Assembly: GCF_001570745.1 (NCBI RefSeq)
Contig: NZ_BCSG01000031.1
Coordinates: forward strand, 1-48,362
Reading direction: 5' to 3'
Origin: Alicyclobacillus mali NBRC 102425
Lineage (GTDB): Bacteria > Bacillota > Bacilli > Alicyclobacillales > Alicyclobacillaceae
Length of the DNA stretch: 48,362 nucleotides
This document shows, one piece after another, positions 1 through 48,362 of the stretch; within the stretch, counting starts at the first letter, position 1, and every line of letters starts with the position of its first letter. The notes beneath the pieces are model-generated. The model was not told the DNA's origin. It made no database searches and saw nothing but the letters and a program-made list of their open reading frames with translations. The position numbers were made by a program, and so were the translations under genes.

Positions 1-177
1 TCGATTGTTCACCTCGCATCCATTCGTTCCTTTGGCGTTCCCTATCTTGCACCCGTTGGGCCAACCATTTTGACGGATTGGAAAGATGCCCTGGTGCGTG
101 CTCCTTGGTGGGATATGGGCCGTCGACCTGAAGAATTTGAACCTGTGGACCCAAAGCGAGCACGCGGACGGAGGTAG
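1..177 (+). CDS. Spore germination protein, GerA family (C-terminal end only)
   Basis: The window opens inside this gene; 58 codons remain before the TAG at 175-177. The tail includes SFGVPYLAP, then a TDWKDALVRAPWW stretch and an arginine-rich end. This is the typical cytoplasmic C-terminus of GerA-type germinant receptor A subunits (GerAA, GerBA, GerKA), which are inner-membrane proteins of the spore. The stop overlaps the GGAGGT ribosome binding site of the following gerC-type gene, so this is the first part of a receptor operon. Only the tail is visible, so the receptor subtype and germinant cannot be inferred. Confidence 0.85.
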   Translation, partial: SIVHLASIRSFGVPYLAPVGPTILTDWKDALVRAPWWDMGRRPEEFEPVDPKRARGRR

Positions 178-186
178 GTTCGGCCG

Positions 187-1320
187 TTGAAACGCTATTG
201 GCTGGTGGTGTTGGTGATGGCGGTTACATGCATGGTAACGAGCTGCGGCGACTACAGCGAAGTGGAAGACCTTGCTGTGGTCGTTGGAATGTCGATGGAC
301 GAGACCTCTAATCACCACTTGCGTGTGACATGCGACATCATGAGGTCCAGCGAATCCGGTTCAGACAGCACGTCTGCGAATCAAAATCAGGACATGTTGG
401 TCACTGGAGAAGGATTGAGCATGGCCTCCGCTCTGGAAAACATCCAAAAAAAGCTTGACAAGCGCATCTATCTGTCGCACAACACGTTGGTTGTGTTGAG
501 CGACAGGGTGATCTCGGATAGGTTTGCATCCATGCTGGACGAACTAGAACGAAACCGCGAATTACGCTTGAATCAGATGTTGGTCGTAGTTCGAGGAGAT
601 GCCGACCAAATTTGGACCATTTCCAATCGAAACGAAACGCCGCTTGCCATCACGATCCGGCAGGCGATTCAAAATTGGGAAGCATGCACGGACGCTTTTC
701 GGGCGGAACAATTCCGCATGTTGCGCGACTGGAATGCTCCATACGGAGTTGCCCATTTACCGTGGCTTGATCCACAGGCGGCCAATTGGGTTGCAGGTCT
801 CGCATTTGTGGATCCTCGGGGAGGCATAGCGTGGTGGTCCATCTGCCCTCCTCGAGACAATGGAGCACTTTGGCTGCTAGGAGATACGCGCAATTTGGTC
901 CAAAAAATCGTATTTCAGGATCCGTTTAGAGGTAAAGAAGGTCAGGTTTGTATCAGGTGGGTGCATACGCATACATCGTTGGGGTTTAGGTATCATAAAA
1001 ACAAGCTGTGCGTCACTGTCAATTGGTGGGGCAACGGTTATATCGAGGCGATGAGTCCGGGGCATGTCGCTGATCGAACGACCTTTAAGGTCCTTGAAGA
1101 TCAGGCGGGACGCGACATTCAGCGCGACATCCATCAGTGCATCACGCGTATGCGCTCCGCTGACGTCAATCTGTGGCGAATGTCGCTGTATCGAACGGCA
1201 CCTCAGTTGTTTCGCATATTGGAGCGCAAAGATCCATCCTGGTGGAAGACATGCGACGTGTCTTATGTCATTCATCCTCACATTGTCCATTCTGGACTGT
1301 CGACTCGATCGCCGGGGTGA
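187..1320 (+). CDS. Spore germination lipoprotein, GerC (GerAC) family
   Basis: This is the C subunit of a germinant receptor, a lipoprotein on the outer face of the inner spore membrane. The 377-residue product starts with TTG, with GGAGGT at 170-175. It has a lipoprotein signal (MKRYW, hydrophobic core, lipobox VTSC with Cys20). The N-terminal domain shows the family pattern: the stretch around VEDLAVVVGMSMD, then LVTGEG with ALENIQKKLDKRIYLSHN, and a C-terminal domain with many Trp residues. Length fits the family (about 360-400). It follows gerA by 9 nt and precedes a small membrane ORF and gerB, a usual receptor operon arrangement. The C-terminal third is more divergent than the rest. 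Confidence 0.9.
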   Translation: MKRYWLVVLVMAVTCMVTSCGDYSEVEDLAVVVGMSMDETSNHHLRVTCDIMRSSESGSDSTSANQNQDMLVTGEGLSMASALENIQKKLDKRIYLSHNTLVVLSDRVISDRFASMLDELERNRELRLNQMLVVVRGDADQIWTISNRNETPLAITIRQAIQNWEACTDAFRAEQFRMLRDWNAPYGVAHLPWLDPQAANWVAGLAFVDPRGGIAWWSICPPRDNGALWLLGDTRNLVQKIVFQDPFRGKEGQVCIRWVHTHTSLGFRYHKNKLCVTVNWWGNGYIEAMSPGHVADRTTFKVLEDQAGRDIQRDIHQCITRMRSADVNLWRMSLYRTAPQLFRILERKDPSWWKTCDVSYVIHPHIVHSGLSTRSPG

Positions 1321-1333
1321 AGGGGAGGATTAC

Positions 1334-1501
1334 GTGGTCAAGAGACCCGCTTGGGGGCCAACCCTCGTTTGGTTGGTGTGCGTATGCTTTGTCGTGATCG
1401 CATACTTGGCCCTGTTGTTCCAGTGGTGGCCAGACTTTCACCCCCTTTATCCGTTAGAACTCGTGTTTGGGACGGCCACCAAATGGTTATTTGGGTTGTG
1501 A
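1334..1501 (+). CDS. Small single-span membrane peptide in the germination operon
   Basis: This 55-residue ORF starts at GTG 1334, with GGGGAGG at 1322-1328 about 5 nt upstream. Its stop lies 3 nt before gerB. The peptide begins MVKRPAWGP, has one strongly hydrophobic segment (roughly residues 10-30, VWLVCVCFVVIAYLALLF) and ends near a Trp/Pro/Phe-rich C-terminus. Its good ribosome binding site and tight placement between gerC and gerB suggest it is translated. Some Bacillus receptor operons carry a small fourth (D) subunit, usually with two spans. This one has one clear span and I do not recognise the family, so a D-subunit role is only a guess. Confidence 0.55.
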   Translation: MVKRPAWGPTLVWLVCVCFVVIAYLALLFQWWPDFHPLYPLELVFGTATKWLFGL

Positions 1502-1504
1502 GCC

Positions 1505-2611
1505 ATGAGAAAAGAACTGATATCTCGATATCAACTGATCTTGCTTCTCATATGGTTGACCATGGGGACCGGGGTTCTCGTCATTCCCTCCGTGATCACG
1601 GAGTTCACCGTAACGGATGCGTGGATGGCCGTTCCTTCATTGTTTGTTGGAGGACTGCTCTCGGCGGGCATTGCTCGTGTGCATGTTAAAAAATTTCCAA
1701 ACTCGCGGGCAACCGGTGGGTTCCTCGCGATGGCGGGGCCCGTAATAGGGGGCGTATTCATTATATGGTATATTTCGGTGGTTTTTCTGGTCGGGACAGT
1801 GGTGGCGAGGGAGTTTACACTCTTTGTGACCGTCGCTTCGTTGCCCTATACATCGGAAACTGCAGTGGCGGTTATCGGCTGCGCCAGCGTCGTTTACATT
1901 GCCTATGTAGGCATTGAGTCCTTCGCACGCGCAAACGAATTTGTTGTTCCTCTCGCCGTTGTGGTACTCCCGCTCCTGATTCTCTTACCCTTAACTCTGT
2001 GCGACGTCCATCAGTTTTACCCTGTTTTTTCGAGTGGTTGGCTGCCTGTATGGAAGGCCTCGATCGTCTCGATCTTCGTCTATGGGTTGGAATTTTCACT
2101 TGCAATTCAATTTGTTCCTAATTTGAGATCACCCGAGAAACTTCCTATCGACATCGTGATCGCGGCTTCCATATCCACCGTGCTGATTCTCATCGTGGTC
2201 ATCCTGACCGTTGGCGTGTTCGGATACACGGTGCGTTATCTGCAATACCCCGTGTTGGAGCTGATTCGCGTTGTACGCATCGGGCGTTTCATCGAACGAT
2301 TAGATACGATCTATGGAATTGCCGTTTTGATGACTATCATCTCGAAGTTGACCGTCATCCATTTGGCGATGTGCACGGGAATTCAAGACCTTTGTAAGAC
2401 GCGCGACTACCGCTGGGCGGTGTTACCTACCGGAACGGCGATGTTTGTGGGCGGATTGTATTTTTATCGCAATGTCGCCCAGATGGCGTATTTCATCGAA
2501 CACGTCGGACCATCTTACCTCTTGTTCACGGTGGTGGGTGTGCCGTTGTTGGGATTGACATTGCAGCGCGTCCGGTTCCATCTGAAACGTAGAGCCAGGA
2601 AGGGAGGCTGA
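1505..2611 (+). CDS. Spore germination permease, GerB family (APC superfamily)
   Basis: This is the B subunit of a germinant receptor, an integral inner-membrane protein related to amino-acid/polyamine permeases. The 368-residue product has about ten hydrophobic segments, starting with QLILLLIWLTMGTGVLVIPS, and a short basic C-terminal tail (RRARKGG). Length and topology match GerAB/GerBB. The start is ATG 1505, 3 nt after the small membrane ORF; no strong ribosome binding site is visible, so translational coupling is likely. The substrate cannot be read from sequence. The gene converges on thiE. Confidence 0.9.
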   Translation: MRKELISRYQLILLLIWLTMGTGVLVIPSVITEFTVTDAWMAVPSLFVGGLLSAGIARVHVKKFPNSRATGGFLAMAGPVIGGVFIIWYISVVFLVGTVVAREFTLFVTVASLPYTSETAVAVIGCASVVYIAYVGIESFARANEFVVPLAVVVLPLLILLPLTLCDVHQFYPVFSSGWLPVWKASIVSIFVYGLEFSLAIQFVPNLRSPEKLPIDIVIAASISTVLILIVVILTVGVFGYTVRYLQYPVLELIRVVRIGRFIERLDTIYGIAVLMTIISKLTVIHLAMCTGIQDLCKTRDYRWAVLPTGTAMFVGGLYFYRNVAQMAYFIEHVGPSYLLFTVVGVPLLGLTLQRVRFHLKRRARKGG

Positions 2612-2651
2612 CGACGCAACCATTTACACACCCAGGCTCTGCCCTTCCTGG
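2595..2651. terminator. Possible hairpin between convergent gerB and thiE
   Basis: A perfect 10-bp inverted repeat, CCAGGAAGGG (2595-2604) and CCCTTCCTGG (2642-2651), joins the last codons of gerB to the gap before the thiE stop. The loop is 37 nt and there is no T-tract on either side, so it could be a weak bidirectional end signal or chance. Confidence 0.3.
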
Positions 2652-2664
2652 TTCACGAGATCCG

Positions 2665-3309
2665 TCAGGTATTCATGAATGTCCGTCCGACGAACGCCGC
2701 GGCCGCAGCTTTCGGGTCGGGCGCCGACATGACGGCCGATACGACCGCGACGCCGTCTGCGCCTGCAGCCATGACCTCCGGCGCCCGCTCGACGGTGATG
2801 CCGCCGATGCCGACGATGGGAATGCGGACGGCGCGCTTGCAGGCGGCGAGCACATCCAGGCCCGTCAGGACGGCGTCGCCTTTGGTCGCCGTGGGATACA
2901 CGGATCCGACGCCGAGGTAATCGGCGCCGTCCTGTTCGGCCTGCACCGCTTCCCCGACGGATCGCGCAGAAACGCCTACGACGAGCTCGGGAAAGCGAGA
3001 CTTGACCAGGCGCGCCGGGAGGTCCGTCTGTCCCACGTGCACCCCGTCCGCGCCCGACAAAAGGGCGATGTCGAGCCGGTCGTTCACGATGAAGAGCGCG
3101 CCGTGGGCGGACGCGAGCTCCCGCAGGCGAAGGGCGAGCTTGAGCATGGGCCCGCCGTCCTCTTGTTTGCGCCGCAACTGCACGCAAGTCACGCCGCCCG
3201 CGAGCGCCTGTTCTACGATGGCCGCGACCTCCCCGTGGTCCGGGCGGTCGTCCGTCACGAGATACACGCGGAGTTTCTCCGTCCAGTCCCGCCTTGCCAT
3301 CTCACTCAT
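2665..3309 (-). CDS. thiE: Thiamine-phosphate synthase
   Basis: ThiE joins HMP-pyrophosphate with thiazole phosphate to give thiamine monophosphate. The 214-residue TIM-barrel protein has the family motifs: VYLVTDDR at the N-terminus, TCVQLRRK (phosphate/pyrimidine site), FIVNDRLDIAL, DGVHVGQTDLP, YLGVGSVYPTATKGDA and GIGGIT near the C-terminus. Its ATG overlaps the thiM stop (ATGA), so the two are translationally coupled. It is last in the tenA-thiD-thiM-thiE salvage operon controlled by the upstream TPP riboswitch. An internal ATG three codons in (MARRDW) is a possible alternative start. Confidence 0.95.
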   Translation of the reverse strand: MSEMARRDWTEKLRVYLVTDDRPDHGEVAAIVEQALAGGVTCVQLRRKQEDGGPMLKLALRLRELASAHGALFIVNDRLDIALLSGADGVHVGQTDLPARLVKSRFPELVVGVSARSVGEAVQAEQDGADYLGVGSVYPTATKGDAVLTGLDVLAACKRAVRIPIVGIGGITVERAPEVMAAGADGVAVVSAVMSAPDPKAAAAAFVGRTFMNT

Positions 3310-4109
3310 CCTCTCCGAATCCGCGCCCGGGCGTCGACGTCGCCTGGGGTCACGGCGTTTAGCGCGTCAAGCAGCCGAACCTGAAAGCTCCCCGGTCCGC
3401 TCGCGCCCTCGGCTGCCATCTCGGCCGCCACGTTAAAACACGTGATGGCGGCGACGGTCGCTTCGAGGAGCCCGCCCTTCGTCCCATCCGAGACAGCCGC
3501 AAACGCGCCGATCACGGCCGTCAGCGAGCACCCGGATCCGGTGATGGCCGCTTCCCACGGATGCCCGTTTTCGAGCTCGTACACCACCTCGCCGTCCGTG
3601 ACGAGATCCCGCTCTCCCGTCGCCGCGACGATGAGGCCGTGATCGCGCGCGAACCGCATCATGGCGTCGACCAGTCCGGTCCCGGCAGCCTTGGCGTCGA
3701 CGCCCGCCACTTCGCCGCCCGCGCCTGTGATGACGCCGATCTCGCCCTGATTGCCGCGCAGAACCTGGATGCTCCGCGCCTCCAGGAGTCGCATCGCCGC
3801 GTGGGTCCGGTACGGCGTCGCGCCGGCCCCGACGGGATCGAGCACAATCGGCACGCCGCGGCGGTTGGCGGCTTCGCTCGCGAGATCCATGCTCGTCACG
3901 GTGTAAGGGTCAAGCGTGCCCAGGTTGAGCGCGAGCGCGCGGGCGATGGCGACCATGTCCGCGACCTCCTCGTGCGCGTGCGCCATGACGGGCGACGCGC
4001 CGAGGGAGAGCAGAGTGTTCGCCGCGACGTTCGTCACGACCAAATTCGTGATGTTGTGGACGAGCGGGCGCTCCTCGCGCACGCGCTGGAGCCATTGTCC
4101 CATCTGCAT
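3306..4109 (-). CDS. thiM: Hydroxyethylthiazole kinase
   Basis: ThiM phosphorylates 4-methyl-5-(2-hydroxyethyl)thiazole with ATP, a salvage reaction. Recognisable motifs are HNITNLVVTNVAANTLL near the N-terminus, NLGTLDPYTV, VLDPVGAGATPYR, LRGNQGEIG and the catalytic GSGCSLTAVIGAF loop. I chose the ATG at 4109 (267 residues) because AAGGGAG sits 8 nt before it. A TTG at 4136 would add nine residues with no ribosome binding site. It lies about 30 nt after thiD and overlaps thiE by 4 nt. Length agrees with other ThiM kinases. Confidence 0.95.
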   Translation of the reverse strand: MQMGQWLQRVREERPLVHNITNLVVTNVAANTLLSLGASPVMAHAHEEVADMVAIARALALNLGTLDPYTVTSMDLASEAANRRGVPIVLDPVGAGATPYRTHAAMRLLEARSIQVLRGNQGEIGVITGAGGEVAGVDAKAAGTGLVDAMMRFARDHGLIVAATGERDLVTDGEVVYELENGHPWEAAITGSGCSLTAVIGAFAAVSDGTKGGLLEATVAAITCFNVAAEMAAEGASGPGSFQVRLLDALNAVTPGDVDARARIRRG

Positions 4110-4139
4110 GTGCAAATCTCCCTTCGGCCGGGCCAAATC

Positions 4140-5033
4140 TCAGAGTGGAGGAGCGGTCTCGGCAAACTGATGACCATCGAACACGTACATCCGCCCGGCC
4201 TCCATCCGCTCCGGCCAGACGGGGGACTGGCTGTGATCCGTCGGCCCATGCCCGCGGCCGACGTCCCAGTCCGCGGCCGCCGCGATGGCGCGCGAGATGT
4301 ACGATTTCGCCGCGGCGATGGCCTCGAGCGGCCGAGCGCCGCGCGCCAAGCTGGCGGCGACGGCGGATGAAAATGTACAGCCGGTGCCGTGAGTCTTGTG
4401 GCTTGGGACGCGGGGGGCAGCGAAAAACGTCCAGGTGCCGTCGTGGAACACCACGTCGATGGCGAGATGTCCCGCGCCCTCGAGATGCCCGCCTTTGACC
4501 ACGGCATACCGCGCGCCGAGCCCTGCCAGCGCCTCGGCCGCCCGCGCCGCGTCCGCGAGCGAGCGGATGGAGATGCCGGTCAGCCGCTCCGCCTCGGGCG
4601 CATTGGGCGTCGCGACGAACGCGAGCGGCAGCATACGCTCGATCACGGCCGCGACATCGTCCGGATGGAGCAGCGCCTCGCCGCCTTTCGCGATCATCAC
4701 CGGGTCCACGACGATGGGGCAGTCGACGCCCGCGAGAGCGTCTGCGACGGCGTGGATGGCGGCGCGATCGCCGAGCATGCCGGTTTTGATGGCGTCAAAG
4801 CTCAAATCGTCGCGCACGGACTCGAGCTGCGCGCGCACGATGTCCACGGGCAGCGGATACACGGCCTGCACGCCGACGGTGTTCTGCGCGGTGACGGCGG
4901 TGAGCACGCTCATGCCGTACACGCCGAACTGGTGGGCCGTCTTCAGGTCCGCCTGGATGCCTGCGCCGCCGCCCGAGTCGGATCCGGCGATGGTGAGCAT
5001 GCGCGCCACGTGGCCGTCAGGGCGTCGAAACAT
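4140..5033 (-). CDS. thiD: Hydroxymethylpyrimidine/phosphomethylpyrimidine kinase
   Basis: ThiD phosphorylates HMP and HMP-phosphate to the pyrophosphate used by ThiE. This ribokinase-fold protein shows GSDSGGGAGIQADLK at the N-terminus, VDPVMIAKGG in the middle and the GTGCTFSSAVAASLARG anion-hole loop. The start at 5033 has AAAGGAGG about 10 nt upstream and overlaps the end of tenA by 17 nt, giving 297 residues. A later ATG (5000) would give a length nearer the usual 266-290 but has no ribosome binding site. Second gene of the riboswitch-controlled salvage operon. Confidence 0.94.
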   Translation of the reverse strand: MFRRPDGHVARMLTIAGSDSGGGAGIQADLKTAHQFGVYGMSVLTAVTAQNTVGVQAVYPLPVDIVRAQLESVRDDLSFDAIKTGMLGDRAAIHAVADALAGVDCPIVVDPVMIAKGGEALLHPDDVAAVIERMLPLAFVATPNAPEAERLTGISIRSLADAARAAEALAGLGARYAVVKGGHLEGAGHLAIDVVFHDGTWTFFAAPRVPSHKTHGTGCTFSSAVAASLARGARPLEAIAAAKSYISRAIAAAADWDVGRGHGPTDHSQSPVWPERMEAGRMYVFDGHQFAETAPPL

Positions 5034-5715
5034 CCTGCACCGCCTCCTTTGGAAGCCACGACTCGCCGCGGTACGCCATGTCGAAGAAGCGGTACTCGAG
5101 GTGGCAGCTCGCGACAAACGCCGCCTCGACCCGGCGAGCCCGCTCGGGCGAGAAGTGGGCGGCCTCGCGGTCGATCATCGCGAACAGGCGATGTGTGGCG
5201 TCTTGCATGCCGGGATCGGCGTAGAAGCGGATCCAGGCCGCGAATGGGTGATCTGGCCGGTCCTCGAGAATGGGTTCGAGCCGCTGGCCGATCTCGACAT
5301 ACACGTGATGGCACGGCAGGATGGCCGCCACCAGTTCCGCGAAGTCTCCGCGCGCCGCCGAGGCCAGGAGATGGCTCTCGTAGTGGTGCAGGGTGGGCAG
5401 CTTCGGCCAGCCCTTCACGTCCTGCGCCGTCGCCCCCGCGTAACTGAGCAGGTTGTCGTGTGCTTCGGTTTCACCGCCGAGAAGAAGCGCCATGCGCCCG
5501 TGGAAGTCGGCCACGTCTTCGTGCCTTGGCGCGAGCGCCGCGGCATGCGCGAAGACGCGCAGATAGGTCTCCAGATACGGATGGTCCTGGCTGACGTAGC
5601 GAATGGCCGCTTCTTTCGGGAGGTTCCCTTCGGCGATTCCTCGCACGAACGGATGGCGCACAATGGCGCCGAGAATCGGGTTGGACATGGCAATGAGCGA
5701 TGCGGAAAAGGACAT
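5017..5715 (-). CDS. tenA: Aminopyrimidine aminohydrolase (thiaminase II)
   Basis: TenA hydrolyses aminopyrimidine breakdown products of thiamine to HMP, so thiamine can be rebuilt with ThiD, ThiM and ThiE. The 232-residue all-helical protein carries the Cys of TenA_C-type enzymes in ILPCHHVYVEIG, plus conserved FPTL-like and YRFFDMAY regions near the C-terminus; the N-terminal PFVRGIAEG is also typical. Start ATG 5715 is preceded by GAGGAGG. That ribosome binding site lies in a hairpin (5723-5740) downstream of the TPP aptamer, so translation is probably riboswitch-controlled. First gene of the operon. Confidence 0.94.
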   Translation of the reverse strand: MSFSASLIAMSNPILGAIVRHPFVRGIAEGNLPKEAAIRYVSQDHPYLETYLRVFAHAAALAPRHEDVADFHGRMALLLGGETEAHDNLLSYAGATAQDVKGWPKLPTLHHYESHLLASAARGDFAELVAAILPCHHVYVEIGQRLEPILEDRPDHPFAAWIRFYADPGMQDATHRLFAMIDREAAHFSPERARRVEAAFVASCHLEYRFFDMAYRGESWLPKEAVQDVSTP

Positions 5716-5722
5716 CGAAAAC

Positions 5723-5740
5723 GCCTCCTCTGCCGGAGGC
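5723..5740 (-). promoter_or_regulatory. Shine-Dalgarno-sequestering hairpin (riboswitch expression platform)
   Basis: On the minus strand GCCTCC (5740-5735) can pair perfectly with GGAGGC (5728-5723) across a 6-nt loop. The second arm contains the tenA Shine-Dalgarno sequence. Upstream CCTCTCCC (about 5756-5763) could pair with the loop and arm (AGAGG) and act as the anti-sequester. This looks like a translational switch, since no T-tract follows. The alternative pairing is inferred. Confidence 0.65.
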
Positions 5741-5770
5741 CATAAGGGGAACACGGGAGAGGTCCCATGC

Positions 5771-5856
5771 GCCACTTTCCTACGCTGGCATTACCCAGGT
5801 CAGGTTCAAAGGGTTCGGGGTGTCCCCCCGTCTCAGCTTTCGCTCCCCTAGTGGCA
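5771..5856 (-). promoter_or_regulatory. TPP riboswitch (THI element)
   Basis: Read on the minus strand, the aptamer has the P1 pair GCCACT (5855-5850) with AGTGGC (5776-5771), AGGGGAGC, the conserved CTGAGA (5836-5831), a variable P3 arm, then ACCTGACCTGGGTAATG and CCAGCGTAGGAA. These are the diagnostic blocks of the thiamine pyrophosphate aptamer. It precedes tenA-thiD-thiM-thiE by about 55 nt. A -10-like TAGAAT lies upstream at 5872-5877. Confidence 0.97.
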
Positions 5857-5931
5857 TCCAAGCTCGTTCGCATTCTATCATAGCATCTGAGAGAACCGCT
5901 GGCCATGGCGGCCTGCGCTGGGGGCGTTTCC

Positions 5932-6741
5932 ATGCGCGTGCGAGACGTGATCGCGGCCCTTGAATCGATGATGCCTTGTGACGATCAGGCCATCTCCGTC
6001 GATGGCCTCGTCTGCGGGGATGCGGAGGCGCCGGTGCGCGCCATCGGCGTGACGTTTGTCGCATCCGTGTCCGCCGTGGAGGTGGCGCGGGCGAATGGGA
6101 TTGATCTTCTGCTCAGCCACGAGGGCGCCTTCTTCCGCCACCAAGGCGACGCGCCCGCCACCGATGCCGTCGCTTCGCAGAAGAAGCGGCAATTGCTCGA
6201 TCTCGGCGTCGCCGTGTATCGCCTGCACGATCGGCCGCATCGCACAGCGCCCGACTGGATCGCCGAGGGGCTCGCGGAGGCGCTCGGATGGGCGGCGGAC
6301 GTGCGACTGCGGCTTGCTGTGCCGTGCGACGTGCCGGTCGCCGTCTGGCCGGAAGGCCGGCCTATGGACGACGTGGTGCGGGAGGTGTGCGCTCGGCTCG
6401 GCCTGCCGCGCGTGCGCATCTCCGGCCGCGCTGACGTGGTGCGCCGCGCCGCGCTTTTGCCCGGCTACCGGGGCACGGGCGATCTCGTCGCCCACGTGTT
6501 TCGCGAGACGGGCGCCGATGTGGTGTTGGTCGGCGAGGGGCCGGAGTGGGAGGCCATGGAGTACGCGCGCGATGCCGCCGAGCTGGGACTTTCCCGCGCG
6601 GTGTTATGGCTCGGTCACCAGGCGAGCGAGTCGCCGGGCATGCGCCGTATTGCGGAGGCTTTGAGGCTCCACTGTACCGTCCCAGTCTTGTGGCTGGATC
6701 AGCCCCAGGCGTACACGTGGTTTGAGCGCGGGGATGGCTGA
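5932..6741 (+). CDS. Nif3-like dinuclear metal centre protein (DUF34)
   Basis: The product has the two-part layout of the Nif3/YqfO/YbgI family. The N-terminal half has MRVRDVIAALE, then LLLSHEGAFF where relatives have a metal-binding THHP-type motif. The C-terminal half has VVLVGEGP and WLGHQASE, the second His/Glu metal site. At about 270 residues it is the short form without the PII-like insert of YqfO. Family function is unsettled (metal trafficking or GTP cyclohydrolase-like activity proposed). I chose ATG 5932 over ATG 5905 because relatives begin close to this point; neither has a strong ribosome binding site. It is divergent from the thiamine operon. Confidence 0.75.
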   Translation: MRVRDVIAALESMMPCDDQAISVDGLVCGDAEAPVRAIGVTFVASVSAVEVARANGIDLLLSHEGAFFRHQGDAPATDAVASQKKRQLLDLGVAVYRLHDRPHRTAPDWIAEGLAEALGWAADVRLRLAVPCDVPVAVWPEGRPMDDVVREVCARLGLPRVRISGRADVVRRAALLPGYRGTGDLVAHVFRETGADVVLVGEGPEWEAMEYARDAAELGLSRAVLWLGHQASESPGMRRIAEALRLHCTVPVLWLDQPQAYTWFERGDG

Positions 6742-6836
6742 TGTATGCTCGGTCATCGACCCGCATGTTTCACCACGGTTGAGGCGCCCGAGTCTCCATC
6801 GGCCCATCCCGAACAGTGGAGAGAGGATGAAGGTTC

Positions 6837-7781
6837 GTGTTCGACACCCTGTCTATCGCACAACTCGTGCGGTCCGTCGCACAGACGGATCGATTCCGCC
6901 GTTGGCGAGGCATTTCGCTCGCGCTGCTCGGCTCCGTATTGTGGGGCGTCTCCGGAACAGCGGCACAGGTTTTGTTCCACGCCTATCACGTCGATCCGGC
7001 GTGGCTCGTCGCCGTTCGAATGGCAGTCTCCGGCGTGCTGCTCCTCGCCGCCGCCGGTTGGACCGCGGGTCCGGCCGCGGTTTGCGCGCCATGGCGATCC
7101 CGGGCGTCCGCGTTCCGGTTGACGATCTTTGGCCTCGCCGGACTCCTCGGCGTCCAGTACACCTACTTTGCCGCCATTCGGACGGGAAATGCGGCAACCG
7201 CCACCGTTCTCCAATACATGGCCCCTCTCGTGATTGTCGCGTATGGGGCCGCGCGATCTCGTCGACTGCCTTCGCGTCTGGAAGCCATCTGCGCGGCGCT
7301 TGCCATGTCAGGTTGCTTTCTCTTGGTCACGGACGGCCATCTCGGGCGGCTCGCGGTCTCCGATGCCTGCGTGATCTGGGGACTTTTGTCGGCCGTCGCT
7401 GTAGCCGTCTACACGCTGTATCCCGTACCGCTGCTTGCCACTTTCGGCCCGCTGGTGGTCACGGCCTGGGGGATGCTGATTGGCGGTTCCGCCATGGTGG
7501 TCAGCGGCCTGCCTCACAACGGAATACCTGCGCTGCCGTTTGGCGGGTGGTTTCTCGTCGGCTTTGTCGTGTTGTTCGGCACGCTCGTCCCGTTCTATTT
7601 GTATTTGGCGAGCCTTCGCGACATCACCCCGGCGGACGCGAGCCTCGTTGCGAGCGGCGAGCCGCTGGCGGCGACTGCGCTCGCTGTGACCGTGCTGCAT
7701 CAGCCCCTGACCTGGGCAGCGCTACTTGGCATGGGTTGTGTCCTTTTGACGGTGACGCTTTTGGCGCGGGCGAAGTCCTAG
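6837..7781 (+). CDS. EamA-family (DMT superfamily) transporter
   Basis: This 314-residue membrane protein has about ten hydrophobic segments in two EamA repeats (roughly residues 25-155 and 165-310). Typical pieces are LLGSVLWGVSGTAAQ at the start of repeat 1, and the second-repeat end SLVASGEPLAATALAVTVLHQPLTWAALLGMG. It is probably an exporter or importer of a small metabolite; the substrate cannot be inferred. The GTG at 6837 follows GAGAGGATGAAGG. It lies about 95 nt after the Nif3-like gene and may be co-transcribed. Confidence 0.88.
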   Translation: MFDTLSIAQLVRSVAQTDRFRRWRGISLALLGSVLWGVSGTAAQVLFHAYHVDPAWLVAVRMAVSGVLLLAAAGWTAGPAAVCAPWRSRASAFRLTIFGLAGLLGVQYTYFAAIRTGNAATATVLQYMAPLVIVAYGAARSRRLPSRLEAICAALAMSGCFLLVTDGHLGRLAVSDACVIWGLLSAVAVAVYTLYPVPLLATFGPLVVTAWGMLIGGSAMVVSGLPHNGIPALPFGGWFLVGFVVLFGTLVPFYLYLASLRDITPADASLVASGEPLAATALAVTVLHQPLTWAALLGMGCVLLTVTLLARAKS

Positions 7782-7961
7782 GTGATGAGTGCCCCCGCGC
7801 GTCCCGGGCTCGTCTCCGAATGAGGGTTGTGGCGAAAACGAGGACCGTGTACAAGAGGACGCCGCCCTGGGTATGAGCGGCGTTAAAGAGACAATTGCGA
7901 GAAATAAACCGATTTCTGGTCTTTCGGTGCGAAATCATAAAGAATTACAGGAGGAGTTTTT

Positions 7962-8426
7962 GTGAACAAATTTCTTATTAGACGATTAGCCTATTCGGAA
8001 CGGCCACCTATGGATTTGCTCGTTCAAGCAGACCCGGACGTTGATGTCGTAAATCAATATATTTCCCGAGGGATTACATACGTTGGTGAGATTGATGGAA
8101 ATGTGATCGGATGCTACGTGCTCCTCAAAACCCGGCCTATGATTGTCGAACTGGTCAATGTTGCTGTTGCTGAGAACTACCAAGGCCAGGGATATGGCAA
8201 ACAGCTCATTCAACATGCCGTTCAACAAGCTCGTTTCATGGGCTACAAGTCAATTGAAATAGGAACCGGTAACTCCAGCATTGGACAGCTTGCTTTATAT
8301 CAAAAATGTGGTTTTCGTATCGTCGGCGTTGACTTAGATTTCTTTACACGACATTACAAAGAACCAATATTTGAGAATGGAATTCAGTGTCGTGATATGA
8401 TTCGTCTCGTTCAACACATAGAATGA
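7962..8426 (+). CDS. GNAT-family N-acetyltransferase
   Basis: This 154-residue protein has the acetyl-CoA fold: ELVNVAVAENYQGQGYGKQL (motif A with the Q/RxxGxG/A loop) at about residues 66-85, and LALYQKCGFRIVGVD (motif B) at about 109-123. The substrate is unknown. The GTG start has an excellent AGGAGGAG 8 nt upstream. The gene is noticeably AT-richer than its neighbours and uses A/T-ending codons (AAA, ATT, TTA). It is followed by about 430 bp with no gene, so recent acquisition is plausible. Confidence 0.88.
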   Translation: MNKFLIRRLAYSERPPMDLLVQADPDVDVVNQYISRGITYVGEIDGNVIGCYVLLKTRPMIVELVNVAVAENYQGQGYGKQLIQHAVQQARFMGYKSIEIGTGNSSIGQLALYQKCGFRIVGVDLDFFTRHYKEPIFENGIQCRDMIRLVQHIE

Positions 8427-8858
8427 AGAACTTCTCGCATATTCCATCTACGTTTCGGCTTCAATTGCAGGACTATTGCATGAGCGTGTTGCAGATCGCG
8501 AGCCGTTGTGATGTAAGTGTTCCATTATAAAGAAGGGCTTCACCCCAATTTTAGATAAAGAAAATTGTATCCGACAAACCATTTCTACGGAGGGAAGTCT
8601 GACGTGTAATCTCGACATACATGGCTCTTCTGCTATGGCGGATGGATGGAAATTGACCCTCCGGAGCGGCGTGAGCCGTTTGCTTCGACATCCATCATCA
8701 ACCGGGATCCAGACTCCAGTGCTTTCGCTGCTCCTTCGAGTAAGCCGCAGGACTCCAATCAGGAAGCCGAATGAACCCGTGTTCCTAGCCTCCCGTATCT
8801 TCCTCGGTTGAATTGCGGTAGAATGGAGGAAAACGAATCCAGAAAGGATGTGCGCTGC
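8427..8858. other. Intergenic stretch with no recognisable gene
   Basis: About 430 bp between the GNAT gene and the DUF255 gene. All three forward frames carry multiple stops or give short unrecognised peptides, and the reverse frames look like shadow. The first half shares the lower GC of the GNAT gene. The only plausible signal is a -10-like TAGAAT at 8819-8824, suitably placed for the GTG start at 8859. It may be decayed DNA brought in with the acetyltransferase. Confidence 0.5.
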
Positions 8859-9029
8859 GTGGCTCACGAAGGACCCGCGAGGCACACGAATCGGTTGATC
8901 CACGAAAAGTCTCCGTATCTGCTCCAGCATGCCCATCAGCCCGTCGACTGGTACCCTTGGTGTCCAGAAGCCTTTCAACGAGCCAAGCGCGAGTCGAAGC
9001 CTGTGTTTTTGTCCATCGGCTATTCGTAG
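8859..9029 (+). pseudogene. DUF255/YyaL thioredoxin-domain protein, N-terminal part ending at an in-frame TAG
   Basis: The encoded start reads [20 protein letters not shown], followed by [14 protein letters not shown] and ends [11 protein letters not shown] before TAG 9027. This is the conserved beginning of the YyaL/SPATA20 (DUF255) family, which continues STCHWCHVM. The GTG start at 8859 has AAAGGA about 10 nt upstream; earlier in-frame ATG/TTG codons fall in the presumed promoter. The reading frame is identical to that of the downstream ORF, so only the 33-nt insert separates them. On its own the 56-residue fragment lacks the active site. Whether the gene is dead or translated through the insert cannot be told from sequence. 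Confidence 0.8.
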
Positions 9030-9059
9030 CCCCCTCGGGGGCCCAAGAGATTCCCTTCG
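9027..9059 (+). other. 33-nt in-frame insert with UAG, hairpin and matched flanking TCG codons
   Basis: The insert lies between TAT TCG (9021-9026) and ACC TGC CAT TGG TGT. It begins with TAG (9027-9029), contains a GC hairpin (GCCCC 9029-9033 with GGGGC 9038-9042, tetraloop CTCG), then AAGAGA and a second TTCG at 9056-9059 repeating TTCG 9023-9026. Deleting exactly 33 nt restores the family motif IGYSTCHWCHVM. The order of codon, stop, hairpin, purine-rich GAG and matched codon resembles the coding gap of phage T4 gene 60. It equally fits a small insertion with a 4-bp target duplication. Confidence 0.7.
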
Positions 9060-9077
9060 ACCTGCCATTGGTGTCAC

Positions 9078-10967
9078 GTGATGGCCCATGAGTCCTTTGA
9101 CGACGAGACCGTGGCCGCCATCCTCAACGAGCACTACGTCACCGTCAAAGTCGACCGCGAGGAGCGCCCGGACATCGATCACATCTACATGACCTATTGC
9201 CAGGCGTTGCAGGGCGAGGGCGGATGGCCGCTCACCATCATCATGACGCCCGACGGGCACCCGTTTTTCGCCGGCACCTACTTCCCCAAGACGCCGCGGT
9301 ACGGGCGGCCCGGGCTGATTCAGATCCTGCAGGAGATTGCCAGGCTGTGGCAGACAGATCGCGCGCGTCTGGAGCGGGCGAGCCGATCGATGGCGGAGCG
9401 CATGCAGCCCCTGTTCGAGGGACAAGCGGGTGAGGCGCGCGGCCGGGACGCCGCGGATCGAGCGTACCAGGCGCTCGAAGCGGCGTTTGACCAGGAGTAC
9501 GGCGGATTCGGCCCGGCGCCGAAGTTTCCCACGTTCCACCGGGTGCAATTTTTGCTGCGCTACGCGCGCCTGCGCCCGAACGAGCGCGCGGCCGCCATGG
9601 CGTTGTCCACGCTTCGCGCCATTCAGCGGGGCGGCATTGTCGATCACGTCGGTGGCGGCATGGCGCGCTACAGCACGGACCCGTTCTGGCGCGTGCCGCA
9701 CTTTGAAAAGATGCTCTACGATAACGCGCTGGCGCTCGCCGCGTATGCGGACGGCTACGTCCACGCCAAAGATCCGGCGTTTCTGCGCATCCTCCGGCAG
9801 ACCGTCGCGTTTTTTGATCGCGAGATGCGATCGCCCGAGGGCCTTTACTACAGCGCGGTGGACGCGGATTCGGCGGGCGGAGAGGGCCGCTTTTACCTCT
9901 GGCGGCCGGAGGACGTGATCGCGGCACTCGGCCCTGAAGACGGCGAACTGTACAACGCCTTCTACGACATCACGGAAGCCGGCAACTTCGAGGGCGCGAA
10001 CGTGCCGAACTACATCGGCCAGGATCCGGCGGCGTTCGCGGCTTCTCGCGGCATGACGGAAGAATCGCTCTGGCAGAAGCTCGACGACCTCAACGAGAAG
10101 CTGCGCTCGGTTCGGGACGGGCGCGAACGCCCGGCCATTGACGACAAGTGTCTGACCGCCTGGAATGCGCTCATGGCCTATGGACTTGCGCGCGCGGGCC
10201 TCGCGTGCGGAGAGACGGCGTGGGTGGACCGGGCCAGGGAGGTGGTGGCAGCCATCGAGCGCATCCTGGTGCGCCCCGACGATGGCAGGCTCCTCGCGCG
10301 GTATCGGGACGGCGAGGCCGGGATCTTCGCCTATGCGGACGATCACGCCTATCTCGTCGCCGCGTATCTGGAGCTCTATCGCGCGACGCTCGACCGCGCG
10401 TATCTTCATCGCGCCCGGCATTGGCAGGCGGTGCAGGATGCCCTCTTTTGGGACAAGGCTCAGGGCGGGTACACGTTTTACGGCCGAGACGCGGAGTCGC
10501 TCATCGCGGTGCCGAAGCCGGTGTATGACGGCGCCATGCCGTCCGCCAACAGCCAGTCGGCGCACAACCTCTGGATGTTGCACGCGCTGACCGGGGACGC
10601 CGAATACGCGGATGGGCTGGATGGACTGTTGCGCGCGTTTGGCGGAGACATCGCATCGGCGCCCATGGACTGCCTGTGGCTCGTGACCGCGGCCATGATG
10701 AGCGAAGTGGGCTCCACGGAAATCGTCATCGCGGCGCCACAGGAGGAAGCTGCGCGGAGGGCCAGGGAACTCGGGGCCATGGACCTGCCGGAGGCGGTCT
10801 GGCTGACGAGTGACGCGCGCGGCGACGCGTCCATGTACCCCATGGCAGAACATGGCGCGCCGCAGTACTTCGTGTGCCGAGGCTTTCGCTGCGATCGCCC
10901 GGAAACGGACTGGAAGGTGGTGGTGGAGGGTTTGCGGCAGCCGCCCGCCTGGAGCGAACAGTTGTGA
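9078..10967 (+). CDS. DUF255/YyaL thioredoxin-domain protein, main C-terminal ORF
   Basis: This ORF continues the gene interrupted at 9027 in the same frame. The open frame after the stop actually includes STCHWCHVMAHESF (9057 onward), the thioredoxin-like CxxC; an internal GTG start at 9078 would lose both cysteines. Downstream are KVDREERPDID, GGWPLTIIMTPDG, FFAGTYFPK, FGPAPKFPTFHRVQFLLRYA and GGGMARYSTDPFWRVPHFEKM, then the (alpha/alpha)6 glycosidase-like barrel. The 629-residue frame has no further lesion, so any inactivation must be recent, or the gene is still expressed. The family's biochemical role is not established. Confidence 0.8.
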   Translation: MMAHESFDDETVAAILNEHYVTVKVDREERPDIDHIYMTYCQALQGEGGWPLTIIMTPDGHPFFAGTYFPKTPRYGRPGLIQILQEIARLWQTDRARLERASRSMAERMQPLFEGQAGEARGRDAADRAYQALEAAFDQEYGGFGPAPKFPTFHRVQFLLRYARLRPNERAAAMALSTLRAIQRGGIVDHVGGGMARYSTDPFWRVPHFEKMLYDNALALAAYADGYVHAKDPAFLRILRQTVAFFDREMRSPEGLYYSAVDADSAGGEGRFYLWRPEDVIAALGPEDGELYNAFYDITEAGNFEGANVPNYIGQDPAAFAASRGMTEESLWQKLDDLNEKLRSVRDGRERPAIDDKCLTAWNALMAYGLARAGLACGETAWVDRAREVVAAIERILVRPDDGRLLARYRDGEAGIFAYADDHAYLVAAYLELYRATLDRAYLHRARHWQAVQDALFWDKAQGGYTFYGRDAESLIAVPKPVYDGAMPSANSQSAHNLWMLHALTGDAEYADGLDGLLRAFGGDIASAPMDCLWLVTAAMMSEVGSTEIVIAAPQEEAARRARELGAMDLPEAVWLTSDARGDASMYPMAEHGAPQYFVCRGFRCDRPETDWKVVVEGLRQPPAWSEQL

Positions 10968-11019
10968 GCCAATTGGACATCCTAAATGGGAGACACAACC
11001 GAGTGCAGGAGGGATCGAG

Positions 11020-13992
11020 ATGAGCGTTGATTTACAGAGAACTTTCACGCTGGACGGATCGCCCCTCACGGCGACCGAAGGGGAGACCGTCCTGCAGGCG
11101 ATGTTGGCGGCCGGCCTAGACTTTCCTCACATCTGTTATCATCCTGCGCTTGGCCCCATCCAGACGTGTGACACGTGCATGGTGGAGGTGGACGGCGATC
11201 TCGTCCGGGCGTGCGCGACGCCGGTCAGGGAAGGTATGTCGGTGCGCACGAAATCCGTGGCTGCGCGCTACGCGCGCAAGGAGGCGATGGACCGCATCCT
11301 GAAAAACCACGACCTCTACTGCACGGTGTGCGACAACAACAACGGCAACTGCGTGGTGCACAACACCACCATGGCGATGGACATCGACCACCAGTCGTAT
11401 CCGTTCCGCGAGAAACCGTACGAAGTCGACATGTCCCACCCGTTCTATCGGTACGATCCGAGCCAGTGCATCCTCTGCGGGCGCTGCGTCGAGGCGTGTC
11501 AGAACCTGCAGGTCAGTGAGGTGCTTTCCATCGACTGGGATCGCGAGGTCCCACGCGTCATCTGGGACAACGACGTGCCCATCAACGAGTCGTCGTGCGT
11601 CTCGTGCGGACACTGCGTGACCGTGTGCCCCTGCAACGCGCTCATGGAAAAGTCGATGCTCGGCAAGGCCGGCTTCCTCACGGGCATCGAGCCGGAGCCT
11701 TTGCAGCGGATGATCGACGTGACGAAAGCCGTCGAGCCAGGGTACCGCGCCATCTTCGCCCTCTCGGAAGTGGAGAGTCACATGCGCAACTCCCGCATCA
11801 AGCGGACGAAGACCGTGTGCACGTACTGCGGCGTGGGCTGTTCGTTCGACATCTGGACGAAGGATCGGGATATTCTCAAGGTCGAGCCGCAGATGGAGGC
11901 GCCGACCAACCAGATCTCCACCTGCGTGAAAGGCAAGTTTGGCTGGGAGTTTGTCAACAGCCCGGACCGCTTGACAAAACCCCTCCTGCGCAAGGGTGAC
12001 AAGTTTTACGAGGTCTCGTGGGACGAGGCGCTGGATTTTGTTGCAAAGCGTTTGACCGACATTCGCCAGCAGTACGGAGACGACGCCGTGGCCTTGATCT
12101 CGTCCTCCAAGTGCACGAATGAAGAAAACTACCTCGTTCAAAAACTGGCCCGCGCCGTGCTCCACACGAACAACGTCGACAACTGCTCGCGCTATTGCCA
12201 GTCTCCCGCCACCGAGGGCCTGCGCCGGACCATGGGCTACGGCGGCGATACCGGTTCGCTGCACGATCTCGCCATCGCCGATCTGCTCATCATCGTCGGC
12301 GCAAACCCGGCCGAATCCCACCCCGTGTTCTCGACCCGCATGCGGCGGGCCAAGAAAAAGTACGGCCAGAAGCACATCGTGATCGACCTGCGCGAACACG
12401 ACCTCGCGCACCGTGCGGATCTGTTTGTTCGGCCCCATCCGGGAACCGACCTGGTGCTCCTCTCGGCGGTCACAAGGTACATCATCGATCAGGGATGGCA
12501 CGACGCCGACTTCGTGCGCGATCACGTCGACGGTTTTGAAGATTTCGTCCGCTCACTCGAGCCGTATACGCTCGAGTACGCCGAGCGCGTGACGGGTGTG
12601 CCACGCGACACCGTGATTCAGATCGCCCAGATGATCCACGAGGCGAAGTCCACCTGCATCTGTTGGGCGATGGGCGTGACACAGCACAAGGGGGGCAGCG
12701 AGACCAGCACCGCCATTTGCAATCTCCTGCTCGTGACGGGCAACGTCGGGCGGCCAGGCACCGGGGCCTATCCGCTCCGAGGCCACAACAACGTCCAGGG
12801 CGCGGGCGACATGGGTTGCAGCCCCGTGTACATGCCGGGCTACGAGCGCGTCGACGATCCGGCCGTGCGCGCAAAGTACGAGACCGCCTGGGGCGTGGAG
12901 CTCCCGACGAGCAAGGGTCTCGACAACCACGAGATGGTCGACGCCATCCACGAGGGCAAACTGCGGGCGCTCATCATTCAGGGCGAAGAGATGGCGCTCG
13001 TGGACTCCAACTCGCATTACGTCCGCGAGGCGTTCGCGAAGCTGGATTTGCTCGTCGTGATCGACGTGTTCTTCAGCAAGACGGCCGAGTATGCGGACGT
13101 GGTGCTCGCCGCGAGCCCAAGCCTCGAGAAGGAGGGCACCTTCACGAACACGGAGCGGCGCATCCAGCGCCTCTATCAGGTGTTCGAACCGCTCGGGGAT
13201 TCCCGGCCAGACTGGATCATTCTGCGCGATCTCGCCAACCGCCTCGGGGCCAACTGGACGTACGGGCATCCGTCCGAGATCCTGGAGGAAATGGCGAGCT
13301 CGGCGGCGCTGATGCAAGGGGTGCGCTGGGACCGGCTCGAGGGTTATCGGAGCCTTCAGTGGCCGGTCCATCCCGATGGGACCGATACGCCGCTGCTCTA
13401 CACGAACGGTTTTCCGTTTCCGAATGGGAAGGCGCGACTTGTGCCCGCCAAGTGGATTGAGCCGACCGCGTTTGAACCGGAGTACGATCTCCACCTGAAC
13501 AACGGCCGCATGCTTGAGCACTTCCACGAGGGGAATCTGACGTATCGCGTGCACGGCCTCAAGGAAAAGGTGCCGACGACGTATCTCGAAGTGTCGCTCG
13601 AACTCGCGAAAGAGCGCGGCATCGAGACAGGTGCGCTGGTGCGGATCATCTCGCCCTACGGGGAACTGAAGCTGCCGGTGGTTGTGACGGATCGCGTGAA
13701 GGGCAAGCAAATGTATTTGCCGATGAACACGTCGAACGACGAAGAGGCCATCAACATCCTCACCTCGAGCGAGTCGGATGAGACCACGCACACGCCGGCG
13801 TACAAGGAACTTCAGGTGCGGATGGAAGTCCTTCGGCCGCACGGCGAGAGTCCCATGACGAGGTTCAACTTCCGGATGCACAGGCCAAATCCGCAACCCG
13901 GCGTGCGCGTCGAGCGGAAGTGGTCGCGGCACGGTTATGTGCCGGTGACCGAGGCGGCTCAGGAAAAGGCAAAGGAACAGGCGAGGGGGTGA
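11020..13992 (+). CDS. fdhA: Formate dehydrogenase catalytic (alpha) subunit, molybdopterin-dependent
   Basis: The 990-residue enzyme oxidises formate to CO2, resembling Bacillus YjgC/YrhE. Domains in order: 2Fe-2S ferredoxin (Cys39, Cys50, Cys53, Cys65); a NADH-G type segment (HDLYCTVCDNNNGNCVVHN); a 2x4Fe-4S domain (CILCGRCVEAC and CVSCGHCVTVCPC); the Fe4S4/molybdopterin domain starting CTYCGVGC; and a C-terminal MGD-binding domain. The likely Mo/W ligand is Cys393 in SRYCQSP, so this is a Cys, not a selenocysteine, enzyme. ATG 11020 is preceded by GGAGGG. It is followed by the DUF1641 gene and fdhD in one operon. The electron acceptor is not evident. Confidence 0.93.
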   Translation: MSVDLQRTFTLDGSPLTATEGETVLQAMLAAGLDFPHICYHPALGPIQTCDTCMVEVDGDLVRACATPVREGMSVRTKSVAARYARKEAMDRILKNHDLYCTVCDNNNGNCVVHNTTMAMDIDHQSYPFREKPYEVDMSHPFYRYDPSQCILCGRCVEACQNLQVSEVLSIDWDREVPRVIWDNDVPINESSCVSCGHCVTVCPCNALMEKSMLGKAGFLTGIEPEPLQRMIDVTKAVEPGYRAIFALSEVESHMRNSRIKRTKTVCTYCGVGCSFDIWTKDRDILKVEPQMEAPTNQISTCVKGKFGWEFVNSPDRLTKPLLRKGDKFYEVSWDEALDFVAKRLTDIRQQYGDDAVALISSSKCTNEENYLVQKLARAVLHTNNVDNCSRYCQSPATEGLRRTMGYGGDTGSLHDLAIADLLIIVGANPAESHPVFSTRMRRAKKKYGQKHIVIDLREHDLAHRADLFVRPHPGTDLVLLSAVTRYIIDQGWHDADFVRDHVDGFEDFVRSLEPYTLEYAERVTGVPRDTVIQIAQMIHEAKSTCICWAMGVTQHKGGSETSTAICNLLLVTGNVGRPGTGAYPLRGHNNVQGAGDMGCSPVYMPGYERVDDPAVRAKYETAWGVELPTSKGLDNHEMVDAIHEGKLRALIIQGEEMALVDSNSHYVREAFAKLDLLVVIDVFFSKTAEYADVVLAASPSLEKEGTFTNTERRIQRLYQVFEPLGDSRPDWIILRDLANRLGANWTYGHPSEILEEMASSAALMQGVRWDRLEGYRSLQWPVHPDGTDTPLLYTNGFPFPNGKARLVPAKWIEPTAFEPEYDLHLNNGRMLEHFHEGNLTYRVHGLKEKVPTTYLEVSLELAKERGIETGALVRIISPYGELKLPVVVTDRVKGKQMYLPMNTSNDEEAINILTSSESDETTHTPAYKELQVRMEVLRPHGESPMTRFNFRMHRPNPQPGVRVERKWSRHGYVPVTEAAQEKAKEQARG

Positions 13993-13993
13993 G

Positions 13994-14506
13994 ATGATGG
14001 CGCAACCGATTCAACAACTGGTTCGCGAGCCGCGCGACGAGCGGCGCGAGGCGCAGACCCGCGTGGAAGAGGCGGTGCTTGAGAGCGCGGATGGCATCGT
14101 GGACGGACTCAGATTGCTCCAAGCGTGCGAGGAGAAGGGGCTCATCCCCATCGTTCGAGCGCTGGTCGAGCAAGGCGACGACGTGCTGCGCGTGGTGGTT
14201 CACGCCATCTCGCGCAAAGGGGTGACGGACGGCCTCAAGAACCTGATTGGCGTCGTGCAGTTCTTGAGCGTCGTTCCGCCGGAGGACATGGAGCGGATGT
14301 TTCACGCGATGGCCAAGGGCCTCGAGCGCGCCACCGAGCAAAGCGAGGCAAATGCGCGGATGGGGGTGTATGATGTCCTTAAAGCGCTGCGCGACCCGGA
14401 TGTCGGCCGCTCGCTTGCCATGCTTTTTGCGTTCCTGAAGGGCATGGGCAGCGGGCTCGCCGACCCGGGCGCATCGGCGCACAAGGACAGGGGGCCTGAG
14501 GTGTGA
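13994..14506 (+). CDS. DUF1641 protein (formate dehydrogenase-associated, YjgD-like)
   Basis: This 170-residue helical protein has the DUF1641 core (GVTDGLKNLIGVVQFLSVVPPEDMERMF) in the centre and a C-terminal LFAFLKGMGSGL. Bacillus yjgC-yjgD and yrhE-yrhD have the same pairing of an fdhA-type gene with a DUF1641 gene, and I infer an accessory role for the formate dehydrogenase. Two adjacent ATG codons (13994, 13997) follow GAGGGGGTGAG; the second is better spaced. It starts 2 nt after fdhA and its stop overlaps fdhD. Confidence 0.88.
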   Translation: MMAQPIQQLVREPRDERREAQTRVEEAVLESADGIVDGLRLLQACEEKGLIPIVRALVEQGDDVLRVVVHAISRKGVTDGLKNLIGVVQFLSVVPPEDMERMFHAMAKGLERATEQSEANARMGVYDVLKALRDPDVGRSLAMLFAFLKGMGSGLADPGASAHKDRGPEV

Positions 14507-15342
14507 ACAGCGTATCGCGCTTTGGGGATGCGGAAACGCACAGGCGCCGCGTGCTCCGATATCGGGCAGGGGCGTATCGCGAGGAGGAAGACGTGATTGC
14601 GACAGAATTTGCGCTCACGCTCCACGTCAACGGAGAGGAGTTCGCGACGCTCGTCTGCACCCCGACGTACGTCGAGGACTTGGTGTGCGGATTTCTGGCT
14701 TCGGAAGGTGTCATCCGCAGCGTGGACGAGATTGAGTCGGTGCAGGTGAGCCTATGGACGGGTACGGCCAGGGTTCAGACGAGGTCCGGTGTTGCGCTCC
14801 ATCCCGCGATTTATAACAAGCGCTACATCGGCTCGTGTTGCGGAAAGGGGCGGCAGAGCTTTTACTTTCAAAGCGATGCGCTGACCGCAAGGCCCGTCGC
14901 AGACGCGGTGTCGCTCTCCGCGGATGACGTGTTTCGCGCCATGGACCTGCTCGACGCGTCGTCCGGATTGTTCGAGGAAACGGGCGGCGTGCACGTGGCG
15001 GCGCTGGTTCGAGATGGGCAGCTCGTCTTGGCCAGGGCGGACATCGGTCGCCACAATGCGCTCGACAAGATCTACGGCCACTGTCTGCGTGCGGGCGAGA
15101 GCTTGTCCGGCACAGCCATTGCTTTCAGCGGGCGAATCTCGTCTGAGGTGTTGCTGAAAGTCGCCAAGATCGGAGTGGGCGCCGTGATCGCCCGCGGTGC
15201 GCCGACACTGCTCGCCATCGATCTCGCGGAAGAACTGAACATCACGGCCATCGGTTTTGTGCGCGGCCGCTCGTTCAATGTGTACAGCCATCCGTGGCGC
15301 ATGTCGGACGTGGCGGTGGAGGAAGCCACCGAACGGGCGTGA
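14503..15342 (+). CDS. fdhD: Sulfur carrier protein FdhD (formate dehydrogenase maturation)
   Basis: FdhD passes sulfur from a cysteine desulfurase to the Mo-bis-MGD cofactor of formate dehydrogenase. The 279-residue product shows LVCGFLASEGVI, the cysteine motif SCCGKGRQSF (CC pair, as in Bacillus homologues), ETGGVHVAAL, ADIGRHNALDKIYG and SGRISSEVLLKVAKIG. The GTG at 14503 overlaps the DUF1641 stop (GTGA), consistent with coupled translation. Last gene of the operon; a convergent terminator hairpin follows. Confidence 0.95.
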   Translation: MNSVSRFGDAETHRRRVLRYRAGAYREEEDVIATEFALTLHVNGEEFATLVCTPTYVEDLVCGFLASEGVIRSVDEIESVQVSLWTGTARVQTRSGVALHPAIYNKRYIGSCCGKGRQSFYFQSDALTARPVADAVSLSADDVFRAMDLLDASSGLFEETGGVHVAALVRDGQLVLARADIGRHNALDKIYGHCLRAGESLSGTAIAFSGRISSEVLLKVAKIGVGAVIARGAPTLLAIDLAEELNITAIGFVRGRSFNVYSHPWRMSDVAVEEATERA

Positions 15343-15375
15343 AAAAAGCGGGTTGCCGAATCGCTCGGCAACCCG
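15342..15375 (-). terminator. Rho-independent terminator of menA (shared hairpin with fdhD end)
   Basis: Perfect 11-bp stem CGGGTTGCCGA (15349-15359) / TCGGCAACCCG (15365-15375) with a 5-nt loop. Read on the minus strand it is followed by six T residues, so it is a proper terminator for menA. In the fdhD direction no T-tract follows, but the hairpin may still help stop transcription. Confidence 0.85.
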
Positions 15376-15391
15376 TTCGTGCTATCGGGGT

Positions 15392-16294
15392 TCAGAAGCG
15401 GATGCTGGATACGAGGAACGCGCACACCATCAGGACGCCAAACCGGAACAGGAGATTCGACGTTCCCTTCACGGCCTTGTGCAGTTTGGCCGGCTCCGTG
15501 TACTGATAGTACAGCCGAACCACGTAGACGGCCGTCGGCACCGTCAAAAGCACAAGCAGGGCGAACGGCGTCAGCACGCCGAGGGCCACCATCGCCACCA
15601 CGACGAGGTACGCGGCCACAAACACGCTCGCGAACAGCACACGCCCCCGCGCGCGGCCGATGAGGATGACCATGGTCCGCCGTCCGCCTTCGGCGTCCTG
15701 CGCCATGTCGCGCATGTTGTTGGCGAACAGAATGGCGCCAATCAACAGGCCAATCGGGATAGACACCAAAAGCGCCCTCAGCGTGACGGTCCCGCTCTGC
15801 AGATAGAACGCAATCAGCACGATGGTCGGGCCCATCGCGGTGGCTGCGGCGACCTCGCCAAAGGGCGTATAGGCAAGCGGCACCGGCCCGCCCGAATAGA
15901 AGTACCCCACAGCCATGCACAAGACGCCCACCAAGGCCAGCCACCAGCTCGTCGTCGCGCAAAGGTACACGCCCAAAAGCAGCGCCGCTGCCAGAAAGGC
16001 GAATCCCAACCGGAGCACCACCTTTGGCGAAACGCCATCGCGCACGATGGTGCCCGCGATGCCGACCATGCGCTCGTCATCGAGGCCGCGCTGATAATCG
16101 TAGTATTCATTGAACATGTTGGTCGCCGACTGAATCAGGATAGAGGCCAGGAGCATGGCGACAAAGCGCCACACGTGAAACGGATACGACGGCACGGCGA
16201 CCGCGGTGCCGACAATCACTGGAACGATGCTCGCCGTGAGCGTAAACGGGCGCAGGACGCGCCACCACACGCGCAGGCGGGTCGCACCTGTCAA
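15392..16294 (-). CDS. menA: 1,4-dihydroxy-2-naphthoate polyprenyltransferase
   Basis: MenA attaches the polyprenyl tail to dihydroxynaphthoate at the membrane. The 300-residue UbiA-superfamily protein has about eight to nine membrane segments and both Asp-rich motifs: NMFNEYYDYQRGLDDE (first) and NNMRDMAQDAEGGRRT (second). It begins RVWWRVLRPFTLTASIVPV, typical of MenA. The TTG start at 16294 has GAGGTGAG just upstream. It is divergent from menB with a promoter at 16365-16393 and ends at the terminator above. Confidence 0.93.
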   Translation of the reverse strand: MTGATRLRVWWRVLRPFTLTASIVPVIVGTAVAVPSYPFHVWRFVAMLLASILIQSATNMFNEYYDYQRGLDDERMVGIAGTIVRDGVSPKVVLRLGFAFLAAALLLGVYLCATTSWWLALVGVLCMAVGYFYSGGPVPLAYTPFGEVAAATAMGPTIVLIAFYLQSGTVTLRALLVSIPIGLLIGAILFANNMRDMAQDAEGGRRTMVILIGRARGRVLFASVFVAAYLVVVAMVALGVLTPFALLVLLTVPTAVYVVRLYYQYTEPAKLHKAVKGTSNLLFRFGVLMVCAFLVSSIRF

Positions 16295-16364
16295 TTCAAC
16301 TCACCTCGCAGGCACGGACGCCCATGCGTCCGATTCGCAGTTCAAAGCACATGAGTCCCTCGTG

Positions 16365-16393
16365 ATCCTATCACTCGTCCCCGTCTCCGGCAA
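16365..16393 (-). promoter_or_regulatory. Predicted sigma-A promoter of menA
   Basis: Minus strand TTGCCG (16393-16388), 17-nt spacer, TAGGAT (16370-16365). It lies about 70 nt upstream of the menA TTG start, and its -35 is only 13 bp from the menB -35, so the two face away from each other. Confidence 0.55.
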
Positions 16394-16406
16394 CCGTTGA
16401 CCGCTT

Positions 16407-16435
16407 TTGCAGGCCCATGGGACAAGGTCTATAAT
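16407..16435 (+). promoter_or_regulatory. Predicted sigma-A promoter of the menBEFDH operon
   Basis: TTGCAG (16407-16412), 17-nt spacer, perfect TATAAT (16430-16435). It lies 70 nt upstream of the menB ATG. Confidence 0.75.
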
Positions 16436-16504
16436 GAGTTCGCGTCAATCGACGAGATCGGACATGACCACTGGGTGAATTCATGTGCGCGAGGAGGCTT
16501 TCCC

Positions 16505-17323
16505 ATGTCGCTGAACTGGGAGCGAGTGAAGGAGTATACGGACATCATTTACGAGCGGGCGGAGGGCATCGCCAGAGTGACCATCAATCGGCCGGAGGTC
16601 CGAAACGCGTTCCGGCCGGAGACCGTGATGGAGATGATCGACGCGTTTCAACACATCCGCGACGACAGTTCCACGGGCGTGGTGCTTCTGCGCGGCCAGG
16701 GTGACGAGGCGTTCTGTTCCGGCGGTGACCAGCGCGTGCGCGGCCACGGCGGCTACGTCGGCGGCGACGGCGTGCCGAGGTTGAACGTGTTGGACCTGCA
16801 GCGACTGATCCGCACGTTGCCGAAAGCGGTCATCGCAGTGGTGGCGGGTTACGCCATCGGCGGTGGTCACGTCCTTCACGTCTGCTGTGACCTGACCATT
16901 GCAGCGGAGAATGCCGTGTTCGGCCAAGTCGGGCCCAAAGTCGGCAGCTTCGATGGCGGCTACGGCGTCTCGCTTCTCTCGCGGCTCGTGGGGCAGAAGA
17001 GGGCGAAGGAAATCTGGTTTCTCTGCCGGCAGTACAACGCCCAGGAGGCTCTTCAGATGGGGCTCGTCAACGCCGTGGTTCCGCTCGAGCGGCTTGAGGA
17101 AGAATCGATCCGCTGGGCGAAGGAAATCCTGGAGAAGAGCCCGATTGCCATTCGATTCCTGAAGGCGGCGTTCAACGCGGACACGGACGGCGCGGCCGGT
17201 TTGCAACAGTTCGCGGGCGATGCCACGATGTTGTACTACATGACGGACGAGGCAAAGGAGGGCGCGCGCGCCTTCCTTGAGAAGCGTCCACCAGAGTTCA
17301 GCAAGTTTCCGCGGCTTCCCTGA
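16505..17323 (+). CDS. menB: 1,4-dihydroxy-2-naphthoyl-CoA synthase
   Basis: MenB closes the second ring of the naphthoquinone from O-succinylbenzoyl-CoA. The 272-residue crotonase-fold protein has the family signatures [52 protein letters not shown] and VGSFDGGYG with the catalytic Asp. ATG 16505 has GAGGAGG 8 nt upstream, and the length equals the family norm. It is first in menB-menE-menF-menD-menH, an order different from the B. subtilis menF-D-H-B-E-C arrangement. Confidence 0.97.
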
Positions 17324-17378
17324 GGATCGGGGTCCACGCCTGTGCACAACTGCGTTTGAAGGCGGGGGGTGAACGGCC

Positions 17379-18917
17379 ATGATGAATCTGGAAAGAGCGC
17401 AGGCGCCCGTCGCCTTCCTGCCGGACTGGTTGTCGGTTCATGCTGCCCGTCGGCCTGCGCGTGTGGCGCTTGCATCGGAGGAACGGTCCATCACCTACGC
17501 TGAGTTGGACGCCGCGGCGAGGTCCGCGGCGGCGCGCCTCTTTGCTGCCGGCGTTCGCCCAGGCCATCGCGTGGGCGTGATGTGTCACCGTGGGCTCATG
17601 CACGCGCTCTGTCTGCACGCGCTGGTGTTGCTTCGCGCCGTCTTGGTGCCGCTCAACTGGCGGCTTCAGCCGGGCGAGTTGGCGTACCAGGTCGAGGACT
17701 GCGAGGCGTCCGTCTTGGTGTGTGACGAATCGGCCGCCCAGTTTGCATCTCAGGTGGCGAAGGAGGTCTCGCGCCCCGTAACCGTCCTCGTCCTGCCGGA
17801 GGAGGCATGGGATGCGGCAACGGCTTCGCAGGCGCCGGCTTCGTCCCCCGAGTCGGCCGACGTGTCTCTGGCGTCGGTGCACGCCATCGTGTACACGAGT
17901 GGAACCACCGGCAGGCCCAAAGGCGCCATGATCACTTATCAAAACCACTGGTACAGCGCGATGGCGTCCGCGCTCCAGTTCGGCCTGGATCCCGACGAGC
18001 GATGGCTCGTGCCGATGCCGCTGTTTCACGTCGGAGGCATGGGCGTGCTGATGCGGAGCCTCATCTACGGCACGACGGCCGTCGTGCATGACAGATTCGA
18101 CGCGGAGCGGGTCGATCGCGCCCTGGCCTCCGGCGAGATTACGCTGGTGTCGCTTGTGCCAACGATGCTCGCCCGGCTTCTGAAGGTTCGGCAAAGTCCT
18201 TATCCACCGCGGCTTCGCGCCGTTCTGCTGGGGGGAGCGGGCTGTCCCCGCCCTGTGCTGGAGCGCGCGCTCGAACTCGGCCTGCCGGTCGCGCAAAGCT
18301 ATGGCCTCACGGAGACCAACACGCAGGTGGCGACCATCGATGTGCGCGACGCGCTTCGCAAGAAGGGGTCCTCCGGCCGTCCGCTGGCCAACACGCGCAT
18401 TGCCGTGCAGGGACCGATGGGGCCGACGACGGAGCCCGGCGTCGAGGGCGAAATTCTCGTCCAGGGGCCGAGCGTATTCGCTGGTTATTATAACAGAAAA
18501 GAGGAAACGGAACGCGCGCTGGCCGGGGGATGGCTTCACACCGGGGACATTGGACGCTTCGATGAAGAGGGCTTTTTATACGTATTGGATAGGCGCGCGG
18601 ATCTCATCGTCTCGGGCGGCGAGAATGTGTATCCAGCCGAGATCGAGTCCCTCTTGCTTGGGTTCCCCAGCGTGGTGGACGCCGGGGTCGTGGGAAAACC
18701 GGACGACGAGTGGGGCCAGGTTCCGGTCGCGTTCGTCGTGCTGGAGCCGGGCCACGTGTTGACGGACGAGATGGGACGCGCGCTGCGCGAGGAACTGCGC
18801 GGCCGGCTCGCGCACTACAAGGTACCTGCCGAATTCGTGCAGGTCGATGCGTTGCCCCGCACGGCGTCGGGTAAACTGATGCGCTACGAGTTGAGAAAGT
18901 GGGTGATGCAGGAATGA
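17379..18917 (+). CDS. menE: 2-succinylbenzoate-CoA ligase
   Basis: MenE activates O-succinylbenzoate to its CoA ester with ATP. The 512-residue ANL-superfamily enzyme has YTSGTTGRPKGAM (P-loop, about residue 170), PLFHVGGMG, QSYGLTETN, GWLHTGDIGR and VSGGENVYPAEIE, ending with the catalytic Lys in RTASGKLMRYELRK. Two tandem ATG codons (17379, 17382) follow GGGGGGTGA. The gene lies between menB and menF, which favours MenE over a generic acyl-CoA ligase. Its last codons overlap the menF start (ATGA). Confidence 0.93.
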   Translation: MMNLERAQAPVAFLPDWLSVHAARRPARVALASEERSITYAELDAAARSAAARLFAAGVRPGHRVGVMCHRGLMHALCLHALVLLRAVLVPLNWRLQPGELAYQVEDCEASVLVCDESAAQFASQVAKEVSRPVTVLVLPEEAWDAATASQAPASSPESADVSLASVHAIVYTSGTTGRPKGAMITYQNHWYSAMASALQFGLDPDERWLVPMPLFHVGGMGVLMRSLIYGTTAVVHDRFDAERVDRALASGEITLVSLVPTMLARLLKVRQSPYPPRLRAVLLGGAGCPRPVLERALELGLPVAQSYGLTETNTQVATIDVRDALRKKGSSGRPLANTRIAVQGPMGPTTEPGVEGEILVQGPSVFAGYYNRKEETERALAGGWLHTGDIGRFDEEGFLYVLDRRADLIVSGGENVYPAEIESLLLGFPSVVDAGVVGKPDDEWGQVPVAFVVLEPGHVLTDEMGRALREELRGRLAHYKVPAEFVQVDALPRTASGKLMRYELRKWVMQE

Positions 18918-20266
18918 GCGTGACGGCGAGAGAAGCGCTGCGACAAAGCCTCTGTGCGCGGATCGTCGAGGCGTTTGCCGATGCGGCGCAGGGCCAATCG
19001 GAGGAGGCCGTTCGGTTGCGCGTTCCGTTCGATCGCTCGCTTGCGTCGCTCGCGCACTGGAATCGCTTGGAGCCCTCCGTATACAGCCGTCCGCGGAGTG
19101 GAGACGAGCAGTTCGGCGTGGGCGTGTATCGCCGTTTGGTGGCGAGCGCGGACGACGACTGGGACGATTTGAAGACGCGCTTCGCAGCGGAGTCGATCCC
19201 GCCGGGCCTCCCGTGGTTTGGTGCCGTCCCGTTCGATTTCGGCGCTCTTCCGCTTGGTATCTGGTCGGTCTGGCCGAAGTCCATCTGGTTTGCGCCCAGG
19301 CTGTATCTCACCAAGGCGGCAGGGTCTGACGTCGCCGAGGTGCTGTACATTCCGCCTCGCGGCGCGGACGAGATGGACGTTCGGGCGGACGTCATGGACC
19401 TCCTTGACGTGCACGGCGAAGGCACGTACCCAGAACGCCCGCGGTTCGACGAGCCGGAGGACTTTCGCCGGTTCGCACATAAGGTCGACCGCGCGCTCCG
19501 GGAGATTCGCCAAGGGCGGCTTCGCAAGGTGGTCGTGGCGCGCTTTGCCACTGGCCGCGTCGCTCGGTCGCTCGAGGAGGTGCTTGAGGGACTAACGGTC
19601 CGGTATCCGGACAGCCACGTGTTCGCGCTCTCCTGGCAGGGCCGGTGGCTTTTGTCCGCGAGCCCGGAGCGGCTCTGCGCCGTTCGAGGGCGCTCCGTCG
19701 AGATCGACTGCCTCGCCGGCACGGCGCGCAGAGGCCGGAGCGACGACGAGGATCGCCAGCTTGCGGATGAACTCATGGCGAGCGCCAAGAATCAGCGGGA
19801 GCACCGCGCGGTGGTCGATCACGTCCTCGACGCCATCGCGCCGGTGTGCGAACAGGTGGAGGCGGAGGCAGGCCCTCGGGTCCTCAAACTGGCGAATGTG
19901 CAGCATCTGCACACGCGGGTGACAGGGCGCCTGAAGCAGGGTGTGACGCTGTTTGACGTGGCGAAGGCCATCCATCCGACCCCTGCGGTGGCGGGAACGC
20001 CCCAGCGCGAGGCGACCAGCTATGTCACGGCCCACGAAGGCTGGCCGCGCGGCTATTACGCGGGTGCCTTCGGAACGTATGTCGGCGGCGAAGGCGAACT
20101 TGACGTCTGTTTGCGCTCCGCCTTCGTCGACGCCGGGGAAGCCGCAATCTTCGCGGGCTGCGGAATTGTCGAAGGCTCGGATCCGGTCGCCGAGTGGGAA
20201 GAGAGCGAGTTGAAGATGAGGCCGATGCGGGAGGCGCTGGGCGTTCAGGGGGAGGTAGGGCCTTGA
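18914..20266 (+). CDS. menF: Isochorismate synthase
   Basis: MenF converts chorismate to isochorismate, the first committed step toward menaquinone. The 450-residue protein has a weakly conserved N-terminal half and a chorismate-binding C-terminal half: HRAVVDHVLDAIAPVCE, LKLANVQHLHTRVTG, HPTPAVAGTPQREA, GYYAGAFGTY and IFAGCGIVEGSDPVAEWEE. Tight location upstream of menD identifies it as the menaquinone enzyme rather than a salicylate or siderophore synthase. ATG 18914 overlaps the menE stop; its TGA overlaps the menD TTG start. Confidence 0.94.
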   Translation: MSVTAREALRQSLCARIVEAFADAAQGQSEEAVRLRVPFDRSLASLAHWNRLEPSVYSRPRSGDEQFGVGVYRRLVASADDDWDDLKTRFAAESIPPGLPWFGAVPFDFGALPLGIWSVWPKSIWFAPRLYLTKAAGSDVAEVLYIPPRGADEMDVRADVMDLLDVHGEGTYPERPRFDEPEDFRRFAHKVDRALREIRQGRLRKVVVARFATGRVARSLEEVLEGLTVRYPDSHVFALSWQGRWLLSASPERLCAVRGRSVEIDCLAGTARRGRSDDEDRQLADELMASAKNQREHRAVVDHVLDAIAPVCEQVEAEAGPRVLKLANVQHLHTRVTGRLKQGVTLFDVAKAIHPTPAVAGTPQREATSYVTAHEGWPRGYYAGAFGTYVGGEGELDVCLRSAFVDAGEAAIFAGCGIVEGSDPVAEWEESELKMRPMREALGVQGEVGP

Positions 20267-21951
20267 ATCCGGATCTGTGGCCTGTGCACGCGCTGGTGGA
20301 CGGGTTGTACGCGAGCGGGGTGCGGCGCGCGGTGATCTCGCCGGGATCGCGCAACACGCCGCTCGTCTTTGCACTCATCGAGCACGGCGGCATCGAGCCC
20401 GTCTCTCACATGGACGAGCGATCCGCCGGCTTTTTCGCGCTGGGCATGGCCCGCCAGTCGGGCGAGCCGGTGGCCGTCGTCTGCACGTCGGGCACGGCGG
20501 TCGCCAACCTCTATCCTGCGGTCGTCGAGGCTTACTTTTCGCGCGTGCCTCTTGTCGTGCTGACGGCGGATCGGCCGGCTGAGCTGCGCGAGGTCGGGGC
20601 TAACCAGACCATCCGGCAACCGAACCTGTTTGGCGCCCACGTGAAGTGGGCCTGCGAGACGCCCGTGCCCCAGGACAGGACGGATCTGGCGCTCAATCTG
20701 CGGGGCCTTGCGCTGCGCGCAGGGCTCATCGCCAGAACTGTCCCTGAGGGGCCTGTGCACCTCAATGTGCCGTTTCGGGAACCGCTTCTGCCTCCCCGCA
20801 GGAGCGAAACCCGGGAGCTCGAGGAAGTGCCCGCCATCCATGGGCAGCCGAGCCCACCAGCGCCCTGCGCGCCGTCGTCGCTCGCCCAGGTGGAGGAGGC
20901 GCTTGCCCGCGCCAGGCGCCCGCTGGTGGTCGCCGGACCGATGCGGCCGGGATCCCTTGCGCAAGCCGTGGCCCACTTCGCCACCGCCGCCGGCATTCCG
21001 CTTTTGGCCGACATTCTGAGCCAGTGCCGCGATAGCGACGCGAGCGTTCCGTATTACGATCTCGTCCTGCGCGCAGGGGCTGCTCCCGAACCTCCCGACC
21101 TCGTCCTGCGCTTTGGAGGCGAGGTGACATCGAAGCTCCTCTCCTCGTGGCTGCGCGGCGCGCGGGCGGAGTTCGTGGTATTCGACGAGACGCCTTTGTA
21201 CCGGGACAGCGGGCACTTGGCCACCCATGTGGTGGTTGGGGATCCGACCGCGTGGCTGCACGACGTGTCGCCTGCGCTCGGTGACTGGCGCGAGTACCGA
21301 GCGGCCTGGCGGGAAGCAACCGGTGCCGCTGCACGCGCGCTCGATGCGTCCCTGCCCTGGTTCGAGGGCGAGGCGGTGCGTACAGCGGTTGAAGCCTTGA
21401 ACCCAGCTCACGTGCTCGTCCTCGGGAACAGCCGCCCTATCCGCGATGCCGATGCACTTGCGCTGCCACAGCCAGGTGTGGAGGTGTACGCAAATCGCGG
21501 CGCGAGCGGAATTGATGGTGTCACGTCCACCGCCCTCGGTATCGCCGTGGCCTCGGGGCGGCCCACGCTTCTCGTCATTGGAGACGTGTCGTTTTACCAC
21601 GATTTGAACGGGCTTGCGGCCGCTCGCGAACTGTCTTCTCCGTTCGTCGCGGTGCTCGTGCACAACGCTGGCGGTGGGATCTTCCGCCATCTGGCGCAGG
21701 CCGAGAGGCCAGACGAGATCGACTGGTTCACCACGCCGCACGAGTTGGACTTCGCGCCCATCGTCCGTGCATATGGCGGGGTTCACGTGTGCGCGGGCGA
21801 TGCCGGTGCCTTGCGAAGCGCGCTGCGTGAAGCAATGGCGCGCCCCGGACTCACGGTAGTCGAGGTCCGCTTTCCAAACGACGAGAGCCCACGCATGTAC
21901 CGAGAGCTCTTCGCACGGCTTGCGAGCGAAAGGGGCGTCGGCGCGCGATGA
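20263..21951 (+). CDS. menD: 2-succinyl-5-enolpyruvyl-6-hydroxy-3-cyclohexene-1-carboxylate synthase
   Basis: MenD is the ThDP-dependent enzyme that joins isochorismate and 2-oxoglutarate. The 562-residue product shows the N-terminal GVRRAVISPGSRNTPL, DERSAGFFALGMAR and VCTSGTAVANLYPAV blocks, and the ThDP-binding GDVSFYHDLNGLAAARE region near residue 450. The TTG start at 20263 follows GGGGGAGGTAGGG and overlaps the menF stop. The ATGA overlap with menH indicates continuous translation through the operon. Confidence 0.96.
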   Translation: MNPDLWPVHALVDGLYASGVRRAVISPGSRNTPLVFALIEHGGIEPVSHMDERSAGFFALGMARQSGEPVAVVCTSGTAVANLYPAVVEAYFSRVPLVVLTADRPAELREVGANQTIRQPNLFGAHVKWACETPVPQDRTDLALNLRGLALRAGLIARTVPEGPVHLNVPFREPLLPPRRSETRELEEVPAIHGQPSPPAPCAPSSLAQVEEALARARRPLVVAGPMRPGSLAQAVAHFATAAGIPLLADILSQCRDSDASVPYYDLVLRAGAAPEPPDLVLRFGGEVTSKLLSSWLRGARAEFVVFDETPLYRDSGHLATHVVVGDPTAWLHDVSPALGDWREYRAAWREATGAAARALDASLPWFEGEAVRTAVEALNPAHVLVLGNSRPIRDADALALPQPGVEVYANRGASGIDGVTSTALGIAVASGRPTLLVIGDVSFYHDLNGLAAARELSSPFVAVLVHNAGGGIFRHLAQAERPDEIDWFTTPHELDFAPIVRAYGGVHVCAGDAGALRSALREAMARPGLTVVEVRFPNDESPRMYRELFARLASERGVGAR

Positions 21952-22784
21952 AGCGCATGGCGTTGATCCGCGGCGTCCGGTACGCGTACCAGCTCATCCC
22001 TGGCGGCGAGCCATGCCTGTTCCTGCACGGCTTCACCGGCGCGGGGGACGTGTTCGTACCCGTCCTGGAACGGATGGAGAGCTATGGATGCCGACCGTCC
22101 GCCATCTTGCCAGACCTTCTTGGCCACGGCGCGAGCGACGTGCCCGACGATGCCGCGCGCCTTTCGATGGACGAAACTGTGCGCGATCTCGACGCGCTGC
22201 TGGATGAGATGGGGGTTTCCTCCTGCCGAGTGGTGGGCTACTCGATGGGCGGGCGTGTCGCGCTCGCGTTCGCCGCGATGTATCCTCATCGCGTTCGCGC
22301 GCTCGTCCTGGAGTCCGCGTCGCCCGGAATCGAAGATGCGGATGAGCGCGAGGCGCGCAGGCGCGAGGACGATCGGTTGGCGGACGAGATTGAAGCGCGA
22401 GGATTGGATTGGTTCATACCCGTGTGGGAGCGTCGCCCCATCTTTGCCACGCATAACGCCCTGCCGGAAGAGGAGAAGGCGCGTCAGCGCGCCATCAGAC
22501 GCTCGGGCAGCGCGCGCGGTTATGCACAGAGCCTGCGCGGGTTGGGCACGGGGCGACAGCCGTCGTATTGGAATGTGTTGCACACACTGACGATGCCCGT
22601 CGTCCTCATCACTGGGGCGTTGGATGCCAAGTTCACGGCGATTGCCGAACGCATGGAGCCGTGCCTTCCCAACGCTGTTCACGTCACCATCGACGGAGCG
22701 GGGCACACGCCGCATTTGGAACAGCCTGACCGATTTGCAGCGAAGCTCGCGGATTTCTTCTCAGGTGCGGAGTGCATCGGCTAA
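21948..22784 (+). CDS. menH: 2-succinyl-6-hydroxy-2,4-cyclohexadiene-1-carboxylate synthase
   Basis: MenH eliminates pyruvate from the MenD product. The 278-residue alpha/beta hydrolase has LFLHGFTGAGDVF (oxyanion hole), LLGHGASD, the nucleophile elbow GYSMGGRVAL and the catalytic His in GAGHTPHLEQP. As the last gene of the men operon this assignment is well supported. No menC (O-succinylbenzoate synthase) follows; the next gene is pstS with its own regulatory region. Confidence 0.93.
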   Translation: MKRMALIRGVRYAYQLIPGGEPCLFLHGFTGAGDVFVPVLERMESYGCRPSAILPDLLGHGASDVPDDAARLSMDETVRDLDALLDEMGVSSCRVVGYSMGGRVALAFAAMYPHRVRALVLESASPGIEDADEREARRREDDRLADEIEARGLDWFIPVWERRPIFATHNALPEEEKARQRAIRRSGSARGYAQSLRGLGTGRQPSYWNVLHTLTMPVVLITGALDAKFTAIAERMEPCLPNAVHVTIDGAGHTPHLEQPDRFAAKLADFFSGAECIG

Positions 22785-22801
22785 ACAGCGCTCCGCCCTC
22801 T

Positions 22802-22829
22802 TTGTAAACACCTCGTAAAGTTTGTAAAG
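22802..22829 (+). promoter_or_regulatory. Candidate Pho box upstream of pstSCA
   Basis: Three direct hexamers with 5-nt spacers, TTGTAA (22802-22807), TCGTAA (22813-22818) and GTAAAG (22824-22829), give an 11-bp period like Bacillus PhoP-binding arrays. The match to the TT-A-ACA consensus is looser than at pstB. A weak -10-like ACAAAT follows at 22839-22844. Confidence 0.5.
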
Positions 22830-22978
22830 CCCCGGTGGACAAATCTTCACACCAAATTCAGCAACTCTCCAATGCGCCTTCACATCCTCCTGATACTCTC
22901 ATGACTGAAGGCAGCGGTTTGTTTCGCCGCTTGCGTGGCACAATATCGAGCACAGAACACGAACAAGGGGGCCTCTAC

Positions 22979-24106
22979 GTGAAGGTGCGTTCGAAGTGGT
23001 TTGCGGGTCTTGCGGCTGTTGCCGCCGTCGGTGTGGTAGCAGGGTGTGGCACGTCGAATTCGTCTTCGTCGACCCAGAACGCGGCGACGAGCAACACGTC
23101 GCAGCAGGCGGCGAGCGTGGCGAAGGTGACGCTGACGGAGACGGGATCGTCGCTTTTGTATCCGCTCTTTAACGCGCAGTGGATTCCTGCGTACCACAAG
23201 CTGCACCCCGACGTGGAGATGACGGCCGCGTCGACTGGCAGCGGGACCGGCATCTCCGATGCCATCGCTGGCACGGTGGATATCGGTGCGTCGGACGCGT
23301 ACATGGCGGACGCCCAGATTCAGCAGCACCCGGACATGCTCAATATTCCGGTGGCCATCTCGGCCCAGCAGATCATGTACAACCTGCCTGGCGTCAAGGG
23401 GCATCTGCATTTGAACGGCCAGGTGCTCGCCGAGATTTATGAGGGCAAGATCCAGTACTGGGATGACGCGAAGATCAAGGCTATCAACCCGGGCGTGAAG
23501 CTGCCGCATCAGATCATCAAGCCCGTGGTTCGTTCGGATGGCTCCGGTGATACGTTCCTCTTCACGCAGTACCTGAGCAAGTCCAGCGCTGAGTGGAACC
23601 AGAACTACGGCTTTGGCACGACCATCTCGTGGCCTGGCTTGCAGACGGAGATCGGCGCGAAGGGTAATCAGGGCGTCGTGGCCGCCCTCTCGAAGACCGC
23701 GTACTCCGTTGGATATGTGGGCATCAGCTGGCTGGACAAGGCCGTGCAGCAGGGCCTCGGCTATGCGGCGCTTGAAAACAAGTCGGGCAGCTACGTCCTG
23801 CCGACCAGCGCTTCCATCCAAGCCGCCGCACAGCAGGGCGTGAAGAACGTGCCTGCGGATGAGCGGATTTCGCTCATCGACGAGCCCGGCGCCAACTCGT
23901 ATCCCATCATCAACTTTGAGTACGTCATCGTGAAGGACGATCAGCCGAATGCCGCGAAGGCTGACGCGCTCAAGACGTTCCTGGAGTGGGCCATCAACCC
24001 GTCTCAGGGCAACAGTGCAAAGTTCTTGACGCCGGTGCATTTCCTGCCGCTCCCGACGAGCGTGCATGCCAAGAGCGAGGCGCAGATTCAGAAGATCAAG
24101 GGTTGA
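22979..24106 (+). CDS. pstS: Phosphate ABC transporter substrate-binding lipoprotein
   Basis: PstS captures phosphate outside the membrane for PstCAB. The 375-residue precursor starts at GTG 22979 after AAGGGGG, with a lipoprotein signal ending VAGC (Cys23) and a Ser/Thr/Asn-rich linker. Conserved pieces are TETGSSLLYPLFNAQW (phosphate loop), STGSGTGISDAIAGTVDIGASDA-type segments, VVRSDGSGDTFLF and SVGYVGISW. pstC follows 27 nt later. Confidence 0.96.
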   Translation: MKVRSKWFAGLAAVAAVGVVAGCGTSNSSSSTQNAATSNTSQQAASVAKVTLTETGSSLLYPLFNAQWIPAYHKLHPDVEMTAASTGSGTGISDAIAGTVDIGASDAYMADAQIQQHPDMLNIPVAISAQQIMYNLPGVKGHLHLNGQVLAEIYEGKIQYWDDAKIKAINPGVKLPHQIIKPVVRSDGSGDTFLFTQYLSKSSAEWNQNYGFGTTISWPGLQTEIGAKGNQGVVAALSKTAYSVGYVGISWLDKAVQQGLGYAALENKSGSYVLPTSASIQAAAQQGVKNVPADERISLIDEPGANSYPIINFEYVIVKDDQPNAAKADALKTFLEWAINPSQGNSAKFLTPVHFLPLPTSVHAKSEAQIQKIKG

Positions 24107-24133
24107 CACCGATAGATACCAGGAGGGCACGCC

Positions 24134-25132
24134 GTGCGCAAGGTTTCTAAAGCGGCTAAGGCCTGGGATCGCGGATTTCGGGTGCTGGCGGCCATCGGGG
24201 CCGCCAGCCCTGCCGTGTTCTTGGCAGCCATCGCCGCCATCGTGCTGGTGGAATCCATTCCGACCATTCGCTTCATGGGCTTTCATTTTCTCACCGAAAC
24301 GCGCTGGGACATGGGGAACTTGTATGGAGCCCTGACCCATCGCAACGGCATCACTGCGCCCGCAGGCGCTACCTACGGCGCACTGGTGTTCATCGTCGGC
24401 ACGCTGTTGTCGTCCATCATCGCGCTCCTCATCGCAGTGCCGGTCTCCGTCGCCACAGCGCTCGTTCTCGCCTACCGAGTGCGCGGCCCGCTTGGTTTTC
24501 TGCTGAACATTCTCGTTGAGCTGTTGGCCGGCATCCCAAGCGTCGTGATCGGACTGTGGGGTATTCTTGTGCTGGTCCCGTGGATTGCGAACGCCTTTGC
24601 ACCTTTCCTTAAGTCGATCCTGGGCTTCATCCCGTTCTTCGGCGGGCAAACGGGGACAGGCTACAGCCTTCTGGCGAGTGGCATCGTGCTCGCCATGATG
24701 ACCGTGCCCATTATCACCGCGACAACTAGGGATCTGCTCCAGCAGGTGCCTGTCCTGGCTCGCGAGGGCGGGCTTGGCATCGGCATGACGTCGTGGGAAG
24801 TGGTTCGCTATATCGCTTTGCCATACATCCGTGAGGGATTTATCGGTGCCGTCGCACTGGGCTGGGGACGCGCGATGGGAGAGACGATGGCGGTCCTGAT
24901 GGTGTCGGGCAACGCGACCAACATCTTGCCGCAAAACCTGTACAGCCCTATCTCGACGATGGCGGCATTCATTGCAAATCAGCTGGATAGCGCCGAGACC
25001 GATGCCTCGGGCATGGCGGTTCATGCGCTGTCCGAACTTGCGCTGATCCTCCTCGTCATCACGCTGGCCACGAACCTGGTGGCTCGCTGGTTGGTTCGCC
25101 CGCGGCGACGCGAAGGGGTGATGGCGTCATGA
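24134..25132 (+). CDS. pstC: Phosphate ABC transporter permease PstC
   Basis: This membrane subunit of the phosphate importer has 332 residues and six main hydrophobic spans. It has a long extracytoplasmic loop after the first span and the coupling-helix region PVLAREGGLGIGMTSWEV, followed by GWGRAMGETMAVLMVSGNA, both characteristic of PstC. GTG 24134 is preceded by AGGAGGG. Overlap with pstA is 4 nt (ATGA). Confidence 0.95.
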   Translation: MRKVSKAAKAWDRGFRVLAAIGAASPAVFLAAIAAIVLVESIPTIRFMGFHFLTETRWDMGNLYGALTHRNGITAPAGATYGALVFIVGTLLSSIIALLIAVPVSVATALVLAYRVRGPLGFLLNILVELLAGIPSVVIGLWGILVLVPWIANAFAPFLKSILGFIPFFGGQTGTGYSLLASGIVLAMMTVPIITATTRDLLQQVPVLAREGGLGIGMTSWEVVRYIALPYIREGFIGAVALGWGRAMGETMAVLMVSGNATNILPQNLYSPISTMAAFIANQLDSAETDASGMAVHALSELALILLVITLATNLVARWLVRPRRREGVMAS

Positions 25133-25983
25133 GGAGACGTCGGCGCAAGTGGAAAGGTGCGCTCGGTTGGGCGCTCGCCTGGCTGGGTTTTGCGCTCGTA
25201 TTGTTCGGGCTGATCGATCTCGTCGGCTCGGTTCTGTGGCAGGGCCTTCGGTCGTTTCGCTTCTCCATGCTGTTTCAGCCGACGCAAGGTATCGCCGGCG
25301 GCTTGGAGAACGCGATCTTGGGAACGTTCGAACTGGTGCTCATCGGCGTGGTGTTTGCCGCTCCACTCGGCGTGCTCGGCGGAATCTTCACGTCCGAGTT
25401 TGCCTCACCCCGGCTCGCCGCCGCGATTCGCTTTGTGGCCGAGGTGCTGTCAGGTGTACCGTCCATCGTGATAGGGTATTTTGGCTACTTGCTCTTGGTG
25501 TTGCACTTCCACTGGGGATTTTCCGCCCTCGCAGGCGGCGTCGCCCTGACGCTCATCATGTTGCCTTACATCCTGCGCACCACGGACACGAGCCTGCAGC
25601 AGGTCCCGTTGCTGCAGCGGGAAGCGGCGTGGGCCCTTGGGATGACGCGGACTCAAGCCATTTTGAAAACGGTGTGGCGACCCGCAGCTTCCGGCATGGC
25701 CACGGGTCTTTTGCTCGCCATCGCCATTGGGCTGGGGGAGACCGCCCCACTGCTCTACACGGCGGGGTGGAACTCGAACAATCCATCGCTCGCGTTGACG
25801 CATTCCCAGGTGGGGTATTTGACCTACGTGGCGTACACGTACCTGGATGAACCCTACGCGCAGGCGAGACAACTCGCTTATGCGGCAGGCTTTGTCCTCC
25901 TCATGCTCATCCTCATCATTCAGCTCGTCGTGCGCTTTGTGGTCTGGCGTTCCTCGGCGCGCGGAGGTCGGTCGGCGGCGTGA
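25129..25983 (+). CDS. pstA: Phosphate ABC transporter permease PstA
   Basis: This is the second membrane subunit of the phosphate importer, with 284 residues and six spans. Motifs include EVLSGVPSIVIGYFGY, LPYILRTTDTSLQQVPLLQREAA (EAA loop contacting PstB) and IAIGLGETAPLLYTAG. It overlaps pstC by ATGA. In most Bacillota pstB follows directly; here a terminator ends the operon and pstB-phoU sits about 7 kb away on the other strand. Confidence 0.95.
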   Translation: MRRRRRKWKGALGWALAWLGFALVLFGLIDLVGSVLWQGLRSFRFSMLFQPTQGIAGGLENAILGTFELVLIGVVFAAPLGVLGGIFTSEFASPRLAAAIRFVAEVLSGVPSIVIGYFGYLLLVLHFHWGFSALAGGVALTLIMLPYILRTTDTSLQQVPLLQREAAWALGMTRTQAILKTVWRPAASGMATGLLLAIAIGLGETAPLLYTAGWNSNNPSLALTHSQVGYLTYVAYTYLDEPYAQARQLAYAAGFVLLMLILIIQLVVRFVVWRSSARGGRSAA

Positions 25984-26026
25984 GCCCCATTTCCCTCGGC
26001 TATTTGTCCAGCACAGCGAATACCAT

Positions 26027-26068
26027 AAGCGGAGAAGGTGCGGTCGACCTTCTCCGCTTTGTACTTTT
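26027..26068 (+). terminator. Rho-independent terminator of pstSCA
   Basis: 13-bp stem AAGCGGAGAAGGT (26027-26039) / ACCTTCTCCGCTT (26047-26059) with a 7-nt loop, followed by T-rich TGTACTTTT. It separates pstSCA from the glycosyltransferase operon. Confidence 0.85.
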
Positions 26069-26089
26069 GTCCGCAATGGTTGTCTTCAG

Positions 26090-26118
26090 TTGTCCGGTGA
26101 ATCCGTCAAGTTTAGAAT
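26090..26118 (+). promoter_or_regulatory. Predicted sigma-A promoter of the glycosyltransferase operon
   Basis: TTGTCC (26090-26095), 17-nt spacer, TAGAAT (26113-26118), 32 nt before the ATG at 26151. The -35 is the third of three TTGTC(C/T) direct repeats starting at 26067, 26080 and 26090. Confidence 0.6.
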
Positions 26119-26150
26119 AGAGTTGTGGAAGATTTGAGGGGGCGAGACGA

Positions 26151-27323
26151 ATGCGCCGCGTTTTGCTGATGACCGCGTCCTTTGGCTCGGGGCACAACCA
26201 GGCGGCGTACGCCGTGATGGAGGCGCTCAAGGAAAAAGATGCCGAGGTCGAAGTGGTCGACTACGTGGGGCTCCTGAATCCGGCGCTGCGCTCGTTTGCG
26301 AAGTTCAGCCTGATTCAGGGTGTGAAACGGGCGCCGGGATTGTACGGCCTTTTTTATAAGTCCATGTCTAGAATTGACCCGGATTCCGCCCTGCAGCGGT
26401 ACGTCAACCACATCGGAATCGAGCGCATCCAGGAGTTCATCGCGTGCTACCGTCCGGACTGCATCGCGAGCACCTTTCCGACGCCAATGGGGGTCGTCGG
26501 CGAATTGCGCCGCGCGGGCAAGATCGATATTCCGAATTTGTCCATCGTGACGGACTACACAGCGCATCGTCAATGGTATCACGACTTCAGCGATCACTAT
26601 TTCGTCGCGACGGACGAGGTGAAGCGCGATCTCGTCTCGTACGGGATCCCAGAGGACGCGGTGGACGTCGTCGGGATTCCGCTGCGCCGGAAGTTCCGCG
26701 AGGAAAACGTGCAGCGGCTGTTGGCCCATCGCTCAGAATTGATTCGTTCAATGGGTTTTCAAGAAGAAATGCCTATCATTTTGCTTATGGGAGGAGGCAG
26801 CGGCATTCTGGCCGATCCCGGCGTGTGGGAGTCGTTCATTCCCGAGTCGGGCATGCAGTACCTCATCATCTGCGGCCACAATCGCCGACTGGAGCGCCGA
26901 TTCTCCGCCCTTCAGAGCGATCGCGTTCGCGTCTTTGGGTACACGAACGAGATCGAAAAGTTCATGGCGATGGCGGACCTCATCGTCACGAAGCCGGGCG
27001 GGCTCACACTGACGGAGTCCATCGCGATGCGTTTGCCGCTCCTCATCTATCGGCCGATTCCGGGCCAGGAGGAGGCGAATGCGCGCTTCGCTGAGCAGGC
27101 GGGCGTCGCCGTGTGCGTGAAAACGCCGGTGGAAGCGCAGGGTTTTCTGATGTCGGTTCGCGAGGACCCGTCCATCTTGAGCCGCATGCGCGAGGCGTGT
27201 AGTTCCATGCCGAGTTGCGGCGCGGCGGAGCGCATTGCGGAGAAAATCATGCTGTACGCCACGAAGAAGCTTCCGTGTCGCTCCGTGTCGCCGGAGTGGC
27301 CGCCTGAGCTTCTTCCGACGTGA
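26151..27323 (+). CDS. UgtP/MGDG-synthase-type glycosyltransferase
   Basis: The 390-residue protein belongs to the GT28-like family of diacylglycerol glycosyltransferases (UgtP, MGD synthase, YkoN). It has the N-terminal MTASFGSGHNQAAYAV motif, an IVTDYTAHRQWYH acceptor-domain segment, ILLMGGGSGI at the start of the sugar-nucleotide domain, and the donor-binding VTKPGGLTLTESIAM and PIPGQEEANARF motifs. A membrane glycolipid product is likely but the sugar and acceptor are unknown. ATG 26151 follows GAGGGGG. It heads a four-gene operon (deacetylase, YkoP-like, second glycosyltransferase). Confidence 0.87.
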   Translation: MRRVLLMTASFGSGHNQAAYAVMEALKEKDAEVEVVDYVGLLNPALRSFAKFSLIQGVKRAPGLYGLFYKSMSRIDPDSALQRYVNHIGIERIQEFIACYRPDCIASTFPTPMGVVGELRRAGKIDIPNLSIVTDYTAHRQWYHDFSDHYFVATDEVKRDLVSYGIPEDAVDVVGIPLRRKFREENVQRLLAHRSELIRSMGFQEEMPIILLMGGGSGILADPGVWESFIPESGMQYLIICGHNRRLERRFSALQSDRVRVFGYTNEIEKFMAMADLIVTKPGGLTLTESIAMRLPLLIYRPIPGQEEANARFAEQAGVAVCVKTPVEAQGFLMSVREDPSILSRMREACSSMPSCGAAERIAEKIMLYATKKLPCRSVSPEWPPELLPT

Positions 27324-27332
27324 GGGAGAGAC

Positions 27333-28031
27333 GTGATCGACTGGTTGGTTGCGGCCGTGCTGACCGTTCTGGTGCTGTACGCGGGGCTGCCGTTCGTGTG
27401 GACCCGAGGATTGGGTCGCGCGTGCATCCGCAGAACGTCGAAACAGGGGTGTGTGGCGTTGACCTTTGACGACGGCCCACATCCCGTATACACACCGAGG
27501 TTGCTGGATGCGCTGCGGGAGGCAGGCGCCAAAGCCACGTTTTTTGTCATTGCCGAACACGCGCTGGAACATCCGGACATTGTCGAGCGGATGGTCGCGG
27601 AAGGCCACGAAGTGCAGGTTCACGGGTACCGCCATTGGTTTGTGCCGCTTCTGCCGCCGGGGCTTACGGCGCGCCAATGTTTGGCGGCGCGGGATGTGCT
27701 CGCTCGGAGGTTCGGGATTCATCCGCGGGTGTATCGGCCGACGTGGGGGGCGTGCAACCTCGCGACGCTTGTTTTTCTCAGGCGAGCAAAGATGTCGATG
27801 TTGTTGTGGAGTGTCATGGTGGGAGATTGGCGCAGCACCCCGCCGGAAGAATTGGTTCGACGAATTGTCGCCAAGCTCGACGGGCGCTCGGTCATTGTGC
27901 TTCACGACAGCGATGAGTCCCCGGGCGCGGAGCGCGGAGCGCCGGAGAATGTGATTGCGGCCATCCCGGCCGTGATCGAGGAAATTCGCAGACGCGGCTA
28001 CACATTCGTGCTTGCGTCGGAGTGCGAGTAG
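27333..28031 (+). CDS. Membrane-anchored polysaccharide deacetylase (NodB domain)
   Basis: The 232-residue protein has one N-terminal anchor (residues 4-22) followed by a NodB domain: CVALTFDDGPHP (metal and catalytic Asp), ATFFVIAEHA, VQVHGYRHW (His pair; Gly replaces the usual Ser/Thr), VYRPTWGACN, WSVMVGDWR and SVIVLHDS. It probably removes an acyl group from an envelope sugar or glycolipid outside the membrane. GTG 27333 follows GAGGGAGA, 9 nt after the first glycosyltransferase. The adjacent glycosyltransferases make a lipid-linked sugar a plausible substrate, but this is inference. Confidence 0.85.
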   Translation: MIDWLVAAVLTVLVLYAGLPFVWTRGLGRACIRRTSKQGCVALTFDDGPHPVYTPRLLDALREAGAKATFFVIAEHALEHPDIVERMVAEGHEVQVHGYRHWFVPLLPPGLTARQCLAARDVLARRFGIHPRVYRPTWGACNLATLVFLRRAKMSMLLWSVMVGDWRSTPPEELVRRIVAKLDGRSVIVLHDSDESPGAERGAPENVIAAIPAVIEEIRRRGYTFVLASECE

Positions 28032-28043
28032 GGAGGGAAGACC

Positions 28044-28673
28044 ATGCCAAATCGGGCAGCGCGGGCGGTCTTTGACGCATGGGAAGCCTTGTTTCATCGC
28101 GCTCTGCATCTGGAGGAACTCGAGCCCGGCTCAGAGCACTTGTTTTTCGTTGCCCGCCGACGGTATCTCGGCCGGACCTTCGAAGTGGACGGGATTGTCG
28201 TTCATCCTGGCGATCCCGTCGTCGAAATGCACATGAACAATGTGCTCATTGAGCGTGCACTCCGCGAGGACACCAACATCGTGCGCGCCATCGTGCGGCT
28301 GTTGCGGCAGGCCCGAGTCTCCATGCCGGCGCTCGCCAAGGCTGTACAGCACGAGAAGTTTCACGACGCGCAGGTGTTGTATGGGATCACCATGATCCAT
28401 CGCGGCATCGAGCACTTCGGGTTTCACACGTACCCACTTCGGAACCCATTCGTGCGCGGGGTCACCAGTTGGCACTTGACGAACATCTTGAAAATGGTGA
28501 ATCCGGATGCAGATCATATCCTCCAGACGCATCGCGACGTGTTGCAGCCGAAGCTCGTCGTCGCTTCCAAGCAAAAAATTATAGAGATGTTTGGCGAAGG
28601 CGCCCTCACGGCAAGCGAGGGCGGGATGAACGACCCTCAGGGCCGCGGCGAGGTCGTATCTCTGGACTCATGA
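28044..28673 (+). CDS. YkoP-like protein of unknown function
   Basis: This 209-residue, probably soluble protein resembles the B. subtilis YkoP family, which is also encoded next to a YkoN-type glycosyltransferase. Visible features are a conserved VEMHMNNVLIERALRE segment near residue 63, a charged helix region (ALAKAVQHEKFHDAQVLYG), and GFHTYPLRNPFVRG about residue 130. No catalytic motif is recognised. GGGAGGGAAG precedes ATG 28044, and its stop overlaps the next gene. Tight linkage suggests a role in the same glycolipid pathway. Confidence 0.7.
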   Translation: MPNRAARAVFDAWEALFHRALHLEELEPGSEHLFFVARRRYLGRTFEVDGIVVHPGDPVVEMHMNNVLIERALREDTNIVRAIVRLLRQARVSMPALAKAVQHEKFHDAQVLYGITMIHRGIEHFGFHTYPLRNPFVRGVTSWHLTNILKMVNPDADHILQTHRDVLQPKLVVASKQKIIEMFGEGALTASEGGMNDPQGRGEVVSLDS

Positions 28674-29803
28674 AATGTCTCTTGCTCTACGCTTCGTTTG
28701 GCGACGGGCATGTGCAGGTGGCGCGCGCGCTTTCGGAGGCGCTGACCCAGGACCTTTCTGCCGAGGTCCGGGCGGTGGACACCTTTCGGCAGACCAATCC
28801 GCGGCTCGCCCAATGGAACGAGCGGATTTTCGAATGGAGCACTCGGTACGCGCCTGCGCTCTACGGTTGGAGTTACGATTGGACCAAGGCGTTGTCCATT
28901 CGTCACCCCCTGTGGGCGCTGCTGGCGCGTTTTTCACGCGCGGCCGCGTGGCGGGCCATCCGCGAATTTCAACCGGACGTGATCGTGCAACTCTTCCCAG
29001 ATCACGCGCTCGCAAAGCTCCCGGATGGGCTGCGTCCGTTTGTCGCCGTGGTACTCACAGACTTCGCCGTGCACAGCCGCTGGGTGCATGCGAGCGCGGA
29101 TCTGGTGGTGGTGCCGACGAATGAAGCTGCTCTAGACGTTCGCCGGCTTCGCGGCGATGTGCGCGTCGAGGTGGGCGGCATTCCGATTCGGCGTCAATTT
29201 CGCCAATGCGTGTTGCCGCGTTCGGACGGTGAGCACCGCATCGTGCTCCTCACCGGCGGACGCGGTGTGTTTCCGCAGTACGAGGGCGTGCTGGAACGGC
29301 TTACCCAGCATTTTCCCCAGCACGTCATCGAAGTGATGTGCGGCCGAAACGCGAGAATGATGGAAAGAGTGCGGTCATTTGCAGAACGAGCTGGGCAAGC
29401 GAGAATTCACCCCATCGGCTTTACCGAGGATGTGGCGAGCCACCTGCAACGAGCGGACTTTGTCATCGCCAAGGCGGGCGGCGTGACCATCGCCGAGTGC
29501 CTGGCATCAGGGACGCCCATGGTCTTTTACAAACCCCTTCCAGGCCAGGAACGGGAAAATGCGCGGTGCATCGAGCGCCTGGGCGCGGGGCGCATTGCGA
29601 GCAACTTGGGCGATCTCGACCGACTGTTTGCGAATTGGTCCGAGGAGACGCAGCGCGCGATGCAGTTGCGAGCCGTGGAGCTGGGCAAGCCCGGAGCCGC
29701 GTCGTTTGTGTCCGCGTGCCTCGCTGGCGGCTGGGAGCGCCTTGAGGCTCAGGGGCGCGGGGAGCGGACCGCGGCTCCGCATGTGGTTCAGGAGAGAGGA
29801 TGA
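28670..29803 (+). CDS. Second UgtP/MGDG-synthase-type glycosyltransferase
   Basis: This 377-residue relative of the first glycosyltransferase has LLLYASFGDGHVQVARAL at the N-terminus, VAVVLTDFAVHSRWVH in the acceptor domain, RIVLLTGGRGVFPQY, and the donor motifs VIAKAGGVTIAECLA and KPLPGQERENARC. ATG 28670 overlaps the YkoP-like stop. Two such enzymes in one operon may add successive sugars or use different acceptors. Its 3' end overlaps the convergent flavin reductase gene by 16 nt. Confidence 0.87.
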   Translation: MKCLLLYASFGDGHVQVARALSEALTQDLSAEVRAVDTFRQTNPRLAQWNERIFEWSTRYAPALYGWSYDWTKALSIRHPLWALLARFSRAAAWRAIREFQPDVIVQLFPDHALAKLPDGLRPFVAVVLTDFAVHSRWVHASADLVVVPTNEAALDVRRLRGDVRVEVGGIPIRRQFRQCVLPRSDGEHRIVLLTGGRGVFPQYEGVLERLTQHFPQHVIEVMCGRNARMMERVRSFAERAGQARIHPIGFTEDVASHLQRADFVIAKAGGVTIAECLASGTPMVFYKPLPGQERENARCIERLGAGRIASNLGDLDRLFANWSEETQRAMQLRAVELGKPGAASFVSACLAGGWERLEAQGRGERTAAPHVVQERG

Positions 29804-30270
29804 AAGGAACCGTACTGGCTCGCGTAATAGAGGAGCGGCGTTCGGGACTCGTCGACGGACGCCGCTTCGACCTGTCCCACGAGGACGCGGTGGTCTCCGC
29901 CTTCCCACTCGTCGGCGAGGGTGCAAACGAGGTAAGCCTGGGTACCTGCGAGAAGCGGCTGGCCCCACGGACCTATTTCGTAGGAAACACCTTGGAACTT
30001 GTCGGATAGCTTGCTCGCGAACTGGTTCGACAGGCCGGATTGGTCGTCGGAGAGAATGTTGACCGCGAACGCGCCGGATCTGCGGAGAAGCGGGAGCACG
30101 CTGGCGCGCTCGTCGATGCACGCGAGCACGAGCGGCGGCCGAAGGGATAGCGAGCAGAAGGCGGAGACGGTGATGCCGCCCATTTCGCCCTCGGCAGCTG
30201 TGGTGATGACGGTCACCCCGCTGGCGAATCGGGCCAAGGCTCTGCGAAAACCATTCTCGTCAATCGCCAT
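29788..30270 (-). CDS. Flavin reductase-like domain protein (FMN-binding)
   Basis: This 160-residue protein of the flavin reductase/HpaC family shows ALARFASGVTVITT, GGITVSAFCSLSLRPPLVLACI (flavin-binding strand-loop), FAVNILSDDQ and a C-terminal GDHRVLVGQVEAA with LLYYASQYG. It probably reduces FMN/FAD with NAD(P)H for a partner oxygenase; no partner is nearby. ATG 30270 has AAAGGAG 8 nt upstream; an in-frame upstream start (30294) lacks one. Confidence 0.9.
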   Translation of the reverse strand: MAIDENGFRRALARFASGVTVITTAAEGEMGGITVSAFCSLSLRPPLVLACIDERASVLPLLRRSGAFAVNILSDDQSGLSNQFASKLSDKFQGVSYEIGPWGQPLLAGTQAYLVCTLADEWEGGDHRVLVGQVEAASVDESRTPLLYYASQYGSFHPLS

Positions 30271-30400
30271 GATGTGACTCCTTTCATTTTTCAACCCTCT
30301 TACATTGTATCGGACTCGCGGGATGCCGGAAACTTGTCACGGCGTGTGCTCTGTGACATTGGACGCAATAGGACAAAAATCGTCCTGATGTTCGAAGTTG

Positions 30401-30416
30401 TTCGTAAATCTACGAA
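30401..30416. promoter_or_regulatory. Inverted repeat upstream of the LysM/P60 gene promoter
   Basis: TTCGTA (30401-30406) and TACGAA (30411-30416) form a perfect 6-bp dyad with a 4-nt spacer, 7 bp upstream of the -35 hexamer. A second small dyad (AGGAC 30370 / GTCCT 30382) lies further up. Candidate operator; no regulator identified. Confidence 0.35.
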
Positions 30417-30423
30417 AATACGA

Positions 30424-30452
30424 TTGTCGAGTGGGGGAGTGCTCGGTATAAT
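30424..30452 (+). promoter_or_regulatory. Predicted sigma-A promoter of the LysM/NlpC-P60 gene
   Basis: TTGTCG (30424-30429), 17-nt spacer, perfect TATAAT (30447-30452), 45 nt before the GTG start at 30498. Confidence 0.7.
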
Positions 30453-30497
30453 AGGCCCGAAAGCAAGCAACTATGATGAGCAAAGGGGCTTTGGCGA

Positions 30498-31388
30498 GTG
30501 CGCTCTCGAATCGCAGCAAGCGTAGGTTGGTTGGCCGCGTGCATAGGGATTTCGTTCGTACCGGCCACGGCATTGGCTTCGTCCGCGACGTACACCGTGC
30601 GCCCTGGCGACAGCCTCTACGGAATTGCAGCCAAATTTCATGTGACCGTGCATCAACTCGAATTATGGAACCATCTTTCGTCGAACGTGATTCACCCGGG
30701 GCAAGTTCTGGTGGTCTCCCAAGGCGGCTCTCACTCTGTTACGTCCTCCTCACCCTCTTCCTCGCGCACGAATGCTTCAACTTACGTGGTTCAGCCCGGA
30801 GATTCGCTGTGGTCCATCGGTCAAAAATTTCATATCACGCTGTCCCAGCTTGAAGCGTGGAACGGCCTCCATGCGTCCAGCGCCATTCACCCGGGCGAAT
30901 CGCTGAAGGTCTCTCCACCCAAGCATCCTACCATTTCCGGTGCTGCCAAACCAGTGACCCTGTCCAGCCGCGGAAGTTCACCCGACGCCACCAATACCTC
31001 GCTAGCGCAGAGCGCGCTCGGGTTTGCGGTGGCCGATTACGCGCGGACGTTCCTCGGCGCGCCATACGAATGGGGAGCGAGCGGTCCGTCCGCATTCGAC
31101 TGCTCCGGGCTGATTCAGTACGTCTACGCCCACTTTTACATTCAACTGCCGCGGACGAGTTACCAGCAATATGACGCGGGAATCCCTGTATCCGAGGGGG
31201 ATTTGGAGCCCGGGGATATCGTGTTCTTCGATACATACGGGGACGGGCCGTCGCACGACGGCATCTATCTCGGCGGGGGCCAGTTTATCAATGCGGCCAG
31301 CACGAACGTCGAGATCGACAGCCTGTCGGATTCCTATTGGGCCAATCATTACATCGGCGCGCGTCGAGTCATCGGACAGAACGGATGA
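30498..31388 (+). CDS. Secreted LysM-LysM-NlpC/P60 peptidoglycan endopeptidase
   Basis: The 296-residue precursor starts at GTG 30498 after AAAGGGG. It has a signal peptide (residues 1-28, ending ATALA), two LysM domains (YTVRPGDSLYGIAAKF and YVVQPGDSLWSIGQKF), Ser-rich linkers, and a C-terminal NlpC/P60 domain. The domain shows the catalytic Cys in SAFDCSGLIQYVY and the His in PSHDGIYLGGGQF. It likely cleaves the D-Glu/meso-DAP bond of cell-wall peptides, as LytE/LytF-type enzymes do. It lies alone, with its own promoter and a strong terminator-like hairpin. Confidence 0.93.
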   Translation: MRSRIAASVGWLAACIGISFVPATALASSATYTVRPGDSLYGIAAKFHVTVHQLELWNHLSSNVIHPGQVLVVSQGGSHSVTSSSPSSSRTNASTYVVQPGDSLWSIGQKFHITLSQLEAWNGLHASSAIHPGESLKVSPPKHPTISGAAKPVTLSSRGSSPDATNTSLAQSALGFAVADYARTFLGAPYEWGASGPSAFDCSGLIQYVYAHFYIQLPRTSYQQYDAGIPVSEGDLEPGDIVFFDTYGDGPSHDGIYLGGGQFINAASTNVEIDSLSDSYWANHYIGARRVIGQNG

Positions 31389-31390
31389 GC

Positions 31391-31439
31391 CAAGTAGAAA
31401 GAGGTGTCGCGGCAGCGCCGCGACACCTCTTTCTACTTG
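31391..31439. terminator. Long perfect hairpin after the P60 gene
   Basis: A 23-bp perfect stem (31391-31413 with 31417-31439) with a 3-nt AGC loop. The 3' arm carries CTCTTTCTACTT rather than a separate U-tract. It probably ends transcription of the P60 gene, and of anything running in from the minus strand. Confidence 0.7.
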
Positions 31440-31469
31440 TGATCCGCCTTGGACCGCGCCCTGTGGTTG

Positions 31470-31610
31470 TCAAGAGACGGCGTGTATGGTCACGTAGCCC
31501 ACGGTGCCGGCCAGAATGGCGACGGACGCGGCAAACGCGGCTTTTTCGAGATATTGCACAAACGTCAACAGGCGCTGGACGGGATCTTGCGCGGCTCTTT
31601 TCATTTCCAC
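31470..31610 (-). CDS. Possible 46-residue membrane peptide downstream of phoU
   Basis: The GTG at 31610 has a good AGGAGGG (31624-31618 on the minus strand) 7 nt upstream. The 46-residue product has a charged start (EMKRAAQDPVQRLL), one hydrophobic segment (AAFAASVAILAGTVGYV) and stops at 31470-31472. It lies about 130 nt after phoU in the same direction. No family is recognised. The ribosome binding site and membrane segment favour a real gene, but the short length leaves doubt. Confidence 0.45.
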   Translation of the reverse strand: MEMKRAAQDPVQRLLTFVQYLEKAAFAASVAILAGTVGYVTIHAVS

Positions 31611-31740
31611 CACAACACCCTCCTAGCCACGTTCATCTGTTTCCAGTCTACCACGGCGCGATGCGTTTCAGACGGCACGTGGGCGTCCGTCTATGACGGT
31701 TGTGTCACAAGTTTCTCGCGAATCGTCGAGACGTGTCGAA

Positions 31741-32397
31741 TCAGTTCAGATCGGACCGCTCGCCGGTCAGGATGTACAGGACGCTTTCGCCGATGTTGGT
31801 GACGTGATCGCCGATGCGTTCGAGGTAACGGCCGCAGAAGGCGATCAGCATCCGCTGTTGCGGCGTCTCGGCGGCGTCAGGTCCATCGGCGAAGAGTTCT
31901 TCCACCAGCAGTCGATAGTCGTGGTCAACCGCGTCGTCCATTTCGGCCAATCTGCGCGCCGCTTCCGCGTCGCTATTCACGTAGGCATTCAGCCCTTCGG
32001 ACACCATGCTGTCGACGGCTTCGGCCATGCCTTGCAGGCGACGCGCCGGTTCCTCAACCGGGGAAGCCGAAAGGCGCAGGCTCGTTTTCGCGAGATCCAC
32101 GGCGAGATCTCCCATTCGCTCGAGATCGACCGCGAGCCGCATGCCAGCGACGATCCTGCGCAGATCGCCAGCCACAGGCTGCTGGGTGGCGATCAGGCGG
32201 ATGCACAAGTCCTCGATTTCATGATCTTGTCGGTTAATCTCTCGATCTCGCTCGATGACGCGCTGCGCGAGCGCTTGGTCGTGTCTCAGCACGGAGGCCA
32301 CCGCATGCCGAATGGATTCCTGCACGTCCCCACCCATGTGGAGGAGTTTTAGCTTTAATTCTTTGAGCGCGATGTCAAATGCTTGGCGCTGATGCAT
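31741..32397 (-). CDS. phoU: Phosphate transport regulator PhoU
   Basis: PhoU is a peripheral metal-binding helical protein that dampens Pst transport and Pho signalling. The 218-residue product has the two PhoU repeats, each with the metal-site pattern: RLAVDLERMGDLAVDLAK in the first and FCGRYLERIGDHVTNIGE in the second. ATG 32397 follows GAAGGGACGG, 36 nt after pstB, so the two form an operon. The genes for PstSCA lie about 7 kb away on the opposite strand. Confidence 0.95.
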   Translation of the reverse strand: MHQRQAFDIALKELKLKLLHMGGDVQESIRHAVASVLRHDQALAQRVIERDREINRQDHEIEDLCIRLIATQQPVAGDLRRIVAGMRLAVDLERMGDLAVDLAKTSLRLSASPVEEPARRLQGMAEAVDSMVSEGLNAYVNSDAEAARRLAEMDDAVDHDYRLLVEELFADGPDAAETPQQRMLIAFCGRYLERIGDHVTNIGESVLYILTGERSDLN

Positions 32398-32433
32398 AGA
32401 GCCCGTCCCTTCGTGTGCGCAGAATCGGAATCA

Positions 32434-33186
32434 TCATCCGAATCGGCCGGTGATGTAGTCTTCGGTGCGTTTGTCCTTCGGCTTTGTAAACATCTGCGAC
32501 GTGTCGTCCATCTCGATCAGGTGGCCCTGGTAGAAAAATGCTGTCTTGTCCGCGATGCGAGCCGCCTGCTGCATATTGTGCGTCACAATGACAATGGTGT
32601 AGGTCTGTTTAATTTCCTCAATCAGTTCTTCAATGCGCATGGTCGAGATGGGATCCAAGGCGGAAGCCGGCTCGTCCATGAGCAGCACCTCCGGTTCCAC
32701 GGCCAGCGCGCGGGCGATGCATAGGCGCTGCTGTTGGCCGCCTGACAACGCCGTGGCGGGCTTGGCCAGACGGTCCTTCACCTCATCCCAAAGGGCCGCC
32801 ATGCGGAGTGCCCGTTCCACGCGATCCCGCAATTCACCGGAGCGGCGGATGCCGGCCAACTTCAACCCAATGGCGATGTTGTCGAAGATGGACATCGTGG
32901 GGAATGGGTTTGGCTTCTGAAATACCATCCCCACGACACGCCGGACATCGACGGGATCGAGATCAAAAAGTGACTCGTCTCCCAACCGGATGTCGCCATC
33001 CACACGGGCCTGCGGATGCGTTTCGTGCATGCGATTCAGACAACGAATGAAGGTTGACTTTCCGCACCCGGACGGCCCGATGATGGCCGTCACGCGATTT
33101 TCCTCGATGTCCATGTCAATATTGTGCAACACCTGGTGCTGGCCGTACCACGCTTGTAAGCGGCGTACTGTCATGGACTTGCCCAC
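32434..33186 (-). CDS. pstB: Phosphate ABC transporter ATP-binding protein
   Basis: PstB powers phosphate import. The 250-residue ATPase has Walker [10 protein letters not shown], the Q-loop in [17 protein letters not shown] (a PstB hallmark), signature [15 protein letters not shown], Walker [14 protein letters not shown] and the His switch [11 protein letters not shown]. The GTG start at 33186 has GGAGGAG about 9 nt upstream. A clear Pho-box array precedes it. It must work with PstC and PstA encoded elsewhere in the window. Confidence 0.97.
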
Positions 33187-33270
33187 GACTTGTCTCCTCC
33201 CAATCCTATGCCGTTTCCGCTCTCTCTATCCTCAGGACGCAAGATTCCGCAGAACACAATACCGGGTAAA

Positions 33271-33298
33271 TGTTAAGGACGTGTGAGGTTTGTGTAGA
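33271..33298 (-). promoter_or_regulatory. Pho box (PhoP-binding array) of pstB-phoU
   Basis: On the minus strand TCTACA (33298-33293), CTCACA (33287-33282) and TTAACA (33276-33271) are separated by exactly 5 nt, the 11-bp period of Bacillus PhoP sites. A -10-like TATTGT follows at 33261-33256, 9 nt beyond the last hexamer, with no -35. This matches the usual layout of PhoP-activated promoters. Confidence 0.7.
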
Positions 33299-33313
33299 TT
33301 TTTATGGGGAACA

Positions 33314-33353
33314 ACACAAAAGCCACGGCGTGACCGCGGCGTGGCTCCTGTGT
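33314..33353. repeat. Hairpin between pstB and the ferredoxin gene
   Basis: AGCCACG (33321-33327) pairs with CGTGGCT (33340-33346), flanked after a 2x2 mismatch by CACA/TGTG. On the minus strand it is followed by TTTTGTG, so it could be a weak terminator of an unseen minus-strand transcript or a leader structure ahead of pstB. Confidence 0.4.
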
Positions 33354-33536
33354 GTGCATGTGGATGATGACAACCACCAGTCTATCGCAGCCGCCGTGCT
33401 TCTTGGTCGCCCCGGTGGGGAAATCTGTGTCAATCCTGTGACATCTGCATGCACAGCGAGTGCGACTGGGATTCAAATGATTTCAACAATGCCTTAACAC
33501 GTACGTCACCCGGACTTTACGTGTCGATGATACATT

Positions 33537-33620
33537 GGGATTGCGCTGGACCTGTGCTTAAGCGGTTCGTGCATGAACCCCAATCCGCGTTGGCCGCCTC
33601 TGTGCGAGGCGGCTTTTTTT
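33537..33620 (+). ncRNA. Candidate small structured RNA with its own terminator
   Basis: A textbook terminator (GCCGCCTC 33593-33600, loop TGTGC, GAGGCGGC 33606-33613, then seven T) stands in a region with no open reading frame to end. Just upstream, GGATTG (33538-33543) can pair with CAATCC (33581-33586), enclosing a GGTTC (33564-33568) / GAACC (33575-33579) hairpin. An extended -10-like TGATACATT lies at 33528-33536. I do not recognise the RNA family; the transcription start is inferred. Confidence 0.45.
33593..33620 (+). terminator. Orphan rho-independent terminator
   Basis: Perfect 8-bp GC stem with a 5-nt loop followed by TTTTTTT. No upstream plus-strand gene lies within 2 kb (the nearest ends at 31388, beyond its own hairpin), so it most likely ends a short non-coding transcript. 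Confidence 0.85.
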
Positions 33621-33893
33621 GGCGACCACGTATGAGCGACCGATGTCTTTCTCTACGCATCGATGTGCAGGGCTGTGCCGGATCGATGCTTGCAAATCTA
33701 CTCATTCGCACGCGGCGACACGAAGGTCCTCTCAGACGGCGGAAAATCTTCGTTCGTCAAGCCTAGATAACATGAATCGAAACGCGATGAGACGTGATTT
33801 TGAAAAACTTTCGTTTGAGTTTTCCTATAGATTTGGTGTATATCTGTAACGAGAACATCATCTACGATAAGGATTCGAGGGAGGCTCACGCGA
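33621..33893. other. Upstream region of the ferredoxin gene
   Basis: No gene seen. The last 80 bp are AT-rich and include TTGAGT about 18 nt before TATATC (ending near 33845), a possible promoter for the ferredoxin gene, but neither hexamer is strong. Confidence 0.35.
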
Positions 33894-34133
33894 ATGCCGT
33901 TTGTCATCACGTCGCCTTGCATTGGGGAAAAGGCCGCGGACTGCGTGGAGACGTGCCCCGTGGACGCTATCCACGAAGGTCCGGATCAGTACTATATCGA
34001 TCCCGACCTTTGCATCGATTGCGCTGCGTGCGAACCGGTGTGCCCGGTCAACGCCATCTATCAGGAGGAATTCGTACCAGAGGACGAGAAGGAGTTCATC
34101 GACAAGAATCGGGACTTCTTCCGCAATCGTTGA
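33894..34133 (+). CDS. Ferredoxin, 7Fe (3Fe-4S/4Fe-4S) type
   Basis: This small soluble electron carrier of 79 residues has PCIGEKAADCVETCPVDAI at the N-terminus. The long gap between its first two cysteines (C9, C17, C21) is typical of the 3Fe-4S/4Fe-4S ferredoxins of bacilli. The second cluster motif is CIDCAACEPVCPVNAI. The acidic C-terminus (EEFVPEDEKEF) is typical too. ATG 33894 follows GAGGGAGG. The gene has its own terminator, so it is monocistronic. Confidence 0.93.
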   Translation: MPFVITSPCIGEKAADCVETCPVDAIHEGPDQYYIDPDLCIDCAACEPVCPVNAIYQEEFVPEDEKEFIDKNRDFFRNR

Positions 34134-34152
34134 GGCGCGATGTAATCCCCAG

Positions 34153-34186
34153 AACCGTCGGTCCAACAGCTTGGGCCGGCGGTTTT
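34153..34186 (+). terminator. Terminator of the ferredoxin gene
   Basis: A 12-bp stem with two G-U pairs (AACCGTCGGTCC 34153-34164 with GGGCCGGCGGTT 34173-34184), 8-nt loop, ending in TTTT. Confidence 0.8.
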
Positions 34187-34224
34187 GCCTTGACATGGTG
34201 CTGCAATTGGAAGGAGGGAGCGCA

Positions 34225-34665
34225 GTGAAGCGTCTCGCGGCCGTGACGACCGTGATCATCGGCTTGCTGTTCACGACCGGGTGCGCGACTCCGCAGCGTG
34301 TGGGGAACACACCCTCAGGAACAGGCACGCAGCAAGCCGGTACCCAGGTTGAAAAGACGAACCAGGTGAATCCGAAACTTTATGCGACGTGTAACGCTAT
34401 CTACCGCGGCGTTCAACAGGCGCTTGCGCAGAATCGCAATGAGAGTTTTGACACGGAGCTCGAATCCGTTCAAGCGATCGGGAGTAGTGCCGCGCCAAGC
34501 TCACCGAACGGGGTGCTGTTCGCCGACGCACAACAGGTGGTGGCGCTGTGCGATGCATATACCGGGGAAGGAGCGCCAGCAAAAGTCTACAATGAACTTC
34601 AGGCGTCGCTCAAAACGCTCAAACAGGCATTAGATCAGTACCGCCCGATGTTGCCGCGCTCGTGA
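34225..34665 (+). CDS. Small lipoprotein of unknown function
   Basis: The GTG at 34225 follows AAGGAGGGAG and gives 146 residues. It has a basic start, hydrophobic core and lipobox TTGC (Cys20), then a Thr/Gln/Gly-rich linker (residues 21-48) and a helical domain with two cysteines (YATCNAIYRG and VVALCDAYTG) that could form a disulfide. No family is recognised. It is probably anchored on the outer face of the membrane. No promoter is obvious. Confidence 0.7.
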   Translation: MKRLAAVTTVIIGLLFTTGCATPQRVGNTPSGTGTQQAGTQVEKTNQVNPKLYATCNAIYRGVQQALAQNRNESFDTELESVQAIGSSAAPSSPNGVLFADAQQVVALCDAYTGEGAPAKVYNELQASLKTLKQALDQYRPMLPRS

Positions 34666-34979
34666 TCGCCCTGCGACGCGGTCGTGGCCACCATTCCGTA
34701 ATCGATTTCGAATCTTGGTGCGCAATCCTTGAGGGCTTATCTGGCGGAACAGCTTGCAAAAAGGGGCTTGCATTCGCTTTCATACGCATGGCAAAATAGA
34801 GATGAGAGCATTTACGTCGCTCGAAGCCGCAATCGCTTTCGGTGGTCAGGTTGAAGACCTCGCACGGCTGCAAGGGGGTTGATATCGTACGGATGTTCGA
34901 AAGCGATTTCGGCATGAAACAGGGATTGAAGGGGGACGACAGACTATCGCGCACTTCGACCCCAGGCACGCGCCACCAA
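34666..34979. other. Intergenic stretch with an imperfect inverted repeat
   Basis: No gene seen. It contains a 16-bp inverted repeat with one mismatch: GCCGCAATCGCTTTCG (34826-34841) and CGAAAGCGATTTCGGC (34898-34913). A related CGATTTCGAA lies near 34704. GC is lower than in neighbouring genes. It leads into a decayed transporter fragment. Confidence 0.45.
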
Positions 34980-35147
34980 GGGCCCCTGCCGGAAACGTCG
35001 AACCGCCCGCCGAACCTACTCGAAGATCGCGTCGGATGTCCGTTCGCCGACAGGTGTCCGCTCGTCTCCGACGTGTGCCGGTCGCAGGCGCCGTCGCTCG
35101 CTGAGGTGGCGCCCGGCCATTACGCCGCGTGTCACCATCCGGGGTGA
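34980..35147 (+). pseudogene. Remnant of an oligopeptide/dipeptide ABC transporter ATPase (C-terminal end)
   Basis: The frame ending at TGA 35145-35147 reads GCPFADRCPLVSDVC, then EVAPGHYAACHHPG. This is the C-terminal oligopeptide/dipeptide transporter domain (with the CPFxxRC cluster motif) found after the ATPase domain of OppD/OppF/DppD proteins. Upstream, LPETSNRPPNLLEDRV resembles the usual linker, but the Walker A, signature and Walker B regions are missing. The rest of the gene has been deleted. It stands about 50 nt before the beta-glucosidase gene. Confidence 0.75.
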
Positions 35148-35197
35148 GGGCAGGGACAAGTACTTGAGGCAACGATGCAGACAAAGGAGATGACAAG

Positions 35198-36568
35198 ATG
35201 CGTAAGTTTCCAGATGAATTCGTGTGGGGGACCGCGACGGCATCGTATCAGGTGGAAGGGGCCGCGCGCGAGGGCGGTCGTGGGCGGTCGATTTGGGACA
35301 TCTTTTCCCACACGCCCGGCAAGGTCGCTGAGGGTCACACCGGGGACGTCGCTTGCGACCACTATCATCGCTACGAAGACGACGTGCAGCTCATGAAAGA
35401 GTTGGGGATCTCGTCGTATCGGTTTTCCATCGCCTGGCCGCGCGTGATGCCGGAGAAAGGGCGCGTCTGGGTGAAAGGACTCGATTTTTACAAGCGGCTC
35501 GCCACCAAGCTGCTTGAGAACGGGATTCGTCCGGCCGTCACCATGTATCACTGGGATCTCCCGCAGTGGATAGAGGACGAGGGTGGCTGGAACAGCCGAG
35601 ATACCGTGTTCCGCTTCCTGGAATATAGCGAGATCCTGTTTCGGGAACTCGGCGATCTCGTCCCCATGTGGATCACGCACAACGAGCCGTGGTGCGCTTC
35701 CATCTTAGGGTACGGCATCGGTGTTCACGCGCCGGGCCTGAAGGACTGGCGCCGCGCATACCGCGCCGCGCACCATCTGCTCCTGTCGCACGGCCAGGCG
35801 GTCCGCCTGTACCGCGAGCTCGGCTTGCCCGGTGAGATTGGCATCACGCTAAACCTCGCGCCGGTCTATGCCGCTACGCCGAATTCAGAAGACCTGGCCG
35901 CGGCTGACAGGCAGGACATGTTTCAAAATCGGTGGTTCCTCGATCCCGTCCTGAGAGGCAAATACCCAGAGTCACTCTTGCGCCGCGTGGATCAAGCGGT
36001 AGGTGGGTTTGACGCCGTCAAGCCTGGGGACCTGGAGGTGATGGCTACCCCCATCGACTTTCTGGGCGTGAACTACTACACGCGCGCCGTGGTTGCAGAC
36101 GATCCGTCCGATCCGCTGCTCGGCGTTCGGCATCTGCCGGGCGAAGGTCCGCGCACCGAGATGGACTGGGAGGTGTATCCCGACGGCTTGTACGATCTGC
36201 TCTCCCGTCTGCGTCGGGACTACGGCGACATCCCCATCTACATCACGGAGAACGGCGCCGCCTACGACGATCGCGTCCAAGATGGCGCCGTCCACGACGT
36301 GGATCGTGTGGCCTATCTCGCGTCTCACTTTGCCGCGGCGCATCGGTTTCTCGAGGAGGGCGGAAATCTGCGCGGCTACTACGTGTGGTCGCTGATGGAC
36401 AACTTCGAGTGGGCGTTCGGGTACACGAAGCGATTTGGCCTTGTGTATGTGGACTACGATACACTTGCTCGCATCCCGAAGGACAGCTACTTCTGGTATC
36501 AGCGCGTGATCCGCGAGGGTGGTCTCGTGCCCTCGGATGCCGCGGAAGCTGCGGAGACGGCGCGTTGA
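35198..36568 (+). CDS. Beta-glucosidase, glycoside hydrolase family 1
   Basis: This is a cytoplasmic GH1 enzyme of 456 residues hydrolysing beta-glucosides (possibly also galactosides). It begins FPDEFVWGTATASYQVEG, has YRFSIAWPRVMP and TMYHWDLPQW, the acid/base Glu163 in THNEPW, and the nucleophile Glu351 in YITENGAA. It ends with GYYVWSLMDNFEWAFGYTKRFGL, the aglycone/glucose-binding block. No signal peptide is present. ATG 35198 follows AAGGAGATGACAAG. The upstream transporter remnant suggests a former sugar or peptide uptake operon, but no functional transporter adjoins it now. Confidence 0.95.
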   Translation: MRKFPDEFVWGTATASYQVEGAAREGGRGRSIWDIFSHTPGKVAEGHTGDVACDHYHRYEDDVQLMKELGISSYRFSIAWPRVMPEKGRVWVKGLDFYKRLATKLLENGIRPAVTMYHWDLPQWIEDEGGWNSRDTVFRFLEYSEILFRELGDLVPMWITHNEPWCASILGYGIGVHAPGLKDWRRAYRAAHHLLLSHGQAVRLYRELGLPGEIGITLNLAPVYAATPNSEDLAAADRQDMFQNRWFLDPVLRGKYPESLLRRVDQAVGGFDAVKPGDLEVMATPIDFLGVNYYTRAVVADDPSDPLLGVRHLPGEGPRTEMDWEVYPDGLYDLLSRLRRDYGDIPIYITENGAAYDDRVQDGAVHDVDRVAYLASHFAAAHRFLEEGGNLRGYYVWSLMDNFEWAFGYTKRFGLVYVDYDTLARIPKDSYFWYQRVIREGGLVPSDAAEAAETAR

Positions 36569-36587
36569 CGATTTTTTCTACGTATTC

Positions 36588-36609
36588 CAGGCCAGCTCGC
36601 GCTGGCCTG
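36588..36609. terminator. Hairpin between convergent beta-glucosidase and CBO0543 genes
   Basis: Perfect 9-bp stem CAGGCCAGC / GCTGGCCTG with a TCGC tetraloop. There is no T-tract directly after it on either strand, although TTTTTT lies upstream at 36572-36577. Probably a shared end signal. Confidence 0.5.
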
Positions 36610-36610
36610 T

Positions 36611-37114
36611 TCAGGTATCGAACGGCACGTGAAACCAGGCCAGAAAGAGCGATGTGACGAGTCCACAAAATCCGAGCGACAGCCGCCAATTGCGCTCGTG
36701 CAACCACATCACGAAGAGCATGAACGAGTCGAGTAAGATGGACCACCCAAACGCCCAACCGTGGTAATACTCGATTTCGTGCGAACTGACAAGCACAAAC
36801 TCGAACGCGCCGTAAACGGCCAGAAACAGCGCGAAGTGAAGGAACCGCCGGCCAAGGGAACTGGGCATGTATCGGAGGAACAGAAGTGTGGTGCAAGGAA
36901 ACAGCACAAAAATCTGAATCAGCTGGGACAGCTTGTCGGTGATGAACCACCACCTTGGGTGATACCACATCATGTATCCCCGGCAGACCAGGTTGTACAT
37001 GAGGGCGATCACGGCGATCCAAAGCACGGTCCTACAGTACTGGGTAAGGTACAGATGTGTGCGTGTCGCGAGAACCACGGCAAGAAACGCGGCTGAAAAA
37101 CATACGACTACCAC
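36611..37114 (-). CDS. CBO0543-family membrane protein
   Basis: This 167-residue protein has about five hydrophobic segments and a pattern resembling the CBO0543 family of Bacillota and Clostridia, including a first span after MVVVCFS, YMMWYHPRWWF near the middle and FEFVLVSSHEIEYYHGW before the last spans. No function is known. The GTG at 37114 has GAGG 8 nt upstream and a stronger AAGGAG further away. It lies downstream of tRNA-Leu on the same strand, beyond that gene's terminator. Confidence 0.7.
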   Translation of the reverse strand: MVVVCFSAAFLAVVLATRTHLYLTQYCRTVLWIAVIALMYNLVCRGYMMWYHPRWWFITDKLSQLIQIFVLFPCTTLLFLRYMPSSLGRRFLHFALFLAVYGAFEFVLVSSHEIEYYHGWAFGWSILLDSFMLFVMWLHERNWRLSLGFCGLVTSLFLAWFHVPFDT

Positions 37115-37317
37115 ATGATTCGCCTCAGCTCCTTGGTGTGGGCGTCGTCGGGGCGAGGCCGTGCGGCAGGCTTATTTCAGAGTATGAGAATGGAGGGCGT
37201 CACCCATACCGTCGAAGATTGTCGAATCAGGGCTCAAAGGACATCCGGCGAGTCGAACATGCCTTCGCCCGTGTCACTACTTGCGATGCATCGCTGGAAG
37301 GCCCCATCCAGCCAAAG

Positions 37318-37354
37318 AAAAACCCCAGCCCTCTGCGTACGGGCTGGGGTTTTT
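37318..37354 (-). terminator. Terminator of tRNA-Leu
   Basis: A 14-bp stem, AAAAACCCCAGCCC (37318-37331) with GGGCTGGGGTTTTT (37341-37354). On the minus strand the stem closes with TTTTT just after the tRNA 3' end. The flanking A/T runs make it bidirectional in principle. Confidence 0.88.
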
Positions 37355-37361
37355 GCTACAC

Positions 37362-37448
37362 TGGTGCGGTCGAGAGGACTTGAACCTCCACGGAGTTGCC
37401 CCCACTAGAACCTGAATCTAGCGCGTCTGCCAATTCCGCCACGACCGC
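37362..37448 (-). tRNA. tRNA-Leu (anticodon CAG)
   Basis: The minus strand gives an 87-nt class II tRNA including encoded CCA. The acceptor GCGGTCG pairs with CGACCGC, the D-arm is GGCGGAATTGGCAGACGC-like, and the anticodon stem CTAGA/TCTAG has loop TTCAGGT (anticodon CAG). It has a long variable arm, and GGTTCAAGTCC in the T-arm. A promoter and a terminator flank it. Confidence 0.97.
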
Positions 37449-37508
37449 ATGTCTAAACTTGCTTCGTTCGCCGCTGGATTTCGCATCCGCATCGCAGCGA
37501 ACGATCAC

Positions 37509-37537
37509 ATTATACAAGGAATCACGCAGGTTTGCAA
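37509..37537 (-). promoter_or_regulatory. Predicted sigma-A promoter of tRNA-Leu
   Basis: Minus strand TTGCAA (37537-37532), 17-nt spacer, perfect TATAAT (37514-37509), about 60 nt upstream of the mature tRNA 5' end. Confidence 0.75.
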
Positions 37538-37592
37538 CGAATTATTTCATCGGTGGCCCGATTTTTTCAACCGAGCTCTAGGAGGCGTTGGT

Positions 37593-38429
37593 ATGCAGTT
37601 CTTTAAGATGCACGCTCTCGGCAACAACTATGTGTTTGTCGACACGGCCCGGACAACCCTCCCCGAGGACGATTTCCCGTCGCTCGCACGTCGGGTCAGC
37701 GACGTGCGCCGAGGGATTGGCTCCGACGGTCTCATCCTCGTCACGCCCTCCGACAGCGCGGATGTCGGCATGCGCATCTGGAACGCAGACGGATCCGAGG
37801 CGGAATCCTGTGGCAACGGCCTACGCTGTGTGGCCAGGTACGCTTACGAGCGCGGGCTGGTTGATGCCACACACTTTTCCGTTGAAACCAAGGCGGGTGT
37901 TGTCGCCGCGCAGGTGCATTTGGACGTCGAGGGACGCGTGCAGCTGGTGACCATCGACATGGGCGTGGCTCGTTTCGGCACGGAAGCCGTCCCGTACCGA
38001 GGGCCGGATCGCGGCGAAGATGTACGCGTGGAGGCAGGAGGCGCGCATTATACGGGCACGCTTGTCAGTATGGGCAATCCGCACTTTGTCACGCTGGTCG
38101 ATCACGTCGACGACGTCGACGTCGAACACGTCGGAGGCGCCATTGAGTCTCATCCCGACTTCCCTGAACGCGTGAATGTGGAGTTTGTGTCGGTGCTCAC
38201 CCCGGACGAGATCGACTTCCGCGTGTACGAACGCGGGTCGGGCGTGACCTTCGCCTGCGGCACAGGGGCGTGCGCGAGTGTGACGGCCCTCGCCAGAAAG
38301 GGATTGGTGGGGAACCGAGTAACCGTGCACCTTTTGGGGGGCGATCTCGACATCGAGATTCGCGAGGACGGTCACGTGTGGATGACCGGAGAAGCGCACT
38401 GGGTGTGCGAGGGGACGTATTACGCGTAG
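37593..38429 (+). CDS. dapF: Diaminopimelate epimerase
   Basis: DapF interconverts LL- and meso-diaminopimelate for lysine and peptidoglycan synthesis. The 278-residue protein has FKMHALGNNYVFVD at the N-terminus, the first catalytic Cys in ESCGNGLRCVARY, MGNPHFV, and the second catalytic Cys in TFACGTGACASVTAL. ATG 37593 has GGAGGCG just upstream. An in-frame extension further upstream overlaps the tRNA region and is not coding. Confidence 0.96.
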   Translation: MQFFKMHALGNNYVFVDTARTTLPEDDFPSLARRVSDVRRGIGSDGLILVTPSDSADVGMRIWNADGSEAESCGNGLRCVARYAYERGLVDATHFSVETKAGVVAAQVHLDVEGRVQLVTIDMGVARFGTEAVPYRGPDRGEDVRVEAGGAHYTGTLVSMGNPHFVTLVDHVDDVDVEHVGGAIESHPDFPERVNVEFVSVLTPDEIDFRVYERGSGVTFACGTGACASVTALARKGLVGNRVTVHLLGGDLDIEIREDGHVWMTGEAHWVCEGTYYA

Positions 38430-38451
38430 GATTGAGCGGGCGGGGCGGCGC

Positions 38452-38802
38452 TCACACGGCGACCAACGCCACGCCCGCCAGAATCACGAGCACGCCCGCC
38501 CAGCGGATCCAGGGCACATGCTCGTGGAATACAAAGATGGACACGAGAATCGCGAGCACGTACGCGAGGCTCTGCAAGGGATAGAGCAGGCTCAAGGAAA
38601 GCTTGTTCAACAGGAAGATCCAGATCACTGTGGCAATCACGTACAGCACGATGCCTGCGATCACCCAGGGAGAAAACATGGCCGCGATGACGGATCGCAA
38701 ACTGTTGAGATCCCGATGTTGCAGTCCGTACTTCCAAAGCGTCTGCCCGCCGACGAGCAGGCAGACGTTGAGGAGGATGAGGATGGCATAGCTGAGTCGC
38801 AT
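38452..38802 (-). CDS. Small EamA-domain (half-size DMT) membrane protein
   Basis: This 116-residue protein has four hydrophobic segments, about the size of SMR or ArnE/ArnF-type half transporters: ILILLNVCLLVGGQTLWK at the start and YPLQSLAYVLAILVSIFVFHE in the third span. It follows a GT2 and a GT-C glycosyltransferase, like ArnE-type flippase partners of undecaprenyl-phosphate sugar pathways. A lipid-linked sugar flippase role is therefore plausible (inference). ATG 38802 has AAGGAG 12 nt upstream. Confidence 0.78.
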   Translation of the reverse strand: MRLSYAILILLNVCLLVGGQTLWKYGLQHRDLNSLRSVIAAMFSPWVIAGIVLYVIATVIWIFLLNKLSLSLLYPLQSLAYVLAILVSIFVFHEHVPWIRWAGVLVILAGVALVAV

Positions 38803-38827
38803 GGGAGGGTTTGGCGCTCCTTCTTGT

Positions 38828-39745
38828 TCAGCCTTTGAACTCGTTCTGTAAGAGTTCGTAGTAGTCTCGGTGGTGGCGAACGATGGTGTCCAGGATGAAG
38901 CCGCATGTCAGGCTGTTGGTCGCCAGCACCATGAAACCGACGGCCAGGATGGCGGACGGGATCTTCGCGATGCGCCCGAATGAGAAGTACTCGTACAATA
39001 CTGGGATGCCGACGCCGAGCCCGGCCAAAAACAAAATCAGGGCGACGGCGGTGAAGAAGGCGAGCGGCTTGTAGTCTTTGAAAATCCAAAACACGGTCTT
39101 CAGAACTCGTATGCCGTCGCTCAGCGTGTTGAGCTTCGAATGGCTGCCAGGCGGCCGGTCTCGGTACTGAATGGGGATCTCGAGAATGCGGAACCGCTTG
39201 TCCAGCGCGTGAAGCGTCATTTCCGTCTCGATTTCAAAGCCTTCGCTCTGAATCGGCATCGTCTTCGCGAAGCGGCGGCTGAACGCTCGATAGCCTGTCA
39301 TGATGTCCCGGAGATCCGCGTGAAACAGGGTGTTAATGAGCTTTCGAACCAACTGGTTGCCGAAGTTGTGGAAAGGGCGCTTGTTTTCCTTGGAGTACGA
39401 ACCGTCCGAGTGCCGGTCTCCGATGCACATGTCGGCCTCCCCTGCCACGATGGGCCGAACCAGTTCGTGCACGAACTCCGCCGGATACGTGTCGTCGCCA
39501 TCCGTCATAACGTACACATCGGCGTCGATGTCGCGGAACATGGAGCGCACCACGTTTCCTTTGCCTTGGCGCGTCTCCCTTCGCACAATGGCGCCCGCTT
39601 CCCTCGCCACTTCCGCCGTGCCGTCGCGCGAATTGTTGTCATATACGTAAATCTCCGCGTCGGGCAGTTCGCGCTTGAAGTCCCGAACCACTTTCCCAAT
39701 GGTCAGTGCTTCGTTGTAACACGGAATGAGGATTGCGATTCGCAT
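38828..39745 (-). CDS. GT2 polyprenyl-phosphate glycosyltransferase (DPM1/GtrB-like)
   Basis: The 305-residue protein has an N-terminal GT-A domain (ILIPCYNEALTIGKVV; YDNNSRDGT; MTDGDDTYP as the metal-binding DxD region; IMTGYRAFSRRF) and two C-terminal membrane spans. It resembles dolichol/undecaprenyl-phosphate sugar transferases such as GtrB and B. subtilis YkoT. It probably charges undecaprenyl phosphate with a sugar for the neighbouring GT-C enzyme. GGAGG precedes ATG 39745. Confidence 0.88.
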   Translation of the reverse strand: MRIAILIPCYNEALTIGKVVRDFKRELPDAEIYVYDNNSRDGTAEVAREAGAIVRRETRQGKGNVVRSMFRDIDADVYVMTDGDDTYPAEFVHELVRPIVAGEADMCIGDRHSDGSYSKENKRPFHNFGNQLVRKLINTLFHADLRDIMTGYRAFSRRFAKTMPIQSEGFEIETEMTLHALDKRFRILEIPIQYRDRPPGSHSKLNTLSDGIRVLKTVFWIFKDYKPLAFFTAVALILFLAGLGVGIPVLYEYFSFGRIAKIPSAILAVGFMVLATNSLTCGFILDTIVRHHRDYYELLQNEFKG

Positions 39746-39782
39746 GGTCAGGACATGCCTCCATCGTGAAAGTCGTCCGCGC

Positions 39783-41045
39783 CTATGGCGCGGTGGCTCG
39801 GCGCGGCGACACCTTGCGCATGCGCGCCCGAGCTGTGACGAGGTAGATCACTGCTCCGACACCCACAAATAAAAAGGGCATGGTCGGGTAGGCGTACCGG
39901 TTAATCGGGATAAATGGCAGTTGGACGACGATGAGAAAGACGGTGAGCCAGCTCAGCCATCGAATATACCGCATTCCGAAGCCCACCGCGAGCCCGATGG
40001 CTCCGACAATGACCCACAGCAGGTGCAGGTGGGCATAGGCAAACGTGAGGCGCGTCAGCAGCCCCGCGTTTCTCGGCAGGACCGTATTGTACCACGGCGT
40101 CCCAAACAGCCAGCCGAGTTTGTCCAAGGTGTACCATTTGAGATAGGCCAGTGGGTGGGTGTGGAAGCCCTCCTCAATACGGTGAATGGCGAGCGCTTTT
40201 TGCTGCGCATACGTGAGTCCGTTTGAGATGTTCGTGTCCTTGTAAAAGGTCGGATCAGATCCGAACAACAGCGGATTCGCTGCGTCGAGATCGGTTGTGA
40301 TCCATTGATGCATCGCGACGAGATTGCGCACCCACCATGGTATCATGGCGATGACGAAGGTGGCGATGTACAACCCATAGTTCCGCAATGTCGCTTTCCA
40401 AGCGAGCCTTGTCTCGCGCTGCAACAAGAGACAGGCTGGCGCCGCCAGGAGCGGCGCGACGCTGGGGCGAATCAGCGTGGTGACGGCCAGCAACAGTCCC
40501 GAGACGACGAAACTTTTCCATGTCCGGTCTCTCACAAGGACGAGGAACGACCACACGAACGCGAGCAGAAAGGGGATGTAGAGGTTCTCCGTGAGCAACT
40601 GATCGTTCGCGTAGATCACGGGCGGGTACACGGTCCAGAGAAGCGCCGCGAGGAAACTGGCGTAACGCGGCAGACGGAAGCGGGCGATGGCGTACAGCAG
40701 CAGACTTGAGGCCACGGCCAGCAGGTGCTGGACAGCCTGTGCGAGGTGCATCGGCGTCTCGTGACTGGGTGTCAACACGGCGGACAAACGATACACGAGT
40801 GCGAGGAACAGCGGGTAGCCGGGAGTGACCTGGGCCGCTGGGCCCCAGCTCCAGTACGCGTATAGGTGCAATGCGTTCAACACGTGCGCCGAATGATCAT
40901 AATAATAGGCGTCCCCGTACAGGAGCACGGGTTGGCGCCAAGCCTTGACGATGAAATACACGTGGTAGACGAGCGCGATGGCGGCCAGTAGCCCCAGCCA
41001 AGTTCGATCTTTCGCAAACGACAAGCGCTTCACCGGTGAGTTCAC
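39783..41045 (-). CDS. GT-C fold membrane glycosyltransferase (ArnT/GT39-like)
   Basis: This 420-residue protein has about ten membrane spans. The first extracytoplasmic loop holds the acidic motif LYGDAYYYDHSAHVL, and VTPGYPLFLALVY follows; this is the pattern of polyprenyl-phosphate-dependent GT-C enzymes. It would transfer a sugar from the lipid carrier made by the GT2 neighbour to an envelope acceptor outside. The GTG at 41045 overlaps the stop of the metallo-hydrolase (GTGA). Confidence 0.82.
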   Translation of the reverse strand: MNSPVKRLSFAKDRTWLGLLAAIALVYHVYFIVKAWRQPVLLYGDAYYYDHSAHVLNALHLYAYWSWGPAAQVTPGYPLFLALVYRLSAVLTPSHETPMHLAQAVQHLLAVASSLLLYAIARFRLPRYASFLAALLWTVYPPVIYANDQLLTENLYIPFLLAFVWSFLVLVRDRTWKSFVVSGLLLAVTTLIRPSVAPLLAAPACLLLQRETRLAWKATLRNYGLYIATFVIAMIPWWVRNLVAMHQWITTDLDAANPLLFGSDPTFYKDTNISNGLTYAQQKALAIHRIEEGFHTHPLAYLKWYTLDKLGWLFGTPWYNTVLPRNAGLLTRLTFAYAHLHLLWVIVGAIGLAVGFGMRYIRWLSWLTVFLIVVQLPFIPINRYAYPTMPFLFVGVGAVIYLVTARARMRKVSPRRATAP

Positions 41046-41938
41046 TCCTCAGTGCTTGCATATCGCATCATCCAGTCCGCGGCGGACATCGCCCGGCGCA
41101 CCGTCCCCTGTTCTTCAAGGCGCTCAAGGTGCGCCATCACCGTGTGGCGCGCGAACGGCAAAGCCTTCGGGTCCGCATCCGCGTACAAGGCAGCCGTGAG
41201 CTCGGCCAGCGTCTTTGGACCGTCCGCCAGAGCTGCCAAGATTTGCCCCTCTCGCATCTGGCGCCGTTCCCGCAACCGCCCCGCCGCGAGTTGCGGGCGC
41301 AAGATGGCAGGTCCATGCCCCGGCAGGGCAACTTCCGCGTCTGACGTCATCACGGCGTCGAGCGCGCGGTAGTAATCCCTCATGTGCCCGTCCGGCGGGC
41401 CTATCCAGACGGACCCGGCTTCCACCAAGTGGTCTCCGACGAAGAGCGCCCTTGCGTCGGGCAGCCACAGGTGGAGATGGCCGTGGGTATGTCCCGGCTG
41501 ATGGATGACATGAACCTCCCGTTGCCCTGCGCGCAGCAGGTCAGGGCACTTTTGAAAAGTCCCTGCAACGTCCGGGAACTTGTCGTCAAAGGCCCTCACA
41601 TCCATCGGGTGCATGAACGCCACGCATTCGAGCCGCGCGCGGAGATGGGGCACGCCCGCCGTGTGGTCGACGTGGTAGTGTGTCGCAATCAAGCCTTGTA
41701 CGCGCCGCACGCCCATTGCCCGAAGGCCCTCGACAAGCAGGTCGAGATGAGTGCCCGTGGCACCGCCGTCGACGATCACGGCCTCGCGGCCGTCCTGGAT
41801 CACATAGAGATTGACCGTGCCATACGGCAACACGTTCGGATACGGAACGGTCATCCGCCATACGCCCGGTAGCACGGCTTCCCAAGGCCCCGCATTCGCC
41901 ACGTCAAGTCCCTCCGTCTCCGCGACAATCAGTTTCAT
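41042..41938 (-). CDS. Metallo-beta-lactamase-fold hydrolase
   Basis: This 298-residue protein (from ATG 41938) has the MBL metal motifs ATHYHVDHTAG, QPGHTHGHLHLW, LFVGDHLVE and LPGHGPAI. A C-terminal helical segment (GQILAALADGPKTLAELTAALY) resembles the winged-helix tail of the LACTB2/glyoxalase II-like group. Substrate unknown. A TTG at 41965 could extend it by nine residues; neither start has a good ribosome binding site. First gene of a four-gene minus-strand operon with the glycosyltransferases, though a functional link is not evident. Confidence 0.85.
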   Translation of the reverse strand: MKLIVAETEGLDVANAGPWEAVLPGVWRMTVPYPNVLPYGTVNLYVIQDGREAVIVDGGATGTHLDLLVEGLRAMGVRRVQGLIATHYHVDHTAGVPHLRARLECVAFMHPMDVRAFDDKFPDVAGTFQKCPDLLRAGQREVHVIHQPGHTHGHLHLWLPDARALFVGDHLVEAGSVWIGPPDGHMRDYYRALDAVMTSDAEVALPGHGPAILRPQLAAGRLRERRQMREGQILAALADGPKTLAELTAALYADADPKALPFARHTVMAHLERLEEQGTVRRAMSAADWMMRYASTEE

Positions 41939-42026
41939 GTTAAAAGTTTGTGCGGGTCGGGTCAATTTGTCTGTTCACCGTATGATACACTCAATCTGCT
42001 GTTTCGCTGGCAAGGAGGGAAACGGA

Positions 42027-42887
42027 ATGTTTCGTGCGTCGTCGCAGGCAGGGATGTCCAAAGAGGCGTTTTGGCAGTCGGGATTTAAAGGTGCACTTCT
42101 GGACCTCGACGGCACGTTGTTTCGCGGGCGGGACGTGATCGATGGGGCCCCCGCGTTTGTTCAAGCCCTCCGCTCGCAGGGCGTTCAACCCGTTTTTTTC
42201 ACCAATAACTCCTCGAGGACACCCGCTCAGGTCGCCGCCTTTCTGCGCGATCTCGGCATCGACGCCGTGGTGGACGAGGTGGCCACGTCCGCGCAGGCGG
42301 CTGCAGCCTTGATTCGCCAGCGAGTCGCTGTCGCTGGTGAGCCCGAGAAGGCCCTCGTGGCATTCGTCGGCGGCCCTGGCCTCGAAGAGGCGCTTCGCGA
42401 CGAGGGACTGGAGCCGCGAAGGGCCCGGGCGGATGAACTCCGGGCGGAATGGGTGAACGAGGCCGCTGCCGTCGCCGTGGGGCTCGCGCCAGAGGTTTGC
42501 TACGGCGACCTGGCGCTGCTCGCGCGCGTGGCGCATCGCGTCGGCTGGATGGTCCTCACGAATCCTGACCGGCGGCTGCCCGTCGAGGACGGTTTCATGC
42601 CTGGGAACGGGGCGCTCGGCGCGTTTGTGCAGACGGCCTCGTCGGCCGAGTTGTTTGTGACGGGCAAACCGGATCCGTCGTTTGTCGACTATGCGCTCAG
42701 GCGCTTTGGGCTTCGCCGGGAGGAAGTGGTCATTGTCGGCGACAACGTCGAAACGGACGTGGCGGCTGGGCGAGCTGCCGGTCTGGCGACCGTCTGGGTG
42801 AGATCCGGAATTGGTGGAGAGGTCGATCCGGCTCATTCGCCTGCGTGGATCGTCGACTCCGTGGCCTCGCTTCTTCCGGGCGATTGA
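42027..42887 (+). CDS. HAD-superfamily (NagD-type, class IIA) phosphatase
   Basis: The 286-residue protein has LLDLDGTLFRG (nucleophile Asp26, Asp28), PVFFTNNSSRTPAQVA, the C2-type cap in the middle, FVTGKPDPSFVDYAL with the catalytic Lys and VIVGDNVETDVAAGRAAG with the last acidic pair. It is a small-molecule phosphatase like NagD or AraL; substrate not predictable. ATG 42027 follows AAGGAGGG. Confidence 0.92.
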   Translation: MFRASSQAGMSKEAFWQSGFKGALLDLDGTLFRGRDVIDGAPAFVQALRSQGVQPVFFTNNSSRTPAQVAAFLRDLGIDAVVDEVATSAQAAAALIRQRVAVAGEPEKALVAFVGGPGLEEALRDEGLEPRRARADELRAEWVNEAAAVAVGLAPEVCYGDLALLARVAHRVGWMVLTNPDRRLPVEDGFMPGNGALGAFVQTASSAELFVTGKPDPSFVDYALRRFGLRREEVVIVGDNVETDVAAGRAAGLATVWVRSGIGGEVDPAHSPAWIVDSVASLLPGD

Positions 42888-42927
42888 TACGACCAAGAAT
42901 CCTCGCCAATGTCCAACGAGCGGGACC

Positions 42928-42956
42928 TTGTATCTCGCAGATATAGTGTTTATAAT
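42928..42956 (+). promoter_or_regulatory. Predicted sigma-A promoter of nrdR-nrdJ
   Basis: TTGTAT (42928-42933), 17-nt spacer, perfect TATAAT (42951-42956), about 100 nt before the nrdR ATG. Confidence 0.75.
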
Positions 42957-42992
42957 CGCGGTGACTTGAGTTTCTGACACTACATATGGATT
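42934..42992 (+). promoter_or_regulatory. Candidate pair of NrdR boxes
   Basis: Box 1 (42934-42949) lies inside the promoter spacer and ends in a perfect right half-site, ATATAGTGT. Box 2 (42977-42992, ACACTACATATGGATT) has a good left half. The known consensus is close to ACACTATATATAGTGT. Start-to-start distance is 43 bp, about four helical turns. Each box is imperfect. Confidence 0.5.
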
Positions 42993-43052
42993 CGGCGGCT
43001 TGTCATCTGGAGCGGATTCGCGAGATGCCCGGTGCGCACGGGGGTGAGAGGC

Positions 43053-43559
43053 ATGAAGTGCCCGTATTGCGGAGCGGACAACACGCGCGTGATCGAGTCG
43101 AGGCCCGGAGAGGACGGGAGCACCATTCGTCGGCGGCGCGAATGCATTCACGAGGCCTGTGGTCGGCGCTTTACCACGTATGAGCGGGTGGAGCAGCGGC
43201 CGCTCATGGTTGTGAAAAAGGACCAGAAACGGGAAGAGTTTTCGCGCGATAAGCTCTATCGCGGCATCATGAAGGCGTGTGAAAAGCGCCCCATCCCCGC
43301 GGAGACGCTGGAGGCCGTGTGCGACGAGATCGAGCGAAAACTGCGGCTCGAGTACGAGCGCGAGGTGCCGTCGGCGGTGATCGGCGAGCGCGTCATGGAT
43401 GCGCTTCGGGAGCTCGACGGCGTGGCGTATGTCCGCTTCGCAAGCGTGTACCGGGAATTCCGCGATGTGGAGACGCTTCTCAAGGAAGTGCTCGCGCTCA
43501 TTGGGGATCGGGCGCGGGGAGAACGACCGCCACAATTGGACAAGCCGTCCGACGCCTGA
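43053..43559 (+). CDS. nrdR: Transcriptional repressor NrdR
   Basis: NrdR senses nucleotides through an ATP-cone and represses ribonucleotide reductase genes. The 168-residue protein has the N-terminal zinc ribbon (CPYCGADNTRVIESR and CIHEACGRRFTTYERVE), then the ATP-cone (VVKKDQKREEFSRDKLYRGI) and a conserved YVRFASVYREF end. ATG 43053 follows GGGGGTGAGAGG. nrdJ lies 32 nt downstream, so it probably regulates its own operon. Confidence 0.96.
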   Translation: MKCPYCGADNTRVIESRPGEDGSTIRRRRECIHEACGRRFTTYERVEQRPLMVVKKDQKREEFSRDKLYRGIMKACEKRPIPAETLEAVCDEIERKLRLEYEREVPSAVIGERVMDALRELDGVAYVRFASVYREFRDVETLLKEVLALIGDRARGERPPQLDKPSDA

Positions 43560-43591
43560 ACGTCGTTTCCGCGTGACAGAGGAGGATCAGA

Positions 43592-46500
43592 ATGGCCATC
43601 GAACAGCGGGAGAGGCCCATGTTGGATCTGAACGACGAAGATTATCTGGGGCCAACCGGCGAAAAGATCGTCGCGGATAGGTACCTGCTGAAGGACATCC
43701 GCAAGGAAGCGCTGGCGCCAGGGGCACTTGTCGTCGCCGTGTTGGACAAGAAGCGCGCATACCACGAACTTGCGCGCGTGAAGGCGGTGGACCGCGACGC
43801 GGATGAGGTGACGGTGGAGCTCCGGGACGGAACGCTCACAGATCTGCCGGTGAGTCAGGTGGACATACCGCTCGAAACATCCCCTCGGCAGATGTGGCGG
43901 CGCGTCGCCCGGGGCGCTGCGGCGGTCACGCGCCAGCCGGAGGTGTGGGAAGAGGCGTTTTACGAGCTTCAGAAGGGCTGGCGCTATGTTCCCGGCGGGC
44001 GTATCAACGCGTCTCTCGGGACGGGCATGCAGGTGACGAGCTACAACTGCTTTGTCATTCCGAACGTGGGCCCCGATCTTCGCGACTACGCCGAATCGTT
44101 CGGCCAGACGCTGGAGATCCAGGCGCGGAGCGGCGGCGTGGGCATGAACCTGTCCCGCATTCCGCCTCAGGGCACATTGATTCCCGTGAGCACCGCGTCG
44201 CGGAAGGCGGATCTCATGCTGGTCCTGGACGCCTGGCACCCCGATCTCGTCGACTTCTTGGAGACCGAGTACGCTCATTCGACCAAGGTCGTCCGCGCGG
44301 ACGCGGCGTTTTGGCGCGCCGTGGAGGAAGACGACGAGTGGGTGTTTCGGTTTCCGGACACGTCGGTGGAAGGGTATGACGAGACATGGACGGGCGATCT
44401 CGACGCGTGGTTGCGCCAGGGGCTGCGCACCGAGGAGCATGGGCGCATCCGCGCGCGCGAGCTCATGGAAAAGATCCTGGCGTCCGACGCGCACCTCGTC
44501 CCGCAGGCTGTGGGATTCTGCCTGAGCCCTGGTGACAGCCGCAGCACCATCGCGAGAACTCTGGGGGATATGTGGGAGGCGATGCGGGACGGCAAGCGCG
44601 TCTCGCTCGTCCTGTCGTCGCTTCGCCCGCGATACAGCTACGTCCGCGGCGTGAACGGGCGATCGTCCGGCGCGTACTCGTGGGGGCTTCTCTACGACAA
44701 GGGGAACCAGGTGTTCGGCGAGGGCTTCGGTCCCGTCGGCGTCGGGGAAATCATGAGCGTGGGCTGCCAGCTCACCCTCCAGGGCGGTTCCCGCCGTGGC
44801 GCGCTGATGCTCATCCTGAACGACCGTCACGCCGATTTGCCCAAGTTCATTCGCGCGAAGCAAGTGGACGGCGTCATTACCGGTGCCAACATCAGCGTGG
44901 GCGTGTCCGAGGAGTTCATGGACGCCAAACGCCGTGGCGAGTCGTGGCAGCTCGGATTTGTCCCGCCGTCTCACCGCGAGGCATTCGATGGGGACTTCGG
45001 GCGCTGGCTCGAAGAAGAAAGACCGTTTGAGGTCACGGAGACCGTCTCCGCTGCAAACCTGTGGCGCGACATCTGTGAGTCGGCGTGGAAGTCGGCCGAG
45101 CCGGGCGTCGTCTTTTTGGGTCGATCCAATGCGATGAGCAACTCGTGGTACTTCAACCCGCTCGTCGCCACCAATCCGTGTGGGGAGCAGCCGCTTCCGC
45201 CCTATGGGATCTGCAATCTCGGCGCGGTCGTGTTGGCTCGGTTTGCCAATGGCTTTCGCGATAGCGGCGTTCGGACCGAATTCGCAGATCCCGAGCGCGA
45301 GGCTTATGTGCGCTCCTGCCTTCTCGAGAAGTTTCCGGAGGACGAGGCGGAGTTTCTCCTGCGTCACATCCGCTGGGAGGATCTCGAGTCCACGACGCGC
45401 CGAGGGATTCGGTTCCAGGACGCCGTGATCGACGCGACCTACTATCCGTTCGAAGAAAACCGGCAGAACCAGATGTCCGAGCGCCGCGTGGGGCTTGGAA
45501 TCATGGGGCTGCACGATCTGATGCTCTACTGCGGCATTCGGTACGGCTCGGAGGAAAGCGTCAAGCTGATCGACGTGCTGATGGGGCTCATGGCGGAGTG
45601 GGCGTATCTCGAGTCCGTCGAGCTGGCGAAGGAGTACGGGCCGTTTCCGAAGTTTGACGCGGAGAAGTTCCTGCAATCCGGCTTCATGCGCCACATGGCC
45701 GCGGAGCGCCCGCACGTGGTCGAAGCCATCCGCAAGCACGGGGTGCGAAATGTCACGACCATGACCATCGCGCCCACCGGTACCACGGGCACGATGGTCG
45801 GCTGTTCGACCGGGTGCGAGCCGTACTACGCGTGGTCGTACTTCCGCAACTCTCGCCTCGGTTTGTTCGAGGAACACGCGTCGATCGTCGAGGAATACCG
45901 GCGCGCACATCCCAACGAAGAGGGTCTGCCGCCCTACTTCGTCACCGCGATGGAGCTGACGCCGGAGGAGCACGTCCGCGTGCAGGCGGCGCTGCAGCGG
46001 TGGATCGACAGCTCCATCTCCAAGACGTGCAACGCGCCGAACTCGTACACGGTGGAAGACACGGTGAAACTGTACGATCTCGCCTATGAACTCGGCTGCA
46101 AGGGGATCACCATCTACCGGGACGGGTCGCGCAGCGAGCAGGTGCTGTCTTTGAAGAAGGACGATGAAGCGGGCGACGGCCAGGGCGCGGGAGGCGCGGC
46201 GGTTTCCGAGGCAAACGAGAAGGCGGTGCAACCGGCCCCAGCTGCCCCGGGCGGATACGTGAAGCGCCGGCGCCCCGACGTCCTGTACGGTGCGACGTAT
46301 CGCAAGGAGACGCCGCTCGGCAAGGCGTTTATCACGATCAACGACGACCCGGACACGCACATGGCCACCGAGGTGTTTGTCAACGTGGGCAAGGCCGGAT
46401 CGGACGTGTACGCGGCCAACGAGGCGCTCGGCCGGGCCATCACGCTGTACCTGCGCGAGTCGAACAACCCGAACCGCGAGGCGGAGTTGGTGAAACACTT

Positions 46501-46789
46501 CTCCGGCATCGGGGGCCAAAATGCCGTGGGCTTCGGCGCGCAGCGCATCACGTCGGTGCCGGACGCCATCGCGAAGGCCCTGATCGAGCACGCCGAGACG
46601 TTCCCGCTCCGCCACATGGCGGCGCGCCAGGCGGCGACGTCTGCGCCGGACGAGGGCGACGGGGCGAAGCCGTCGGAGCTGAGGGCGTATTCCATCGCGA
46701 AGGATTGGTGTCCCGAGTGCCATCAGCACACGCTGATTCGCCAGGGCGGGTGCTACGAATGTGAGGCGTGCGGCTATAGCAAATGTTGA
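43592..46789 (+). CDS. nrdJ: Vitamin B12-dependent (class II) ribonucleotide reductase
   Basis: NrdJ reduces ribonucleotides to deoxyribonucleotides with adenosylcobalamin and needs no oxygen. The 1065-residue protein has the substrate-site GTGMQVTSYNCFVIPN, the NPCGEQPLPPYGICNLG loop with the radical Cys530, PTGTTGTMVG, and SKTCNAPNSYTVEDT. A low-complexity Ala/Gly/Glu linker (about residues 855-890) joins to a C-terminal domain ending in the CPECHQHTL and CYECEACGYSKC zinc/redox cysteines. No intein is present. ATG 43592 follows AGAGGAGGA. Confidence 0.96.
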   Translation: MAIEQRERPMLDLNDEDYLGPTGEKIVADRYLLKDIRKEALAPGALVVAVLDKKRAYHELARVKAVDRDADEVTVELRDGTLTDLPVSQVDIPLETSPRQMWRRVARGAAAVTRQPEVWEEAFYELQKGWRYVPGGRINASLGTGMQVTSYNCFVIPNVGPDLRDYAESFGQTLEIQARSGGVGMNLSRIPPQGTLIPVSTASRKADLMLVLDAWHPDLVDFLETEYAHSTKVVRADAAFWRAVEEDDEWVFRFPDTSVEGYDETWTGDLDAWLRQGLRTEEHGRIRARELMEKILASDAHLVPQAVGFCLSPGDSRSTIARTLGDMWEAMRDGKRVSLVLSSLRPRYSYVRGVNGRSSGAYSWGLLYDKGNQVFGEGFGPVGVGEIMSVGCQLTLQGGSRRGALMLILNDRHADLPKFIRAKQVDGVITGANISVGVSEEFMDAKRRGESWQLGFVPPSHREAFDGDFGRWLEEERPFEVTETVSAANLWRDICESAWKSAEPGVVFLGRSNAMSNSWYFNPLVATNPCGEQPLPPYGICNLGAVVLARFANGFRDSGVRTEFADPEREAYVRSCLLEKFPEDEAEFLLRHIRWEDLESTTRRGIRFQDAVIDATYYPFEENRQNQMSERRVGLGIMGLHDLMLYCGIRYGSEESVKLIDVLMGLMAEWAYLESVELAKEYGPFPKFDAEKFLQSGFMRHMAAERPHVVEAIRKHGVRNVTTMTIAPTGTTGTMVGCSTGCEPYYAWSYFRNSRLGLFEEHASIVEEYRRAHPNEEGLPPYFVTAMELTPEEHVRVQAALQRWIDSSISKTCNAPNSYTVEDTVKLYDLAYELGCKGITIYRDGSRSEQVLSLKKDDEAGDGQGAGGAAVSEANEKAVQPAPAAPGGYVKRRRPDVLYGATYRKETPLGKAFITINDDPDTHMATEVFVNVGKAGSDVYAANEALGRAITLYLRESNNPNREAELVKHFSGIGGQNAVGFGAQRITSVPDAIAKALIEHAETFPLRHMAARQAATSAPDEGDGAKPSELRAYSIAKDWCPECHQHTLIRQGGCYECEACGYSKC

Positions 46790-46795
46790 TCGCGC

Positions 46796-46821
46796 GGGCG
46801 GCTCGAACGTTCGAGCCGCCC
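46796..46821. terminator. Perfect 26-bp palindrome after nrdJ
   Basis: GGGCGGCTCGAAC directly followed by its reverse complement (46796-46821). With no loop to spare and no T-tract it is an unusual terminator; it could also bind a dimeric protein. It lies 7 nt after the nrdJ stop. Confidence 0.45.
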
Positions 46822-46855
46822 CATCGTGTGCGTGCGGCGATTCTCCCCAGCGGTA

Positions 46856-46884
46856 TTGCGCGGACGGCGAGGAACGAATATCAT
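46856..46884 (+). promoter_or_regulatory. Predicted promoter of the cation efflux gene
   Basis: TTGCGC (46856-46861), 17-nt spacer, TATCAT (46879-46884), 52 nt before the ATG. Both hexamers are imperfect. Confidence 0.45.
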
Positions 46885-46935
46885 GAAGGTGATCGCGGCA
46901 TCGGGCCGCGGGACCACGCACGAGGAGAACGAACG

Positions 46936-47967
46936 ATGTCCCATTCGCATGAAGGCCATCCGCATGGTCATCATCACGCGCATGGTGGCGGGCACGCGCA
47001 CGAAGGCGAATGGCTGCATGTGCACGCGCCGGCCGACAAGATGCGCCTCGCGTTCTGGTTGACGGCGTTGGTGTTTCTCGCGGAACTTCTCGGTGGGTTG
47101 GTGTCCGGCAGTTTGGCGCTCATGTCCGATGCGGGCCACGTGCTCACGGACATGGCCGCGCTCGGGCTCTCCTGGTACGCCCTCCGGCAGGCCGAGAGGC
47201 CGTCCGATGCGCGCATGACGTTTGGCTATCATCGCGCAGGCATTCTGGCCGCGCTGATGAACGCGCTGCTGCTGCTCGGCGTCACCGGATGGGTGATGGT
47301 CGAGGCGTGGAACCGCCTGCAACATCCTCGGCCGATTGAGCCGCTGTGGATGTCGCTTAGCGCTCTGGTCGGCGTCGTGGTCAACCTCGGCATGGCGCTT
47401 GCCATGCGCGGCGAGGACAACTTGAACGTGCGGAGCGCCGTGCTTCACATGGTGGGCGACATGGCGGCGTCTCTCGGCGTGATCGCGGCGGGCGCCGTGA
47501 TCGCGTGGACGCACTGGGAGCCCATCGATCCGATTTTGAGCGTGGCCATCGCGCTCGCCATCGCGTACGGCGCCATTCGGCTGGCGCGCCGCGCCACGCG
47601 CATCCTGATGGAGGGCGCGCCGGCCGACGTGAATGCCCGCGACGTCGTGAACGCCATCCTCGCGGTGGAAGGCGTGCGGGGCGTGCACGATCTTCACATC
47701 TGGTCCATCGCCAACGGGCGCAATGCGCTCTCGTGCCATGTGGAGATGGACGGCGTCACCACGGTTTCGGAGACCCAGGGCGTGATCCGGGAAATCGAGC
47801 ACCGGCTGCGCCATCTCAACATCGGGCACGTCACCGTGCAGGTGGAAGACGAGGCCCATCCTCACGAGCCGAGCGTGTTCTGCGCTCAGGCGCATCAGGG
47901 GACTCGCCGCGCCGACGTCAATGGGGCGGGCGGTGAAGGTTCAAGATCACCACGCCCGCCACAATGA
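46936..47967 (+). CDS. CDF-family cation (zinc/cobalt) efflux transporter
   Basis: The 343-residue protein has a His-rich N-terminus (MSHSHEGHPHGHHHAHGGGH), six membrane spans with the metal-site pattern SDAGHVLTDMAAL in span 2 and VLHMVGDMAASLGV in span 5, and a C-terminal ferredoxin-like domain (GVRGVHDLHIWS). It resembles ZitB/CzcD exporters. The ATG at 46936 has GAGGAG 9 nt upstream; a longer in-frame reading from 46783 lacks a ribosome binding site. Its last 50 bp overlap the convergent SMR gene, so the C-terminal tail (GSRSPRPPQ) is probably not conserved. Confidence 0.93.
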   Translation: MSHSHEGHPHGHHHAHGGGHAHEGEWLHVHAPADKMRLAFWLTALVFLAELLGGLVSGSLALMSDAGHVLTDMAALGLSWYALRQAERPSDARMTFGYHRAGILAALMNALLLLGVTGWVMVEAWNRLQHPRPIEPLWMSLSALVGVVVNLGMALAMRGEDNLNVRSAVLHMVGDMAASLGVIAAGAVIAWTHWEPIDPILSVAIALAIAYGAIRLARRATRILMEGAPADVNARDVVNAILAVEGVRGVHDLHIWSIANGRNALSCHVEMDGVTTVSETQGVIREIEHRLRHLNIGHVTVQVEDEAHPHEPSVFCAQAHQGTRRADVNGAGGEGSRSPRPPQ

Positions 47968-48241
47968 GCCCGATGCCCACGGCCATGATGGGCGTGATGG
48001 GTTGCCTGTACACCACCGCGCCGATGGCCGCGATGGCCGCAATGCCGATGCCGGACCAGATGGCGTACGCCACGCCGATGGGGATGGTTCGAAGCGCCTG
48101 CGACAGCGCGTAGAAGGAGAGCGCGTAGCCCAGGACCACGGCTATCGAGGGCCAGAACCTGGAAAAGCCTTGGGTCCCTTTGAGCATCGAAGTCGCAAAC
48201 ACTTCGCACGCAATGGCAGCTGCTAAGAACCAACCGTTCAC
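47918..48241 (-). CDS. Small multidrug resistance (SMR) family efflux protein
   Basis: The 107-residue protein has four membrane spans. Span 1 carries the essential Glu13 (AAAIACEVFATSMLKGTQGF), and the SMR signature ALRTIPIGVAYAIWSGIGIA follows. This pattern is closer to EmrE/QacC/EbrA drug exporters than to guanidinium exporters (Gdx), though the call is not firm. The GTG at 48241 follows GAGAGGAG with good spacing. Divergent from the partial gene at the window end. Confidence 0.92.
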   Translation of the reverse strand: MNGWFLAAAIACEVFATSMLKGTQGFSRFWPSIAVVLGYALSFYALSQALRTIPIGVAYAIWSGIGIAAIAAIGAVVYRQPITPIMAVGIGLIVAGVVILNLHRPPH

Positions 48242-48323
48242 AGCTTTTCACTCCTCTCCGGGAACGTCGGAGACGGGCGATCGCGCATACGCTATAGCAC
48301 AGACGCGGTTGGAGGTGCCCGAC

Positions 48324-48362
48324 ATGACGTATCCCGCGGATCAAGCATATCTCGAGCCTTTT
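48324..48362 (+). CDS. Start of an unidentified gene cut by the window end
   Basis: ATG 48324 with GGAGG about 9 nt upstream opens a frame encoding MTYPADQAYLEPF before the window stops. Thirteen residues are too few to identify it. The ribosome binding site and divergent position relative to the SMR gene support a real gene. Confidence 0.5.
   Translation, partial: MTYPADQAYLEPF

Follow-up and report, generated by a model that had tools for sequence, protein, structure and literature searches.

Results

The interrupted DUF255 gene

The window, that is the whole stretch of 48,362 nt from Alicyclobacillus mali analysed here, carries on its forward strand a DUF255/YyaL gene that is split by 33 nt (9027–9059) between a TCG and an ACC codon, one codon 5' of the CxxC motif. 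The 5' part (8823..9026) may start at ATG 8823, GTG 8850 or GTG 8859, ends with a Ser codon and is open in six genomes of the clade to which the window belongs. The 3' part (9060..10967) runs from the ACC (Thr) of TCHWC to the stop codon and matches Pfam PF03190 (DUF255, Thioredox_DsbH) with an E-value of 7.9e-52. The order at the junction is GGC TAT TCG (9018–9026), TAGCCCCCTCGGGGGCCCAAGAGATTCCCTTCG (9027–9059) and ACC TGC CAT TGG TGT (from 9060); translated in frame it gives FLSIGYS-stop-PPRGPKRFPS-TCHWCHVM, and in protein terms the boundary is IGYS / TCHWC. An initial annotation had described an in-frame, TAG-led segment between two TCG codons at this place, which the sequence confirms, and had put it forward as a candidate for programmed translational bypassing.

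The insert opens with the stop codon TAG (9027–9029), directly 3' of the TCG proposed as take-off codon (9024..9026), and closes with another TCG (9057..9059), the proposed landing triplet, so that the whole of 9027..9059 would be the bypassed gap. Within it, GCCCC (9029–9033) pairs with GGGGC (9038–9042), and no further pairs are formed, to give the candidate take-off hairpin GCCCC-CUCG-GGGGC (9029..9042). The purine tract AAGAGA (9045..9050) resembles a weakened Shine-Dalgarno (SD) sequence and reads AAGGAG in the clade members G002, G003 and G009. With up to three mismatches allowed, the insert occurs only once in its own genome, and a known RNA element was rejected, as positions 8800–9300 gave no Rfam match up to an E-value of 1. 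Upstream of DUF255, Pfam (nine genes in the query set) identified GerAC, a spore permease, NIF3 and a GNAT acetyltransferase, while three genes had no match.

Distribution of the insert

The gene was matched in all 15 genomes of the genus. The site is readable in 14 of them, as the 15th locus falls at the end of a contig. Each of the 14 carries an insert at the same codon boundary as the window, of 33 nt in the window clade (G000, G002, G003, G009, G012 and G014) and of 20–58 nt in the other members. At the family level the gene is present in 37 of 41 genomes, and DNA-level reading of these 37 found an insert in 32 and a contiguous gene in four (G018, G019, G023 and G040), the site of G005 being unreadable since it is cut by a contig end.

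Beyond the family, a pattern scan of named genomes returned at least 117 loci; among those listed, 50 are stop-led inserts at the IGYS/TCHWC boundary, 65 are contiguous genes with a chance upstream match, and two are odd (L147 and L163). Carriers of stop-led inserts include Clostridium, Anaerocolumna, Desulfosporosinus, Sporomusa, Paenibacillus, Anoxybacillus and Thermolongibacillus. Among 299 sampled Bacilli genomes, 119 were matched, and by manual count 37 of these look interrupted (stop inside the match in 11, split match in 26, part of them also read at the DNA level), 78 are contiguous and four are weak or fragmentary. The phylum of G322 has a match in 207 of 398 genomes; among the matches listed, nine are broken by a stop, and a further 18 resemble split genes in E-value and match number, most of these being judged from the match table rather than from DNA-level reading.

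The insert in DUF255 at this boundary is therefore confirmed as real and is not a one-off. The alignment across relatives that the initial annotation had called for places it at the same boundary in the genus, the family, other Bacilli and Clostridia. Neither a sequencing error nor an assembly error, the latter listed earlier as an alternative, accounts for 14 of 14 readable genus loci and many independent genomes carrying an insert at one boundary. L147 apparently has two copies of the CHW codons of DUF255 (TGCCACTGG), at a distance of 23 nt and with no stop; this could be a frameshift, an error or another junction type.

Selection on the two gene parts

Both halves of the gene are under purifying selection in the window clade. 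Among its six species, dN/dS is 0–0.12 before the insert (last 53 codons, one pair undefined) and 0.07–0.13 after it (first 466 codons), and the 613 3' codons read in these species contain no stop. Likewise, no stop is listed in the matched 104-aa 3' stretch in any of the 37 family genomes. For the 87 inserts compared below, 29 of the 3' frames could be read to their stop; 28 of these have 573–659 codons and that of L099 runs into a scaffold gap, and the other 58 frames are open to the end of the available sequence. In view of the low dN/dS on both sides and the open 3' frame, the window gene has very likely remained functional while carrying the insert.

Random decay of the 3' part in close relatives had been named beforehand as a sign against bypassing, and it is not seen. 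The notion of a recent insertion that kills the gene likewise finds no support, since the insert is common to the genus and, in the window clade, neither side has a dN/dS much above 0.1. Manual reading found two of 18 unjoined 5' copies broken (L180/L208 and L202) and none truly broken among the joined ones; this comparison is weak, because the automatic “joined broken” class (30 rows) consists of pattern misses and false sites inside the hairpin.

Candidate take-off and landing codons

We compared 87 distinct inserts joined to a 3' part, including those of the window clade and leaving out L147 and L163, which have no stop after the take-off codon, and the first copy of L268, which is unjoined. 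These inserts are 11–61 nt long and fall into the three length phases as 37/27/23, so that 50 of the 87 are not a multiple of three. The leading stop is TAG in 59, TGA in 20 and TAA in eight. An in-frame ATG, GTG or TTG open to the 3' part is found in only 15, and the window is not among them.

The take-off codon and the last triplet of the insert are identical at 187 of 261 positions against 126.5 expected (sd 5.8), a value reached by none of 10,000 permutations. When the inserts were clustered by similarity, the 28 representatives still gave 61 of 84 against 34.0 (sd 4.3), again with none of 10,000 permutations. There is no excess of identity at offsets 1–6, and the signal is confined to the triplet directly before the resume codon. 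The repeat of the take-off codon at the end of the gap, first pointed out for TCG/TCG in the window, is thus borne out across the inserts, in a form that is not strict: three of three positions agree in 28 inserts, two in 44, one in 15 and none in 0. Take-off TCG lands on TCG, CCG, TGG, GCG, ACG or TAG, ending in G in 43 of 43 cases; TCA lands on TCA or CCA, TCC mostly on TCT, TTT or TCA, TCT mostly on TCA or TTT, and AGC on AGC, AGT, AGA, TGT, TGA, CGC, CGT or AAC. The landing triplet is a stop triplet in four of the 87, which would suit re-pairing and not decoding. Such a pattern is predicted by re-pairing of one peptidyl-tRNA and is not predicted by readthrough, RNA joining or reinitiation. 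Shared ancestry of element-borne 5' ends may inflate the identity in part.

Gly was also seen as take-off residue in place of Ser. In L140, GGT is paired with landing GGA, and a truncated copy (L263 at 3777) has take-off GGG and an 11-nt insert.

Hairpin, Shine-Dalgarno-like tract and upstream codons

These signals were analysed in 81 inserts, 40 of them long (at least 30 nt, the unjoined copy of L268 included) and 41 short; the window clade has Q before PVDW and hence lies outside the search pattern of this set. The long inserts have a stem-loop directly after take-off with a mean z of −1.7 (below −1 in 30 of the 40). Its forms TAGCCC..GGGCTA and TGACC..GGTCA are both present, which is, at the level of sequence, compensatory change. 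An SD core lies at most 14 nt before landing in 29 of the 40, compared with a shuffled mean of 7.9. In the short inserts neither signal stands out: the mean z of the hairpin is 0.05, and an SD core is seen in two of 41. We propose that there are two types of bypass signal, namely hairpin plus SD for gaps of 30–61 nt and a short hop, mostly of 11–25 nt, without hairpin.

Seen from these data, the two elements noted earlier in the window hold in part. The pairing GCCCC/GGGGC is present, but taken alone the hairpin is no better than dinucleotide shuffles (z −0.42), and the stop codon lies outside the stem, unlike in most long inserts of relatives, where it is inside. The purine-rich AAGAGA has its counterpart in the SD-like tract of the long inserts and in the AAGGAG of the three clade members, but is weakened in the window itself.

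The five codons TTG TCC ATC GGC TAT, at 9009..9023 in the window, are synonymously constrained in long-insert genes. They occur at the site in 28/46 (TTG), 36/48 (TCC), 35/43 (ATC), 46/48 (GGC) and 41/48 (TAT) cases, against 121/592, 66/373, 200/430, 208/587 and 163/357 elsewhere in those gene parts, and codon −6 is free (p 0.87). Short-insert genes have a signature of their own, with TTC at −6 (27/41), TCT (34/42), ATT (32/37) and GGG (32/42) and with Tyr free (p 0.38), and in 34 contiguous genes GGC is the sole enriched codon (22/34, p 0.0001). These signatures may owe something to common ancestry of the 5' ends carried by elements. A recombinase arm of 25 nt (see below) would include neither the hairpin nor the upstream codons, and both are better explained as bypass signals. 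We also suggest that GGCUA-UUCG-UAGCC could form an alternative hairpin behind the ribosome.

In short-insert genes GGG is favoured as the Gly codon two before take-off (for example in L124 at 5934 and L099 at 4707). In that place, 5' of the gap, GGG might function like an SD signal.

Recombinase islands and truncated copies

Alicyclobacillaceae genomes contain truncated DUF255 5' copies, which consist of about 50 codons and the insert and mostly continue with TCH and a stop. In G017 they lie at 506702, 775816 and 885212, followed by the full gene at 983636; in G032 at 4185965 and 4407726, with the full gene at 4573022; and in G030 at 3075344, with the full gene at 3133624. The copies are always upstream and on one strand with the full gene. 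A large serine recombinase gene lies 1.9–11.3 kb on from all six, and two of these genes are in pieces (the one in G030 and 780229 in G017). Among the genomes of named insert loci, the 5' end is matched more than once in 11 of 22, and truncated copies were read at the DNA level in six (G316, G319, G321, G323, G329 and G330).

Islands are stacked at DUF255 (L281, L282, L283, L216, L226, L227; L215). In the three complete genomes G017, G032 and G030 the spacing of successive 5' copies is about 58 to 269 kb, and close to the junction there is a serine recombinase and, in many cases, a set of defence-like genes.

Recombinase genes or fragments were found at insert-bearing DUF255 genes (L058, L083, L089, L091, L099, L119, L121, L124, L156, L267 and L271) and at truncated copies (L287 and L292), with fragments only at L058, L089, L091, L271 and L287. 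The insert loci with a nearby recombinase include Sporomusa, Anaerocolumna, Paenibacillus and Thermolongibacillus, and the DUF255 5' part of L124 follows directly on the end of the recombinase. The two recombinases searched against Pfam have Resolvase, Recombinase and Zn-ribbon domains. No recombinase was found at contiguous loci in this comparison, but these loci belong largely to other phyla, and a recombinase is likewise missing from many insert loci for which the flanks compared are short or one-sided. The genomes G007 and G008, with inserts of 20 and 51 nt, share 95% amino-acid identity in the 3' parts and 65% in the 5' parts, as expected if an element had replaced the 5' end.

The cargo next to truncated copies comprised nine proteins (eight analysed by Pfam, nine by PADLOC), six of which resemble products of defence genes: Lamassu LmuA, Gabija GajB, a TOTE-type primase, an AbiV HEPN protein, PDC-M08B and a helicase piece resembling HamB/PDC-M23B. 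The remaining three are a PD-(D/E)XK transposase, a TPR/SEC-C protein and a DUF1801 protein.

Truncated 5' copies without any insert also exist (L260, L261, L262 and L265), with a contiguous full gene beside them in L261, L262 and L265. We regard these as another integration type at the same codons, in which the gene is restored seamlessly, and since contiguous restorations exist beside contiguous truncated copies, bypassing is not the sole way for elements to use the site. Matches of TCGTAGCCC..GGGC elsewhere were considered as other bypassed genes and rejected; the related ones are truncated DUF255 5' copies and the others look like chance.

Attachment-site arms

Arms were read outwards from the TG of the Trp codon, and the insert arm was compared with the far end of the element over 25 positions (20,000 shuffles). 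The mirror is 21/25 in the GGAGTA set, where no shuffle reaches it, 16/25 in Anaerocolumna G321 (three shuffles), 15/25 in Paenibacillus G316 (three), 14/25 in G323 (21) and 14/25 in G021 (72). In G330 there is no dyad (6/25, reached by 15,086 shuffles, not significant). Cross-set controls averaged 8.8 of 25, and their maximum of 16 comes from the G021 and GGAGTA arms, which are related (cross scores 15 and 16), so these two sets are not independent. Five of the six arm sets of relatives thus have dyad-symmetric attP arms around a 2-bp core. Because the insert arm mirrors the far end of the element in five of the six sets, the 3' part of the insert is by its sequence a recombinase arm in these relatives. 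The insert as one arm of a serine-recombinase attachment site is an origin that goes beyond the initial annotation.

For the window this origin is indirect. Arms of the AAGGAGTTTCCT type, similar to that of the window, occur in L036, L038 and partly L012, and the insert of the close relative G009 (AAGGAGTTTCCTTCGACC) resembles the arms AAGGAGTTTCCTATGCCGACC (L038) and AAGGAGTTTCCTAGGCCGACC (L036). Given this resemblance, the window insert most likely goes back to an arm of that family, of which it would be a shortened fossil. The putative P arm of the attR junction would occupy 9044..9068, and by comparison with relatives the probable core TG, in the Trp codon of CHWC, lies at 9069–9070. No attL or element was seen in the window and no serine recombinase on its contig; the two Recombinase-domain matches of the genome sit on other contigs.

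Discussion

Proposed bypassing and its alternatives

Programmed translational bypassing is the best supported reading of the insert. It draws on the conserved position, the stop directly after take-off, the lengths in all three frames, the co-variation of take-off and landing codons, the synonymous constraint, and the hairpin and SD-like tract of the long class; the candidate raised at first for the window alone has thereby gained support from comparison among relatives. On this reading the ribosome would translate up to Ser (TCG), with a stop codon and a hairpin then at its A site. The peptidyl-tRNA-Ser would let go of its codon, the ribosome would slide over 33 nt, and the tRNA would re-pair at the TCG before ACC, so that translation resumes to give IGYS-TCHWC with no extra residues.

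We regard as unlikely a split gene, in which translation stops at TAG, the 3' part is made by reinitiation and the two pieces assemble into one protein. The SD-like tract before the junction in long inserts would suit it, and L009 and L010 even have GGAG followed by ATG TCG AC(C/T) in frame, but few inserts offer an in-frame start, the break falls directly before the CxxC of a thioredoxin-like domain, and neither the co-variation nor the synonymous signature would be expected from it. It is more doubtful still that the insert kills DUF255 and that the 3' part is slowly decaying. A stop codon within the coding sequence, the element-borne integration and the two broken unjoined copies agree with such a loss, but not the long open 3' frames in the clade, the family and the wider set, the low dN/dS, or codons that co-vary between take-off and landing.

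Removal at the RNA level, by a very short intron or a transcript jump between the TCG repeats, would also restore the protein exactly and could make use of the short direct repeat at the ends. We consider it highly improbable: unrelated inserts of 11–61 nt share a stop and a codon-like end, a match in codon register is expected for a tRNA and not for RNA joining, and Rfam gave no match. No bacterial RNA splicing of such small size is known. Stop-codon readthrough had been offered as an alternative, and the window insert, in frame and with a single TAG, would allow it, but most inserts are not a multiple of three, so that it cannot serve as a general explanation. The added residues would moreover sit directly before CxxC, and no conserved peptide recurs across the compared loci; for the window itself its chance is close to nil.

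Returning to bypassing, we consider it very probable that ribosomes bypass the window segment and that this gap stems from an integration site, an origin with sequence support in relatives that we infer for the window. Large serine recombinase elements would integrate inside DUF255 at the CHWC codons, probably with the TG of the Trp codon as core, leave the old 5' end behind as a truncated copy and join a new, element-borne 5' end to the host 3' part. The attP arm would then have to sit just before the crossover, that is within the coding sequence, and many elements would keep it as a noncoding, bypassed insert. A recombinase arm that cannot be coding but has to lie within a coding gene offers a possible reason for an element to depend on bypassing. 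In the window clade the element would have been lost and the bypassed arm left behind. It is also probable that such islands are widespread in Bacilli and Clostridia, entering active-site codons while ribosomes bypass the attachment arm and the gene stays working.

Comparison with known systems

In the cited passages (PMC5009743, PMC11194080), the precedents for bypassing are T4 gene 60, yeast mitochondria and a proposed Streptomyces phage case; programmed bypassing has so far rested on very few cases. Phage T4 gene 60, with a 50-nt gap, shares with DUF255 the stop directly 3' of take-off and a landing codon that would pair with the take-off tRNA. DUF255, however, is a conserved chromosomal gene of many bacteria with gaps of 11–61 nt, its gap contains a putative recombinase arm in relatives, it has a short class without hairpin, and its N-terminal peptide before the gap is constrained by the protein itself. 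The byp-type blocks of Magnusiomyces mitochondria are described at 81 positions in 12 of 15 protein genes (PMC5009743), whereas the DUF255 case concerns one position in one gene family of many bacteria and is tied to a serine recombinase. For the terminase of Streptomyces phage Hau3 a short bypass was proposed, with an SD-like signal proposed 5' of the gap; it differs from DUF255 in being a phage gene with a key UUA codon, and the passages on it mention no attachment site.

The islands themselves are presumably best compared with large serine recombinase islands (phiC31-type integrases, SCC-like cassettes). They are alike in the Resolvase, Recombinase and Zn-ribbon protein, the dyad arms and the defence genes in the cargo, and differ in targeting the middle of a coding gene, in supplying a new 5' end and in that the attP arm would remain within the coding sequence. 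A literature search of open-licence papers turned up neither a case of bypassing in DUF255/YyaL nor one of a recombinase site that is bypassed, and the words “thioredoxin” and “DUF255” have 0 occurrences in the main text of PMC10083194.

If the bypass reading is true, bacterial chromosomes would hold in these loci a first large set of natural bypass sites, and the design of recombination sites would be tied directly to recoding. The 87 natural gaps, varied in length and sequence at one site, would form a comparative set for the requirements of take-off and landing. Genes that look broken would be functional, and mobile DNA could sit in a gene without destroying it, provided that ribosomes skip the remnant of its docking site. 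DUF255 would also serve as a marker for islands able to carry defence genes.

Plasmid records also gave matches. A single phage match was obtained, MT839133.1 (L228), which is labelled Bacteriophage sp. and ends in a contiguous DUF255 start. A phage origin was rejected on this basis, since the record looks like a piece of an actinobacterial chromosome and is probably mislabelled.
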